Source: Pseudomonadales bacterium
Lineage (GTDB): Bacteria; Pseudomonadota; Gammaproteobacteria; Pseudomonadales; JAHRWD01
Length of the DNA: 64,000 nucleotides
Assembly: GCA_029210125.1 (NCBI GenBank)
Contig: JARGPR010000003.1
Coordinates: 186,001-250,000 of the forward strand
Direction of reading: 5' to 3'
The notes under the pieces were generated by a model. The model saw nothing but the letters and a program-made list of their open reading frames with translations. It searched no databases and was not told the DNA's origin. Within the stretch, counting starts at the first letter, position 1. Every line of letters starts with the position of its first letter. Both the position numbers and the translations under genes were made by a program. Shown piece by piece: positions 1 to 64,000 of the stretch.

Positions 1-1326
1 CGCTGCGAGCGCCGCTTCAGCTCTGTCCCAATCTTCATCGGAACCAACCCGCTTTACTGGCCGAGTGGAGAGCTTCAGCAATACCTCATCAAAACCAAAA
101 TCGGAATAAACGCTGTAGAGCAGGTCAATAAAGGTTGCGACCTCTTCTTGAATGGCCTCTTCCTCACAAAAGATGTGCGCATCATCCTGAGTAAAGGAGC
201 GCACTCTCATCAATCCATGCAGGGTACCGGAAGGTTCATTCCGATGGCACGAACCAAATTCAGCTAGTCGCAAGGGCAAATCCCGGTAGCTTTTTAAGCC
301 CTGATTAAATACCTGTACGTGGCAGGGGCAGTTCATCGGCTTCACGGCATAGTGACGATTTTCTGATTCGGTGCTGAACATTTCGTCACCAAACTTATCC
401 GCATGGCCTGACTTTTCCCAAAGACTGAAATCAACCAGCTGAGGAGTTTTTATCTCCTGGTAGCCATTTTCACGCTGAACATCACGCATATATTGTTCAA
501 CTACCTGATAAATCGCCCAACCTTTCGGATGCCAAAAGACCATTCCCGGCGCTTCTTCCTGGCTATGGAACAACCCAAGCTGCTTACCGAGTTTGCGGTG
601 ATCTCGCTTGCCGGCTTCTTCTATACGGCGGACATATTGCTTCAGTGCTTTTTTGTCGCCCCAGGCGGTTCCATATATGCGCTGTAGCATTTCGTTATTG
701 GCATCACCACGCCAATAGGCTCCCGCCACTTTTGTCAGCTTAAATGCTTTGATATGTCCCGTCGCAGGTACGTGCGGGCCTCGGCACAGGTCAATAAAAC
801 CACCCATTTCGTAGAAAGAGAGATCTTCTGCGCCGGGAATACTGTCGATAATTTCAACTTTGTATTTTTCACCCTTCTCTTCGAATAGTGCTATCGCATC
901 GGGACGGGACAGCACAGATCGCTGTACGGGGATATTTTGGGCAGATAACTCCACCATTTTCTTTTCAATCTGCTCGAGGTCCTCGGGAGTAAAGGTACGC
1001 TCAAAGGCAAAATCGTAATAAAAACCGTCTTCGATAACAGGACCGATTGTGACCTGCGCACTGGGAAACAACTCCTGTACCGCCATCGCCATCAAATGCG
1101 CACAGGAATGCCTGATAATTTCCAGCCCATCCTCGTCACGGCCAGTGATAATCGCCAGGTCAACATCCTGATCGATCAGATAGCTGGTATCGAGCAGCTC
1201 GCCGTTTACTTTTCCCGCTAGCGCAGCCTTGGCCAAGCCCGGACCGATATCGGTGGCAACCTCTAGAATAGTGACGGGGTTTTCAAACTGGCGCTGGCTT
1301 TGATCTGGCAATGTAATGGTAGGCAT
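1..1326 (-). CDS. thrS: Threonyl-tRNA synthetase, 5' part (runs off left edge)
   Basis: Charges tRNA-Thr with threonine in the cytoplasm. My translation from the ATG at 1326 gives 442 uninterrupted codons; the family is about 640 residues, so the C-terminal third lies outside the window. Seen in order: an N-terminal TGS-like domain (starts [11 protein letters not shown]), the editing domain with its HSCAH zinc-type motif, then the class II catalytic core with MVFWHPKGW and the motif 2 region ([11 protein letters not shown]). The upstream neighbour on the same strand is cyaA. In relatives infC-rpmI-rplT follow thrS, which would be to the left. A weak GAGAG Shine-Dalgarno lies about 8 bases before the start, directly after the paired leader described separately. 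Confidence 0.97.
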
Positions 1327-1340
1327 ATTAGGCTCTCTTC

Positions 1341-1372
1341 AGTGGTGACCCCTACTAAAAGCCACTTGGGGT
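1341..1372 (-). promoter_or_regulatory. Possible pseudoknot in the thrS leader
   Basis: Read on the minus strand, two 5-bp helices interleave. ACCCC (1372-1368) can pair with GGGGU (1352-1348), and AGUGG (1366-1362) can pair with CCACU (1345-1341). The order of arms fits an H-type pseudoknot or two mutually exclusive hairpins. The last arm ends 14 bases before the thrS start codon, beside the ribosome binding site. E. coli ThrRS represses its own translation through a structured leader, so a translational operator is a reasonable inference, but this structure does not obviously copy the E. coli tRNA-like one. Confidence 0.35.
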
Positions 1373-1473
1373 TTGTAAAAAATAAGTTTAGCAACCTCCG
1401 CCTGCGCTCTTGCAAGCGAATTGCGTCAATCGAACCACGGGATTATATCAGAGGGTTGTTTCGAGGGTGATAT

Positions 1474-4332
1474 TCAGTCGGATTTTTGCAGAAGCTTATT
1501 TAACACACTCTCAAGATTTTTTTTATAAAACAAGAAATGAAAGCTGCTTAATGGCTCCGCCGTTACCTGAGTAGATAGATCAAGATCTGTAATATAGCAG
1601 GGGTATCGCTCGCCACTTTTTCGTAACGAAAGTATATATTCGACAATATGGCTATAGAGTTGGGGCCCGTGCTCTATGCTGGAGAACTCCTTACCGCCAC
1701 AAAACAGACTGTAATGGGGCGCGATACCAGAATTTATCTCCACCATCGCTTGAATATGGAAGTTAGAACCCAGCACACCACCGCTTGAGACACTTCTATT
1801 TTCAATAACCGGTGGCCGCTGCCCAGTCTGGGGAATAATCTCATAATAGCGCACCCTGTCCTCCGGCAAGCTGGTGGGGGTTGATGCACTATCCAGCCGC
1901 ACCAAAACCGATTCCATAAAGCGCTGAAAAGGTACCAGTAAACTTTCTTGATCATAAAAAGCGGTCTGGTACTGGATCAGCGCGCCATTTTCATCCACAA
2001 CATAAACTTGTGCATTGTCTTCATCCGCACGATAAAAAAACTGGATACAACCTTTTCGGCAGCTCTTGTAGACCTCAGCCAACTCAGAACTTCCCATGCT
2101 ATAACGATCGAAAACCGCTGGGCTGTAGCCACTCTGCGGCTGTTCCAAACCGGATAATAAGCTGCTTTGATCATCATAAACTTGATACTGGAATCGGCCA
2201 TTAAGCTGTTGGAAGCAGCAATACTGCTGCCCGACTTCTAATAAATAACGGCTTGATTTAGCATTCTCACCGCCGCCATAACAGGCAAAAAGGTCGGAGA
2301 AAAGCTGCTCCAAACGAGCATTAATCGTAGTCGCGTAACCTGCAGAAAAACAACGTATATCTAGCCGAGGCACGATAGATGCGGCGGTATTTAACCATAG
2401 CTGTAGATGGTCACGGAGAAAATCCATTAGTGCCGTAGGGCCTTGATACGACTGACATGTAACTTCATGCCAGCTATTCAGCATCAACTGATCAATAGAT
2501 ATCACCAGGTTTTGGCGAACACCACTGAAGTCGAGGGCATTGCTATGATTGCTCAACCGGTGCAGGCCCTTTTTCCGCAGATCTGCCATCGGATGTGCGC
2601 CCATATTAACTACCACGATATATTGCAACGGTACCGCAGCTCGCAAAAAGTTCTTCTGTTCCGGTTTCTGTAGTGGCTGAGGCAACAGCTGATGGAGTGC
2701 TGTCAGAATATCGCGAAGTTCATGATTTGTTAGCTCACTGGTAGTGACTTCTAGCTGAACGTGGCTGGTCAAATCAATCACATTATTGATAAAACACCAA
2801 GCCAATAACTCGAGCGAAGTTTTTGCCGTTTTTATGACCTCATATTCATTGCGATTCGGTGAACTCCCTGTAGCAGCGCAGGCTTGCCAATGCACCGATC
2901 CCCGTTTCTGTCCGCTTTGACGAAACTCGATACTCTCCTCTAACAAACCCGGGATAGTTTCAGGGCTCACTCGGTCAATTTTTCCTGCTTTGCGCTCATA
3001 GGCTGCATACAGTTTTCGTCCTAGAATACTTAGCTCCCGTGCATCTGCTGCGGACTGTACCGTGTATTGTCGCGCAAAGGCCGAAACGAAACGGTAGCTA
3101 TGGTTTAACTCATTGACCAACTGATCACGCTCGTGGGTGACTCGGGTAATTTTCCAGTTACTCCTGCTGTCGAGATTGATCAAATGGCCGCGATTCCATC
3201 CCCATTCTGCGGCCAACTGTTCCATTAATTTTCGTTGCCAGGACTTTTTATGTTCCAACAGCGAACCGCTCAATTTCAGACCGACTTTAAAATAAAAGCA
3301 TCTGCGCGCCAGCTCCAGACGGTCAATCTCACCCCGACCCTTCAGATATGCCTCAATAGCTCGATAGACCATTACGTAAGGATCAAGCTCATTCAAATCT
3401 AGCTCATCATTGTAGATGGCACGCTTGAACTGAATCGACAGGGTATCAACGTTAGGGCAATGACTGGCATAGACCTCGTTCAGCAGCAATTTGAGAACCG
3501 ACTTATGCGGCATTTCGATCCCTTTATAGAGCTGCCAGATACTGGCACCTATAAATTCTTCCGGTGGTACGCTGTCAATCGCCCCGAAATCAGTGGTATC
3601 GGTCGCACGTATGTAACGCTTATGGGTCAATGCCTTGGTAAAGAACGTATATTCGTGCTCACTTTCAGCAGGAACCAGCCACCAGACCGGGTATCTGCCC
3701 GCCACCAACAACCCGGTACGATAAAACTCGTCCAACAATAAAAAATGCTGCGTAGAGCCGGATCCATCATCACTGATCCCATCATGTTTCTGCATTTTGA
3801 ACCGTTGATGGTCGATCACAAAACAATGTACTTCGAGCTGAAACTCCTCGGCCCAACGCTCAATCTGAACTGCCTTTGAACGCAGTTGTTCTATTTTTTC
3901 CTCCGATATTCCCGGGCGATGACAAACCCAGATATCCAGATCGCTAGCCCGCGAATGACCAATAGTGCCACAGCTACCCATCAAGTGAATGGCGTAAATT
4001 TCCCCCTGATCATGGGGATTATGTAAGTACTTGAAACTACGGGTGACCTGCGAGGCAAAGTTCAGCGCCCGTTTATCAGGCCTGTAACCAGAAACCCCAG
4101 AGGGGGTTTGATGGGAAACGTAGCCAGGCAATAGCGGGTGGTTTACATGAAATAGTAGGGGTAGCAGATCAAGGAAAAAGCGCTGGGATGATGTCAACGC
4201 CTCTCGTGTGCGCTCCAGCCGGCCATCATTTACCTGCTGAAAGCGAGCAACGATATCTTTGAGTGCTTTTCTATCAAGGCCTGCATGGATATCCGCCTTG
4301 ATTGGACCGGTAAAAATACGTTTGTTCGCCAT
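1474..4332 (-). CDS. cyaA: Class I adenylate cyclase
   Basis: Makes cyclic AMP from ATP, the signal read by CRP/Vfr-type regulators. At 952 residues it has the expected size for the class I (enterobacterial-type) enzyme. The N-terminal half is the catalytic nucleotidyltransferase-like domain, with HLMGSCGTIGHSRASDLDIW near residues 115-135; the GS and D-x-D motif are the likely nucleotide and metal site. The C-terminal half is the regulatory part of the family. It lies 100 bp after argH and 147 bp before thrS on the same strand, so it may have its own promoter. No clear CRP site was found by eye. Confidence 0.95.
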   Translation of the reverse strand: MANKRIFTGPIKADIHAGLDRKALKDIVARFQQVNDGRLERTREALTSSQRFFLDLLPLLFHVNHPLLPGYVSHQTPSGVSGYRPDKRALNFASQVTRSFKYLHNPHDQGEIYAIHLMGSCGTIGHSRASDLDIWVCHRPGISEEKIEQLRSKAVQIERWAEEFQLEVHCFVIDHQRFKMQKHDGISDDGSGSTQHFLLLDEFYRTGLLVAGRYPVWWLVPAESEHEYTFFTKALTHKRYIRATDTTDFGAIDSVPPEEFIGASIWQLYKGIEMPHKSVLKLLLNEVYASHCPNVDTLSIQFKRAIYNDELDLNELDPYVMVYRAIEAYLKGRGEIDRLELARRCFYFKVGLKLSGSLLEHKKSWQRKLMEQLAAEWGWNRGHLINLDSRSNWKITRVTHERDQLVNELNHSYRFVSAFARQYTVQSAADARELSILGRKLYAAYERKAGKIDRVSPETIPGLLEESIEFRQSGQKRGSVHWQACAATGSSPNRNEYEVIKTAKTSLELLAWCFINNVIDLTSHVQLEVTTSELTNHELRDILTALHQLLPQPLQKPEQKNFLRAAVPLQYIVVVNMGAHPMADLRKKGLHRLSNHSNALDFSGVRQNLVISIDQLMLNSWHEVTCQSYQGPTALMDFLRDHLQLWLNTAASIVPRLDIRCFSAGYATTINARLEQLFSDLFACYGGGENAKSSRYLLEVGQQYCCFQQLNGRFQYQVYDDQSSLLSGLEQPQSGYSPAVFDRYSMGSSELAEVYKSCRKGCIQFFYRADEDNAQVYVVDENGALIQYQTAFYDQESLLVPFQRFMESVLVRLDSASTPTSLPEDRVRYYEIIPQTGQRPPVIENRSVSSGGVLGSNFHIQAMVEINSGIAPHYSLFCGGKEFSSIEHGPQLYSHIVEYILSLRKSGERYPCYITDLDLSTQVTAEPLSSFHFLFYKKNLESVLNKLLQKSD

Positions 4333-4432
4333 CCAATAAGTATAGGTGGCCTACGCAAACCCTGCTGTGATTAACCGGGCGACCTAATAGTTATTTATTA
4401 GCCACCTTGAGCCACCCCGCTAATCGTAAAAA

Positions 4433-5836
4433 TCAGCGGTTTTGGAGTTTTAGGGCTGCCGCTGCCGCTGCTTTGCGCACCTGATTTGGAGCCGTGCCGC
4501 CGGCGTGGTCTCGAGCATTCACTGAACCCTCAAGCGTGAGGAATGTGTAGATATCATCGCCAATATGCTGGGATACCTTCTGCATCTCTTCAAGCTCAAG
4601 ATCACTGAGATCACAATTTTTCTCGATAGCGATCCGCACTAGCTTGCCAACAATTTCGTGGGCCTCACGGAACGGCACCTGTACTCGCACCAGATAATCT
4701 GCCAAATCCGTTGCTGTCGCGAAACCCTGACTAGCCGCCTCATAAAGCCGAGGGCGGTTGGCCTGAATGCTTGGGATCATATCAGCATAGGCTCGCAGGC
4801 TATCCCGAACTGTATCCACGGTATCAAAAAGTGGCTCTTTATCTTCCTGATTGTCTTTGTTGTATGCCAGAGGCTGACCTTTCATCAAAGTCAGAAGAGA
4901 GATCAAATGACCATTCACCCGGCCGGTTTTACCGCGAATCAGCTCCGGTACATCGGGGTTTTTTTTCTGCGGCATAATGGACGATCCAGTACAGAACCGG
5001 TCTGGCAATTCGATAAAATTAAACTGGGCAGAGGTCCACAACACCAACTCCTCAGAGAATCGCGAAAGGTGGGTCATAATCAATGCAGCAACACTGACAA
5101 ACTCAATTGCAAAATCACGATCACTGACCGCATCAAGGGAATTGTCGCAAATCCCATCAAAGCCCAGCAGTTTTGCAGTGTACTCTCGCTCGACGGGATA
5201 GGTTGTTCCCGCCAGCGCCGCCGCCCCTAATGGCATTCTGTTAACCCGGGAAAGGCAATCCGAAAGGCGCTCAAAATCACGCTCAAGCATTTCGTACCAC
5301 GCCATCATATGATGACCAAAGGTAATAGGTTGAGCGACCTGAAGATGAGTAAAACCCGGCATGATGGTATCCGCTTCACGCTGTGCCAGCTCCACCAAAC
5401 CAGTCTGCAATCGGGTAAGCTGTGCAATGACTTCACCAATCTCATCCCGCAGATAAAGCCGAATATCAGTAGCGACCTGATCATTCCGTGAACGTGCAGT
5501 GTGCAGCTTTTTACCCGCGTCACCAATCAGTTCGGTGAGGGCTGCTTCGATATTCATATGCACATCTTCCAGCTCGGTAGACCATTTAAAATGGCCCTCA
5601 CTAATGCGCGATTCGATCTGCCTGAGTCCCTGCTCTATCTGACGCTGCTCCTCGGCGGTTAATACGTCAATTTTTTGCAGCATCATCGAATGCGCAATCG
5701 AACCCTGAATATCATAGCGATATAACCGTTGATCAAAATCCACCGAGGCGGTAAATCGCTCTACAAACTGATCTGTCGGTTCATCAAACCGGCCACCCCA
5801 AAGTTTCTTTTCTGATCTCTTTTCGCTCATCTGCAT
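4433..5836 (-). CDS. argH: Argininosuccinate lyase
   Basis: Last step of arginine synthesis: splits argininosuccinate into arginine and fumarate. The fumarase/aspartase superfamily signature [12 protein letters not shown] is present, as are KLWGGRF near the N-terminus and TARSRNDQ in the middle. The length of 467 residues is normal. Two ATGs are possible, at 5836 and 5830. The GGA upstream is spaced better for the second (MSEKRSEKK...), so the true start may be 5830. Its 5' end faces the algZ-like gene across 132 bp. Confidence 0.97.
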
Positions 5837-5895
5837 ATTCCAGTTTGTAGTCTATTTAGGTCGAACAACCCTTTCAGGGTCGGCATTTTACTCTT

Positions 5896-5923
5896 TTGCA
5901 GCGATTGGTAATACCGCTACAAT
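5896..5923 (+). promoter_or_regulatory. Probable sigma70 promoter of the algZ-algR-like operon
   Basis: TTGCAG at 5896-5901 and TACAAT at 5918-5923 are separated by 16 bp, and the GTG start of the kinase gene is 45 bp further on. A short palindrome, ACCCTTTCAGGGT, lies just upstream at 5868-5880 and could be an operator for either divergent gene. Assigned by eye from consensus only. Confidence 0.5.
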
Positions 5924-5968
5924 GAACCTTCTGCAGTGATCTGCGATTGAATAGAAAAAAACAGCCCT

Positions 5969-7021
5969 GTGCATAACCAAACAACTGATATCGAATATGT
6001 GATCCCAGACCTTGGTCGTATTGAAGCGGTCTCTATCCTGGTATTTTTTTCTCTGCTAACGGTATTTTTACTGGTCATTTTTGAAAGCGGTTATGAACAG
6101 TTCAACTGGCGACTGATGTCACTGGCCAGCCTGTTCGTCACCTGGGTGGTTCTATCCTCTGCCGCAGTGCTGCAACTGCTGCGAAACGTGCTTCAAACAC
6201 GGCCCGCTAACCTGGCGATAGGCATAAGCTATATCAGCGTTATGCTGGTACTTTTATTATTGAGCACGGCGGGTGACTGGCTTATTCAACACTGGTCCAG
6301 TAACCCCTATCAAACGGATTGGAGCCGCATCGCGGAAAATCAGATTATTGGTGCCGTCATCACCGCAGTGGTGATGCATTTTTTTGTGCTACGGCATCGA
6401 TTACGGCAACGGGAACACGCCGAACTCAATGCCCGCATCGATGCACTGCAATCTCGAATCCGGCCACACTTTCTATTTAACAGCATGAATACCATTGCCA
6501 GCCTGATCCCCGAAAAACCTGCTTTAGCTGAAAAAGTAGTCGAGGATATGTCAGAGCTGTTTCGCGTCAACCTGATGGAGTCTCGCCGGCTGGTTAAGTT
6601 AACCGAAGAGTTTGAACTGTGCCGACGGTATCTCGATATCGAATCGATCAGGCTTGAAGAGCGATTGAACATTGAATGGCAACTCGGACTGATTCCTGAC
6701 AATGCCAAAATACCGCTATTGACCCTGCAACCACTGCTGGAGAATGCGATATACCATGGCATTCAACCATCGCTGACAGGCGGTACACTGCAAATTCAGT
6801 TGCACCATAAAAAACCGCGCATCGATATCGTGATCAAAAATCCGGTTGCCACGGCAGCAGATACTCACCCCATCGCTAATACCCGACACGACGGCCACCA
6901 AATGGCCCTCGATAATATTCAACACCGCCTCGCCGCAGTATTTGGTGATTCCGCCATCCTCACCCACGGTATGGAACAGCAACTCTATGTGGTGCGTTTG
7001 CAAATTCCGGATGGCAGCTAA
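5969..7021 (+). CDS. algZ: LytS/AlgZ-type membrane sensor histidine kinase
   Basis: Sensor of a two-component pair with the next gene. About four membrane segments occupy residues 20-140 without a large periplasmic loop. The His_kinase family box follows (RPHFLFNSMNTI, His167), then an ATPase N-box (TLQPLLENAIYHG, Asn259). This is the unorthodox LytS/AlgZ (FimS) architecture. The GTG at 5969 gives 350 residues, close to Pseudomonas AlgZ. The response regulator gene begins 3 bp after the stop, and hemC-hemD follow, the same order as algZ-algR-hemC-hemD in Pseudomonas. In that genus the pair controls type IV pili and alginate; the targets here are unknown. Confidence 0.85.
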   Translation: MHNQTTDIEYVIPDLGRIEAVSILVFFSLLTVFLLVIFESGYEQFNWRLMSLASLFVTWVVLSSAAVLQLLRNVLQTRPANLAIGISYISVMLVLLLLSTAGDWLIQHWSSNPYQTDWSRIAENQIIGAVITAVVMHFFVLRHRLRQREHAELNARIDALQSRIRPHFLFNSMNTIASLIPEKPALAEKVVEDMSELFRVNLMESRRLVKLTEEFELCRRYLDIESIRLEERLNIEWQLGLIPDNAKIPLLTLQPLLENAIYHGIQPSLTGGTLQIQLHHKKPRIDIVIKNPVATAADTHPIANTRHDGHQMALDNIQHRLAAVFGDSAILTHGMEQQLYVVRLQIPDGS

Positions 7022-7024
7022 AAG

Positions 7025-7789
7025 ATGTACTCCGAATTCAAAACCGTATTAATCGCTGACGATGAGCCCCTGGCGCTCAACCGAATCAAACGCATGGTTG
7101 ATGAGTTTGCAGATTATCAGGTGATCGGCACCGCCCGAAACGGCATCGAAGCCCTGAAGGCTGCCAAATCCTTACAACCCGACATTTTGTTGGCCGATAT
7201 TTCGATGCCTGGCATCGATGGACTTGAACTCGCCCGGCAACTCACCGAAGAAACCCTACCACCGGCTCTGATTTTTTGCACCGCGTACGACCAATACGCG
7301 CTTAAAGCCTTCGATGTGCAGGCCTCAGGCTATCTATTAAAACCCATTCGTAAGGAAGCCCTGAAAGCCGCCCTTGATAAAACCCAAAAAAGCAATCGCA
7401 TGCAGCTCACTACCCGACACTCCCAAAAACGCCGCAAGACCGATATGGCACGCAGAAGCCATATTTCGGTAAAAGAACGACAGGAGGTGAAACGGGTGCC
7501 GGTCGATTCAATTTATTGTTTCATCGCCGATCAAAAATATACCAGCGTCTACCACCACGGAGGCACCGAGCTAATTGATGAAACCCTGAAGAACATTGAG
7601 CAGGAATTTGGTGATTCCTTTATTCGGATTCACCGCAATGCGCTCGTCACGATAGACGCGATCGATCGGCTCGAATCCCAGGGCGGTACCACCTACCTTC
7701 ACCTTAAGAGCCATCTGCCGATATCCAAACCGCTAGCGGTAAGCCGAAGACACCTTCCTGAACTTAAAAAATGGTTACAAAAAGCGTAA
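7025..7789 (+). CDS. algR: LytTR-family response regulator, AlgR type
   Basis: DNA-binding partner of the preceding kinase. Residues 1-125 form a CheY-like receiver: acidic pair in ADDEP, phosphoacceptor Asp58 in LLADISMPG, and conserved Lys in YLLKP. Residues 148-254 form a LytTR DNA-binding domain, with FIRIHRNALV and the C-terminal SRRHLPELKKWL. The 254-residue length matches AlgR. It is almost certainly co-transcribed with the kinase. The basic linker between domains (KRRKTDMARRS) is unremarkable. Function by family and synteny; target promoters cannot be read from the window. Confidence 0.87.
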   Translation: MYSEFKTVLIADDEPLALNRIKRMVDEFADYQVIGTARNGIEALKAAKSLQPDILLADISMPGIDGLELARQLTEETLPPALIFCTAYDQYALKAFDVQASGYLLKPIRKEALKAALDKTQKSNRMQLTTRHSQKRRKTDMARRSHISVKERQEVKRVPVDSIYCFIADQKYTSVYHHGGTELIDETLKNIEQEFGDSFIRIHRNALVTIDAIDRLESQGGTTYLHLKSHLPISKPLAVSRRHLPELKKWLQKA

Positions 7790-7867
7790 CCCTAAGGCCA
7801 AGATGCGGAAATAGTCCGCTTCACGTATGATCAGCGACTGAAATTTGCCCCAACCCGAGTTCTATTT

Positions 7868-8797
7868 ATGACCAAAACCATCCGCATCGCCACCCGCAAA
7901 AGTCCCCTTGCCCTTTGGCAGGCTGAATACGTCAAAGCGGAGCTGCAGAAAAATCACCCCGGCTTGCAGGTAGAGCTACTGGGTATGAGCACCAAAGGCG
8001 ATAAAATTCTTGACTCGCCGCTGGCTAAAATTGGCGGCAAAGGGCTTTTTGTAAAGGAGCTTGAGGTCGCTATTTTAGAAGATCGTGCCGATATCGCGGT
8101 CCATTCAATGAAAGATGTACCTCACGATTTTCCCGAAGGATTAGGGCTGGTCACCATCTGTGAACGGGAAGAACCCCGGGATGCCTTTGTTTCTAACCAG
8201 TTCAAAAGCCTCGATGAACTACCGAAGGGCGCTCGGGTTGGCACCTCTAGCCTGCGCCGCCAGTGCCAACTGATGGCATTAAGGCCTGATATTGAAGTGC
8301 TACAACTGCGAGGCAACGTTAATACCCGTTTAAAAAAACTGGATGAAGGTCAATACGATGCCATCATTCTGGCCGCTGCTGGTCTATTGCGGCTCGAAAT
8401 GCCGGAGCGAATCGCTTCACTGATTCCGGTCGAGCAATCCTTGCCCGCAGCGGGCCAGGGCGCGGTGGGTATCGAGTGCCGGCTCGATGATCAAGCTACC
8501 CGGGATATTCTTGCGACCCTGCATCACCAGGAAACTGCTGTACGGGTAACCGCTGAACGCGCAGTCAATCATCGCCTCAATGGCGGTTGCCAGGTACCGA
8601 TTGGTGCCTTTGCGGAGTTGGTAGATGGACAGCTACAACTCAGCGGTCTGGTTGGTGATCCCGATGGCAGTGTAATTTACCGCAGTGAATCTACCGGGGA
8701 AACCGAACAGGCACTTGAGCAGGGTCAGCTACTTGCGGAGCAGTTGCTGGAACAGGGAGCCGGGAAAATTCTCGCAAAATTGCTGAAGGACGAATGA
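7868..8797 (+). CDS. hemC: Porphobilinogen deaminase (hydroxymethylbilane synthase)
   Basis: Joins four porphobilinogen units into hydroxymethylbilane in tetrapyrrole synthesis. Seen: substrate and catalytic motif HSMKDVP (Asp83), arginine-rich substrate loops ([16 protein letters not shown]) and the dipyrromethane cofactor cysteine in [11 protein letters not shown] (Cys241). Full length at 309 residues. Its last four bases overlap the hemD start (ATGA), so the two are translationally coupled. A 78-bp spacer after algR contains a small hairpin (stems 7805-7809 and 7815-7819) without a T-run, so read-through from the regulator operon is possible. Confidence 0.98.
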
Positions 8798-9618
8798 AAA
8801 CAGCGCTTCGCGGCCTCCGGGTGCTGGTCACCCGCCCAAAAAATCAGGCAGCGGGGCTGATTAATGCGCTGACTCAGGCTGGTGCGAAAGTCATTCATTA
8901 CCCGGTGCTGGAGATTGAGGCCACTGCGGATAGCCCACTCACGCAGACTATCCTTGCAGACCTAGGCCAGTTTAAAGTGCTGATATTTATCAGCACCAAC
9001 GCCGTTCGGTTCGCTGCCCAATTCATGGAAAAGCAATCTGTTCAGCCATCTATTCAATTACCTATCCAACTACCCTCTTCGGCCCAGTGCCTCTCCATTG
9101 GCCAGGCTACCTCTGCTGCGCTTCAACAATATTTCGGAAACACATCGTTATTTCCCCAAAATGCCGCCGATAGTGAGTCTCTTCTTGAACTTGAAGCACT
9201 ACAACAAAACCAGATCAGCGGTCATAAAATCCTGATCGTACGTGGTGAAGGCGGGCGCGAAACCCTGAAACAACAGCTCCAGCAACGAGGCGCAGAGGTT
9301 CAATACCTTGAATTATATCGGCGCGTTTCCCCTGAATTCAGCTCAGAAAACCCCAACCCACTGCCGGTACTGCTGAAAAATCACGGCATCGATCTGATCA
9401 CCGTTACCAGCGGTCAATCCCTGGAATATTTAACCGAATTAGCGGAACATCAAAAAGGCGAGTTGAAAGCATTGCCATTACTGACTCCCTCTGCTCGGGT
9501 TGCGGATATCGCTCAAAGAAGCGGCTTTAAAAAGCTGATACAATCCCGCGGTGCACGGGATACAGAGATTGTCGAGGGGTTAATCAACTGGAGACGTAAT
9601 GACCAAAATGGTCGTTAG
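8794..9618 (+). CDS. hemD: Uroporphyrinogen-III synthase
   Basis: Closes hydroxymethylbilane with inversion of ring D to uroporphyrinogen III. The sequence has the two-lobed HemD pattern: N-terminal [24 protein letters not shown], a second lobe with [14 protein letters not shown], and [12 protein letters not shown]. This family is poorly conserved, so the call also rests on the 4-bp overlap with hemC and the hemX-hemY genes downstream. 274 residues, normal length. Confidence 0.95.
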
Positions 9619-9669
9619 CTGCCCGCTTCCTTCGATACAAACAGATTGCAGTTAACGGAAGGATAAATC

Positions 9670-11148
9670 GTGAGCGACGAGCAGAGCAACAAACCCCAAC
9701 AGCCACAGGAAAAACCCGGTAACGCTCCTGGTACTCCAGCAGCCAAGAATACCGATACCCCCCCTCAACAGAACAAAACCACTGCCAAAGCATCATCGAA
9801 ACCGCCCTCAAAACCCTCGCAAAAACCAGACTCGACACCTACTCCGGACAAACCCTCTGCTGCAAGCAAACCACCTGTTACCAACAAACAAAACAAAGCG
9901 AAACCGCAGAAGGCAGCACCAGCAAAAAGCAGTGCGAAAACCAGCACAACCGGCGCCCCTGCTAAAGCAACCAAAACCAATAAAACCCCACTGATTATAG
10001 GAATCGTTGCACTGGTTATTGCCTTAGCAGTAGCGGTTGGAGCAGGTTACAATTGGGACCAGCAGCAGAAAACCAGCGCAGCTCACCAAAATCAAATCAC
10101 AGAGCTGAACAGACGATTGCAGACGCAACAACTCAGCCTCGCTTCGCTGGGCAATGTCCAAACAACCGTCGGGCAGGTCGTAACCGATTTAAACTCCGAG
10201 CTCGCAAAGTTGGGTTCGCAGATCGGTCAGCTAGGGGCCGATGTCGGTCAACTTGGCGCGCAGAGCGGGCGAGTCGATCAACTCGAAATCAATCTGGATC
10301 AATTCACCAGCAAGCTTGAAACCACCCTTGAACAGATCGCCGGGCGCGTAAACGAGATCTCTACCAGCTCTCGTACCGACTGGCAGATCGCTGAAGTCGA
10401 GTACTTTTTGCGGCTAGCCACCGATAGCCTGATTATTGAAGGCAATACCAAAACAGCCCAGGCACTGCTGGAAGCTGCAGACAGACTGGTTCAGGAGATC
10501 GACGATGTGGGCCTGATCAGTCTGCGGCAGGCAATTGCCGATGATCTGGTGGCGATCAAAGGTATTCGTGTTCCAGATTATCAGGGCATGGCATTTACCC
10601 TCAATGCACTGGCGAAACAGGTCGACAATTTGCGAATGCCGCTGCAAAGCAAACCAACCAAATCAGCACAAGCCAGCATCAACAACACCCCTGAACAGAG
10701 CGCACCGATTGAAACTACTTGGCTGCAACGTATCCAAATCAAACTGGTTAAGCTGGGCCAGCAGTTGAGCGGTCTGGTTAGCATCCGCCGCACCGATCAA
10801 CCGGTTGAGCCACTGATGCCGCCAGAGCAACAAACCTATCTGCAACAAAACCTACACCTGATGCTAGAGCAGGCCCAGCTGGCACTGCTGCGTAAAAACC
10901 AGGCGCTGTTCCAGCAAAGCCTTGATAAAGCATTAGGCTGGATCCAAACCTACTACGACCCAAAAGATGCCGCCAGTATTTCATTTGTTAAAAATCTCAC
11001 CGAGCTCAAAAACAACGACATTAGCCTTGAACTACCGGATATTTCCGGCTCATTGCGTACCTTCAAACAGTTCCAAAAACAGCGACTGGAATTGGATACT
11101 CAGGCCGCCCAGGCACAACGAGCCAGACTGGAGGTTAACCTCCGATGA
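9670..11148 (+). CDS. hemX: HemX-like inner-membrane protein
   Basis: Conserved in hemCDXY operons of gammaproteobacteria; the biochemical role is unsettled, and an old annotation as uroporphyrinogen methylase is not supported by the sequence. Residues 1-110 are a cytoplasmic low-complexity tail rich in Lys, Pro, Thr, Ser and Gln. One membrane helix follows (about 112-132, LIIGIVALVIALAVAVGAG), then a coiled-coil-like periplasmic stretch and a helical C-terminal domain. 492 residues; longer than the E. coli protein mainly because of the N-terminal tail. It overlaps hemY by four bases. Confidence 0.9.
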   Translation: MSDEQSNKPQQPQEKPGNAPGTPAAKNTDTPPQQNKTTAKASSKPPSKPSQKPDSTPTPDKPSAASKPPVTNKQNKAKPQKAAPAKSSAKTSTTGAPAKATKTNKTPLIIGIVALVIALAVAVGAGYNWDQQQKTSAAHQNQITELNRRLQTQQLSLASLGNVQTTVGQVVTDLNSELAKLGSQIGQLGADVGQLGAQSGRVDQLEINLDQFTSKLETTLEQIAGRVNEISTSSRTDWQIAEVEYFLRLATDSLIIEGNTKTAQALLEAADRLVQEIDDVGLISLRQAIADDLVAIKGIRVPDYQGMAFTLNALAKQVDNLRMPLQSKPTKSAQASINNTPEQSAPIETTWLQRIQIKLVKLGQQLSGLVSIRRTDQPVEPLMPPEQQTYLQQNLHLMLEQAQLALLRKNQALFQQSLDKALGWIQTYYDPKDAASISFVKNLTELKNNDISLELPDISGSLRTFKQFQKQRLELDTQAAQAQRARLEVNLR

Positions 11149-12347
11149 GAAAATTTTTTATCGTCTGCCTGGTGGTGATCATCGCGATTGTATTAATGAT
11201 CGACCAGGCTATTAAAGACCCCGGCTACATCCTGATATCTGTCGGTGACTACCTGATCGAAACGAGCATCTGGTTTCCCGTGATGGCCCTGCTCGCTACC
11301 CTGTTGCTAATCTGGATTCTGATCAAATTAGTGGCGATCCTGAGTAACCCCATGACCAACTGGGGAAGGAAAGCTCGTCTGAATCGTAAAAGCCGTAAAG
11401 CTAGCCAGGGTCAGATCGAACTGGCGCTGGGCAACTGGAGCAATGCGAAAAAAATGTTAACCGCTTCTGCCAAAAGCGCAGAAGCACCGCTGGCGCACTA
11501 TCTCAGCGCCGCCCAGGCCGCCTATCAATTAGGCTCCTTCGATGAGGGCGATGCGCTATTGAAGCAGGCTCGGAAAGAGATCCCCGAAGCCAGCGTTGCC
11601 ATCGGCATCCGCCAGGCCGAGCTGCAACTCAAACACCAACAGCTCACCGCCTGTCGCGAAACCCTGATTCAACTGCAACCCCGTCAGCCCAAAAATGCCC
11701 GTATCCTCGAACTGCTCACCGAGCTGTGCATGGCACTTAAAGACTGGAACCTGCTTGAGCTCAATCTACCCAACCTCGCCAAACATGGCCTGCACTCCTC
11801 TGAACGACAAAAAGAACTGGAACAACTCACCTATTCCCGATTGCTAAGTCAAACCCTTCATGCCCACAAAGATGAGCTGATCGTAGCGCTGGAAGAAATC
11901 AAAGTGATCTGGAAACGCAAACCCAAATCGCTGAACCAAGATGCCTCATTGCTGCTGGTTTACCTCAACTGCCTGACCAAACTGGATCAGCCACAACTGG
12001 CGGAAAAAGCCTGCACCGAATTTCTAAAAAAACAGTGGGACGACTGCATTATATTGGCCTACAGCAAACTCGAAGGTGGCGAACCGGCTCGACAATTCAA
12101 ACAAGCCCAAAGCTGGTACAAACGACACCAGGACAACGCCATTTTTCTGCTGGCCATTGGTCGCCTCGCCCGGCGCTCAAAACAGTGGGATAAAGCAATG
12201 GAATACCTGAAAGCCAGTCTGGCAATTACACCCAGTAAAGAAGTTGATGGTGAACTAGCGCTGTTATCCCTACAGCTCGGCGAACACCAAAAAGCCAATG
12301 AATATTTTCAACGGCTGGTTTCTGCAACCGATGGCCATTTGGTGTAA
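11145..12347 (+). CDS. hemY: HemY-like TPR membrane protein
   Basis: Inner-membrane protein of the HemY N-terminal-domain/TPR family found at the end of hemCDX operons; unrelated to the protoporphyrinogen oxidase also called HemY. Two N-terminal membrane helices (about residues 3-22 and 43-66) precede the HemY_N region (ALGNWSNAKKML...), then TPR-like helical repeats to the C-terminus (for example WDKAMEYLKASLAITPS). 400 residues, typical. Probably a scaffold linked to heme synthesis or envelope quality control; not established. It is the last core gene before the accessory islet. Confidence 0.92.
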   Translation: MRKFFIVCLVVIIAIVLMIDQAIKDPGYILISVGDYLIETSIWFPVMALLATLLLIWILIKLVAILSNPMTNWGRKARLNRKSRKASQGQIELALGNWSNAKKMLTASAKSAEAPLAHYLSAAQAAYQLGSFDEGDALLKQARKEIPEASVAIGIRQAELQLKHQQLTACRETLIQLQPRQPKNARILELLTELCMALKDWNLLELNLPNLAKHGLHSSERQKELEQLTYSRLLSQTLHAHKDELIVALEEIKVIWKRKPKSLNQDASLLLVYLNCLTKLDQPQLAEKACTEFLKKQWDDCIILAYSKLEGGEPARQFKQAQSWYKRHQDNAIFLLAIGRLARRSKQWDKAMEYLKASLAITPSKEVDGELALLSLQLGEHQKANEYFQRLVSATDGHLV

Positions 12348-12417
12348 TCGTTTAGGTCAGTTTAGGTTTTTTTGGTGAGTGGCTTAAGGCCACTGCTAAG
12401 TTGTACTATGAGTATTT

Positions 12418-13197
12418 ATGGATCAGCTAAATTCGATAGTTCCGATATTTAAAGATAGAAACGGTGAGCGATTTTCTCAGGAAGGATCGGGTGTTTTAAT
12501 TGAATTCCGTGAGCATGTATTCTTACTTACAGCTGGACACATAATTGACCAGCTTGAAACCGCTGATCTTCTGATTCCGAACTTAGACAATGAAATTCTC
12601 TCCATCGAGGGAACGCATGCGTACAACAAACCGAGCGGGAAAAGAGGTGCCGACTTTCTAGATTTTGGTTATTTCAAGCTCGACCAAGATTTTGCGGAGG
12701 CGCTTAGAGAAAGCTTCTATTTTATTAAGGAAAATGAATTCGGAATTGAGGATGAATACGCAGACAAAGAACTATTTTCTTTTGCTGGCTACCCTCACCG
12801 AAAATCCAATGTGGCAGGAGGTATAGCTAAAACTGATTTTTTTGCATACGGCACCTACCATGCCGACGCAACCGACTATCATCGGTTCGGATTTTATAAA
12901 GATGCAAATATAGTAACTAAATTTAATCGTAAAAATTCGTTTAACCCTAAAGCAGGTAGAGTTGAAACTCCGGTTTTACCACATGGCATCAGTGGTGGGG
13001 GAGCCTTTATTTGGCCAAAAAATGAGTTAGAAATTCCGCCTCGTAATCGAAAACTCGTAGGTATTATCCATGAATGGAGAAAGGAAGGTTATTTTATAGC
13101 AACTCGTCTGGAAATAATCTTAACAGCAATACTGAAAAATAATCCTGATCTAAGGGATACGAGATCAGAAAGTCAAAGCACTCGGGCGCATACTTGA
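12418..13197 (+). CDS. Cytosolic trypsin-like serine protease, accessory
   Basis: No named family recognised beyond the trypsin fold. A full catalytic triad can be placed: His41 in FLLTAGHII, Asp82 in ADFLDFGYFKL, and Ser192 in PHGISGGGAF (GxSGG). The glycine-rich GSGVLI strand precedes the His as in chymotrypsin-fold enzymes. There is no signal peptide or membrane segment, so the 259-residue protein should be cytosolic, unlike DegP/HtrA, and no PDZ domain is present. Codon use is more AT-rich than hemY or uvrD, which suggests transfer. It sits alone between hemY and a toxin-antitoxin pair. The substrate is unknown. A defence or stress role is conceivable but unsupported by a recognisable partner gene. 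Confidence 0.7.
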   Translation: MDQLNSIVPIFKDRNGERFSQEGSGVLIEFREHVFLLTAGHIIDQLETADLLIPNLDNEILSIEGTHAYNKPSGKRGADFLDFGYFKLDQDFAEALRESFYFIKENEFGIEDEYADKELFSFAGYPHRKSNVAGGIAKTDFFAYGTYHADATDYHRFGFYKDANIVTKFNRKNSFNPKAGRVETPVLPHGISGGGAFIWPKNELEIPPRNRKLVGIIHEWRKEGYFIATRLEIILTAILKNNPDLRDTRSESQSTRAHT

Positions 13198-13422
13198 GGA
13201 GTTAGACATCAGTAGATATAAACAACTTAAATCACCGAAAGGGTGATGTTTCCTTTAATGAAGCAAAACGATATTTACAGATCAGTTTGTCCGCTTAATA
13301 ACTGGTCCAGATAGTTCTGCCGAAAAAGGACGATTCATCCTTTATTGGGCTATGCCTGATAAAAAGAGCACCCCTTCCGAGAACCTCAATAATTTGTATC
13401 TTCTTGATTGCACCCAATATTC
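13198..13422. other. Non-coding gap between protease gene and toxin gene
   Basis: 225 bp with no credible gene. It holds two small inverted repeats. ATCACC and GGTGAT (13231-13247) flank a 5-base loop 34 bp after the protease stop and are followed by TTTCCTTT, a weak candidate terminator. AAAGGA and TCCTTT (13325-13343) flank a 7-base loop. The two genes converge here, so some bidirectional termination is expected. No attachment-site duplication was seen. Confidence 0.4.
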
Positions 13423-13710
13423 CTACCTCAAACGCTCCATTGCCGTTTTATAAACTTTACCGCCTTCTCTTTTTCCAACAGCAATAACCGTTACGGTAAC
13501 TACCTGATCATTTACTTCGTAAGCCAGTCGATAGCCGGATTGGCGAAGCTTGATCTTATATAGATCACTTGTTCCTGAAAGTTTGGCGGCGGGTACCCTG
13601 GGGTTTTCGAGCACCTCCTTCAGTTTTTTTTTGAACTGAAGCTGAACAGTTGCCCCAAGCTTATTCCACTCTTTGAGCGCTGTCTTTTTGAACTCCAGTT
13701 CATAGCTCAT
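13423..13710 (-). CDS. RelE/StbE-family toxin (mRNA interferase)
   Basis: Predicted ribosome-dependent mRNA endonuclease. The 95-residue RelE fold keeps the E. coli RelE catalytic residues at the same numbers: Lys52 and Lys54 in LYKIKLRQ, Arg61 in SGYRL, Arg81 in VGKRE and Tyr87 in KVYKTA. It is therefore likely active if not neutralised. The start overlaps the end of the antitoxin gene by 11 bp, the usual antitoxin-first arrangement. Closest by memory to plasmid StbE and chromosomal RelE2 proteins. Part of the accessory islet between hemY and uvrD. Confidence 0.88.
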   Translation of the reverse strand: MSYELEFKKTALKEWNKLGATVQLQFKKKLKEVLENPRVPAAKLSGTSDLYKIKLRQSGYRLAYEVNDQVVTVTVIAVGKREGGKVYKTAMERLR

Positions 13711-13948
13711 CTATATCAACTCTAATGGCCTCTTCATTTTTTCGAGCTTCAGCTATGACGAGTAGCTCAAGGTCATCGACATGATCCATCAGCATTTCAT
13801 AAGCGGCTGCGGGCACACAATAAAATGCGGTTTCATTTCTATTTAGTACTGCTACGGGGTCGCCATCAGCGCTTAGGGCAACTTTCATAGGGTTGGCTTT
13901 AAGCTCACTAATACTGGCAGCGGCCTCTGCTAGAATCCGGGTTGTCAT
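13700..13948 (-). CDS. StbD/RelB-type antitoxin (Phd/YefM fold)
   Basis: 82-residue antitoxin. The N-terminal half (RILAEAAASISELKANPMKV, then PVAVLNRNETAFYCVPAAAYE) matches the DNA-binding StbD/Phd-YefM pattern. The acidic C-terminus (EARKNEEAIRVDIDEL) would wrap the toxin. Such proteins repress their own operon, more tightly in complex with the toxin. The ATG at 13948 has AGG about 10 bases upstream and a TATAAT box 16 bp upstream, with three tandem repeats just beyond it. Confidence 0.88.
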   Translation of the reverse strand: MTTRILAEAAASISELKANPMKVALSADGDPVAVLNRNETAFYCVPAAAYEMLMDHVDDLELLVIAEARKNEEAIRVDIDEL

Positions 13949-13963
13949 ACTATTACCTGTACT

Positions 13964-13969
13964 ATTATA
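13964..13969 (-). promoter_or_regulatory. -10 box of the toxin-antitoxin operon
   Basis: On the minus strand 13969-13964 reads TATAAT, a perfect -10 element, placing the transcript start close to the antitoxin ATG at 13948. No good -35 hexamer stands 16-18 bp upstream; that space is taken by the 12-bp repeats, so repressor and RNA polymerase would compete for it. Confidence 0.5.
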
Positions 13970-13974
13970 TGGTT

Positions 13975-14010
13975 TCTTATCTGATCTCTTATTTGACCTC
14001 TTACCTAGTC
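13975..14010. repeat. Three tandem 12-bp repeats upstream of the antitoxin gene
   Basis: Plus-strand units are TCTTATCTGATC (13975-13986), TCTTATTTGACC (13987-13998) and TCTTACCTAGTC (13999-14010). A degenerate fourth unit (TTTATTGTAGACC) follows at about 14011. Spacing is exactly 12 bp, near one helical turn, so bound proteins would line up on one face. The position over the -35 region of the antitoxin promoter suggests an operator. Assignment to the antitoxin as binder is inference. Confidence 0.6.
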
Positions 14011-14120
14011 TTTATTGTAGACCTATAAATTTTGTCCGGCAATCCAATATCAAGCGCGACGCTACGACGAAGGTTCAGACAAGCAGCGAGATTCAGTTCC
14101 ATCTTTGGTAGAATTGACCG

Positions 14121-16328
14121 ATGGAACTATCTCATATTCTCGACAACCTTAACGACTCTCAGCGGCAGGCGGTATCTGCCCCTCCCTCTAATTTATTGGT
14201 ACTGGCGGGTGCCGGCAGCGGTAAAACCCGAGTGCTGGTGCACCGCATTGCCTGGCTGGTTCAGCATGAGGGCTATCACCCCAATAGCATTCTATCGGTA
14301 ACCTTTACCAACAAAGCTGCGGCGGAGATGAAGGGCCGAATCGAAGAGCTGATGCATACCAGCACTGCGGGTATGTGGGTCGGCACCTTCCACAGTATTG
14401 CTAACCGGCTGCTGCGCCGGCACTGGAAAGAGGCGGGGATTGCCCAGGATTTTCGGATCATCGATTCGGATGATCAGCTTCGGTTGATCAAGCGAGTCTA
14501 TGCTGAACTGGAAGTTGACGAGGGCAAGTGGCCCTATAAACAGGCCCAGTGGTTTATCAACGGACAGAAGGATGAGGGCCGTCGGGCCGGGCATATTCAA
14601 GCGCCGGAGCTTGATCTGTATCTGCGTAATATGCAGCGCATCTATCTGGCTTATGAGCAGGCCTGTGAGCGTGGCGGTATTCTGGATTTTGCGGAGTTGC
14701 TGCTCAGAGCACACGAGTTGTGGCTCAATAACCCCGATCTACTGCACCATTACCAACAACGCTTCCGTCATATTCTGGTCGATGAGTTTCAGGATACCAA
14801 TACTATCCAGTACGCCTGGCTGCGGGTGCTGGCGGGTGATGCGGTGCCGATGACGATCGTTGGTGACGATGACCAGTCTATTTACGGCTGGCGTGGTGCC
14901 AAGATTGAGAACATCCAGAAGTTCAAAAAAGATTTTAAGGATCCTTCGATGATCAAGCTGGAGCAAAACTATCGCTCCACCAAACGAATTCTCGACAGTG
15001 CCAACCAACTGATCGCCCATAACCCGGATCGACTTGGCAAAAACCTGTGGACTGAGGGTGAGCTTGGCGACCCCATTTCGCTCTATGCTGCCTATAACGA
15101 GCACGACGAAGCGCGTTTTATTGTTGACCGTATTGAGGAGTGGGCCAGCCAGGGCAACTCACGAATTGATGCGGCGATTTTGTATCGCTCTAACGCTCAA
15201 TCACGGGTACTTGAAGAGGCGCTGGTGCGGGCCTCTGTGCCCTATCGTATTTACGGTGGTCATCGTTTTTATGATCGACTCGAAATCAAAAACGCCCTGG
15301 CTTATCTGCGATTGCTCAGTAATCGGGATGATGATGCGGCGATGGATCGCGTGATCAATACGCCAACCCGGGGTATCGGTGGCAAAACCCTCGATATTTT
15401 GCGCCAACACGCTAACGAACAAAATATTTCTCTATGGGCTGCGGCAAAAGATCTGCTCAGTTCCAACAGCCTTACTGGCCGTGCCCGCACTACCCTTGGT
15501 GGTTTTTTTGATTTGATCCAGCAACTCAGCGCAGATACCGCTGGCTGTGATCTTTATGAACAGGTTGATCATGTTATTCAGTCGAGCGGCCTGCTGGAAC
15601 ATCACGCGAAGGAAAAGGGCGAAGCCGGGCAGGCCAGAGTCGAAAACCTGAAGGAACTGGTCAATGCTGCCAAGCAGTTTGAAACCGGTACTATGCCGTT
15701 ATCCGCTTTGCAGGATCAGGACCCCGATCTGGAGCTTTCACCGTTATCGCAGTTTCTTGATCAGGCTGCGCTTGATGCGGGCGACCTTCAAGCTGATGAA
15801 AGTCACGACTATGTTCGACTAATGACGCTTCACTCAGCCAAGGGACTGGAATTTCCATTGGTGTTTTTATCGGGTATGGAGGAGGGATTATTCCCCAGCC
15901 GTATGTCGAACGAAGAACCGGACCGCCTTCATGAGGAACGCCGACTCTGTTACGTAGGCATTACCCGAGCGATGCAAAAACTCTATATGAGTTACGCCGA
16001 AGTCCGCCGCCTTTACGGTAGTGAAACCTACAATAAAGTTTCGCGATTTATTCGGGAACTACCCCAGGAGCATCTTGAAGAGTTACGGCCCAAGGCCTCC
16101 CTTAGCATTCCGGTCTCTTCAAAACCATCACAGCTTTCTGCTAAAAATAATGTCGAAATTCCCGATACCGGAATTACACTTGGCCAGAATGTTCGCCATA
16201 AACTGTTTGGTGACGGAGTCGTCACCAACTACGAAGGCAAAGGAGATCAGGCTCGGGTTCAAATTAATTTTGAAAATGAAGGCAGTAAGTGGCTGGTGGT
16301 AGGCTATGCAAAGCTGGAAGCTATTTAA
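14121..16328 (+). CDS. uvrD: DNA helicase II
   Basis: 3'-5' SF1 helicase for nucleotide excision repair and methyl-directed mismatch repair; also removes RecA filaments. Motifs seen in order: Q-motif LNDSQRQAV, Walker A AGAGSGKTRVL, VTFTNKAAAEM, DEFQDTN, GDDDQSIYGWRGA, LEQNYRST, and LMTLHSAKGLEFPLVFLSGM. The C-terminal Tudor-like tail has LGQNVRHKLFGDGVV. 735 residues, as for UvrD. There is little Shine-Dalgarno complementarity before the ATG and no LexA box was seen in the 170 bp upstream, unlike E. coli uvrD. Confidence 0.97.
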   Translation: MELSHILDNLNDSQRQAVSAPPSNLLVLAGAGSGKTRVLVHRIAWLVQHEGYHPNSILSVTFTNKAAAEMKGRIEELMHTSTAGMWVGTFHSIANRLLRRHWKEAGIAQDFRIIDSDDQLRLIKRVYAELEVDEGKWPYKQAQWFINGQKDEGRRAGHIQAPELDLYLRNMQRIYLAYEQACERGGILDFAELLLRAHELWLNNPDLLHHYQQRFRHILVDEFQDTNTIQYAWLRVLAGDAVPMTIVGDDDQSIYGWRGAKIENIQKFKKDFKDPSMIKLEQNYRSTKRILDSANQLIAHNPDRLGKNLWTEGELGDPISLYAAYNEHDEARFIVDRIEEWASQGNSRIDAAILYRSNAQSRVLEEALVRASVPYRIYGGHRFYDRLEIKNALAYLRLLSNRDDDAAMDRVINTPTRGIGGKTLDILRQHANEQNISLWAAAKDLLSSNSLTGRARTTLGGFFDLIQQLSADTAGCDLYEQVDHVIQSSGLLEHHAKEKGEAGQARVENLKELVNAAKQFETGTMPLSALQDQDPDLELSPLSQFLDQAALDAGDLQADESHDYVRLMTLHSAKGLEFPLVFLSGMEEGLFPSRMSNEEPDRLHEERRLCYVGITRAMQKLYMSYAEVRRLYGSETYNKVSRFIRELPQEHLEELRPKASLSIPVSSKPSQLSAKNNVEIPDTGITLGQNVRHKLFGDGVVTNYEGKGDQARVQINFENEGSKWLVVGYAKLEAI

Positions 16329-16363
16329 GTTAAAAACAACGAATATTTTTACAGGGAAAATTC

Positions 16364-17476
16364 ATGAACAAAATAATAAAAACCATTCTGGTGATGACCG
16401 CAATCACCTTTATTTCAAGTTGCTCAAAGCCTACAGAAACTCCAGCAACGTCAGCTGCTGACAAAGCTAATCCGCAACAAACTTATCATTGGAAGCTGGT
16501 CACCTCCTGGCCAAAAAACTTTCCCGGTTTAGGCGTTGCTCCCGAACGATTAGCAAGCTGGGTTAAAGAGATGAGTGGCGGGCGCCTGCAAATTAAAGTT
16601 TACGGGGCGGGCGAACTGGTACCCGCACTAGAAGTATTTGATGCAGTGTCGCGCGGTACTGCAGAGATGGGACACAGCGGTGCATATTACTGGAAAGGCA
16701 AAGCACCTGGAGCACAATTTTTCTCCTCCGTGCCATTTGGTTTAAACGCACAGGAGATGAACGCGTGGCTACATTACGGCGGCGGATTACAACTATGGCA
16801 AGAAGTATATGAGCCCTTCGGAATAATCCCACTGGCCGGTGGTAACAGCGGCGTGCAGATGGCGGGCTGGTTTAATAAGGAGATTAATTCAGTCGAAGAT
16901 ATTAAAGGTTTAAAAATGCGCATCCCCGGGCTTGGCGGTGAAGTGATGACACGACTGGGCGCACTTACTGAAAACTTACCGGGCGGTGAAATATTTACTG
17001 CCCTACAAACAGGCCGCATTGATGCGACTGAATGGGTTGGTCCATACAACGATCTTGCTTTTGGTTTAAATAAAGCAGCGAAATTTTATTATTATCCCGG
17101 CTGGCACGAACCCGGCACCACAATGGAATTAACCGTAAATAAAAAGGCTTTTGAAGCGTTGCCCAAAGATCTACAGGCAATTCTTACCGTTGCAGCGCGC
17201 GCTGTAAACCAGGACATGCTGGATGAATACACAGCCAAAAACAATGCGGCGCTAAAGCAACTGATTGAAAATGGTGATGTTAAGCTGAGACCGTTACCCG
17301 CTGATGTTCTGGAAAAACTACAAGAGGTCTCAGATCAGGTAGTACTGGAACTAAGCGAAGTAAACCCGAATGCAAAAAAGATTTATCAGTCCTTTAATGA
17401 ATTCCGCAGCAACGTAATTGATTACCACAAAATTTCCGAACAATCCTATATTAATGCCCGACGTACACCGGAATAG
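16364..17476 (+). CDS. dctP: TRAP transporter substrate-binding lipoprotein (DctP/TakP type)
   Basis: Extracytoplasmic receptor of a tripartite ATP-independent periplasmic transporter. The N-terminus is a signal peptide ending in a lipobox-like FISSC (Cys20), so it is probably a lipoprotein; Ser at +2 would favour the outer membrane in enteric sorting rules. A linker follows, then the DctP fold with HWKLVTSWPKNFPG, GVQMAGWFNKEI, GLKMRIPGLGGEV and the ligand-region EWVGPYNDL. The last resembles TakP, which binds 2-oxo acids, so an organic anion is likely; the exact substrate is open. The stop codon abuts the stop of the large membrane subunit on the other strand. 35 bp after uvrD. Confidence 0.88.
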   Translation: MNKIIKTILVMTAITFISSCSKPTETPATSAADKANPQQTYHWKLVTSWPKNFPGLGVAPERLASWVKEMSGGRLQIKVYGAGELVPALEVFDAVSRGTAEMGHSGAYYWKGKAPGAQFFSSVPFGLNAQEMNAWLHYGGGLQLWQEVYEPFGIIPLAGGNSGVQMAGWFNKEINSVEDIKGLKMRIPGLGGEVMTRLGALTENLPGGEIFTALQTGRIDATEWVGPYNDLAFGLNKAAKFYYYPGWHEPGTTMELTVNKKAFEALPKDLQAILTVAARAVNQDMLDEYTAKNNAALKQLIENGDVKLRPLPADVLEKLQEVSDQVVLELSEVNPNAKKIYQSFNEFRSNVIDYHKISEQSYINARRTPE

Positions 17477-18853
17477 TTACTGGTAAATTTTATTTGGCAA
17501 CCAGGTTGCGATCTCTGGCCAGATGCTTAGCAGCAAAAGTACGAATAGCTGAATAACAATAAATGGAATTACACCCTTGTATATCGCAGAGGTGGGCACT
17601 GACTTTGGTGCGACGCCTCGCAGGTAAAATAAGGCAAAGCCGAAGGGTGGTGTCAGAAAGGATGTTTGCAGATTTATGGCGATCATAATGCCCAGCCAAA
17701 TTGGATCTAGACCCATCGCTAACAGTACTGGCCCGACAATGGGTACAACTACAAAAGTGATCTCGATAAAATCAAGAATAAAACCGAGTAGAAAAATGAT
17801 CAGCATGACTATTAGTGTTGCGGTGATGACACCACCGGGTAATGCGGTGAACATATGCTGAATTAGTTCATCGCCTCCGAAACCCCGAAAGACCAGTGAA
17901 AAAACCGCAGCGCCGATCAGGATCATAAAGACCATGCAGGTTACTTCTGTCGTTGAGATCACCACTTCTTTTAGTTTTTGAATCGACAGCTGTCGGTACG
18001 CAAGTGCTAGTAGGGTTGCACCCATTGCACCCACTGCAGCGGCTTCTGTAGAGGTGGCTATTCCGGAAAGGATGGAACCCAGCACCGTGATAATTAAAGC
18101 TAGTGGTGGCAGTAGTTCGGTTAACAGATCTGTAATCGAGTTGTTCGATTGATCTTCACTGGATGCTTTGTAGGCAGGGATTTGATCTGGTTTTAAAACA
18201 GCGGTAAAAAAAATGTACCCGATATATAGAACTACTAGCACTAGTCCAGGAATCAGTGCACCAGCAAAAAGATCACCGACCGATATCGTTTTTGGATTAA
18301 AAATCCCCATCTGTAGTTGCGCTTGCTGGTAGGCACTAGACAGCACATCGCCTAATAATACCAGTGCAATAGAAGGCGGAATAATTTGTCCGAGGGTTCC
18401 GGTGGCGCAAATGGTGCCGGTTGCCATTGCCGGACTGTAACCGCGTTTGATCATGGTGGGCAGCGACATCAGGCCCATGGTTACGACTGTGGCGCCCACG
18501 ATTCCGGTACTGGCTGCTAACAATGCACCGACTATTACAACGGAAATACCCAGGCCACCTTTTACATTTTTGAATAGCTGTGCCATAGCTTCAAGCAATC
18601 GTTCTGCTAATTTTGATTTTTCTAACATCACGCCCATCAACACAAATAGCGGCACCGCTATTAGTGTTTGATTGGTCATGGTTCCAAATATTCTATTGGG
18701 CAGTGCGGTTAAAAAGGCAGGGTCCAGTGTGCCTGTAATTTGTCCGAACAATGCGAATAACAGTGCTGTGCCCGCAAGTGAAAACGCGACTGGATACCCA
18801 GCCATTAATACAAAGCAAATAACCGCAAACATATAGAGTGCAATAAATTCCAT
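17477..18853 (-). CDS. dctM: TRAP transporter large permease subunit
   Basis: Sodium-coupled transport subunit in the inner membrane. 458 residues, nearly all hydrophobic, with about 12 membrane segments. Family motifs seen include MAGYPVAFSLAGTALLF near the start, PLFVLMGVMLEKSKLAERLL, ASTGIVGATVVTMGLM, GTLGQIIPPSI and a C-terminal NLQTSFLTPPFGFALFYLRG. It lies 2 bp after dctQ and shares no gap with the convergent dctP. With dctP and dctQ it makes a complete TRAP system. Confidence 0.93.
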   Translation of the reverse strand: MEFIALYMFAVICFVLMAGYPVAFSLAGTALLFALFGQITGTLDPAFLTALPNRIFGTMTNQTLIAVPLFVLMGVMLEKSKLAERLLEAMAQLFKNVKGGLGISVVIVGALLAASTGIVGATVVTMGLMSLPTMIKRGYSPAMATGTICATGTLGQIIPPSIALVLLGDVLSSAYQQAQLQMGIFNPKTISVGDLFAGALIPGLVLVVLYIGYIFFTAVLKPDQIPAYKASSEDQSNNSITDLLTELLPPLALIITVLGSILSGIATSTEAAAVGAMGATLLALAYRQLSIQKLKEVVISTTEVTCMVFMILIGAAVFSLVFRGFGGDELIQHMFTALPGGVITATLIVMLIIFLLGFILDFIEITFVVVPIVGPVLLAMGLDPIWLGIMIAINLQTSFLTPPFGFALFYLRGVAPKSVPTSAIYKGVIPFIVIQLFVLLLLSIWPEIATWLPNKIYQ

Positions 18854-18855
18854 CT

Positions 18856-19398
18856 CTAAATACCGATGCTCTGTTCAGGCTTGCCGTGTGTATCCAGCTT
18901 CACGCCGGATAGGATTAAAAAATTTCGTAGCAGTTCTGCAAGACCTTGAATAATTAGCAGCCCACTCATTAAAACGATTAAGCTTTTTAGTAAAAAAATT
19001 GCCGGTATGCCATCTACCTTGGGTGAGTTTTCAAAAATACGCCAGGATGAAACCACATACTCCCAACTCACAAGTCCGATAAAAATAGACACAGGCAGTA
19101 ACAAAAACAGGGTACCTATAAGGTCTACCCAGGCTTTGCCTGCATCGGAAAAACGATTGTAAAAAATATCCACCCGAACATGCCCACCACGCTTTAGTGT
19201 GAATGCTGCGCCAATCATAAATACCATCGCGTGCATGTAGACAATGGACTCATCCAGCATCACAAATCCAACTTGGAACAGGTAACGTAATACTACGCTG
19301 GCGAACATCACCACCATCATCAGTAACGTCAACCAGGCTATGGAACGACCACAGACATCAGTGAACGTATCAAGAATCAAAAGTATTTTTTTTGCCAT
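18856..19398 (-). CDS. dctQ: TRAP transporter small permease subunit
   Basis: Four-helix inner-membrane subunit that pairs with DctM. 180 residues. The family signature is visible as MLDESIVYMHAMVFMIGAAF followed by KRGGHVRVDIFYNRFS. It precedes dctM by 2 bp in one operon. No clear Shine-Dalgarno is seen before the ATG at 19398, which follows an A-rich stretch. A possible promoter (TTGAGT, 17 bp, TATTCC on minus) lies in the 138 bp after the isocitrate dehydrogenase stop. Confidence 0.92.
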   Translation of the reverse strand: MAKKILLILDTFTDVCGRSIAWLTLLMMVVMFASVVLRYLFQVGFVMLDESIVYMHAMVFMIGAAFTLKRGGHVRVDIFYNRFSDAGKAWVDLIGTLFLLLPVSIFIGLVSWEYVVSSWRIFENSPKVDGIPAIFLLKSLIVLMSGLLIIQGLAELLRNFLILSGVKLDTHGKPEQSIGI

Positions 19399-19536
19399 TT
19401 TTTATTATGAAATAGGTATTGGCGATGGGGATATCTGCAGGAAGGAATAGGTTCCTCAAACCACACACTCAACCCATTCACGTTTTAGGGAACAGGTTGG
19501 GTATTTTTGGTTTCGGTCCACAGCTAGACCAGTCTA

Positions 19537-21762
19537 TTAAATTCCTTTATCAATGATTCCATTCAACGTATTACTTGGTCGCATTAATTTTTCAACGACC
19601 TCTGTGTCGGGCATAAAATATCCACCCATATCTACCGGCTGTCCCTGAATAGTACTTAATTCAGCCACTATTTTATTTTCATTCTCCTTGAGGGTGTTCG
19701 CCATCTCAGTAAATTTGGCCTGTAGTTCTTTGTTTTCTGTTTGCCCGGCAAGCTCCTGCGCCCAATACAGTGCCAGGTAAAAATGACTCCCCCTGTTGTC
19801 CAGTTCACCCGCATTACGGGAAGGCGATTTGCCATTTTCCAGAAATTTGGTGATCGCATTGTCGAGGGTTTTTGCAAGTACGAGGGTTTTATCATCACCG
19901 GTTTTTTCTGCGAGATCTTCTAATGACACATAAAGCGCAAGAAACTCACCCAATGAGTCCCATCGCAAGTGGTCTTCCTCAAGAAATTGTTGAACATGTT
20001 TTGGTGCCGAACCACCAGCACCGGTTTCAAACAGGCCACCACCATTCATCAGAGGAACAATCGAGAGCATTTTGGCACTTGTTCCCAGTTCTAAAATAGG
20101 GAAAAGGTCGGTGAGGTAGTCACGTAAAACGTTGCCTGTTACCGAGATAGTATCTTCACCTCGCATTAAACGTTCCATGGTATATCGAATAGCACGTTGA
20201 GGTGTCAGTGTGAATATTCTTAATCCGTCGGTATCATGATCTTTGAGATATTTATCTACTTTTTTGGTCACTTCTACATCATGCCCACGTAAGTAATCCA
20301 ACCAGAACACCGCTGGCATTCCACTGGCACGGGCCCGCTTTACGGCCAACTTAACCCAATCCTGTATTGCTCCGTCCTTGGCCTGGAACATACGCCAAAC
20401 ATCACCCTCTTCGAGGTTGTCGTGCTTCAGCCAGACCTTACCGGCCTCATCTACTATTTGAATGCTTCCATCGGTTGGCAGGACAAAGGTTTTATCATGA
20501 GAACCGTACTCTTCGGCTTTTTGAGCCATTAACCCAACGTTGGGGCTTGTGCCCATGGTAGTTGGATCAAAGGCATCATTGTGTTTACAGAAATTGATTA
20601 TTTCCTGGTAGATAGTGGCGTAACAGCTGTCAGGAATTACGGCTTTAGTATCTTCTCGTTTGCCGTGTGAATCCCACATCTTTCCGCTGTCACGAATCAT
20701 GGCGGGCATAGATGCGTCTACAATCACATCGCTAGGCACGTGCAGGTTGGTAATGCCTTTGTCGGAATCCACCATGGCTAGCATTGGGCGTGTTTCGTAA
20801 CAACGACGAAGGTCGGATTCAATTTCGGAACGTTTTGAATAACGCAGCTCGTCGACCTTTCTTAGGGCAGCACCCAATCCATCATTGGGATTGATACCCA
20901 GCTCATCAAAAGTTTCGCCATGCTTTTCCCAGGCGTCCTTAAAGTAGACGGTTACCGCGTGCCCAAATATAATCGGGTCGGAAACCTTCATCATGGTAGC
21001 TTTTAGGTGTAGAGAGAAAAGCAGACCGGCATTTCGCGCGCCCTCCATCTCTTCATCGAGGAATTTACGTAACGCTTTAGTGCTCATAAACTGGGCACTC
21101 ACAATCTCTTTGTCCTCTACCGGCACCTCTTTTAGCACAGTTACCTGACCATCCTTTGCAACCAACTCAATTCTCAGCGTGGTTGCTTTATCCATCGTGC
21201 AGGAGATATCACTGTGGTAAAAATCACCACTTCTCATATGCGCAACGTGGGTTCGAGATGCCTGACTCCATTTACCCATGTGGTGCGGATGGTTTCGTGC
21301 GTATTGTTTGACTGCGCTAGGAGCCCTTCGATCCGAGTTGCCCTCTCGTAGTACCGGGTTTACCGCGCTACCCAAGATAGTGGCGTAGGTTGCTTTGATT
21401 GCTTCCTGTTCTGAGTTTTCAGGTGATTCAGGGTAGTCTGGTATATCATAACCTTTGCTTTGGAGCTCCTTAATCGCGCTGGTTAGCTGGGGAATTGAGG
21501 CGCTGATATTGGGTAACTTTATGATATTGGCACTCGGATCCTGGGTTAATTCGCCGAGTTCTTGTAGTGCATTGGGCACTTTTTGTTCGTCCGTTAACTT
21601 GTCTGGAAAACCACTAAGAATTCTAGCAGCAAGGGAGATATCACTGGTTTCAACTTCAATATCAGCTGCTTTAGTGAACGTATTTATAATGGGGAGCAGT
21701 GAGTATGTTGCCAATGCTGGCGCTTCATCTGTTTTTGTATAAATAATTTTCGATGTGGTCAT
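19537..21762 (-). CDS. icd: Isocitrate dehydrogenase, monomeric NADP type
   Basis: TCA-cycle oxidation of isocitrate to 2-oxoglutarate with NADP. This is the large monomeric class (IDH-II), unrelated in length to the dimeric 416-residue enzyme. Recognised by [20 protein letters not shown] at the start, [26 protein letters not shown] and [21 protein letters not shown] place the start at 21762 (741 residues, preceded by AGAGGG). An in-frame ATG at 21828 would add 22 basic residues not typical of the family. No other isocitrate dehydrogenase is in the window. Confidence 0.96.
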
Positions 21763-21865
21763 AATTCCCTCTGATAATTTTCCGAGTAATTCTCTACGAG
21801 TACGGGTTTGTTTTCTTCGGTCACACATTTTATTTTATGTGACAAACCATCTTTGAATGAGTCAG

Positions 21866-22708
21866 TTAATCAAACACTACAGTTCTGTTACCGTAAACTA
21901 ATACTTTTTCATTAAGGACTTGTTGCAATGCGTGGGCTAATACAGATTCTTCAACGTGACGACCTGCCTCTGCCATCTGTTCAGCGGAGTATCGATGATC
22001 AACGCGGATAACGTCCTGAGTAATTATTGGACCATCGTCGAGATCATTATTAACAAAATGGGCCGTAGCTCCGATAATTTTGACACCCCGTTCATATGCT
22101 TGGTGGTAAGGTTTTGCGCCGATAAAGGCGGGCAAAAATGAATGATGAATGTTGATGATTTTGTTTGGGTAGTGCTCGACAAACCCGGCCGTTAAAATCC
22201 GCATATATTTAGCGAGCACCAGGTGATCGGGATTGTAGCGATCAATAATGTCTTTAATTTGTTGCTCATGAAGTTCACGACTAATATTTTCGTGACTTAC
22301 GTGGTGGAAAGGTACAGAAAATTTTTCAGTAAGTTCCGATAGTGTATTGTGGTTTCCTATCACTGCAATAATTTCAGCATTTAGTGAACCATACTGACTC
22401 TTCATCATCAATTCGCCCAGGCAGTGCGGCTCCTTCGTCACCATCAGTACTATTCGTTTTCGTCCGGGATCAACCAAACGGATGGTGGCATTTTTAGGTA
22501 GCGCCCGTGCGAGCTGATCGACCATTCTTTTATCTGAAAACTGACCCTCAAGCTCAGTACGCATAAAAAACCGATTGTGATCACAATCTACAAATTCATC
22601 ATTTCTGATAATATTAAGCTGGTATTCAAAACAGATATTAGTAATTTTTGCGATAAGGCCGGTACTGTCGGTACACTCAATGACTAATACTTTCCGCTCA
22701 TTCACCAT
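21866..22708 (-). CDS. purU: Formyltetrahydrofolate deformylase
   Basis: Hydrolyses 10-formyl-tetrahydrofolate to formate and tetrahydrofolate, balancing one-carbon pools and feeding PurT with formate. An N-terminal ACT domain (residues 5-85, VIECTDSTGLIAKITNI) precedes a formyl-transferase fold with NIHHSFLPAFIGAKPYHQA, GATAHFVNNDLDDGPII and the catalytic-type Asn/His/Asp residues within it. 280 residues, normal. It lies between glmS and the isocitrate dehydrogenase gene on the same strand. Confidence 0.96.
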   Translation of the reverse strand: MVNERKVLVIECTDSTGLIAKITNICFEYQLNIIRNDEFVDCDHNRFFMRTELEGQFSDKRMVDQLARALPKNATIRLVDPGRKRIVLMVTKEPHCLGELMMKSQYGSLNAEIIAVIGNHNTLSELTEKFSVPFHHVSHENISRELHEQQIKDIIDRYNPDHLVLAKYMRILTAGFVEHYPNKIINIHHSFLPAFIGAKPYHQAYERGVKIIGATAHFVNNDLDDGPIITQDVIRVDHRYSAEQMAEAGRHVEESVLAHALQQVLNEKVLVYGNRTVVFD

Positions 22709-22738
22709 AAAATAGTTATCTCGACCAATAATATATCA

Positions 22739-24571
22739 TTATTCTACCGTAACTGATTTGGCAAGATTTCTCGGCTGATCAATATCGGTACCCTTAAGCA
22801 CGGCGACATGATACGAAAGTAGTTGCAACGGAATGGTATATAAAATCGGTGCAAGTAAATCATGAACTTCAGGAATTGCGATTACATGGCAATCACCTTC
22901 ATCAAATACTTTTGCTGATTTATCGGCAAAGACATAAAGCTCTCCACCCCTTGCGCGAACTTCTTCCAGGTTTGATTTTAATTTTTCTAACAATTCATTA
23001 TTCGGCGCCACCGTAATGACCGGCATATCAGAATCTACCAGAGCAAGAGGCCCGTGCTTTAACTCACCGGCTGGATAAGCTTCCGCATGAATATAGGAGA
23101 TTTCCTTTAATTTTAAAGAGCCTTCCATTGCAACGGGATACATGGTGCCTCTTCCTAAAAAGAGTGCATGATGTTTGTCGGCAAAATGCTCTGAGGTTTT
23201 CTTAATTTGATCATCGAGATCAAGCGCAGCATCGACTAATGATGGCAGCCTCTGTAACTCCCTGACTAATTCACGCTCCAAATCTATTGAAAGATTTTTT
23301 TGTTTCGCTAACAACAGGGTAAATATAAATAGTGCAACTAACTGAGTAGTGAATGCTTTTGTTGATGCCACACCAATCTCGGGGCCGGCCTGGGTCATCA
23401 AACAAAAATCAGTTTCGCGGACCAGGGAACTAGCGGGCACATTACAAACAACCATACTGGATAAATATCCAGAATGTTTTGCTTTATACAGAGCTGCTAA
23501 GGTATCTGCGGTTTCACCCGATTGGGAGATGGTTACAAAAAGCGTATTGGGTGATACCACTATATTTCGGTATCTAAATTCACTGGCAACTTCGATTGCG
23601 CAGGGTAAACCTGCAATCTCTTCAATCCAGTATTTTGCAACTAGTCCTGCATGATAGCTTGTACCGCAGGCAATTATTTGAACTGCTTCGACTTTAGCTA
23701 AAGTCTGCATAATAGCCGGCGTGAATATCTGTTCTCGAATCAGACCGTTTTCTAATTTGTCCTCGAAAGTATTAAATATAACCTTAGGTTGTTCGTAAAT
23801 CTCTTTCATCATGTAGTGGCGATATATGCCTTTATCTACAGATTCGACCGAGTGTTCTAGTTGCTCAACTGAACGCTCTACGACTATGCCGTCTCGATCC
23901 GAAATTTTGATACTGTTTTTAGTCAACTCGACAAAATCGCCGTTCTCCAAATAGATGAAGCGGTCAGTAACCTGACGTATTGCTAGTGGATCAGAAGCGA
24001 GAAAATTTTCACCTATACCAACACCAATTACAAATGGACTGCCTTTACGTGCACCTAGAAGAAGGTCGGGGAAATCACTATGTAATACTGCAAAAGCAAA
24101 CGCACCTTCAAGCTTATCGACGGTAGTTTGTACCGCTTCTGAAAAAGAACTTGCTGTTTTTAACTCTTTTTCGATTTGGTGAACAATCACTTCGGTGTCA
24201 GTTTGTGAACCGAATTCGTAACCATCCGCTAACAATTCAGTTCGTAGCGATTCATGGTTTTCTATAATTCCGTTGTGTACCAGTGCTATTTTATTACCGG
24301 ACATATGCGGGTGTGCATTTTTTTCTGTCGGTTCACCATGAGTTGCCCAGCGAGTATGTGCTACGCCGGAGTGACCGTTCATACCGGTTTCAATTTGCTG
24401 GTCCGATAAATTTTTTACTTTACCTGCTTTGCGAATTCGGCCAATCTGCTGCTGAGCATCAATGACTGCTAGTCCCGCTGAATCATATCCTCGGTACTCC
24501 AGCCGGTTTAAACCCTCTACCAGGATTTCCGCAACATCCCGGGATGCAACTGCGCCTACTATTCCACACAT
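22739..24571 (-). CDS. glmS: Glutamine-fructose-6-phosphate aminotransferase
   Basis: Makes glucosamine-6-phosphate from fructose-6-phosphate and glutamine, the entry to peptidoglycan and LPS amino sugars. Residues 1-220 form the Ntn glutaminase with nucleophile Cys2 (MCGIVGA) and HTRWATHGEP. Two SIS sugar isomerase domains follow (ACGTSYHAGLVAKYW, SQSGETADT, LGRGTMYPVAMEGSLKLKEI). It ends with the conserved DQPRNLAKSVTVE. 610 residues. It follows glmU by 46 bp, the order seen in E. coli. No glmS ribozyme is expected in this class and none was seen. Confidence 0.98.
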   Translation of the reverse strand: MCGIVGAVASRDVAEILVEGLNRLEYRGYDSAGLAVIDAQQQIGRIRKAGKVKNLSDQQIETGMNGHSGVAHTRWATHGEPTEKNAHPHMSGNKIALVHNGIIENHESLRTELLADGYEFGSQTDTEVIVHQIEKELKTASSFSEAVQTTVDKLEGAFAFAVLHSDFPDLLLGARKGSPFVIGVGIGENFLASDPLAIRQVTDRFIYLENGDFVELTKNSIKISDRDGIVVERSVEQLEHSVESVDKGIYRHYMMKEIYEQPKVIFNTFEDKLENGLIREQIFTPAIMQTLAKVEAVQIIACGTSYHAGLVAKYWIEEIAGLPCAIEVASEFRYRNIVVSPNTLFVTISQSGETADTLAALYKAKHSGYLSSMVVCNVPASSLVRETDFCLMTQAGPEIGVASTKAFTTQLVALFIFTLLLAKQKNLSIDLERELVRELQRLPSLVDAALDLDDQIKKTSEHFADKHHALFLGRGTMYPVAMEGSLKLKEISYIHAEAYPAGELKHGPLALVDSDMPVITVAPNNELLEKLKSNLEEVRARGGELYVFADKSAKVFDEGDCHVIAIPEVHDLLAPILYTIPLQLLSYHVAVLKGTDIDQPRNLAKSVTVE

Positions 24572-24617
24572 AATTATTTTGTCTCTTTATAAAAGTCGAT
24601 AATGGATCGCTGTTAGC

Positions 24618-25973
24618 TTAACGTTTTTTCCAATTTTCGACATTCCTTTGCTTTCCTCTAGCGATACCAAGAGCATCCTTCGGTACATTTTTTGTGATGG
24701 TTGAACCCGCAGCAACTGTAGCATTGTCACTTATGGTTACCGGTGCTACCAAAGAGCTATTTGAACCGATAAACACATCATTTTTCATAATAGTTTCAAA
24801 CTTGTTTGTACCATCGTAGTTGCAGGTGATAGTGCCAGCACCAATGTTAACTCGTTCACCCAATGTTGCATCACCAATATAAGATAAGTGATTTACCTTT
24901 GAGCCCTCTCCGATTTTTGATTTTTTGATCTCGACAAAATTACCGACCCATGCGCCGTCTGCGAGTTCTGCACCCGGACGTAATCGGGCAAAAGGGCCAA
25001 TTGAGCAATTTTCAGTTACCGTAGCCTGGTCGATTACAGAGTTCGCATGTATCTGAGTATTATCACCGATGAAGGCGTCCTTGATGATACAGTTCGGTGC
25101 GATCTGTACATTGCTACCAAGCTCAACGTTTCCCTCAAACACCACGTTTATATCGATCGTAACATCTATTCCGGTGGTTAAAGTACCCCTTATATCAACC
25201 CGGGATGGATCTAAAAATGTCACGCCCTGATCCATATGCTTGTCGCAAAGTGATTGTTGGTAAATACGCTCCATTCTTGCGAGTTGTGTTCGAGAGTTTA
25301 TCCCCTCTATTTCTAACTCAGATTTCGGTTGGTGGGTACTTATAGAAATACCCTGCTGCGCCGCTAGTTGAATAATATCAGTCAAATAATACTCCCCCTG
25401 AGCGTTTTCATTGGAGAGTTCGGGTATCCATTTTTTCAGCAACACCGCGGGAATTACCATAATACCGGTGTTAATTTCTGAAATTAACAGTTGTTCCGTC
25501 GACGCATCTTTTTGTTCTACAATACCAACAACATTGCCATCCGGATTTCTCACCATTCGGCCATAACCATCCGGATTGTCGAGTGTACAGGTCAAAACAG
25601 CGATACTATTTTCCGACTGAACCTTTTCCAACAAGCCGGTCAGTGTTTCGGATAAAGTTAACGGAACATCACCGTAAAGCACCAAAACCTTTGAGTCATT
25701 GGCTAACCCTGGTAGGGCCTGCGCGACTGCATGGCCTGTACCGTTTTGCTCCCTTTGTTCGACCCATAAGATATCTGGTTGAGTGATTTGCTCCTTAACC
25801 TGATCGCCCCCAAAACCATATACAACGCTCACTGAATCCGGCGACAATTTTTGTGCGCTATCGAGAACATGTTGAAGTAACGGCTTACCTGCGAGTTTAT
25901 GTAATACTTTAGGTTGGCCTGAACGCATTCTAGTACCCTTGCCTGCAGCGAGTACAACTATATCAAGATTCAT
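24618..25973 (-). CDS. glmU: Bifunctional GlmU: GlcNAc-1-P uridyltransferase and glucosamine-1-P acetyltransferase
   Basis: Makes UDP-N-acetylglucosamine. The N-terminal pyrophosphorylase domain has LAAGKGTRMRSGQPKVLHKL (residues 8-27). The C-terminal half is a left-handed beta helix of hexapeptide repeats ending in the acetyltransferase site (VGNFVEIKKS, HLSYIGDA, GAGTITCNYDG). 451 residues. It stands just beyond the terminator of the ATP synthase operon with only 23 bp between that hairpin and the ATG, so it needs either read-through or a promoter overlapping the terminator. GGAG precedes the start. Confidence 0.98.
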   Translation of the reverse strand: MNLDIVVLAAGKGTRMRSGQPKVLHKLAGKPLLQHVLDSAQKLSPDSVSVVYGFGGDQVKEQITQPDILWVEQREQNGTGHAVAQALPGLANDSKVLVLYGDVPLTLSETLTGLLEKVQSENSIAVLTCTLDNPDGYGRMVRNPDGNVVGIVEQKDASTEQLLISEINTGIMVIPAVLLKKWIPELSNENAQGEYYLTDIIQLAAQQGISISTHQPKSELEIEGINSRTQLARMERIYQQSLCDKHMDQGVTFLDPSRVDIRGTLTTGIDVTIDINVVFEGNVELGSNVQIAPNCIIKDAFIGDNTQIHANSVIDQATVTENCSIGPFARLRPGAELADGAWVGNFVEIKKSKIGEGSKVNHLSYIGDATLGERVNIGAGTITCNYDGTNKFETIMKNDVFIGSNSSLVAPVTISDNATVAAGSTITKNVPKDALGIARGKQRNVENWKKR

Positions 25974-25996
25974 CCTTTAACTCCGTCGACAAATAA

Positions 25997-26022
25997 AAAA
26001 GGGTAGCAAACGCTACCCTTTT
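25997..26022 (-). terminator. Rho-independent terminator of the ATP synthase operon
   Basis: Perfect 11-bp stem with a 4-base loop: AAAAGGGTAGC pairs with GCTACCCTTTT. On the minus strand it is followed by more T (TTATTT). It lies 35 bp after the atpC stop. The A-run on the other arm could make it act in both directions, but no plus-strand gene ends here. Confidence 0.9.
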
Positions 26023-26057
26023 AATTTTAAGCCATATGGCGATATTTGCTCGTCAAC

Positions 26058-26480
26058 CTAACCAGCTCTATTTCTCATCTGGCGAATAGTGCGTAGTTGA
26101 GCAGAAGCCTGCGCCAAACGCGCTGCTGCCATTGCAAAATCTAACTCAGAAGACTGATCAGCCATATCGTCTTCAGCTTGCTTTTGAGCAGCTTCGGCTG
26201 CTGCCTCATCGATATCCTTCGCTCGTACAGCAGTGTCCGCTAACACGGTTACAACACCCGGCTGAACTTCCAAAAATCCACCGGAGACATAGTACAGTTC
26301 TTCCTCACCACCCTGCTTGATCACTTTGACGACACCAGGCTTTAATTGAGTAAGAAGCGGGGCATGGCCGTAATAAATACCGACTTCTCCAAGTTGGCCG
26401 GTGGCAGATACAACTTCCGCAAGCCCCGAAAAGATCTCCTCTTCGGCACTTGCAATATCGCAATGGATAGTCATAGACAT
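26058..26480 (-). CDS. atpC: ATP synthase F1 subunit epsilon
   Basis: Central-stalk subunit that couples rotor and catalytic head and inhibits ATP hydrolysis. The N-terminal beta sandwich ([36 protein letters not shown]) and C-terminal two-helix arm ([21 protein letters not shown]) are complete. 140 residues. Last gene of the atpIBEFHAGDC operon, 37 bp after atpD. Confidence 0.98.
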
Positions 26481-26517
26481 ATCGTATTCCTAACTAAAAG
26501 TGGCTTAGACGTAACTG

Positions 26518-28792
<2,275 letters not shown>

Positions 28793-28840
28793 TCGCGATA
28801 CCTATATAACTGTCTTTATCTCAAATTAAGCGACAACGCG

Positions 28841-30385
28841 CTACCAGGTTTGGGTTGCTTTGAATTTATCAAGCGCGTCCTTAATACCTGCTTCAATCTC
28901 GTCGTTATAATCACCTTTCTCATTAATCTTCGCCAACAATGCCGAATGCTCAGCGTTAACATATGAGATTAGAGATGCCTCAAAATCGACGACTTTGTCG
29001 ACCTCAACATCTTTGAGATAGCCTTCGTTTGCTGCGTACAGAACCACACCCATTTGAGCAACGCTCATCGGTGAGTACTGCTTCTGCTTCATCAATTCTG
29101 TAACCCGACGACCGTGCTCTAGTTGGTCACGAGTTGCTTCATCAAGATCGGAAGCGAACTGGGAAAACGCTGCTAATTCACGATACTGAGCAAGCGCCAG
29201 TCGGATACCACCGCCCAATTTCTTAACAATCTTGGTTTGAGCTGATCCACCTACACGAGACACCGACAGACCCGCGTTCATCGCTGGACGGATACCAGAG
29301 TTAAACAAATCAGTCTCAAGGAAAATCTGACCATCGGTAATCGAAATTACGTTGGTCGGTACGAAAGCAGATACGTCACCGCCCTGGGTTTCGATGATAG
29401 GCAAAGCAGTCAATGAACCTGTTTTTCCCTTCACTTCGCCGCTAGTGAACTTTTCTACGTACTCGACGTTAACCCGTGATGCTCTTTCAAGTAGACGGGA
29501 GTGCAAATAGAAAACGTCTCCTGGATACGCTTCTCGACCTGGTGGACGACGTAACAACAGGGAGATTTGACGATAAGCCCAAGCTTGCTTGGTTAGATCA
29601 TCATAAATAATAAGTGCATCTTCACCGCGGTCACGGAAGTATTCTCCCATGGTGCAGCCAGAATAAGGTGCAATGTACTGCATGGAAGCGGGATCAGAAG
29701 CACCCGCAACAACGACAATGGTATGATCCATAGCGCCATGCTCTTCGAGCTTACGCACCACGTTCGCAATCGTTGATTGCTTTTGACCAATAGCAACATA
29801 TACGCAAGTAATACCGCTATCTTTCTGGTTGATGATGGCATCAACCGCTACAGCGGTTTTACCGATCTGGCGATCACCAATGATCAATTCTCGTTGGCCT
29901 CGACCAACCGGAACCATCGCATCGATCGCTTTTAATCCAAGCTGTACAGGTTGATCAACCGCTTGTCGCTCAATTACACCAGGAGCAACTTTTTCGATCG
30001 CATCGGTACCGACTGATTCAACCGGTCCTTTACCATCGATAGGATTACCCAGCGCATCGAGGACACGACCCTTAAGTTCTGGTCCAATTGGCACTTCAAG
30101 GATTCGTCCAGTACAACGAGCTGTTTGGCCCTCTTCTAGCTCTAGATAGTCGCCTAGAACTACAGCACCCACAGAATCTCTCTCTAGGTTGAGGGTCATA
30201 CCGTATACGCCACCGGGAAATTCGATCATCTCCCCGTACATAGCGTCCTGTAGGCCGTGAATACGAACGATACCATCTGAAACGTTTACGATTGTGCCCT
30301 CGTTTCGAGCCTCTGACGTAACTTCAAATTGATCTATTCGCTTACGAATAATGTCGCTGATTTCTGACGGATTCAGCTGTTGCAT
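28841..30385 (-). CDS. atpA: ATP synthase F1 subunit alpha
   Basis: Non-catalytic nucleotide-binding subunit alternating with beta. Walker [31 protein letters not shown] (ATPase alpha/beta signature) and the N-terminal [17 protein letters not shown] that contacts delta. 514 residues, one longer than E. coli. Complete. Confidence 0.99.
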
Positions 30386-30399
30386 TTCCTATCCCTCAA

Positions 30400-30936
30400 T
30401 CAAGAATTCATTGCTTCTGTGAGCTTTTGTAATCGGCCTTTTATAGAACCGTCTATAACAAGGTCGCCCGCTCGAATAACTAAACCACCCAGCAGTTCTC
30501 GCTCAACATTTGAGACCATATTGATCTCTTTGTTAAAACGAGCCTTTAGAGCGTTTAACAGTTTGGTTTTTTCTTCTTCAGATAACGTGTACGCAGAGGT
30601 GATGCTGACTTCCATCATCGCCCCCTCTTCCAGACGAAGCTTTTCAAAACCTTCGAAGATAGTCGGCAACAAAGACAACCGATTATTTTCCGAAAGGGTT
30701 TTAATAAAACTCTTCACATTTTCATCAAGATTGCCTTCACAGATTTCGATGAAAATTTCTGCTTTACGAATTGAGGTTAACCCCGGATTCTGCAGGACTT
30801 GCTGGATTTGAACATCCCCGGCAACCGCCGAAGCAAATGCCAAAGACTCAGACCAAACTAAAAGTTTGTTACTGTTCAATGCGTATTCAAATGCCGCCTT
30901 CGCGTAGGGCCGTGCTAATGTAGTTAGTTCAGCCAT
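30400..30936 (-). CDS. atpH: ATP synthase F1 subunit delta
   Basis: Links the peripheral stalk to the top of F1. N-terminal domain LARPYAKAAFEYA and the C-terminal conserved LLGGLVIRAGDLVIDGSIKG are visible. 178 residues, normal. Lies 5 bp after atpF and 14 bp before atpA. Confidence 0.97.
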   Translation of the reverse strand: MAELTTLARPYAKAAFEYALNSNKLLVWSESLAFASAVAGDVQIQQVLQNPGLTSIRKAEIFIEICEGNLDENVKSFIKTLSENNRLSLLPTIFEGFEKLRLEEGAMMEVSITSAYTLSEEEKTKLLNALKARFNKEINMVSNVERELLGGLVIRAGDLVIDGSIKGRLQKLTEAMNS

Positions 30937-30941
30937 AATCC

Positions 30942-31412
30942 CTACAACTCTGCTGCTAGTTGTTCAACGATTTCGCTATTAGCCGCTTCATCAATACTCG
31001 AGCGAAGAATTTTCTCAGCACCCGCAATAGCTATACTTGCTACCTGGGTTCTTAGTGCTTGCTTCGCTCGGGCCACTTCCTGCTCAACCTCAGCCTGGGC
31101 AGCCAGTTTTATTCTGTCTGCTTCAACCCGAGCCTGATCCTTTGCCTCTTCGACAATTTGAGAAGCTCGCTTGTTTGCAGCATCAAGAATTTCAGCACCC
31201 TGATCTTTTGCTTCACGTAGTTGCTCAGCAACTTTTTCGTGAGCCAAACCAAGATCAGCTTTTGCTCGATCAGCAGCGCTTAAGCCATCTGCTATCTGCT
31301 TTTGGCGCTCTTCCATCGCTGCAACTAACGGTGGCCAAACATATTTCATACAAAACCATACGAATATGGCGAATGATATGATTTGACCCAGGATAGTTAA
31401 GTTAATATTCAC
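30942..31412 (-). CDS. atpF: ATP synthase Fo subunit b
   Basis: Peripheral stalk. One N-terminal membrane helix ([20 protein letters not shown]) leads into a long charged helical stalk rich in Ala, Glu, Lys and Gln that dimerises. 156 residues, as in E. coli. Only one b-type gene is present, so a homodimer is expected. Confidence 0.98.
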
Positions 31413-31458
31413 TGTAGTTCCTCTATCTCGTTAGTACGGTTACGCTCCAACGACTGCC

Positions 31459-31731
<273 letters not shown>

Positions 31732-31745
31732 TTAAAATTTATTGG

Positions 31746-32624
<879 letters not shown>

Positions 32625-32627
32625 TTA

Positions 32628-33026
32628 CTAATCCTGCTTAATCAGCACAGGACCTATCGCATGTACTAACTGGGAAACAACCAACCCAGCCAACAGGTAG
32701 ATCAAATAGTCTGCCTGGGAAATCTGTTCTGTGATTTTCAGAGCCAAAAAAAACAGCGCAAACAACGAAATAAACTTGTATGCCTGGCCTTTGTAGAACC
32801 GTGAAACCACCCTATTCGGATTCATATTTTCGAGCGGCTTTAAGGCTACCCGAAAGTAGATCGCATTAGACAGATAACCAATAACACCACCCACAATCAC
32901 CGCTAATGCGGCCTGCAGGCTAACCGCAAAAAATATCAATATCGCTACTAACGCGACAGCACTCAACTGGAGTACTAATATTTTCTTGATCAGCGTTTTA
33001 TTTAGTTTGTCGCGCTTTGTTAACAA
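32628..33026 (-). CDS. atpI: ATP synthase accessory protein I
   Basis: Small four-helix membrane protein that aids c-ring assembly. 132 residues with hydrophobic segments at about 15-33, 37-55, 75-95 and 100-125. I accept the TTG start at 33026 (residues MLTKRDKLNK) because GGAG lies 8 bases upstream. First gene of the operon, 57 bp before atpB. Confidence 0.9.
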   Translation of the reverse strand: MLTKRDKLNKTLIKKILVLQLSAVALVAILIFFAVSLQAALAVIVGGVIGYLSNAIYFRVALKPLENMNPNRVVSRFYKGQAYKFISLFALFFLALKITEQISQADYLIYLLAGLVVSQLVHAIGPVLIKQD

Positions 33027-33103
33027 TAACTATTCTCCAAATTGCTAACGAGCTCCCATCTGTTGCGTAAATCGTACGCACAACGATCGAATGAACGGCG
33101 CGC

Positions 33104-33132
33104 ATTATATTCGCTTAATCCCAGGCAATCAA
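33104..33132 (-). promoter_or_regulatory. Sigma70 promoter of the ATP synthase operon
   Basis: On the minus strand TTGATT (33132-33127), 17 bp, TATAAT (33109-33104): one of the best consensus promoters in the window. Initiation near 33097 gives a leader of about 70 bases before the atpI TTG. It stands alone in the 157 bp between parB and atpI. Confidence 0.75.
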
Positions 33133-33183
33133 CTTAATAAGGCGTCAAACCTCTAAAACTATTTGTAATCCCAGATGGGGTGT

Positions 33184-34068
33184 CTACTGGATGTGAGCGA
33201 GGATGCCATCCAATTCATCCAACGTATTGTAACTAATCACCATCTTGCCCTTTCCGCGAGCGTTACATTGCAGCAATACACTTGCACCAAGTTGATAGGA
33301 TAATTTTTCCTGTAGCGCGTCGATATCGGGATTGTTTTCAATATTTGAAGCTATTGTGTCTTTGTTTTCGGCTGCGGCTATCATTTTACGAACCAACGCT
33401 TCTGACTGCCTTACGGACAGTCCCTTATCTACAATCTGGTTGGCAACGTCAATCTGTTGGTGTTCTGAGAGGCTGATGAGTGATCGGGCGTGACCCATTT
33501 CGAGGTCGCCATGCTCAAGCATAGTTTTTACACGATCAGCGAGGGTTATCAAACGCAATAAATTGGTTACCGTGGTGCGGGATTTCCCAACGGCTTGCGC
33601 TACTTCCTGGTGGGTTAGTTCAAACTCTGCCTGTAACCGGCTCAACGCGACCGCCTCTTCCATCGGGTTTAGATCTTCCCGCTGGATATTTTCGATCAAT
33701 GCCATCGCTACCGCTGACTGGTCTGATATTTCTCGCAACAGCACCGGTATGGTTTCCAAGCCTGCAAGCTGACAGGCGCGCCATCTTCGCTCACCGGCTA
33801 TGATTTCATATCGATCTTTGCCAATCGCTCGCACCACAATCGGTTGCATTAACCCCTGGGATTTTATCGATTCAGCAAGTTCCTCTAGTGCCTCGCTATT
33901 CATATCTTTGCGGGGTTGGTATTTTCCACGTTGCATAAACTCAACAGGAAGATGACGTAATTCACCATCATTTTCGTCTTTACGATCCTCTAGCTCCGCA
34001 GGGCTTGGTGTACTTAAAAGAGCATCTAATCCGCGACCTAAACTTGGTTTTTTGATTTTTTTACTCAT
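33184..34068 (-). CDS. parB: Chromosome partition protein ParB (CTPase, parS binder)
   Basis: Loads at parS near the origin and spreads as a sliding clamp. The N-terminus KPSLGRGLDALLS is the ParA-contacting peptide. The CTP-binding motif GERRWRAC (residues 90-100) and ENIQREDLNP come next, then a helix-turn-helix (THQEVAQAVGKSRTTVTNLL) and the C-terminal dimer domain. 294 residues. It overlaps parA by four bases. Two matching parS sites are in recF, about 11 kb away. Confidence 0.97.
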   Translation of the reverse strand: MSKKIKKPSLGRGLDALLSTPSPAELEDRKDENDGELRHLPVEFMQRGKYQPRKDMNSEALEELAESIKSQGLMQPIVVRAIGKDRYEIIAGERRWRACQLAGLETIPVLLREISDQSAVAMALIENIQREDLNPMEEAVALSRLQAEFELTHQEVAQAVGKSRTTVTNLLRLITLADRVKTMLEHGDLEMGHARSLISLSEHQQIDVANQIVDKGLSVRQSEALVRKMIAAAENKDTIASNIENNPDIDALQEKLSYQLGASVLLQCNARGKGKMVISYNTLDELDGILAHIQ

Positions 34069-34859
34069 TGGGTTCCTGTTTTAGGTGAGCGGGTATTTTG
34101 ATTTTTTCTCATCAGCTCAGCAGCGAGGGTCAAGTATGCCAAAGCACCGCGGGATTTTTTATCGTAGTGAATAATCGGTAAACCATGGCTCGGTGCTTCG
34201 GCCAATCTAATGTTTCTTGGAATAACGGTGTTATATACCTGTCCAGGAAAGTGCAGATTTAACTGAGCCGAAACTTCTTTGGTCAAACTGTTTCTTGGGT
34301 CGTACATGGTGCGCAGGATACCCTCGATCTGCAGAGCTGGATTGAGGTTTTTCTTAATTCCCTCAATGGTTCCGAGCAATGCCGATAAACCTTCAAGGGC
34401 GTAATATTCACACTGCATTGGGATAAGTACAGTATTCGCAGCTGCTAACGCATTAATCGTCAACATATTTAGTGACGGTGCACAATCGATAATAATGTAA
34501 TCGTATATAGACTTTTCAGTTTCAAGCGCCTTTTTTAGCCGGATTTCACTCTGCTTTTCTCCGACCAGACCTACTTCTGCTTCGGTCAGTGCGCTATTTG
34601 ATGGCAGTAGATCATACCCCGCTTCAGAGCAATTTTTGATGACCGTACTGTAGGATGCTCGACCCAACAATAGCTCACAAACCGAATCGGTTAAGCTATT
34701 TTTATCGATTCCACTCCCCATAGTGGCATTTCCCTGGGGGTCGAGGTCTATCAGCAAAATCCGTTGTCCAAGGGATGCTAATGCTGCGGATAAGTTCACG
34801 CTTGTGGTGGTTTTGCCGACACCGCCCTTCTGGTTTGTTATCGCGATCACTTTAGTCAA
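34065..34859 (-). CDS. parA: Chromosome partition ATPase ParA (Soj)
   Basis: Deviant Walker ATPase that binds DNA non-specifically and moves ParB-parS complexes. KGGVGKTTTSVNLSAALA (residues 10-27) is the deviant Walker A; LLIDLDPQGNATMG and IIIDCAPSLNMLT are the following motifs. The protein has no N-terminal HTH, so it is the chromosomal type Ia-like short form. 264 residues. Start lies 1 bp after the rsmG stop. Confidence 0.97.
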   Translation of the reverse strand: MTKVIAITNQKGGVGKTTTSVNLSAALASLGQRILLIDLDPQGNATMGSGIDKNSLTDSVCELLLGRASYSTVIKNCSEAGYDLLPSNSALTEAEVGLVGEKQSEIRLKKALETEKSIYDYIIIDCAPSLNMLTINALAAANTVLIPMQCEYYALEGLSALLGTIEGIKKNLNPALQIEGILRTMYDPRNSLTKEVSAQLNLHFPGQVYNTVIPRNIRLAEAPSHGLPIIHYDKKSRGALAYLTLAAELMRKNQNTRSPKTGTQ

Positions 34860-34860
34860 A

Positions 34861-35532
34861 TCAAACTTCCTTTTTTACTACTCGATATAGATGTCGTTCC
34901 GCATCAAGGCCTGGTACGTCCAGTATCTGCTCATCAAGCCAGACAAAACCTTCGGGCAAGTTATACTCCTCGTCGCTTAGAGGTTTCCCTTTCATCGCTA
35001 TAAACAACCCCGAAGCCTGGGTTAAGTGCCCAGTTAGTTTGAGCATCAATTCAAGACTGGAGAAAGCGCGGGTCACTACAGTATCAAAACACTGATCGAC
35101 AAATTTTTCGACTCGAGTATTCACTACGGTGACGTTTTTCAAACCTAGCTCAGCAACCGCCACTAATAGGAATCGGGTTTTTTTATTAACGCTATCTAGT
35201 AGAGTGAACTGTTTTTCTGGAAACATTATCGACAGGGGCATTCCGGGTAGACCGCCGCCGGTTCCAACATCTATGATCCGCTCTCCCTGCAGATTTGGCA
35301 CAATACTCAAGCTATCGAGCAAATGGTAAATCACCATTTTCTCTGGCTGATCAATTGCGGTCAGATTATATACGTGATTCCAGCGCCTTAATATCAGCAT
35401 GTAGGCGATCAACTGGTTTTTCTGTTGTTCAGACAGGGTAAGCCCCAGTGCCTCGCTGCCTGTACTCAAAGTTTGGGTAAGGGCAATCAGTCGTTCAGGT
35501 GACAGTTGGGATGGTTTGCGTTGGGTAGCCAT
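34861..35532 (-). CDS. rsmG: 16S rRNA 7-methylguanosine (G527) methyltransferase
   Basis: SAM-dependent methylation of 16S rRNA in the 530 loop; loss gives low streptomycin resistance in other bacteria. The SAM site DVGTGGGLPGMPLSIMFP and the helix-strand order are those of RsmG (GidB). 223 residues. Between mnmG and parA, the standard gid-par cluster. Confidence 0.97.
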   Translation of the reverse strand: MATQRKPSQLSPERLIALTQTLSTGSEALGLTLSEQQKNQLIAYMLILRRWNHVYNLTAIDQPEKMVIYHLLDSLSIVPNLQGERIIDVGTGGGLPGMPLSIMFPEKQFTLLDSVNKKTRFLLVAVAELGLKNVTVVNTRVEKFVDQCFDTVVTRAFSSLELMLKLTGHLTQASGLFIAMKGKPLSDEEYNLPEGFVWLDEQILDVPGLDAERHLYRVVKKEV

Positions 35533-35558
35533 ATCAATGCTATAAAATTAGCTGCTTT

Positions 35559-37448
35559 TCAATCTATTGATTGTTTTCTTATCAGAGATTTTTTCTTGAG
35601 ATGTATCAGCAATAACGAAACCGCAGCCGGGGTGATACCGGGTATTCTGGCGGCCTGACCCAATGTGGTAGGTCTTACTTCAGTCAGTTTCTGTTTCACC
35701 TCGTTGGACAAGCCACTCAGATGACTGTAATCCATATCGATAGGCAACATAACACGTTCATTGGATTTTAGCCGCTCTACCTCTAGCAGCTGACGATCGA
35801 TATAACCTTTGTATTTTATTTGAACCTCTACTTGTTCCGCTACCTGCTGGTTCGCTGCAGGTAAGTCAATCAGATCCATCAATTGCTGATAACTCAGCTC
35901 GGGCCTGCGTAGCAGTTCAGTCAGATTGTATTCTCGACTTAATTCCTTGCCCGCGACTTCCTGTATTTTTTCTGCCTGCTCGCTATTAGCTTGAACCCAG
36001 GTTTTATCGAGTCGCTTAAATTCCTCGGTAATTCCCTCCTGTTTTTCGCAGAATTTTCGCCACCGATTATCGTCTATCAGCCCCATATTGCGAGCTTGTT
36101 CGGTTAGCCGTATATCTGCGTTATCTTCTCGCAATAGCAACCGATATTCCGCTCGGCTGGTGAACATGCGGTAGGGTTCAAATGCGCCATTTGTTGTAAT
36201 GTCATCAACCAGTACCCCAATGTAGGCCTCATCCCGAGCGGGACTCCAGGCGCCTTTACCCTGTACCTGAAGCCCTGCATTGATACCCGCCAGCAAACCC
36301 TGGGCAGCTGCTTCTTCGTAACCGGTTGTGCCATTAATCTGACCAGCGAAATACAACCCTTGCAGATCCTTGGTTTCCAGACTGAACTTTAAACCTCTAG
36401 GGTCAAAATAATCATATTCAATTGCATAACCAGGGCGGGTGATATGAGCTTTTTCCATCCCTCTTATCGATTGAACCAGTTGAAGCTGAACGTCATAGGG
36501 CAAACTTGTAGAAATACCGTTTGGATAAATTTCGCAGGTGGTTAATCCCTCCGGTTCGATAAAAATCTGATGGGAGTTTTTGTCGGCGAAGCGGGTTATT
36601 TTATCCTCTATTGATGGGCAGTAGCGCGGCCCGGTACCCTCAATTACACCGGTATACATGGGGGATCTATCAAGGCCATCACGAATAATTTCGTGGGTTT
36701 TTTCGTTGGTATGGGTTATGTAGCAGTTCACCTGCTCGGGATGTTGATCAATGCTACCGAGGTAAGACATAACGGGTAGTGGTTGATCTCCCGGTTGCGG
36801 CTCCATTACAGAAAAATCGATTGTACGGCCATCAACCCGGGGTGGTGTACCGGTTTTTAGGCGACCTACGTTTAGTGATAACTCCCTGAGGCGAACCGAT
36901 AAATTATTCGAAGCGGGGTCGCCCATTCGGCCGCCGGAGTAGTTCTTTAATCCAACATGGATAACACCACCAAGAAATGTCCCGGTGGTAAGTACTACCG
37001 CTTCCGCCATGAACTTTAATCCAGTATTGGTAACGACACCGGTAACACGACCATTTTCTACGATAAGATCGTCAGCTGACTGCTGAAAATACGAAAGGTT
37101 TGGCTGGTTTTCTACCTGATAACGAATAGCTGCTCGATACAGAGCCCGATCTGCCTGTGCTCGAGTTGCGCGCACTGCAGGCCCCTTTCTGGCGTTAAGT
37201 ACTCTGAATTGAATGCCAGCAAGATCCGTAGCAGTAGCCATCGCACCACCCATCGCATCAATTTCTTTGACCAGATGACTTTTACCTATTCCACCAATAG
37301 CTGGGTTACAGGACATTTGACCGACAGTCTCAATATTCTGTGTAAGTAGCAAGGTAGGAATGTTCATCCTAGCCGATGCTAAAGCAGCCTCTGTACCAGC
37401 ATGACCGCCGCCGATAACGATCACTTTGTATTGGGTGTTTGTAGTCAT
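35559..37448 (-). CDS. mnmG: tRNA uridine 5-carboxymethylaminomethyl modification enzyme, FAD subunit
   Basis: With MnmE makes the cmnm5/mnm5 group at U34 of several tRNAs. N-terminal FAD site [18 protein letters not shown], then [30 protein letters not shown] and the C-terminal tRNA-binding helical domain (YKGYIDRQ). 629 residues. The start faces the AT-rich 340-bp stretch with DnaA boxes, as gidA faces oriC in E. coli. Confidence 0.98.
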
Positions 37449-37788
37449 AAAAAGGTTCGTTAATTGATATTTGTGAACAAAAGTTAGTTATTAGATAAGT
37501 ATTAATAATAAAAATAGATGAATTATATAAAGATTATGTTGTTTATTATTAGTGACCTATTTTTTTGTGTATAAGCTTTTTTTAGTTAAAAGAAACAAAA
37601 GGTTACTCTACTATTTAGGTTGTGGTTAATTATCATTTTTACTGAGCATAGGGTTGCATGAAATGTGAGTAAATCACCTATTTATGGTTGAACAGTAAAT
37701 TATCCACATTCTGTACTTTTAGGTTCAGGTTTTTTGAACCAGTTATACCGCTTTTATTAAGGGTCTGTATAAGTACGATCGGCGGGTG
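37449..37788. other. Candidate replication origin between mnmG and mnmE
   Basis: 340 bp without a gene. It has a very AT-rich core (about 37490-37590) and five DnaA-box-like 9-mers. One is a perfect TTATCCACA at 37700-37708 (plus). On minus are TTATACACA (37574-37566), TTAACCACA (37629-37621), TTACTCACA (37672-37664) and TTGTTCACA (37480-37472), the last three with one change from TTATNCACA. E. coli oriC also lies next to mnmG. Few GATC sites are present, so SeqA/Dam-style control is not apparent. The stretch must also hold the mnmG promoter. The rival site is rpmH-dnaA. Confidence 0.5.
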
Positions 37789-39165
37789 TTATTTACCAAT
37801 ACAAAAACCGCTGAATACCACATCTAAAAGATCCTCATTGCTAAACATTCCAGTGATGGTTTCCAGTCTTTTTTGCGCGGCTCGCATATCTTCTGCCAAG
37901 AGCTCGGCAGCACCTGTATTGCCCCATTGTGTTAAGGCATCATTGAGAATCGATTCGGTATCCATTAGTGAGTCAAGGTGTCTTCTGCGGGCCGTGAAAT
38001 TTCCTTCAGAGATATGGTTAAAACCCATTACCTCTTTTAGGTACTCTTTAAGCTGATCAATCCCAAGGTTTTGTTTTGCTGAAATACGCAACAACGGATA
38101 CGGTTGATCGGCATCACGGGTTGTGAGTCCCGGTGTATCGCCGGTTAGATCCACCTTATTAATCAGTCTGATAATCGGAATACCAGTGGGCAACAGGGCA
38201 CTGTATTTGCTGTCTATTTCAGCCTGTTTATTATCAGTGGCGTCCTCTAGTAACAGCACGCAATCAGCGCTTTCCAGGCGTTTTAGGGCGCGCTTTATTC
38301 CTTCCTGCTCAATAGTATCTGTTGGTTCCCTCAAGCCTGCGGTGTCGATAATATTTATAGGCAAGCCATCTATATTGATTTGCTCTTCGATGATGTCCCG
38401 GGTAGTGCCTTCGATATCTGCAACAATCGCACGGGAGCTGCCGGCAAGGCAGTTCAGTAAACTTGATTTTCCGGCATTGGGTTTTCCGATAATAACAACT
38501 TGAATACCATCCTTTATCAAGGCCCCCTGTTTAGCTTGTTTTAGGGTTGAGCTAACCTGATCTTGTATATTTTTTATTCTGGGAGTTATTTTGTCCTCAG
38601 CCAATAGATCAAGGTCTTCGTCGGGAAAATCGATAGAGGCCTCCAGATAACAACGAAGATCTACCAGTTGCTCGATTAGCTCATCAATCAGTTTTGAAAA
38701 GCTACCTTGTAGAGAATTAAGAGCGCTGCGAGCAGCTTGCTGAGTGCTGCTGTCGATCAAGTCGGCTATTGCTTCAGCCTGGGTCAGGTTGATTTTGTCG
38801 TTTAGGAAAGCTCGTTCAGAGAACTCCCCTGGGCGTGCCATACGACAACCCAGCTTAAGCAGGTGTTGAAGGATCATATCCAGTACGATCGGGCCGCCAT
38901 GACCCTGGAGTTCAAGTATGTCTTCCCCAGTGAAGGAGTTTGGCTGCTTGAAGTAGAGAGCAATCCCTTCATCCAATACATGGCCTTGGGAGTCGGAGAA
39001 AGCCCCGTAATGAACTCTTCGAGGTTTTGGCATGACACCGAGTACAGCTTTTGCCAGGTCAGCACTATCGGGTCCGGATACTCTAATAACACCGATACCG
39101 CCCCGACCAGGGGGCGTTGCTATAGCAACGATGGTGTCGGTAGTCGTGGTTAAAGTAGTTTTCAC
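37789..39165 (-). CDS. mnmE: tRNA modification GTPase MnmE
   Basis: GTPase partner of MnmG. N-terminal tetrahydrofolate-binding domain (DTIVAIATPPGRGGIGVIR), helical domain with inserted G domain: GKPNAGKSSLLN, DIEGTTRD, DTAGLRE, NKVD. It ends with the catalytic C-terminal FCIGK. 458 residues, standard. Downstream of yidC on the same strand but with a 256-bp gap. Confidence 0.98.
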   Translation of the reverse strand: MKTTLTTTTDTIVAIATPPGRGGIGVIRVSGPDSADLAKAVLGVMPKPRRVHYGAFSDSQGHVLDEGIALYFKQPNSFTGEDILELQGHGGPIVLDMILQHLLKLGCRMARPGEFSERAFLNDKINLTQAEAIADLIDSSTQQAARSALNSLQGSFSKLIDELIEQLVDLRCYLEASIDFPDEDLDLLAEDKITPRIKNIQDQVSSTLKQAKQGALIKDGIQVVIIGKPNAGKSSLLNCLAGSSRAIVADIEGTTRDIIEEQINIDGLPINIIDTAGLREPTDTIEQEGIKRALKRLESADCVLLLEDATDNKQAEIDSKYSALLPTGIPIIRLINKVDLTGDTPGLTTRDADQPYPLLRISAKQNLGIDQLKEYLKEVMGFNHISEGNFTARRRHLDSLMDTESILNDALTQWGNTGAAELLAEDMRAAQKRLETITGMFSNEDLLDVVFSGFCIGK

Positions 39166-39322
39166 GGAGACCTCTGATTAAATATGGATATTCTCGGCGT
39201 GAGGGTAAGGTTGGGGTAGTGTCTGGTTTGATCTGGAGGGCGATAAACCGTGGCCTGAGTTTAGCCGCTTCATAGCTATTAGGTTCGAGAAGGTTTTGAA
39301 TACCTTTTACTCAAGTATTTGA

Positions 39323-39391
39323 AACCCGCAGCGCTTGGGGTCTGAACGAGTGGGTTGTTAGACCTCTCTTTAGTACTGGGCACTGCGGGTT
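39323..39391. other. Nested inverted repeat in the yidC-mnmE gap
   Basis: Outer arms AACCCGCAG (39323-39331) and CTGCGGGTT (39383-39391) are perfect complements. Inside, GGGGTCT (39337-39343) can pair with AGACCTC (39360-39366) with one G-U. The two stems nest into an elongated hairpin with internal loops. It lies 31 bp after the yidC stop (minus strand) and about 160 bp before mnmE. No T-run follows, so it is not a classical terminator; a leader, a processing site or an RNA gene is possible. Confidence 0.4.
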
Positions 39392-39421
39392 ATCTTATCT
39401 GGATTCACCAATCCCGGTGGT

Positions 39422-41125
39422 TTAGGTTTTCTTACTTTCGTTCTCAATGTTGCGGGTAATGACCCACTGCTGAGCTATAGAAAGCAGGTTGTTCATCAAC
39501 CAATATAAAACCAATCCCGAAGGGAACCACATAAAGAAGAAGGTAAAGATAATAGGCATCATCTTCATCATTTTGGCTTGAATAGGGTCAGGCGGTGCTG
39601 GGTTCAGTTGCTGCTGAATAAACATCGTAATACCCATAATGATAGGTAGTACGAAATATGGGTCCATTGCGGATAGATCCGTGAGCCATAGAAAAGGAGC
39701 ATGCCGTAGCTCGACCGCTTCATTTAGGGTCCAATAAAGAGAGATGAACACCGGCATCTGAACCAATATAGGCAAGCAGCCACCAAGAGGGTTCACTTTT
39801 TCATCTTTATACAGTTGCATCGTCATTTGGGACATTTTTTGACGATCGTCGGAATAACGTTCCCTGATATCCAGCATTTTTGGTTGCAGCTGGCGCATCT
39901 TGGCCATAGATCGATAGCTAGTTGCTGATAACCTAAAGAATGCTGCCTTCACACACATAGTAAGCAGGATGATGGCAACACCCCAGTTGCTGACGATGCC
40001 TTGAATAAAGGTAAGCAACCAGAACAGAGGTTGAGCGATAAACCATAACCAACCGTAATCGATCGTAAGCTCAAGGCCGGGGGATATTTCTTCTAACCAA
40101 CTCTGGATTTTAGGGCCAGCGAAGAATTGGGCTCCGGTTTTTGCGCTAGCACCCGGTTGCACCGTTAAAACTGGATCAGTAAACCCAATGATGTACTGAT
40201 TGGTGTTGGCGACTTTTCGTGTTTGATATAGATGGGAACTATCGGCAGAGGGTATCCAGGCGCTGATAAAGTAATGTTGGATCATGGATATCCAACCACC
40301 CTCAATATTCTGTTTAAACGGCTGTTCCGCAATATCATCGAAATCAAATTTAGTGTAGGGCTTATCAGGCGTAAAAAGCGCTGTACCAAGATAGGCTTGG
40401 GCACCAAAGCTAGCGGCGGCACCTGGGTCGTCACTGTCATCCCGTTTGATTTGAGCAAAGAAATTGCCCAACCAGGGGTCGGCACTGCGATTATCTATCT
40501 GATATTGAACTTCGACCAGATAACTACCCCGGGTGAATACAAATGTTTTGGTGATTTCTACGCCAGCTGAATCGATATACTTCAACCGCACTGATAATTC
40601 GTTCTCACCCTCTTCCAGGTTGTATTCAGAAAAATCGGCGCGGTATAAAGGTCGACCGTCAGGATTTGAGTCTGGACCATTAGGCCCAATTAAGCCGCTT
40701 TGAGCGATATAAGTTCGTATATTGCTTCGTTCTAACAAGGTTAATGGCACATCTGGTGTTTCAACCTGTACCGCGTATTCTGGCAGTGAGACATGGACAA
40801 CATCCCCACCTTTTAGGTCGATTGTAAAATTCAGTGTGTCACTGTGCACCTGGATGTACTGGCTTGAAGAGGCGGTTTCCATTGGGGAAATAACCGCTTC
40901 TTGCGTTACCGGTACAACTGCTGGAATATCCTGGTTGCCAGCCGTTTCGCGAGAAGGGTCTGCAGGAAGTTCCGCAACAGGAATAGACGGAGCCGCCGGG
41001 GTGGATTGTTGCGTGGTTGAAGGTTCCACGTACGAGGGCGTATTGTAATCTTCATTCCAAGCAAGAATGAGCATATAGGCGCTGATACCGAGAGCACCCA
41101 GCAGAACTAATCGTTGAATATCCAT
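39422..41125 (-). CDS. yidC: Membrane protein insertase YidC
   Basis: Inserts and folds inner-membrane proteins, including Fo subunit c. N-terminal helix MDIQRLVLLGALGISAYMLI, a Pro/Ser/Thr linker, a large periplasmic domain (residues 90-340), then the conserved five-helix core from about 355 (GWLWFIAQPLFWLL, NWGVAIILLTMCVKAAFF, MQPKML-like cytosolic loop LQPKMLDIRERY, GCLPILVQMPVFISLYW). 567 residues, Gram-negative type. yidD starts only 3 bp upstream. Confidence 0.98.
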   Translation of the reverse strand: MDIQRLVLLGALGISAYMLILAWNEDYNTPSYVEPSTTQQSTPAAPSIPVAELPADPSRETAGNQDIPAVVPVTQEAVISPMETASSSQYIQVHSDTLNFTIDLKGGDVVHVSLPEYAVQVETPDVPLTLLERSNIRTYIAQSGLIGPNGPDSNPDGRPLYRADFSEYNLEEGENELSVRLKYIDSAGVEITKTFVFTRGSYLVEVQYQIDNRSADPWLGNFFAQIKRDDSDDPGAAASFGAQAYLGTALFTPDKPYTKFDFDDIAEQPFKQNIEGGWISMIQHYFISAWIPSADSSHLYQTRKVANTNQYIIGFTDPVLTVQPGASAKTGAQFFAGPKIQSWLEEISPGLELTIDYGWLWFIAQPLFWLLTFIQGIVSNWGVAIILLTMCVKAAFFRLSATSYRSMAKMRQLQPKMLDIRERYSDDRQKMSQMTMQLYKDEKVNPLGGCLPILVQMPVFISLYWTLNEAVELRHAPFLWLTDLSAMDPYFVLPIIMGITMFIQQQLNPAPPDPIQAKMMKMMPIIFTFFFMWFPSGLVLYWLMNNLLSIAQQWVITRNIENESKKT

Positions 41126-41128
41126 GAA

Positions 41129-41377
41129 TTATTGGGTGTTTTTAGAGGATTTGTGTTGAGTTGGCGGAGGAACTGCATCGTAGCCGCCGGAATGGAAAGG
41201 ATTACATTTCAAAAGGCGCTTAACTGAAAGAAACAGAGCGATGATGAAATTGTGATCTTGAAATGCAGTGATTGCATATTCCGAACAGCTAGGGTGGAAC
41301 CGACAACATGGTGGGCGCATTGGGCTTATGAAGTAGCGATAACCTTTAATCAGCGCGATGGCGATGGCTTTCATCAT
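41129..41377 (-). CDS. yidD: Membrane protein insertion efficiency factor YidD
   Basis: Small amphipathic protein thought to assist YidC. The family pattern YRYFISPMRPPCCRFHPSCSEYA (split here by position 14-36) with three Cys is intact, followed by RLLKCNPFHSGGYDAVP. 82 residues. Two adjacent ATGs are possible starts. It sits 22 bp after rnpA, the usual rpmH-rnpA-yidD-yidC order. Confidence 0.96.
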   Translation of the reverse strand: MMKAIAIALIKGYRYFISPMRPPCCRFHPSCSEYAITAFQDHNFIIALFLSVKRLLKCNPFHSGGYDAVPPPTQHKSSKNTQ

Positions 41378-41399
41378 TTACCCGCGATTTATCCTGAGG

Positions 41400-41780
41400 T
41401 TAGCGATTGTCTGTTAACGGGTCAACGCAGCTTATATCGATAAGGCGATCGAATAGATCACCTATTTGTATCGATAACTGACTGTCTTCCTGGGTCCCGG
41501 GATTGTTTCGAATCAGGGCGACAATATCCAATTGGAGCAGATCGTTTTGCCTCATCCGGAAGGACTCCCGCAATCTTCTTTTTACCCGATTGCGGTCCAC
41601 CGCAAGACTAATTTTCTTTTTACCTACTATTAAACCAAGACGCGAATGATCCGCTTGGTTGGCGCGTGCCAGCAAAAGGAGGAAACGGTTAGAAACTTTA
41701 AAATCGGTTCCTTTAAAAACACGGTCAAAGTCAGCGGAGCTGTTGAGGCGATTACTCCGAGGAAACCCGAAAGAAGTCAC
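41400..41780 (-). CDS. rnpA: Ribonuclease P protein component
   Basis: Basic protein cofactor of the RNase P ribozyme in tRNA 5' maturation. The signature is seen in RLGLIVGKKKISLAVDRNRVKRRLRESFR. 126 residues from a GTG start at 41780, only 6 bp after the rpmH stop, so the two are co-transcribed. The RNA subunit gene is not in this window. Confidence 0.97.
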   Translation of the reverse strand: MTSFGFPRSNRLNSSADFDRVFKGTDFKVSNRFLLLLARANQADHSRLGLIVGKKKISLAVDRNRVKRRLRESFRMRQNDLLQLDIVALIRNNPGTQEDSQLSIQIGDLFDRLIDISCVDPLTDNR

Positions 41781-41786
41781 CTTGAG

Positions 41787-41921
41787 TTAGCAGCCTAGAC
41801 GTGAACGACCTTTGGCCCGACGACGCTGAATAAGTTTGCGGCCATTTGTTGTTGCCATACGAGAGCGGAAGCCATGAGTACGTTTGCGCTTTAAAACGCT
41901 AGGTTGAAAAGTACGTTTCAT
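41787..41921 (-). CDS. rpmH: 50S ribosomal protein L34
   Basis: 44-residue ribosomal protein. My reading of the minus strand from the ATG at 41921 gives [20 protein letters not shown] and onward to the typical end [11 protein letters not shown], then TAA. First gene of the minus-strand rpmH-rnpA-yidD-yidC cluster and divergent from dnaA. Confidence 0.98.
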
Positions 41922-41999
41922 ATTCGAATATCCAGTTAACTTTGTATGCGGTTAAAGCTGACATGTACTAAATTTGCCAGTTTTTTCTGAGAACTCGCC

Positions 42000-42028
42000 A
42001 TTCTAATTAGATTATTTGGTAAGTACAA
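42000..42028 (-). promoter_or_regulatory. Probable sigma70 promoter of rpmH
   Basis: On minus: TTGTAC (42028-42023), 17 bp, TAGAAT (42005-42000). Initiation would be near 41993, giving a leader of about 70 bases. A perfect DnaA box lies 37 bp upstream, so DnaA binding could influence it. Confidence 0.55.
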
Positions 42029-42064
42029 GTGAGTTACTAATTTAGTTACATTTACCCTTTAAAG

Positions 42065-42084
42065 TTATCCACAGGTTACTCACA
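42065..42084. promoter_or_regulatory. DnaA boxes in the rpmH-dnaA gap
   Basis: The 391-bp gap 41922-42312 holds a perfect DnaA box TTATCCACA (42065-42073) and, two bases later, TTACTCACA (42076-42084), the same variant seen in the mnmG-mnmE gap. In Pseudomonas oriC lies in this gap, but there it carries more boxes. Here the pair may serve dnaA autoregulation or a second origin element. The rest of the gap holds the rpmH promoter and the unassigned dnaA promoter; TTGTTA at 42197-42202 is a possible -35. Confidence 0.65.
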
Positions 42085-42312
42085 TGGTATCATTTAGGGC
42101 CGAACAAAGTTTTTTATCAGGGGGGTTTATAGGATGCAAAAAAAGTGATTAACATGTTGAAATATAAGGGAATTAAATCGGTTTTGGAGTCGTTATTTGT
42201 TATGGCTTATACGGGTTATTATCGCTAAAATAAATCCAAAATTTGAGCAGCAGATAGTAACCATTTTACCGCAAGGGAATGTATTGTTGTCAGTGTACTA
42301 GGGGAATAGTGA

Positions 42313-43764
42313 GTGGGTTTGTCGTATTGGAGCAGGTGCTCTAGCTCGTTGCAGGATGAGCTATCTGCACAGCAATTTAACACGTGGATTCGACCATTAC
42401 AGGTAGAGGAGAGTGAATCTGAACTTAGATTGTTCGCGCCTAACCGTTTTGTGCTGGATTGGGTTAGGGAGAAATTTTTAGATAGAATTAACGAACTCTT
42501 AGATGAACAAACTCAAAGCAATGATCAACGATTGTGTCCTAGCGTATGTATAGAGGTTGGAACCAAACCAAGCGTCGCTAATGTTGGTGGTTCAAGTGTG
42601 CATGGTAGCAACGGCTCAGTTACCAGTGGGTTACCACCACGCGGCCCAAAGGAAACAATAGACGCACCGAAGCACCAATCCCCCATAACAAATGGAAAGA
42701 GCGCTCGATCCGAGAATTCAAAGTCCCGGCCTCAAGTGAATTACACATCGAACCTTAGTCCAAATTTCACTTTTGATACTTACGTTGAAGGGAAGTCTAA
42801 TCAGATGGGTCGTGCCGCCGCGCTGCAAGTAGCGGAAAATTCTGGTGGTGCCTTCAACCCGCTGTACATATACGGTGGTGTTGGTTTAGGTAAAACCCAC
42901 CTGATGCATGCGGTGGGTAACGCTATTGTTCAAAGTACGCCAGATGCCAGGGTGGTCTTTCTCTCTTCGGAACGGTTTGTCGCGGATATGGTTCGAGCCA
43001 TCCGCATGAATGAGGTCGATGAATTTAAGAAATATTATCGTTCGGTTGACGCATTGCTGATTGATGATATCCAGTTCTTTGCTGGAAAAGAGAGAACCCA
43101 GGAGGAGTTTTTCCACACTTTTAATAGTCTTTTTGAGGGTGGCAAACAGGTTATCATGACCTGTGATCGCTACCCGAAAGAGATCAAAGGTATGGAGGAG
43201 CGCTTAAAGTCCCGTTTTGGCTGGGGTTTAACGGTATTTATTGAGCCGCCTGATTTAGAGACGCGGGTCGCTATTTTGAAGAAAAAGGCCGAGCAGATTG
43301 GCTTGGCGTTGCCCAATGATGCGGCATTTTTTATTGCTCAAATGATCCAGTCGAATGTAAGGGAGTTAGAAGGCTCCCTTAAGCGAGTGGTAGCCAGTGC
43401 ACGTTTTACCAACAGGCCGATAACAATAGATTTAATCAGGGAATCGCTCAAAGATTTAGTTTCGCTTCAGGATAGACAGGTAAATATCGACAACATCCAA
43501 AAGATGGTTGCAGAATATTACAAAATAAAAATCGCTGACCTTAAATCAAAAAAACGCACCCGTTCTATAGCGCGCCCTCGCCAAATGGCGATGGCTTTGG
43601 CTAAAGAGCTTACAAACCGCAGTCTTCCCGAGATTGGCGAGTCCTTTGGTGGTCGAGATCACACCACTGTGCTTCATGCATGTCGTAAAATTAAGGAGCT
43701 TAGAGAAAGCACCACAGATATTGCGGAAGATTACAAAAATTTGAAACGGCTTTTAACCGCCTAA
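42313..43764 (+). CDS. dnaA: Replication initiator DnaA
   Basis: AAA+ ATPase that opens oriC. Domain I (residues 1-80, [17 protein letters not shown]), variable Gly/Ser-rich domain II (about 85-150), AAA+ domain III with Walker [15 protein letters not shown] and Walker [11 protein letters not shown], and domain IV with the DnaA signature [15 protein letters not shown]. 483 residues. The GTG at 42313 is chosen since it keeps the family N-terminus and AGGGG lies 8 bases upstream. Confidence 0.98.
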
Positions 43765-43799
43765 TATATTTATACGCACATAGTTCCCAGGACCAGAAA

Positions 43800-44909
43800 A
43801 TGGAATGCACGATATCTAAAGAAGCTCTTCTTCAGCCACTGCAGTTGGTGACGGGTGTTGTAGAGCGAAGACAGACCCTGCCAATTTTGTCCAATGCTTT
43901 GTTGGTGGTTTCAGAGGACAAGCTATCGATTACCGGTACGGATCTAGAGGTCGAATTGGTGGCCTGGGGCACTCCGCAATCGGTTGTTAGTACTGGTGCT
44001 GTCACAACCCCAGCTAGAAAATTGATGGATATATGCAGATCGCTTCCAGATGACGCCATTATTTTGCTTAAACTCGAAGATAATCGCCTGTTGGTTAAAT
44101 CAGGGCGTAGTCGATATCGACTGTCCTTATTGCCGGTTGATGATTTTCCGAAAACAGAACAAAAGGCGTCTGATATCGAGTTTCCGTTGCCGCAATCGGT
44201 ATTAAGAAATCTTATTGAGTCTATAAGTTTTGCAATGGCTCAACAGGATGTACGTTTTTACTTGAATGGTCTGTTGATGGAGGTAGGCGAAGGGAAAATC
44301 CGCACGGTTGCTACCGATGGCCATCGACTTGCACTTTGCAATTCGAAGCTGAGCTCAGCGAATGCGTCGGGCCCCGTCACTCAAATTATCATACCCAGGA
44401 AGGGCGCGGTCGAATTATCTAGGTTACTTGGCGATAGTGATGCTGTAGCTACGGTAACGGTGGGCAGTAATTTTGTCAGAGTCGGCACAGATGACTTTTT
44501 GTTTTCCTCTAAACTGGTTGATGGTAAGTTCCCGGACTACCAGAATGTAATTCCAACCGGTGGCGACAAAGAACTTGTTGCTGACAGACGATTATTAAAG
44601 GATTCATTCGTTCGGGCATCGATACTTTCCAGTGATAAATTTCATGGTGTTCGGCTTTACTTGAGCGAGCAGTTGCTTAAGTTGAAAGCTAACAATCCTG
44701 AGCAGGAAGAAGCAGAGGAAGATATTGAGGTCGATTATAAGGGCAGTCCAGTAGAGATAGGTTTCAATGTAACCTACATGATCGATGTGATGAATACTCT
44801 GGCGAGTGAGCAGGTTCGTATTACGTTGTCTGGTCCAGATAATGGCGTGATTATAGAGCGCTTGGATAATCCAGATGCCCTATACGTCGTGATGCCAATG
44901 AAAATATAA
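43800..44909 (+). CDS. dnaN: DNA polymerase III beta sliding clamp
   Basis: Ring-shaped processivity clamp, homodimer of three-domain subunits. MECTISKEALLQPLQLVTGVVERRQTLPILSN and the C-terminal peptide-binding end VVMPMKI (MPMRL-like) are as expected. 369 residues against 366 in E. coli. AGGA stands 7 bases before the ATG. Probably transcribed with dnaA, 35 bp upstream. Confidence 0.98.
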   Translation: MECTISKEALLQPLQLVTGVVERRQTLPILSNALLVVSEDKLSITGTDLEVELVAWGTPQSVVSTGAVTTPARKLMDICRSLPDDAIILLKLEDNRLLVKSGRSRYRLSLLPVDDFPKTEQKASDIEFPLPQSVLRNLIESISFAMAQQDVRFYLNGLLMEVGEGKIRTVATDGHRLALCNSKLSSANASGPVTQIIIPRKGAVELSRLLGDSDAVATVTVGSNFVRVGTDDFLFSSKLVDGKFPDYQNVIPTGGDKELVADRRLLKDSFVRASILSSDKFHGVRLYLSEQLLKLKANNPEQEEAEEDIEVDYKGSPVEIGFNVTYMIDVMNTLASEQVRITLSGPDNGVIIERLDNPDALYVVMPMKI

Positions 44910-44921
44910 CTTGGTCGATTG

Positions 44922-44942
44922 CCTCCCTCCTTCCTCCCCTCC
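44922..44942 (+). repeat. Polypyrimidine near-mirror tract after dnaN
   Basis: A 21-base run of only C and T starts 12 bases after the dnaN stop. It reads nearly the same in both directions around the centre TCCTTCCT, with one extra C on the right. The other strand is G-rich, with runs of 2 to 4 G. Such tracts can form triplex or two-tetrad quadruplex DNA. In RNA the C-rich, G-poor run could help Rho load. Confidence 0.5.
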
Positions 44943-45069
44943 ATCGCTGCGTTATCCTTAAACTGTTTGTGAATATTTTGGTGCTTTATCCTCTTTTTAA
45001 AGGTTGGTGCCAGAGGATTTTTAGTGGGTACTTAGTCACTACTTCACCGAGGTTGTGTGTAGGGTTAGT

Positions 45070-46173
45070 GTGAGAATTTCTAAGGTAACTATTTCAGGGG
45101 TTCGGAATATTGGTTCTTCCGAGCTTATGCCTTGTCCTGGCTTAAATGTTATCACCGGAGATAACGGTAGTGGCAAAACTAGCTTTTTGGAAGCGCTTTT
45201 TATTTTGGGTTCGGCTCGATCATTTAGAACTAGTAGTCTGAAATCTGTGGTGTCTACTGGTGAGCAGAATGCTTGGGTTTTTGGGGAAATTGAAGGTGGT
45301 TTTTGTAGTGCCTCGCAAACTCAGGGGGTTGAGGTTAGTAGCCGGGGTAAAGTAAGGGCTCGCCAAAATAGTGTGTCTGTAGCGAACTCTTCCGTTCTGG
45401 CGTATACGCTACCTATCCAGTTAATAAACTCCGATACTTTTCTTCTTTTAGATGGAAGCCCCAAATTCAGGCGGCAATACATGGACTGGGCATTGTTTCA
45501 CGTGGAACAAAATTATAGCGAATATTGGAGAAGGTTTAATAGAGGTTTGAAGCAGAGAAATCGCCTCCTACGATATGGTAAACTAGCGAGTTTGAAGCAG
45601 GAGTTGCAGCCTTGGGATGAGGAATTATCGGTCTGTGCGATGAAAATTGATCGGTTGAGAAAGACTCATTTGGTGGAACTCACGCCGCTGATAGAAACAA
45701 AATTTGAACAAATGTGCCCTATTCCCGGGCTTGGTGTTTCATATAAGCCGGGGTGGGACGATTCAATCGAATATAAAGAAAGCCTTGCTCTGAGTTTAGA
45801 GCGAGACAGAGCAGTCGGCTATACGAAGGACGGTCCCCATAGGTCGGACCTTGTTATAACGCTGGATGGTTTGCCTGCTGTCGATCGATTGTCTCGAGGC
45901 CAGAGCAAGATGCTGGTTTGTGCGTTAAAGCTGGTTCAGGGAGATATGCTATCTGCAAGTCGTGGATATAAGACCATCTATTTAATAGATGACCTACCCT
46001 CTGAGCTTGATGCAGAAAATAGGAGGATATTCCTCTCTCAGTTGAAGCTATCACAGGGTCAGGTATTTATAACTGCAGTCGATGATGACTTTATAGTTGA
46101 GGCTTATACAGAAGAGCGGGAAAAAATTGCTGTGTTTCACGTGGAACATGGGGTGTTTTCCAGATTAGTTTAG
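45070..46173 (+). CDS. recF: DNA repair and recombination protein RecF
   Basis: SMC-like ATPase that loads RecA at gaps with RecO and RecR. Walker A GDNGSGKTSFLEAL (about residues 30-43), the signature-like region near LSRGQSKMLVCALKL, and Walker B IYLIDDLPSELD are all present. I choose the GTG at 45070 (367 residues, VRISKVTI) because AGGG lies 5 bases upstream; an in-frame GTG at 45055 would add five residues. Two parS sites are embedded in the reading frame, each coding for Phe-His-Val-Glu. Confidence 0.96.
   Translation: MRISKVTISGVRNIGSSELMPCPGLNVITGDNGSGKTSFLEALFILGSARSFRTSSLKSVVSTGEQNAWVFGEIEGGFCSASQTQGVEVSSRGKVRARQNSVSVANSSVLAYTLPIQLINSDTFLLLDGSPKFRRQYMDWALFHVEQNYSEYWRRFNRGLKQRNRLLRYGKLASLKQELQPWDEELSVCAMKIDRLRKTHLVELTPLIETKFEQMCPIPGLGVSYKPGWDDSIEYKESLALSLERDRAVGYTKDGPHRSDLVITLDGLPAVDRLSRGQSKMLVCALKLVQGDMLSASRGYKTIYLIDDLPSELDAENRRIFLSQLKLSQGQVFITAVDDDFIVEAYTEEREKIAVFHVEHGVFSRLV
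45494..45509. other. parS site 1 (ParB binding)
   Basis: TGTTTCACGTGGAACA, a 16-bp near-palindrome; the other strand reads TGTTCCACGTGAAACA, which is the classical parS sequence known from Bacillus subtilis. It lies inside recF in the codons for LFHVEQ. Confidence 0.9.
46133..46148. other. parS site 2 (ParB binding)
   Basis: The same 16-mer as site 1, in the same orientation, 639 bp downstream near the end of recF, in the codons for VFHVEH. An identical second copy makes chance very unlikely and supports use by the ParB encoded at 33.2-34.1 kb. Confidence 0.9.
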
Positions 46174-46234
46174 AGTGAATTTGCCCGGTATTTTTGTAGC
46201 ATCTTCTCCGGTAAACGATAATTAGCCAATTTAA

Positions 46235-48676
<2,442 letters not shown>

Positions 48677-48933
48677 TCCACTGAGATCAGCGGTGTATGC
48701 ACTAAAACCATTTAGAGGTTTGTAGCGAATCTGCTGAATACTTGTCGGCAGTTCTCTGTTTTTAGTCGATAGCCAGCTTCTATATCGTTTGAATAGCTTT
48801 TGATTCTAAAGTGCACGTCGAGGCCTACAGCACCGTGAGTGTGAGGTTGAGAACTACTATTAGTAAATCGGAACGAACAACCTAGTATGGAGTTGTCCAC
48901 ACAAGGTGTTGTTATTGCTGGCCCTACCCTCGC
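48677..48933. other. Intergenic gap between convergent gyrB and plsC
   Basis: 257 bp. No clear T-tailed hairpin was found for either gene. A 62-codon minus-strand frame (48712-48900, GTG start) begins 33 bp after plsC but has no ribosome binding site and resembles no family I know; I do not call it. One DnaA-box variant, TTGTCCACA, lies at 48893-48901. Confidence 0.4.
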
Positions 48934-49668
48934 CTATTCCGGGTTTACCTCCTCATCGATAGTACCATCTATATCGGCACTCACTTGCTGTACCCACTGT
49001 TCCAGTTTTTGATTAAGCTCCCGTGCCGTAAGACCTTCTGGTTGGATGGGTGTGCCGACTATAAATCGGATCGTACCGGGGGTTTTCGCAAGAGTACCGG
49101 AGGGCCAGTATTCTCCACCATTATGAACGAAGGGCAATATGGGTGTATTTGCAGCGACCGCCAGATTTGCAGCACCACGGTTGAAACGGCCAAGTTTATC
49201 AGCGGGTTGACGAGTCCCTTCAGGAAAAATCAAAACAGAAAACCCTGCTTCGAGGTGTTCTTTGCCCTCTTTAAGCACCTGTTTAGCTGCTCCACGTCCA
49301 TCTTCCCGATTGATGGAAATAGGATTCATCATCGCCATTGCCCAGCCGAAAAATGGGATGCGCAGCAGCTCCTTTTTTAAAACGGTGGATACCGGTGACA
49401 TCAGGAACTGAAGTAAAATGGTTTCCCAGGGGCTCTGATGGTTTCCTGCTACGACAAAGGTACCCTTGGGAATTTCGCCTTCTATTGTATGGCTTACGCC
49501 GCAGGTGATCTTTAGCCACCAAAGTACAGTGCGGCACCAGAGCGCAATGTAGTCATTTCGGAGTTTAGGTGGTAGAAACAGCGCCACAATCAGGCCCACC
49601 GAGCCCTGCAGTATTGTGAAGATGCTATAACCGAAATAAAAAATCAGTGCACGTATGTTTGGCCACAT
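48934..49668 (-). CDS. plsC: 1-acyl-sn-glycerol-3-phosphate acyltransferase
   Basis: Second acylation in phospholipid synthesis, making phosphatidic acid at the inner membrane. N-terminal hydrophobic helices, then the acyltransferase blocks: NHQSPWET (block I), INREDGRGAAKQ, FPEGTRQP (block III) and ILPFVHNGG. Block I has His-x4-Glu where the textbook motif is His-x4-Asp; similar variants occur in other proteobacterial PlsC proteins. 244 residues. 48 bp after glyS on the same strand. Confidence 0.93.
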   Translation of the reverse strand: MWPNIRALIFYFGYSIFTILQGSVGLIVALFLPPKLRNDYIALWCRTVLWWLKITCGVSHTIEGEIPKGTFVVAGNHQSPWETILLQFLMSPVSTVLKKELLRIPFFGWAMAMMNPISINREDGRGAAKQVLKEGKEHLEAGFSVLIFPEGTRQPADKLGRFNRGAANLAVAANTPILPFVHNGGEYWPSGTLAKTPGTIRFIVGTPIQPEGLTARELNQKLEQWVQQVSADIDGTIDEEVNPE

Positions 49669-49716
49669 GGGGTTTAGGCAAGCCCTTGATGTTAGTGAAA
49701 GGTTATTTCGCAGCCC

Positions 49717-51792
49717 CTATTTATTGGGCAGCAGCGAGATGTCGGCAACCTGCAGGAAAAGTGATCTCAAGTCAGCTAGTAGAATCATGCGGTTATTGCG
49801 CACCGCCAAATCATCACACATCACCATGACATCATCAAAAAACTGATCGACGGGCGTACGTAGCTCGACGAGTGCATTTAGTGCCTGAAAGTAATCAGCA
49901 TTTTCGATAAACGGCGTAACCTGTGCGCGTTTTGTCGCAATAGTTTGGGCCAACGTGGTTTCAGCCCCTGGCTCCAGTAAGCTCAGGTCGAGTGTTTCGG
50001 AGTTATCCAGTGACTGCTTTGCCAGTATGTTAGCAACACGTTTGTTGGCTGCACTGAGGTCAATAGCGCCATCAATAGCTCTAAACTGATTTACTGCGTC
50101 GATACGTCGATCAATATCGATTGGGTGGGATATGTCCAGAGCGCAGACCGCCGTAAAGACCTCTACCGGCACTCCTTTGTCGTGATACCAGACCTTAAAA
50201 CGCTCCAGCATATATTGGAAAACCTGATCGACGACTTGATCGCCAGCAGGTAGTGTGGGATACAAACCCAGTGCGTATTGCAGGCAATCTCGAAGATTAA
50301 GGTCGAGGCGGCTTTCAACCAGAATTCGTAATATTCCCAGAGATGAGCGCCGCAGCCCAAAGGGGTCACGGGTTCCGCTGGGAGGTTTGTTGATGCCAAA
50401 TATACCAACTAATGTGTCAATTTTATCCGCAATGGACAGCACTGACCCCACGGCAGTTTGAGGCAATGGCCCACCGGAAAAACTGGGCAGATATTGCTCG
50501 TTCAGTGCATCGGCTACCGCCGAATCCAGCCCTTCCTTGTTGGCGTAAAAATAACCCATCAGGCCTTGTAGCTCCGCGAATTCGCTGACCATATCGGTCA
50601 CAAGGTCAGATTTACAAAGTTCCCCAGCTCGGCGGACATTGGTGGTATCCAGTTTCAATTGTTCTGCAATAAAGCAGGCAAGTTTGGCGATTCGTTCAGT
50701 CTTCTCAAAAACTGAGCCCAGCTGGTTTTGGAAAACGATACCTTTTAGTCGTTCCCGTTGTTGGCTCAGGGTACTTTTTTGGTCGGTTTCGTAGAAAAAA
50801 GCGGCATCGGCAAGTCGTGGTCGGATCACTCGCTCATTGCCCGCTATAACGACTTCAGGGTCGTTACTGACGATATTCGCAACGGTAATAAATTTAGGCA
50901 ACATTTTTCCATCGGCGTTTACCATGTGGAAAAATTTCTGGTGGGTAATCATCGAGCAAACTAGCACCTCTTCCGGCAGCTCAAGATACTGTTCACTAAA
51001 ATTGCCTGACAGCGCTAGGGGCCACTCCACCATCGCGGTGACCTCATCCAGAAGACCTGGATCAATGACAACGGTCGCATTAAAGCGTTTGGCTTCGGCT
51101 TCAATATCGGCCGTAATTTTCAGTTGCCGCTGCTCGAAGCTGGCGATGACCTTACCCTGCTGTTCCAGTATATCTGCGTATTGATCAGCACTTGTAACGG
51201 TCAGCGCATGATTGGCGTGAAAACGGTGGCCCCGGGTTTGGTTGCCAGATTCAACGCCTAAAAGGCTGCAAGGCACAATGTTTTCGCCAAATAACATCAC
51301 CAGCCAATGAACAGGCCGCACGAATTCATGGCGACTACTACCCCATCTCATTCGCTTTGGAATGGGTAGGTCACTGAGCGATTGTTCAACAATGTCAGGC
51401 AGCAGTGTTTCGGTTTGTTTGCCTTCGGTGCGGGAATTAAAAACCAACCATTCACCCTTGTCTGTTTTCAGGCGCTTAAGTTGATCAATGCTAATTTTGC
51501 AGGATTGAGCAAACCCTGTCGCAGCGCGGGTCGGTTCGCCTTGAGCATCAAAGGCAGCACTTACTGAAGGGCCACGGCGTTCACTGACCTGATCTGGCTG
51601 TTGGTCCTGAAGACCAATGACCGTGACCGCGATTCGTCTTGGCGTAGCGTAGGATTGCAGCTCTTCAAACTGTAATCCAGCTTTCTTGAGGCCGTTGCGG
51701 ATCCCTTCTGAAAAAGCTTTGGAGAGGGTTTTTAATGCTTTAGGTGGCAGCTCTTCAGCGCCAATCTCAACCAGAAAATTTTTGGAGTTCAT
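49717..51792 (-). CDS. glyS: Glycyl-tRNA synthetase beta subunit
   Basis: Large tRNA-binding subunit of the tetrameric bacterial GlyRS. It starts [16 protein letters not shown] and has [21 protein letters not shown] and [16 protein letters not shown], as in the family. 691 residues, normal. Overlaps the end of glyQ by four bases, so the subunits are made in balance. Confidence 0.98.
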
Positions 51793-52745
51793 GATGGCTC
51801 TCCTTTATCCTGGGTGGCTATCACTTCATCGCGAATAGCGTCCGGGGCCAGTGGAAAACCAAGTGCCAGACGGGCATCAAAATAGCTTTTTGCAACGGCC
51901 TGGGCAATGGCCCGAACTCTGAGTATATAACCCTGTCGTTCAGTCACCGAAATGGCTCGGCGCGCATCCAGCAGGTTAAAGGTGTGGGAAGCCTTTAGTA
52001 CAAATTCGTAGGCCGGAAGTGGCAGGTTTTGCTCAATCAACATCAGGCTTTGTTGCTCATACTCGTTAAAATATCGGAATAGCTGATCCTTGTCGGCGTA
52101 CTCAAAGTTGTAGCGGGACATCTCGATCTCATTTTGATGAAACACATCACCGTAGGTCACTACACCGGCATCGGACCGGGTCCAGACCAGATCGTAAATA
52201 CTGTCCACGCCCTGAAGGTACATGGCGATTCGTTCCAGCCCATAGGTAATCTCGCCGCTGACCGGGTAACAATCAAGCCCACCCACCTGCTGGAAATAGG
52301 TAAATTGGGTGACCTCCATGCCGTTCAGCCATACCTCCCAGCCGAGCCCCCAGGCACCTAAGGAGGGTGACTCCCAGTTATCTTCGACAAAACGAATGTC
52401 GTGAACCTCCGGGTCTATGCCAAGAAATTGCAGGGATTTAAGGTAAAGGTCTTGTATGTCCGATGGCGACGGCTTCAACAGTACTTGAAATTGGTAGTAG
52501 TGTTGTAAGCGGTTAGGGTTTTCACCATAGCGCCCGTCGGTAGGCCGACGGCATGGCTGCACGTATGCGGTATTCCATGATTCTGGGCCAATGGCGCGTA
52601 GGAAAGTAGCGGAATGGAAAGTGCCTGCCCCAACCTCAAGGTCTACGGGTTGCAGGATTACGCAGCCCTGATCAGCCCAGAAGTTTTGTAGTGCGAAAAT
52701 CAGACCTTGAAAACTAGTCAGGTCAAAGGAAGATTGATTATTCAA
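51789..52745 (-). CDS. glyQ: Glycyl-tRNA synthetase alpha subunit
   Basis: Catalytic subunit with class II aminoacylation site. [66 protein letters not shown] and [15 protein letters not shown] blocks are visible (the third is quoted here only as a guide to residues 60-88). 318 residues. Two TATAAT boxes lie upstream. Confidence 0.98.
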
Positions 52746-52768
52746 CGAAGAGAACCCAATACAGATCG

Positions 52769-52791
52769 ATTATATGAAACGGCAGATTATA
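52769..52791 (-). promoter_or_regulatory. Possible -10 elements of glyQ
   Basis: On minus, TATAAT occurs at 52791-52786 and again at 52774-52769, 41 and 24 bp before the glyQ ATG. Neither has a good -35 at the right distance, so the actual start is uncertain. Confidence 0.35.
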
Positions 52792-52858
52792 CCTTACTTA
52801 ACAAGCCTCTGATCAGTGCAGATACCGGTAGAACAAGGAAATACCCAATGGGCGTCTA

Positions 52859-53440
52859 TTAACTTTCCAGCGGAGGTTTCTGTGCTATTAAAATGGCCTG
52901 GTTGCGAAACCCTTGTGAGGTATCGCCGATTAGCCTTTCCTCTCTGTACACAACAGGTTTTAAGGAGTTAAAAAGTTCCAGCAGCTCATTTTCTGCGAGC
53001 AAGAATTTGGGGTTTTGAGGCCCTTTTTCACTGACCTTTTGTTGGCAGAACGTTTGATAAAACAGTAATCCGCCGGGTTTGAGCGCGTTACAGATTGCAG
53101 GGCAAAGGGGCCGATATAGATAGTGGGATACCAGAATCAGATCAAATTGATTATCGGGAAACGGGTCAGACTCCAGATTGATTACTCTAGTCTCAACGGG
53201 CAGTTTTTGATCCCGGGCCCGGATAGCGAGTTTTTCTAGCGCTACGGTGGAAAAGTCCCAGGCCTGACAAGTTAGCCCTTTGCTGGCGAGGAAAAGTGCA
53301 TTGGCACCTAAACCGCAGGCCAGATCGAGGGCATTACCGGTTGTGGGTAGCAGATGCTGATTTTGCAGAAGAGCCTGGATTGGTTCACCGGGATCAACCA
53401 TGTTTTTGTATTTTTCTTGCCAGCTGGAATTGGGCATCAA
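52859..53440 (-). CDS. Class I SAM-dependent methyltransferase, TehB/UbiE-like
   Basis: Small cytosolic methyltransferase of unknown substrate. The SAM-binding motif I is ALDLACGLGANALFLASKG, followed by the acidic end of strand 2 (CQAWDFS), motif IV FDLILVSHYLYRP and a GGLLFYQTF strand. 193 residues, one domain. Resemblance to TehB-type tellurite or thiol methyltransferases is general only. It lies between trkH and glyQ, all on minus, which gives no functional hint. Confidence 0.8.
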   Translation of the reverse strand: MMPNSSWQEKYKNMVDPGEPIQALLQNQHLLPTTGNALDLACGLGANALFLASKGLTCQAWDFSTVALEKLAIRARDQKLPVETRVINLESDPFPDNQFDLILVSHYLYRPLCPAICNALKPGGLLFYQTFCQQKVSEKGPQNPKFLLAENELLELFNSLKPVVYREERLIGDTSQGFRNQAILIAQKPPLES

Positions 53441-53462
53441 GATTACAATCGAATTCTTTACA

Positions 53463-54941
53463 CTATCGTCGCCAAAACATAGGCGATAATAGTACTAGCA
53501 GTGTGAAAATCTCCAGTCTGCCCAATAGCATGCAAAAGGTACAGATCCACTTGGCTGCGTTGTTCAGCTCTGCATAGTTCATTGCGACATCCCCCAAACC
53601 CGGCCCTAAGTTATTGATGCTGGCGCCTACTGCCGAAAATGCGGTGACTATATCTACATCGGTGGCGAGCATCGCCATTAGCATGGTAAGAAAGACTACA
53701 ACATAAACGGTACAGAACCCCCACACCGCTTCGGTAACACGGGGGGGTACCAGGGTTCTACCGAGTTTGACCAAAAAAACACCGTTTGGGTGGATGAGCC
53801 GTTGAATCTCTCGAATCCCCTGCTTCCATAGTAAAATTACTCGAATAATCTTCATGCCGCCGCCGGTGGAACCAGCGCAGGCCCCTGCGAATGCCAGCCA
53901 CAACAACAAAAAAGGCAACAGGCCGGGCCATTCCGAGTATCCGGAGGAGCTAAAACCGGTGGTGGTAGCGACTGAAATGACCTCGAATGCGCCGGTGATC
54001 CATATTGAACTGTCAAAGGTATCGCGATTAAAAGCGAGGAATGTACAACAAAATATCACTGCTCCGGCTAACAGTAAAAAGTAGACCTTAAATTCGGGGT
54101 CTTTCCAGTAGAGGCCCAATCGACGAAAGAGATTTAGTTTTTTGCTGCCTCGCCAGTCCCGCCAAGCAGAAAAATGTAGCGCAAAATTGGCTCCAGATAC
54201 CACCATAAATATCGCTGCAATGGCCTCTATGGAACGACTGTCAAAAAAACCAATGCTGGCATCGTGGGTAGAAAAGCCACCAATAGCAACGGTGGTAAAA
54301 CTGTGACAAACGGCATCAAACAGGGTCATCCCTGCCAACCAGTATGCTGATGCACAGGCGATGGTCAGGGTCAGATAGATATACCAAAGGGCTTTGGCGG
54401 TTTCAGCGAGGCGTGGTGTTAGTTTGCTGTCTTTTACCGGGCCAGGGTACTCGGCGCGGTAAAGCTGCATGCCACCGATGCCTAACATTGGTAGCACAGC
54501 AATGGCGAGCACAATAATACCCATACCACCAAGCCATTGTAGTTGCTGACGATAAAATAGGATCGATTTCGGCAGGCTTTCCAGTTGGGTGATTACAGTC
54601 GCTCCGGTGGTTGTGAGGCCGGAAAAGGACTCAAAAACTGCGTCGGTAAAATCAAGCTGTAGGGGTTCAATTAAGATAAAGGGAATCGAGCCGAAGAGCC
54701 CTAGAACAAGCCAAAACAGCACCGTAATCAGGAACCCGTCCCGGGAACGCAGTTCAGCTCGGGCGCGGTGAACGGGGTACCAGATGATAAACCCGGTGAG
54801 CAATGTAAACGCCAAGGATTCCAAGAAAATCACCCAGGTTGAATCGCCATAAATCAGGGAGATTAGAGCAGATGGCAACATGCTGAGGCTAAACAGCATC
54901 AGCAATAATCCAAGTATTCTTAGGATGACGGTGTAGTGCAT
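53463..54941 (-). CDS. trkH: Trk potassium uptake channel subunit TrkH
   Basis: Inner-membrane potassium channel of the SKT superfamily: four M1-P-M2 repeats, about ten membrane segments. Selectivity-filter-like glycines appear in GLTTTGATV, AIGGFSTH, VATTTGFSSSG and GASINNLGPG, one per repeat, with the variable fourth. 492 residues. Paired with trkA 43 bp upstream. Confidence 0.95.
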   Translation of the reverse strand: MHYTVILRILGLLLMLFSLSMLPSALISLIYGDSTWVIFLESLAFTLLTGFIIWYPVHRARAELRSRDGFLITVLFWLVLGLFGSIPFILIEPLQLDFTDAVFESFSGLTTTGATVITQLESLPKSILFYRQQLQWLGGMGIIVLAIAVLPMLGIGGMQLYRAEYPGPVKDSKLTPRLAETAKALWYIYLTLTIACASAYWLAGMTLFDAVCHSFTTVAIGGFSTHDASIGFFDSRSIEAIAAIFMVVSGANFALHFSAWRDWRGSKKLNLFRRLGLYWKDPEFKVYFLLLAGAVIFCCTFLAFNRDTFDSSIWITGAFEVISVATTTGFSSSGYSEWPGLLPFLLLWLAFAGACAGSTGGGMKIIRVILLWKQGIREIQRLIHPNGVFLVKLGRTLVPPRVTEAVWGFCTVYVVVFLTMLMAMLATDVDIVTAFSAVGASINNLGPGLGDVAMNYAELNNAAKWICTFCMLLGRLEIFTLLVLLSPMFWRR

Positions 54942-54984
54942 AATTGTGAAGGGGGTTTGTAAGGGAGCGGTTTAGCTATTGGTT

Positions 54985-56358
54985 TTAGAAAAAATTGATG
55001 CCAACCTGAAACAACTTTTCAACCTCGCGGATACGTCGTTTGTCGACTAGAAACAAAATTACGTGGTCCTCTGCTTCAATTACGATATGGTCATGGGCAA
55101 TTATTACCTGGGTGTCACGTACGAGCGCGCCAATGGTAGTGCCTGGCGGAAGTTTAATATCTTCGATTTTTCGGCCTATAACCTTGGAGGATTGTTTATC
55201 CCCATGAGCAACCACCTCTATCGCCTCCGCAGCACCGCGGCGCAGGGAGTAGACATTGGCGATATCGACCTGCCGCACGTGTCTGAGCAGATGGCCAACG
55301 GTGATCATTTGCGGGGAGATCGCGATATCAATCTCTCCACCGTGAATCAGATCCACATAGGCAGGGTTACTAATGAGAGTCATTACGCGTTTGGCACCGA
55401 GTCGTTTTGCTAACAGCGACGACATAATGTTGGCTTCATCATTATTGGTTAATGCGCAAAAAACATCCGTGTTTTCGATGTTTTCCTCAAGTAGTAGATT
55501 TTGATTGGATGCATCACTGTTGAGGATGATGCTTCTATCTAAATTTTCCGATAGATAGCGACATCGGTCCGCGCTACGCTCAAGAATTTTCACCTGATAT
55601 CGGGATTCGATACCTTCTGCCAATCGTTCGCCGATATTCCCGCCGCCCGCAATCATGATTTTTTTGTAGGGATTTTCTAGCCGTTGTAGTTCACTCATCA
55701 CAGTGCGAATATCACTTTTCGCAGCGATAAAGAACACTTCATCGTCTACCTCGATAATCGTATCGCCCTGAGGAATAATCGGTCGCCCTTTTCGGAAAAT
55801 GGCCGCAACACGAGTATCTACCGAAGGGACATGTTCTTTTAAGTTTGATAGTGCTCTCCCTACCAATGGGCCTCCGTAAAAGGCGCGAACTGCAACGAGC
55901 TGAACTTTACCGTCGGAAAAATCCAGTACCTGGAGAGCACCCGGACGTTCGATTAATCTTTTTACATTATCAGTGACCAATTGTTCAGGGCAGATTGCCA
56001 CATCAATCGGGATTGCTTCATTCGAAAATAATGAAGTATTTAACAGGTAAGCGGTGGAGCGAATTCTAGCTATTTTAGTCGGGGTGTTAAAAACCCGATA
56101 TGCGATTTGGCAGGCTACCATGTTGACCTCATCACTATTGGTAACGGCGATCAATATATCGGTGTCCTCAGCACCTGCCTGCCGCAGCACACTAGGAAAA
56201 GAAGCTTTCCCCGCGACCGTGCGGATATCGTATTTGTCCTGGAGGGATCGAAGAACCTCGGGATTTTCGTCCACCAGGGTCACGTCAAAGTGCTCGCTGG
56301 CCAGGCTTTGCGCCAGTGTGCCTCCCACCTGCCCTGCTCCGAGAATCATGATTTTCAT
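54985..56358 (-). CDS. trkA: Trk potassium uptake regulator TrkA
   Basis: Cytosolic NAD(H)/ATP-sensing gating ring for TrkH. Two tandem RCK units: Rossmann 1 starts [20 protein letters not shown], Rossmann 2 starts [18 protein letters not shown] (about residue 232), each followed by a TrkA-C domain. I start at 56358, giving 457 residues, about the E. coli length; an in-frame ATG at 56412 would add 18 residues with no homology appeal. Confidence 0.95.
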
Positions 56359-56477
56359 AGGCGAGACATGATGCTCCGGTTGCTTCGGCTTGTAAAGGAA
56401 ACCATAACCCATATGCGGGTACGTTTTTTGCCTCGCGTATGGGTGTTACGAAGGTATAACTGTTTCATGATCTGTGC

Positions 56478-57788
56478 CTAAGTAACGTTATCGGGCTTTT
56501 GTAACTTCGCGTAATAAAAACCGTCGTGTTGGCCATTGATAGGCAACAATTGTCGACCGTATTTCAACCCTATACCCCATTCAGCGGCGATGGGCTCAAT
56601 GAGGAAGGAAGTTGTTTGTGAAAATTGGTCAATAACCTCTTCGTTTTCCTGTGGTAGTACCGAGCAGGTCGCATATAACAGTATCCCACCGGGTTTTAGT
56701 GTAGACCAAACTGACTCTAACAAATGTAGCTGGAGTTCACTCAATTGAACAATGTCTTGTTTGGTGCGTAATAGTTTGATATCGGGGTTGCGTCGAATCA
56801 CACCGGTCGCGGAGCAAGGCGCGTCTAGCAGGATGCGGTCAAAGGGCTGACCATCCCACCACTTATTGAGCTGGGTGACATCCGCAACGCAAATTTCTGC
56901 GCTGTTCTGCAGGCGCGAGAGGTTCTCCTCTATTCGTGTGCTTCGTTCGAGCTCTTTTTCTACTGCAACTAACCGGATGCTGGGTTCGGTTTCTAACAGA
57001 TGACCGCTTTTGCCACCGGGGGCTGCACAGGCATCGAGAATTCTGTCGCCGGGTGCTGGAGCAAGTAAATCAGCACTAAGCTGCGGTGCTTCATCCTGTA
57101 CGCTGACTACACCTTGATCAAAACCGGGCAACGATCGTGGATCGCAGGGGGTTTTAAGGGTGATGCCATGTTTTGAAAACCGGCAGGGTTGATGGTCAAT
57201 ATTTTCAGCTGCCAGCTGCTGCTGGTATTCCAGAACTGTGGCTTTTTGTTGATTGATGCGCAGGCTCATGGGTGGTCTTTGATTGTTGGCATCAATGATT
57301 TGTAGCCAATGCTCAGGCCAGGCTTTTTGAATTTTTTTTAAAAACCAGCGAGGGTGTGCAGTGCTGGCTATTTGATTCTCTTTTGCCTGCTCCAGCAATG
57401 ATTCTCGCCGACGCTGAAAATTACGCAGTACACCGTTCACCAGGGCTCGGGCCCATTTTTTATCGAGTGCAGCGGTTGCAGCCACGGTTTCGCTGATGGC
57501 TGCATGGGCGGGTATACGCATGAATAATTGTTGATACACCCCCACTAGTATTAGCGCCTGTATGTCGTGATCTTTCTGTTTAAGTGGCTTTTCCATGAGC
57601 TGGTACAGGAAAAACATCAGCTGCGGATGCCAGCGCACACTGCCATAACAAAGCTCTTTATAAAGCCCTTGCTGTTGTGGGTCGATCGCATCTAGTTTTG
57701 CGGGCAGCAGTTTAGAAAGGGATTTACCTTCGGTGATCACCGTGGACAGGGTGAGCGCCGCAGCGCTTCGTGGATTGCTGTATTTCAT
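56478..57788 (-). CDS. rsmB: 16S rRNA 5-methylcytosine (C967) methyltransferase
   Basis: Methylates C967 of 16S rRNA. N-terminal NusB-like domain (residues 1-140), then the catalytic domain with ILDACAAPGGKSGHLLE, LLDAPCSATGVIRRNPDI (the release cysteine) and LLYATCSVLPQENEEVI (the nucleophile). 436 residues. Overlaps fmt by four bases; rsmB-trkA adjacency is common in gammaproteobacteria. Confidence 0.97.
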   Translation of the reverse strand: MKYSNPRSAAALTLSTVITEGKSLSKLLPAKLDAIDPQQQGLYKELCYGSVRWHPQLMFFLYQLMEKPLKQKDHDIQALILVGVYQQLFMRIPAHAAISETVAATAALDKKWARALVNGVLRNFQRRRESLLEQAKENQIASTAHPRWFLKKIQKAWPEHWLQIIDANNQRPPMSLRINQQKATVLEYQQQLAAENIDHQPCRFSKHGITLKTPCDPRSLPGFDQGVVSVQDEAPQLSADLLAPAPGDRILDACAAPGGKSGHLLETEPSIRLVAVEKELERSTRIEENLSRLQNSAEICVADVTQLNKWWDGQPFDRILLDAPCSATGVIRRNPDIKLLRTKQDIVQLSELQLHLLESVWSTLKPGGILLYATCSVLPQENEEVIDQFSQTTSFLIEPIAAEWGIGLKYGRQLLPINGQHDGFYYAKLQKPDNVT

Positions 57789-58774
57789 GGGAGGGAATCA
57801 AATAGATCCCCCTTTTGTAAGCGTACTTTGCTGGCATTTAATATATCTCGTGCCGATAACACTTTGCCGCCAGGAAACTGGATTTCCTTTATATTTAACT
57901 TGCCACTGCCGCAGGCTACTAAAATACCGTCTGGTTGGCAGTCAAGAACAGTACCAGGCTTGGTCTCTGTGGGGGTATCTGAACCAACAAGTTCGGCGCT
58001 CCAAATCCGCACGCGCTCGTTGCCAAGATGAGTGTAGGCAATGGGCCAATTGTTATAGGCACGAATCTGCAGGGAGATGTACGTAGCGCTTTGACTCCAG
58101 TCAATACAAGCGTCCTGCTTGAGAATTTTTGGTGCATAGGTCGACAAGGTATCGTCCTGTGGAGTGGGCTGAGCGCTACCTTCCACAAGTTGTGAGATAG
58201 CCTTGATCAATAAAGGCCCACTTAATTCTGAAAGCTTGTTATGCAAGTCCGCCGCGCAATCGTTGGCATCAATGGTACAAGTGGCTTTGAGCAACATATC
58301 TCCTGTATCAAGGCCTTTATCCATCTGCATGATGGTGACACCCGATTCTGTATCGGCCGCCAATATTGAGTATTGAATCGGTGCCGCACCTCGCCACCGG
58401 GGCAATAATGAGGCATGAATATTAATGCAGCCAAGTCGCGGGGTGTTGAGTACGACTTCTGGCAGTATCAGGCCGTAGGCCGCCACCACCATCAGATCGG
58501 GTTTTAACGCCGCGAGTTGTTGCTGGGCCTCAGCGTTTCGCAGGCTCAACGGTTGAAATACAGGGATATCATGGTTCAGTGCCAGTTGTTTGACTGGCCC
58601 GGGTTTGATCCTGCGCCCACGTCCGGCCGGCCGGTCGGGCTGGGTATAGATTGCGATCACGTGATGCTCGGAGCTGAGCAGAGCGGTTAGGCCTGCAACT
58701 GCAAAGTCAGGAGTGCCAGCGTAGACGACCCGCAGCGGGGCAGCCCTTTCTGCGGAAAGAGAAGAATCAGTCAT
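57785..58774 (-). CDS. fmt: Methionyl-tRNA formyltransferase
   Basis: Formylates initiator Met-tRNA. The active-site block CINIHASLLPRWRGAAPIQY carries the Asn and His, and MDKGLDTGDML the Asp. The N-terminal LRVVYAGTPDFAVAGL and the basic loop QPDRPAGRGRRI that reads the acceptor stem are intact. 329 residues. 20 bp after def. Confidence 0.98.
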   Translation of the reverse strand: MTDSSLSAERAAPLRVVYAGTPDFAVAGLTALLSSEHHVIAIYTQPDRPAGRGRRIKPGPVKQLALNHDIPVFQPLSLRNAEAQQQLAALKPDLMVVAAYGLILPEVVLNTPRLGCINIHASLLPRWRGAAPIQYSILAADTESGVTIMQMDKGLDTGDMLLKATCTIDANDCAADLHNKLSELSGPLLIKAISQLVEGSAQPTPQDDTLSTYAPKILKQDACIDWSQSATYISLQIRAYNNWPIAYTHLGNERVRIWSAELVGSDTPTETKPGTVLDCQPDGILVACGSGKLNIKEIQFPGGKVLSARDILNASKVRLQKGDLFDSLP

Positions 58775-58794
58775 AAAAAGGTTTTATTGGCGTG

Positions 58795-59301
58795 TTAAGC
58801 CCGTTGTTTGTGGGCTTTTTCGAGTTTTTTTCGAATGCGCTGTCGTTTGAACGAAGAGATATAATCAACAAATAGTTTGCCATTGAGGTGGTCCAATTCA
58901 TGTTGAATGCACACCGCTAACAGTTCGTCCGGTTCCATTTCAAAGGCATCACCGTTGATATCCAGTGCATTGATACGGATATCCCGAGGTCGAACAACCA
59001 CTTCATTATAGCCCGGGACTGATAAGCAGCCCTCCTCCCATTCTCGTTGCTGATCCGACAACGGTGTGATCTCCGGATTTATGAAGACCAATGGTTCAGA
59101 TTTGTTCTCTGATATGTCGATGACGATTAGGCGTTTGTGAACATTGACCTGGGTTGCTGCAAGCCCAATACCCGGCGCGTCATACATCGTTTCCAGCATG
59201 TCCTCAGACAGTTGTTTCAGCGCTGCGTCGAACACAGTGATGGGCTTAGCCACTTTTCGTAGCCGCGAATCAGGAAATTCGAGAATGTTCAGTAATGCCA
59301 T
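58795..59301 (-). CDS. def: Peptide deformylase
   Basis: Removes the N-formyl group from new proteins. Motif 1 GIGLAATQ, motif 2 EGCLS (metal ligand Cys92) and motif 3 QHELDH (His134, Glu135, His138) are complete, numbered from the ATG at 59301 ([11 protein letters not shown], 168 residues). A further ATG at 59346 would add 15 residues that the family lacks. First gene of the def-fmt-rsmB-trkA-trkH run. Confidence 0.97.
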
Positions 59302-59346
59302 GTGATTATCTGTATGGTTCAGTTTGTGGTGAAAAATTAGGCGCAT

Positions 59347-59722
59347 TATGCCCTGTATCTATGCAGTAGGCACGATTCTTTGAGTCGATTCGATGGTTAT
59401 CGGTATTGGTATAACAGTGGATCTTTGCACCGATCTACATCTGGAACATAAATAATGGCGAATTTTCTATTTTTCAATGTATTGCGAACTACAATTAGAG
59501 TGGATGACTGTGGGTATGATAGGCCAATGGCTGATTGCTGCTGCAAATTTTAATAAAACATGTTAAAAAATCAGGCGGCGCAGATATTCACAATATCAAC
59601 CCTGAACTGGGTGTGAATTAGCTTTATTGGCTATATTTTCGGCGAAATAGCGCATGTTGGGTGGGTAAGCCCCGCTTATTAAGTGGCGCCTATAAAAAGG
59701 AAACTAGATAGGATAATTTGCG
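59347..59722. other. Divergent intergenic region between def and the LysM gene
   Basis: 376 bp with no plausible gene. It must hold the promoters of def (minus) and of the LysM-dprA genes (plus). Candidate -10 boxes are CATAAT on minus near 59346 and TATATT on plus near 59631, each without a good -35. No strong hairpin or repeat was noticed. Confidence 0.4.
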
Positions 59723-60745
59723 ATGAGGATACATTTAAAGAAGTGGATCGGTATTTTGTGTTTGGTTGGTGCCGCGATGGTGCAGGCTGATACGCTGGCC
59801 CTGAAGCAGGGGCATCCACAAACTTATGTGGTCAAAAAGGGCGATACCCTTTGGGATATTTCGGCTACTTTTCTTGAGGATGCCTGGCGCTGGCCTCAGA
59901 TATGGAAATTTAATCCGCAAATCGACAACCCTCATCTTATATATCCTGGTGACGTGGTTAAGCTCATTTGGGTTAGCGGAAAACCACGATTGGTGATCGC
60001 CTCTCGTGATACCAAGTTATCGCCAAGAATTAGGGCTAGCGCTATTACCGCAAATGTTGAGCAAATTTCTTTAGACAGCATAGGTAAATATCTTTCGGGC
60101 AATAGAATCGTAGCAGAAGGAGAGTTAGAAGCGGCCCCCTATGTGATCTCGGGTCGAGAAGGACGATTGCTAATGGGTCGGCGGGATACGCTCTATGCTC
60201 GTGGTGAATTTGCTCAGAACAATGTTGGTTATGGTATCTATCGCACAGGAGAAACCTACTTCGACCCCAGAACCGGGGAATTGCTGGGTTTCGAGGCGGT
60301 TGAAATCGGCGCAGGTACAGTGATTGAATCTAGTGATGGTATCGCTACAGTTTCTGTAGAGCGTTCTGCTTCAGATATTCGTATAAAAGACCGATTATTA
60401 CCGTTGCTAAGCCAACGAATTGATTCAACCTTCTACCCAAAATTGCCTGAGGAGCCTATTGAGGGGCTCATTACCGCCGTAGTGGGCGGAGTGACTCAGG
60501 TTGGACAGTATAATGTGGTGGTTTTCAATAAGGGTGCGCGCGAGAAGGTTAAGAGCGGAGACCTGTTATCGATTTATAAAGAAGGTCAGGCTGTAGTGGA
60601 CGCAATTACGGAAGAACGGGTGAGGTTGCCCGCTGAAAAAGGTGGTTTGATGATGGTCTATCGCGTGTTTGATAAAATGAGTTACGCAGTGGTTCTGGAA
60701 GCAAGCCGAGCATTAGCGGTTGGTGACTTGGCAAAAAGCCACTAA
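59723..60745 (+). CDS. Secreted LysM-domain protein
   Basis: Conserved gammaproteobacterial protein usually found just before dprA. A Sec signal peptide (residues 1-22, cut near VQA-DTL) precedes a LysM domain (about 33-80, TYVVKKGDTLWDISATFLED and NPHLIYPGDVVKL) that should bind peptidoglycan. The long rest (residues 85-340) has no catalytic motif I can recognise. AGGA stands 8 bases before the ATG. The partner and exact function are unknown; an envelope role is inferred. Confidence 0.85.
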   Translation: MRIHLKKWIGILCLVGAAMVQADTLALKQGHPQTYVVKKGDTLWDISATFLEDAWRWPQIWKFNPQIDNPHLIYPGDVVKLIWVSGKPRLVIASRDTKLSPRIRASAITANVEQISLDSIGKYLSGNRIVAEGELEAAPYVISGREGRLLMGRRDTLYARGEFAQNNVGYGIYRTGETYFDPRTGELLGFEAVEIGAGTVIESSDGIATVSVERSASDIRIKDRLLPLLSQRIDSTFYPKLPEEPIEGLITAVVGGVTQVGQYNVVVFNKGAREKVKSGDLLSIYKEGQAVVDAITEERVRLPAEKGGLMMVYRVFDKMSYAVVLEASRALAVGDLAKSH

Positions 60746-60765
60746 CAGCCCTAGCAACCTTTCGC

Positions 60766-61911
60766 ATGGATCAGCGAACGCTCACTCATTGGTTGTTAAT
60801 AAACCGCATTTCTGGCCTTGGGTATGGTTGTTTTAGCAAGCTGGCAGGCAGTGATGGTTCTCCATCGCAGGTGGTTTTTTCGACCAGTTTGGAGTTAGAA
60901 CGATCCGGGTTGCGTAAAGCAGGCCGGGATCAGTTACTCGAATACCAAAGGTCGCCGGATAATCACCCTTTGGCGGAGCACATTGAACAGGATCAACTCT
61001 GGTTGGAGGCAGAGGATCACCACCTAATCCCGATAAACTCCGAGTCCTATCCGCCGCTTCTAAAAAACATCCCTAGTCCACCGCTGGTTCTCTATTGTAT
61101 TGGCGACCCGGATTATCTGCTGTGGCCTCAATTAGCTATGGTTGGCAGCCGAAACCCGTCTCCCTCTGGTCGGGAGCTGGCGCAGGGGTTTGCTACCTCA
61201 CTAGCAAAGTCTGGATTGCTGGTTACCAGTGGGCTAGCGCTTGGGGTGGATGCCGCCGCACACAAAGGCGCTCTCGCCGCAGGGAAGCCGACAATTGCAG
61301 TTGTCGGAACGGGCCTTGATCGCGTGTACCCAAAAAAAAATCACGATCTAGCAAGAAATATTGCGGCCAACGGCGTGATCATTTCTGAATTCCCACTGGG
61401 AACACCGCCCCGCGCACAGAATTTCCCCAGAAGAAACCGTATTATCAGCGGGCTGAGCCTGGGTGTCTTAGTCGTGGAGGCGGCCTTAAAAAGTGGGTCA
61501 CTGATCACTGCCAAATATGCAATGGAGCAGGGTCGAGAAGTTTTTGCGATCCCTGGCTCCATTCACAACCCCATGAGCAAAGGCTGCCATTCCATCATCC
61601 GCCAGGGTGCGAAATTAGTGGAAACTACCGCTCATATACTAGAAGATCTTGGCCCTCTTGCATTGCAATGGGGCCAGATAGTGCTCGAACAGGACTCAGG
61701 CGGTGGCTCGGAAAAAAAGATTGGCGTTTGTGCCGACAAGCTCTCGGAGGACCAAAAAAATTGTTTGAAGCAGCTTGATCATACCCCTTCCAGCGTAGAT
61801 CAAATTGTAGATCGAACAGGTTTGCCGGTTTATAGAGTCTCTGGGTCTTTATTGGATATGGAATTACAAGGCCTGCTGTGCAGTGATGGCGGGCGCTATT
61901 GGTTAGCTTGA
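60766..61911 (+). CDS. dprA: DNA processing protein DprA (Smf)
   Basis: Binds incoming single-stranded DNA and loads RecA in natural transformation; also kept in species not known to be competent. N-terminal SAM-like region, then the Rossmann domain: MVGSRNPSPSGRELA, TSGLALGVDAAAHKGAL, GTGLDRVYPKKN, FPRRNRIISGLS, EVFAIPGSIHNPMSKGCH. The C-terminal winged helix (KQLDHTPSSVDQIVDRTGL) is of the DML1 type. 381 residues. 20 bp after the LysM gene. Confidence 0.97.
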   Translation: MDQRTLTHWLLINRISGLGYGCFSKLAGSDGSPSQVVFSTSLELERSGLRKAGRDQLLEYQRSPDNHPLAEHIEQDQLWLEAEDHHLIPINSESYPPLLKNIPSPPLVLYCIGDPDYLLWPQLAMVGSRNPSPSGRELAQGFATSLAKSGLLVTSGLALGVDAAAHKGALAAGKPTIAVVGTGLDRVYPKKNHDLARNIAANGVIISEFPLGTPPRAQNFPRRNRIISGLSLGVLVVEAALKSGSLITAKYAMEQGREVFAIPGSIHNPMSKGCHSIIRQGAKLVETTAHILEDLGPLALQWGQIVLEQDSGGGSEKKIGVCADKLSEDQKNCLKQLDHTPSSVDQIVDRTGLPVYRVSGSLLDMELQGLLCSDGGRYWLA

Positions 61912-62024
61912 GAGTCGCCAGGGTAGCTTTTTTACCTGTACATTGGCGCAGCATTTTTGTCTAAAAATTGAAACGCAGCTAAGGAGCGGGCTGGAAAGAG
62001 AATGACTATTTACTTGGAGCAGCA

Positions 62025-64000
62025 GTGAACAAGTCCATGGATTTTAATCCTGGCTTTACAGAAACGCAGCGGGTAGCTTCGATTTTGTTGAGCCAGGGAG
62101 GGTTGATTTTGCAGTTCAGTGAAATTGCTAGCCACCTTACTGGTTGGGCTGCGGAAGTTGCGGTCGGTATGCAGGTAGAGCAGTGCGTTGAGATTTTATT
62201 ATTAGATGGTAACCCTGCTTCGCTCCTTGAGCTGGCGCAGAATCAAATAGCTGGTTTGCAGGCCGTCCTAATTTCACACCAACAACCTTCGAACCCTCTA
62301 CCGGTATCCTTAAGTTTGATGTTAATAAAAGGAGCCGTCAGTGAAGAAGATCGAATCCTTATTAATGCAGTACCGGAACTATCCTCAGACACGATAAAAA
62401 ACCATCTCACCGCCCGGGCACTATTTAATCTCGACTGGCAGGGTTCGCCTCTTGTGGTAATCCGTTGGAATACCCGTTTGGAGGTTGAGCAGTGGAGTCC
62501 CGGTGCGGAGCGGGTTTTTGGTTTCAAGGCTGAGCAAGCGCTTGGAAAAAGTGCCCATGATCTGATCATCCCAGAGCACCGCTTTTCAAGTGTTGAGAGT
62601 GAGTTTGAGGATCTACTAGGCCTAACCGAAGGCACGTTTGGACTTTATGAGAACGTGACCGCTGACGGCCGGCGGATTTTTTGTGAATGGCATAACACAC
62701 CGTTGACAGATGAAAGAGGAATAGCGCTAGGTTTGATTACTCTGGCTCAAGATGTCACTGAGCGAACCCAGGTTCAGCAACAGTTACTACGAAACGAAGA
62801 GCGATTTCGCACCTATTTTGAACAGTCCCTGACAGGCATATCTATTATCGATCCGGACTTGGGCTGGATCGATGTGAATCAGCAGCTATGTCGGATGTTG
62901 GGGTATAGTCGCGAAGAGCTATTGTCAGTTGGTTGGAAGAGTTTGTCGCCTGACAAAGAGCGCCTTGCCGATTTGGAGTTATCGAAAAAATTTCTGGCCG
63001 GTGAGCTGGATCAAGCTTCGTTTGAGAGTAAGCGTATTTGCAAAGATGGCTCGGTAATCTATGTAGAGGTGAATACCAACGCAGTACGAACACCCGATGG
63101 TAGTGTCGATTACTTTATATCCCAGATTCTCGATATAACGGAGCGAACACTCGAGCGTCGGCATCTTGATCGCACCTTGGCTCTGTTGGTGAGTATATCC
63201 GATGCTTTGCCTGATCTGGTCTATTTTAAGGACCAAAAGGGTGTATATCAACGAGTGAACAAAGCTGTTGAAAAGCGAGCTTCGCGCTCAAACGATCAAT
63301 ATGTCGGCTTGACCGATGCCGATCTGTTTCCCGCCAATGTCGTCACACTGCTGAAGCAGCAAGATATTGAATTACTGAATAATATCGACAATGACAAGCC
63401 ACTTGAATTTGAAGATTGGCATGCTGTTGCAGGGGGTGAACCTCGGTGTTACAACACTCGAAAAATAGTGGTTAAGGATAGTGAAGACCGGGCAATGGGA
63501 ATTCTGGGTATAAGCCGGGATATTACTGAATTAAAGCTAGCCCAGAGGGCACTTAGTTACTCCCAAACCATTATTGACCTTACCGTTGATATGATGGCTT
63601 TGTTTGATGATAAAGGCTGCTGTTTGTCGGCGAACAGGGCTTATTGTGAAGCATTCTTGATCCCTCCCGAGCGTATTGTTGGTATGCACTGGAGTGAAAT
63701 AAATCACCAACAACCAGCAACCCATGCCCAGATAGCTGAAAGTCACCGCCGGTGTCTTGCGGGGGAGATTGTTGTTATTGAAACGCAGGTCGCGCTGCCC
63801 AGTTTGGGGGTTTGTTTTGTGGCTATTCGCTTGACTCCCTATAAAGATGGAGCTGGTGAAGTGAATGGGTTGGTTGTAACCATTCATGATATCTCGGATT
63901 TGGAAAGGGCCGGAGAGGAGCTGCGCCGTTATGAGAAAATTCTTTCTTCGACCCACGACCTAATGTCTTTTGTGACACCCGATTACAAATTGGTGGCGGT
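62025..64000 (+). CDS. Multi-PAS signalling protein, 5' part (runs off right edge)
   Basis: 658 codons without a stop from the GTG at 62025 (GGAG 6 bases upstream). There is no signal peptide or membrane helix. Residues 1-130 are a divergent PAS-like or unassigned region. PAS/PAC units follow at about 143-246 (ends AQDVTER), 257-375 (ILDITER), 390-503 (SRDITEL) and 513-626 (IHDISDL), with a further one beginning near 637. The output domain, such as a histidine kinase, GGDEF or EAL, is outside the window, so the activity cannot be named. Soluble sensor of redox, light or small ligands by family. Confidence 0.85.
   Translation, partial: MNKSMDFNPGFTETQRVASILLSQGGLILQFSEIASHLTGWAAEVAVGMQVEQCVEILLLDGNPASLLELAQNQIAGLQAVLISHQQPSNPLPVSLSLMLIKGAVSEEDRILINAVPELSSDTIKNHLTARALFNLDWQGSPLVVIRWNTRLEVEQWSPGAERVFGFKAEQALGKSAHDLIIPEHRFSSVESEFEDLLGLTEGTFGLYENVTADGRRIFCEWHNTPLTDERGIALGLITLAQDVTERTQVQQQLLRNEERFRTYFEQSLTGISIIDPDLGWIDVNQQLCRMLGYSREELLSVGWKSLSPDKERLADLELSKKFLAGELDQASFESKRICKDGSVIYVEVNTNAVRTPDGSVDYFISQILDITERTLERRHLDRTLALLVSISDALPDLVYFKDQKGVYQRVNKAVEKRASRSNDQYVGLTDADLFPANVVTLLKQQDIELLNNIDNDKPLEFEDWHAVAGGEPRCYNTRKIVVKDSEDRAMGILGISRDITELKLAQRALSYSQTIIDLTVDMMALFDDKGCCLSANRAYCEAFLIPPERIVGMHWSEINHQQPATHAQIAESHRRCLAGEIVVIETQVALPSLGVCFVAIRLTPYKDGAGEVNGLVVTIHDISDLERAGEELRRYEKILSSTHDLMSFVTPDYKLVA

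Follow-up and report, generated by a model that had tools for sequence, protein, structure and literature searches.

In a Pseudomonadales genome, the 64,000-nucleotide stretch of DNA analysed here (the window) carries the same 16-bp palindrome, TGTTTCACGTGGAACA, at two places within recF. This raises the question of whether these bases are kept as part of a protein motif or as a DNA signal, and which of the two codes constrains the other. A sequence-only reading had described two identical 16-mers lying 639 bp apart in the same frame of recF, both coding for Phe-His-Val-Glu, with no further copy in 64 kb. Each of these points was borne out: both copies are exact and lie on the forward strand (Table 1), they are separated by 213 codons, and each is read in the recF frame as TG-TTT-CAC-GTG-GAA-CA. 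The open frame of recF begins at a GTG (45055), while the true start may be the GTG at 45070. The general chromosomal parS consensus of ParB/Spo0J systems is TGTTNCACGTGNAACA, and both recF copies match this 16-bp palindrome exactly.

Table 1. Coordinates of the two recF sites, their host gene and the neighbouring and partition genes in the window.
Feature	Coordinates	Strand	Basis and remarks
parS site 1	45494..45509	+	Exact TGTTTCACGTGGAACA; Phe-His-Val-Glu codons of RecF
parS site 2	46133..46148	+	Exact TGTTTCACGTGGAACA; Phe-His-Val-Glu codons near the RecF C-terminus
recF	45055..46173	+	TIGR00611, 315 bits, over cut-off; host gene of both sites
dnaN	43800..44909	+	TIGR00663; upstream neighbour of recF
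gyrB	46247..48676	+	NF011501 and TIGR01059; downstream neighbour of recF
parB	33184..34068	-	TIGR00180 over cut-off; predicted binder of both sites
parA	34065..34859	-	Best NCBIfam match ParA_partition, E 7.3e-31, below equivalog cut-off; Walker ATPase

The pair is unique both in the window and in the genome. When up to three mismatches were allowed, the 64 kb contained matches only at these two places, on both strands at each (four matches); dinucleotide shuffles of the window gave a mean of 0.62 matches at this threshold and reached four in 1 of 100 shuffles. The genome-wide count proposed in the sequence-only reading gave exactly two occurrences of TGTTTCACGTGGAACA in the assembly (3,130,246 bases in 31 contigs; 3.13 Mb, 99.84% complete), both in the recF gene of the window. 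A search of the whole assembly with the relaxed pattern TGTTYCACGTGRAACA and up to two mismatches added one place, a 2-mismatch match on contig C2. The reversed control of TGTTYCACGTGRAACA gave two matches per strand on that contig, so the extra place is at chance level.

The same window encodes the proteins that a parS site would serve. In its ParB, the Arg of a GKSR motif and the Gly of a GHAR motif align with R173 and G201 of Caulobacter ParB (alignment to 6t1f), residues reported to separate parS binders from Noc (PMC7383237), and the two lie 28 residues apart in both proteins. The genome thus holds a ParB with parS-type recognition residues. A Noc identity for this gene was rejected: the model with the top E-value, TIGR04285 (Noc), reached only 222 bits against a cut-off of 315, whereas TIGR00180 was over its cut-off, and the protein has the ParB-type Arg and Gly where Noc has Gln and Arg. 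The partner gene parA adjoins parB in the order rsmG-parA-parB and overlaps it by 4 bases, its family match staying below the equivalog level. The parAB pair lies 11 kb from the parS sites.

The gene order of the window is parB-parA-rsmG-mnmG / mnmE-yidC / dnaA-dnaN-recF-gyrB. The gap between mnmG and mnmE (37449-37788) is the probable oriC, with six DnaA boxes at one mismatch or fewer, two of them exact, and a GC content that falls to 28%; the cumulative GC-skew minimum of the window is at 36431. The alternative predicted origin is the region upstream of dnaA, which has an exact DnaA box at 42065 and a near box at 42076. The parS pair would lie about 8 kb from the first predicted origin and about 3 kb from the second, and it is 3,181 bp from the start of dnaA.

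To see how far the pair extends beyond this genome, 213 recF genes were compared: 123 from the class (one per family, our own included), 89 from other members of the order and, as a control, that of E. coli K-12. The nearest named loci suggest that this class is Gammaproteobacteria as GTDB defines it. For the class, 151 genomes were searched, 128 had a RecF match and 123 were used, with G482 (contig edge), G453 and G475 (broken frames) and G506 and G497 (weak or partial) left out. For the order, 390 genomes were searched and 380 had a match; apart from the window's own genome, 89 of these were taken, namely the 29 with the best scores plus 60 hand-picked from the listed places for family spread, so that the sample leans towards window-like RecF. 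A further 80 named loci were among the matches listed for two RecF peptide patterns, neither of which includes FHVE. Scoring used the codons that align with the two sites of the window, and up to two mismatches there counted as an in-register parS. Relatedness was handled by taking one genome per family, the counts being made without a tree.

An in-register parS was found in 180 of the 213 genes at site 1 and likewise in 180 of 213 at site 2. In the class set (n=123) both sites were present in 98 genes, site 1 only in 10, site 2 only in 8 and neither in 7; the corresponding numbers for the order sample (n=89) were 71, 1, 3 and 14. Among the matches listed for the 80 named loci, 47 had both sites, 18 site 2 only, 2 site 1 only and 13 neither. 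Mismatch counts in 292 genes (the 213 without E. coli, plus the 80 named loci) were bimodal, with 0-2 on one side, mostly 5 or more on the other and few at 3-4. The two sites were 600-669 bp apart, and in 169 of 169 genes this distance was a multiple of 3. At one mismatch or fewer, 206 sites fell in 149 kb of recF frames versus 7 in 386 kb of flanks (132 loci). The alignments, which covered named Pseudomonas other than P. aeruginosa, place the two sites of the window at homologous recF codons in one frame. Outside the class, none of the 32 recF genes examined, out of 59 phylum genomes with a match, had a site at two mismatches or fewer. Many genomes carry additional parS sites, some of them outside recF, and in L006, L022 and L340 an extra parS (one mismatch or fewer) lies 9-14 nt past the recF frame.

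The closest comparison is with G072, a genome of the same genus and the only other one of the family compared, which has exactly two sites at one mismatch or fewer, both in recF. Identity between the window and G072 is 63% for the RecF protein and 62% for recF over aligned codons. No identical run shared by the two genes is longer than the one at site 1, and at site 2 they differ by a Glu/Lys switch.

Such conservation could in principle reflect the protein alone, RecF requiring the peptide FHVE at each site and the palindrome arising as its by-product, and some residues do behave as this explanation predicts. Where parS is missing at site 1, Phe stays in 31 of 33 genes and His in 24 of 33, and Phe stays in 24 of 33 at site 2. 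The codons, however, are not those of a motif held for its peptide. When RecF reads FHVE or FHVK, the parS codons CAC-GTG-(GAA/AAA) are used in 172 of 174 genes at site 1 and in 173 of 176 at site 2 of the 213-gene set, whereas the smoothed codon use of the individual genes predicts 13.5 and 14.4. Among the matches listed, the named loci gave 49 of 51 (5.8 expected) and 50 of 57 (6.5 expected). Genes with GC3 below 35% keep the parS codons as well (23/24 at site 1 and 19/20 at site 2), and the fourth residue alternates between Glu and Lys (GAA/AAA), which is a base change that the parS consensus tolerates. The rest of the peptide, moreover, does not outlast the DNA site: without parS, site 1 has Val in 0 of 33 genes and Glu or Lys in 6 of 33, while site 2 has His in 4, Val in 11 and Glu or Lys in 10 of 33, and E. 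coli RecF reads FHNE and FTVE at the two places. The codon test refutes a purely protein-level motif as the full account, and we regard a need of RecF for FHVE at both places as very improbable.

Nothing beyond the shared peptide speaks for chance or codon-biased repetition without function. The base composition of the window predicts 0.003 exact parS per genome of this size, and yet two stand in one gene, with the aligned codons kept across families; we reject a chance origin of the 16-mers on these expected counts, the shuffles and the genome-wide uniqueness, and give the explanation a negligible probability. It has also to be considered that the palindromes serve mainly another DNA-binding protein, or ParB-mediated regulation of dnaA-dnaN-recF-gyrB, rather than a centromere. 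Excess ParB was reported to lower expression around parS1-4 in P. aeruginosa, and its authors proposed interference via the recF sites parS1 and parS2 (PMC5521831). In the same report, however, the genes whose expression rose when ParB or parS was lost were confined to the neighbourhood of the intergenic parS3 and parS4 and did not include those at the recF sites (PMC5521831), and any one of parS1-4 was described as necessary and sufficient for segregation (PMC4368675). A mainly regulatory or ParB-unrelated role is thus most unlikely, and we retain the reading of the two 16-mers as parS.

The same data bear on the direction of the constraint. The sequence-only reading had held that peptide and site constrain each other; this stands for Phe and for the His of site 1, and otherwise it is mainly the DNA that dictates the peptide. 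RecF appears to have no need of FHVE, because Val (site 1) and His (site 2) are so rarely found once parS is lost, and the residues that persist without parS are therefore the only ones that look wanted by the protein. The pattern points to a constraint that is mainly one-way, in which most of the motif is imposed by the DNA site and the protein helps to keep Phe and the His of site 1. Both the codon test and the comparison with G072 indicate that the DNA is kept beyond the needs of the protein.

Synonymous drift in relatives, the outcome that the sequence-only reading had named as speaking against its claim, was rare and clustered. The 213-gene set had five exceptions. Nine came from the listed matches that make up the 80 named loci, two among the 51 genes with the motif at site 1 and seven among the 57 with it at site 2. 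The two at site 1 are Photobacterium iliopiscarium and Pseudomonas chlororaphis EA105, and six of the seven at site 2 are Vibrionaceae. All six FHVE-bearing Vibrionaceae (L287, L301, L305, L313, L316 and L317) share a synonymous CAT at site 2, a lineage-wide altered site with the sequence TGTTTCATGTGGAAC, and of these only L287 has a parS at site 1.

Sites have also been lost or have moved. Neither site was present in 12 of the 13 sampled f62 genomes, in G154 or in G237, yet ParB scored over the cut-off in every one of them; 13 of these 14 genomes have a parS on the contig that carries recF, at a distance of about 3-32 kb, and in G320 parS is on another contig than recF. Of the class families with neither in-register site, 6 of 7 have a ParB hit. 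Two fragmented drafts keep recF sites: G519 has an exact one and no ParB hit, and G426 has both with a weak ParB hit. G435 and G437 have ParB hits (6.3e-55 and 1.9e-35), yet no parS at one mismatch or fewer was found genome-wide, and their parS may have changed. In L149 (G518), a draft without a ParB hit whose recF has no in-register sites, the 1-mismatch parS GGTTCCACGTGGAACA stands in a different frame, 23 nt away from where site 1 would be, and is possibly a re-gained site.

Two groups were chosen by name, in part because of lost sites: 13 genomes expected to lack a chromosomal ParB, and 12 for comparison. The first group consists of ten Enterobacterales, Gilliamella, Zophobihabitans and Pasteurella, with the Orbaceae-like L300 and L307 among them, and none of its genomes has a high-scoring ParB. 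Six gave no ParB hit and seven gave hits of 5.8e-39 or weaker. Four of these hits were over the TIGR00180 cut-off (L293, L296, L304 and L307; best E 5.8e-39), and we take them, judging from the score alone, as plasmid- or phage-type. The comparison genomes had ParB at E 7e-54 or better in 11 cases and 7.4e-23 in the draft L301. None of the 13 genomes expected to lack a chromosomal ParB had an exact recF site: all 13 showed 6-9 mismatches at site 1, and at site 2 there were still just 1-2 mismatches in 7 of them, reading FRVE or FNVE. Near-parS sequences stand at site 2 in L291, L295, L302 and L304 (TGTTCCGCGTGGAACA), which have no high-scoring chromosomal ParB, and in E. coli L219 (TGTTTACCGTGGAAAA), whose ParB was seen only as a control. 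Such near-parS sequences at site 2 look like fossil parS, remnants that are fading. Enterobacteriaceae and Pasteurellaceae were reported to have no par genes (PMC3909081). Lineages without a chromosomal ParB, or with parS elsewhere, seem mostly to have lost the FHVE peptide too.

A recF-borne pair is already known from P. aeruginosa, where the parS sites closest to oriC were reported to lie in recF (PMC3909081), with parS1 and parS2 within the gene (PMC5521831). As in the window, there are two parS in recF near oriC and parAB; P. aeruginosa differs in having ten listed parS, whereas the genome of the window has only the two recF sites, both TGTTTCACGTGGAACA. G314, of the same order as the window, carries TGTTCCACGTGGAACC followed by TGTTCCACGTGGAACA at the aligned places, which are the published parS1 and parS2 sequences. 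In nearly every case tested, altering a P. aeruginosa site lowered ParB binding 2- to 10-fold (PMC4368675). By our own reading of Table 1 in that paper, the parS2 mutation TTt-CAt-GTa-GAg is synonymous for FHVE, so in effect this P. aeruginosa work had already uncoupled the centromere role from the peptide. In Xanthomonas citri, too, parS was reported within a gene of this operon and at a distance of about 3 kb from the origin, but the gene is dnaN, with the site at its 3' end (PMC3937727); the Xanthomonas locus L329 combines 1-mismatch sites at both recF places with another on the dnaN side. The Caulobacter recF-gyrB stretch was described as a hot spot that tolerates new parS insertions, although the parS there was engineered and the native cluster lies elsewhere on the left arm (PMC5815017).

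Taken together, these results give us high confidence that the two 16-mers are parS sites of the host chromosome, because they are exact palindromes and the sole exact pair in the assembly, because the window encodes parAB with a parS-type ParB, and because the DNA is under selection in recF across the class. The centromere-like character claimed in the sequence-only reading is thereby supported; of the dual function it proposed, the coding role of the same bases is directly visible, and the centromere role is inferred from the sequence comparisons. Both recF sites are almost certainly the predicted ParB loading sites of the chromosome. By analogy with studied ParABS systems, ParB dimers would load at both sites as CTP clamps and slide into the adjacent DNA to form a partition complex, ParA would move the two copies apart so that the origin region segregates, and the presence of two sites would provide redundancy. 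The DNA site would impose Val-(Glu/Lys) and the codons CAC-GTG-(GAA/AAA) on RecF, whose own demand would be mainly for Phe, plus His at site 1, and the pair would be an old feature of the class.

We consider it likely, though less firmly than the parS assignment itself, that the recF pair is the ancestral centromere of the (GTDB) Gammaproteobacteria, that Val-Glu/Lys stands in RecF there solely due to the centromere and decays as a fossil when chromosomal ParB is lost or parS moves, and that these two coding sites are the whole known centromere of the window's genus. The pair itself is not unusual, since it has been published for P. aeruginosa and is frequent in the class; here it is widespread among the relatives sampled. 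What is added is the class-wide pattern and the one-way constraint, which we do not claim as unpublished; a search of the open literature found no paper on recF parS across the class.

The recF pair offers a clean case of overlapping codes, in which a chromosome-scale DNA signal lies in a core gene and can be read as a protein motif. It is also a caution that the conserved FHVE of RecF is not to be taken for a functional protein motif. FHVE or FHVK in RecF may instead serve as a simple marker of parS and, indirectly, of a chromosomal ParABS system. The Vibrionaceae, the Enterobacterales and family f62 provide natural experiments on centromeres weakening, moving and dying, and a genome with two parS, both of them coding, would be a minimal setting for studying what a bacterial centromere requires.
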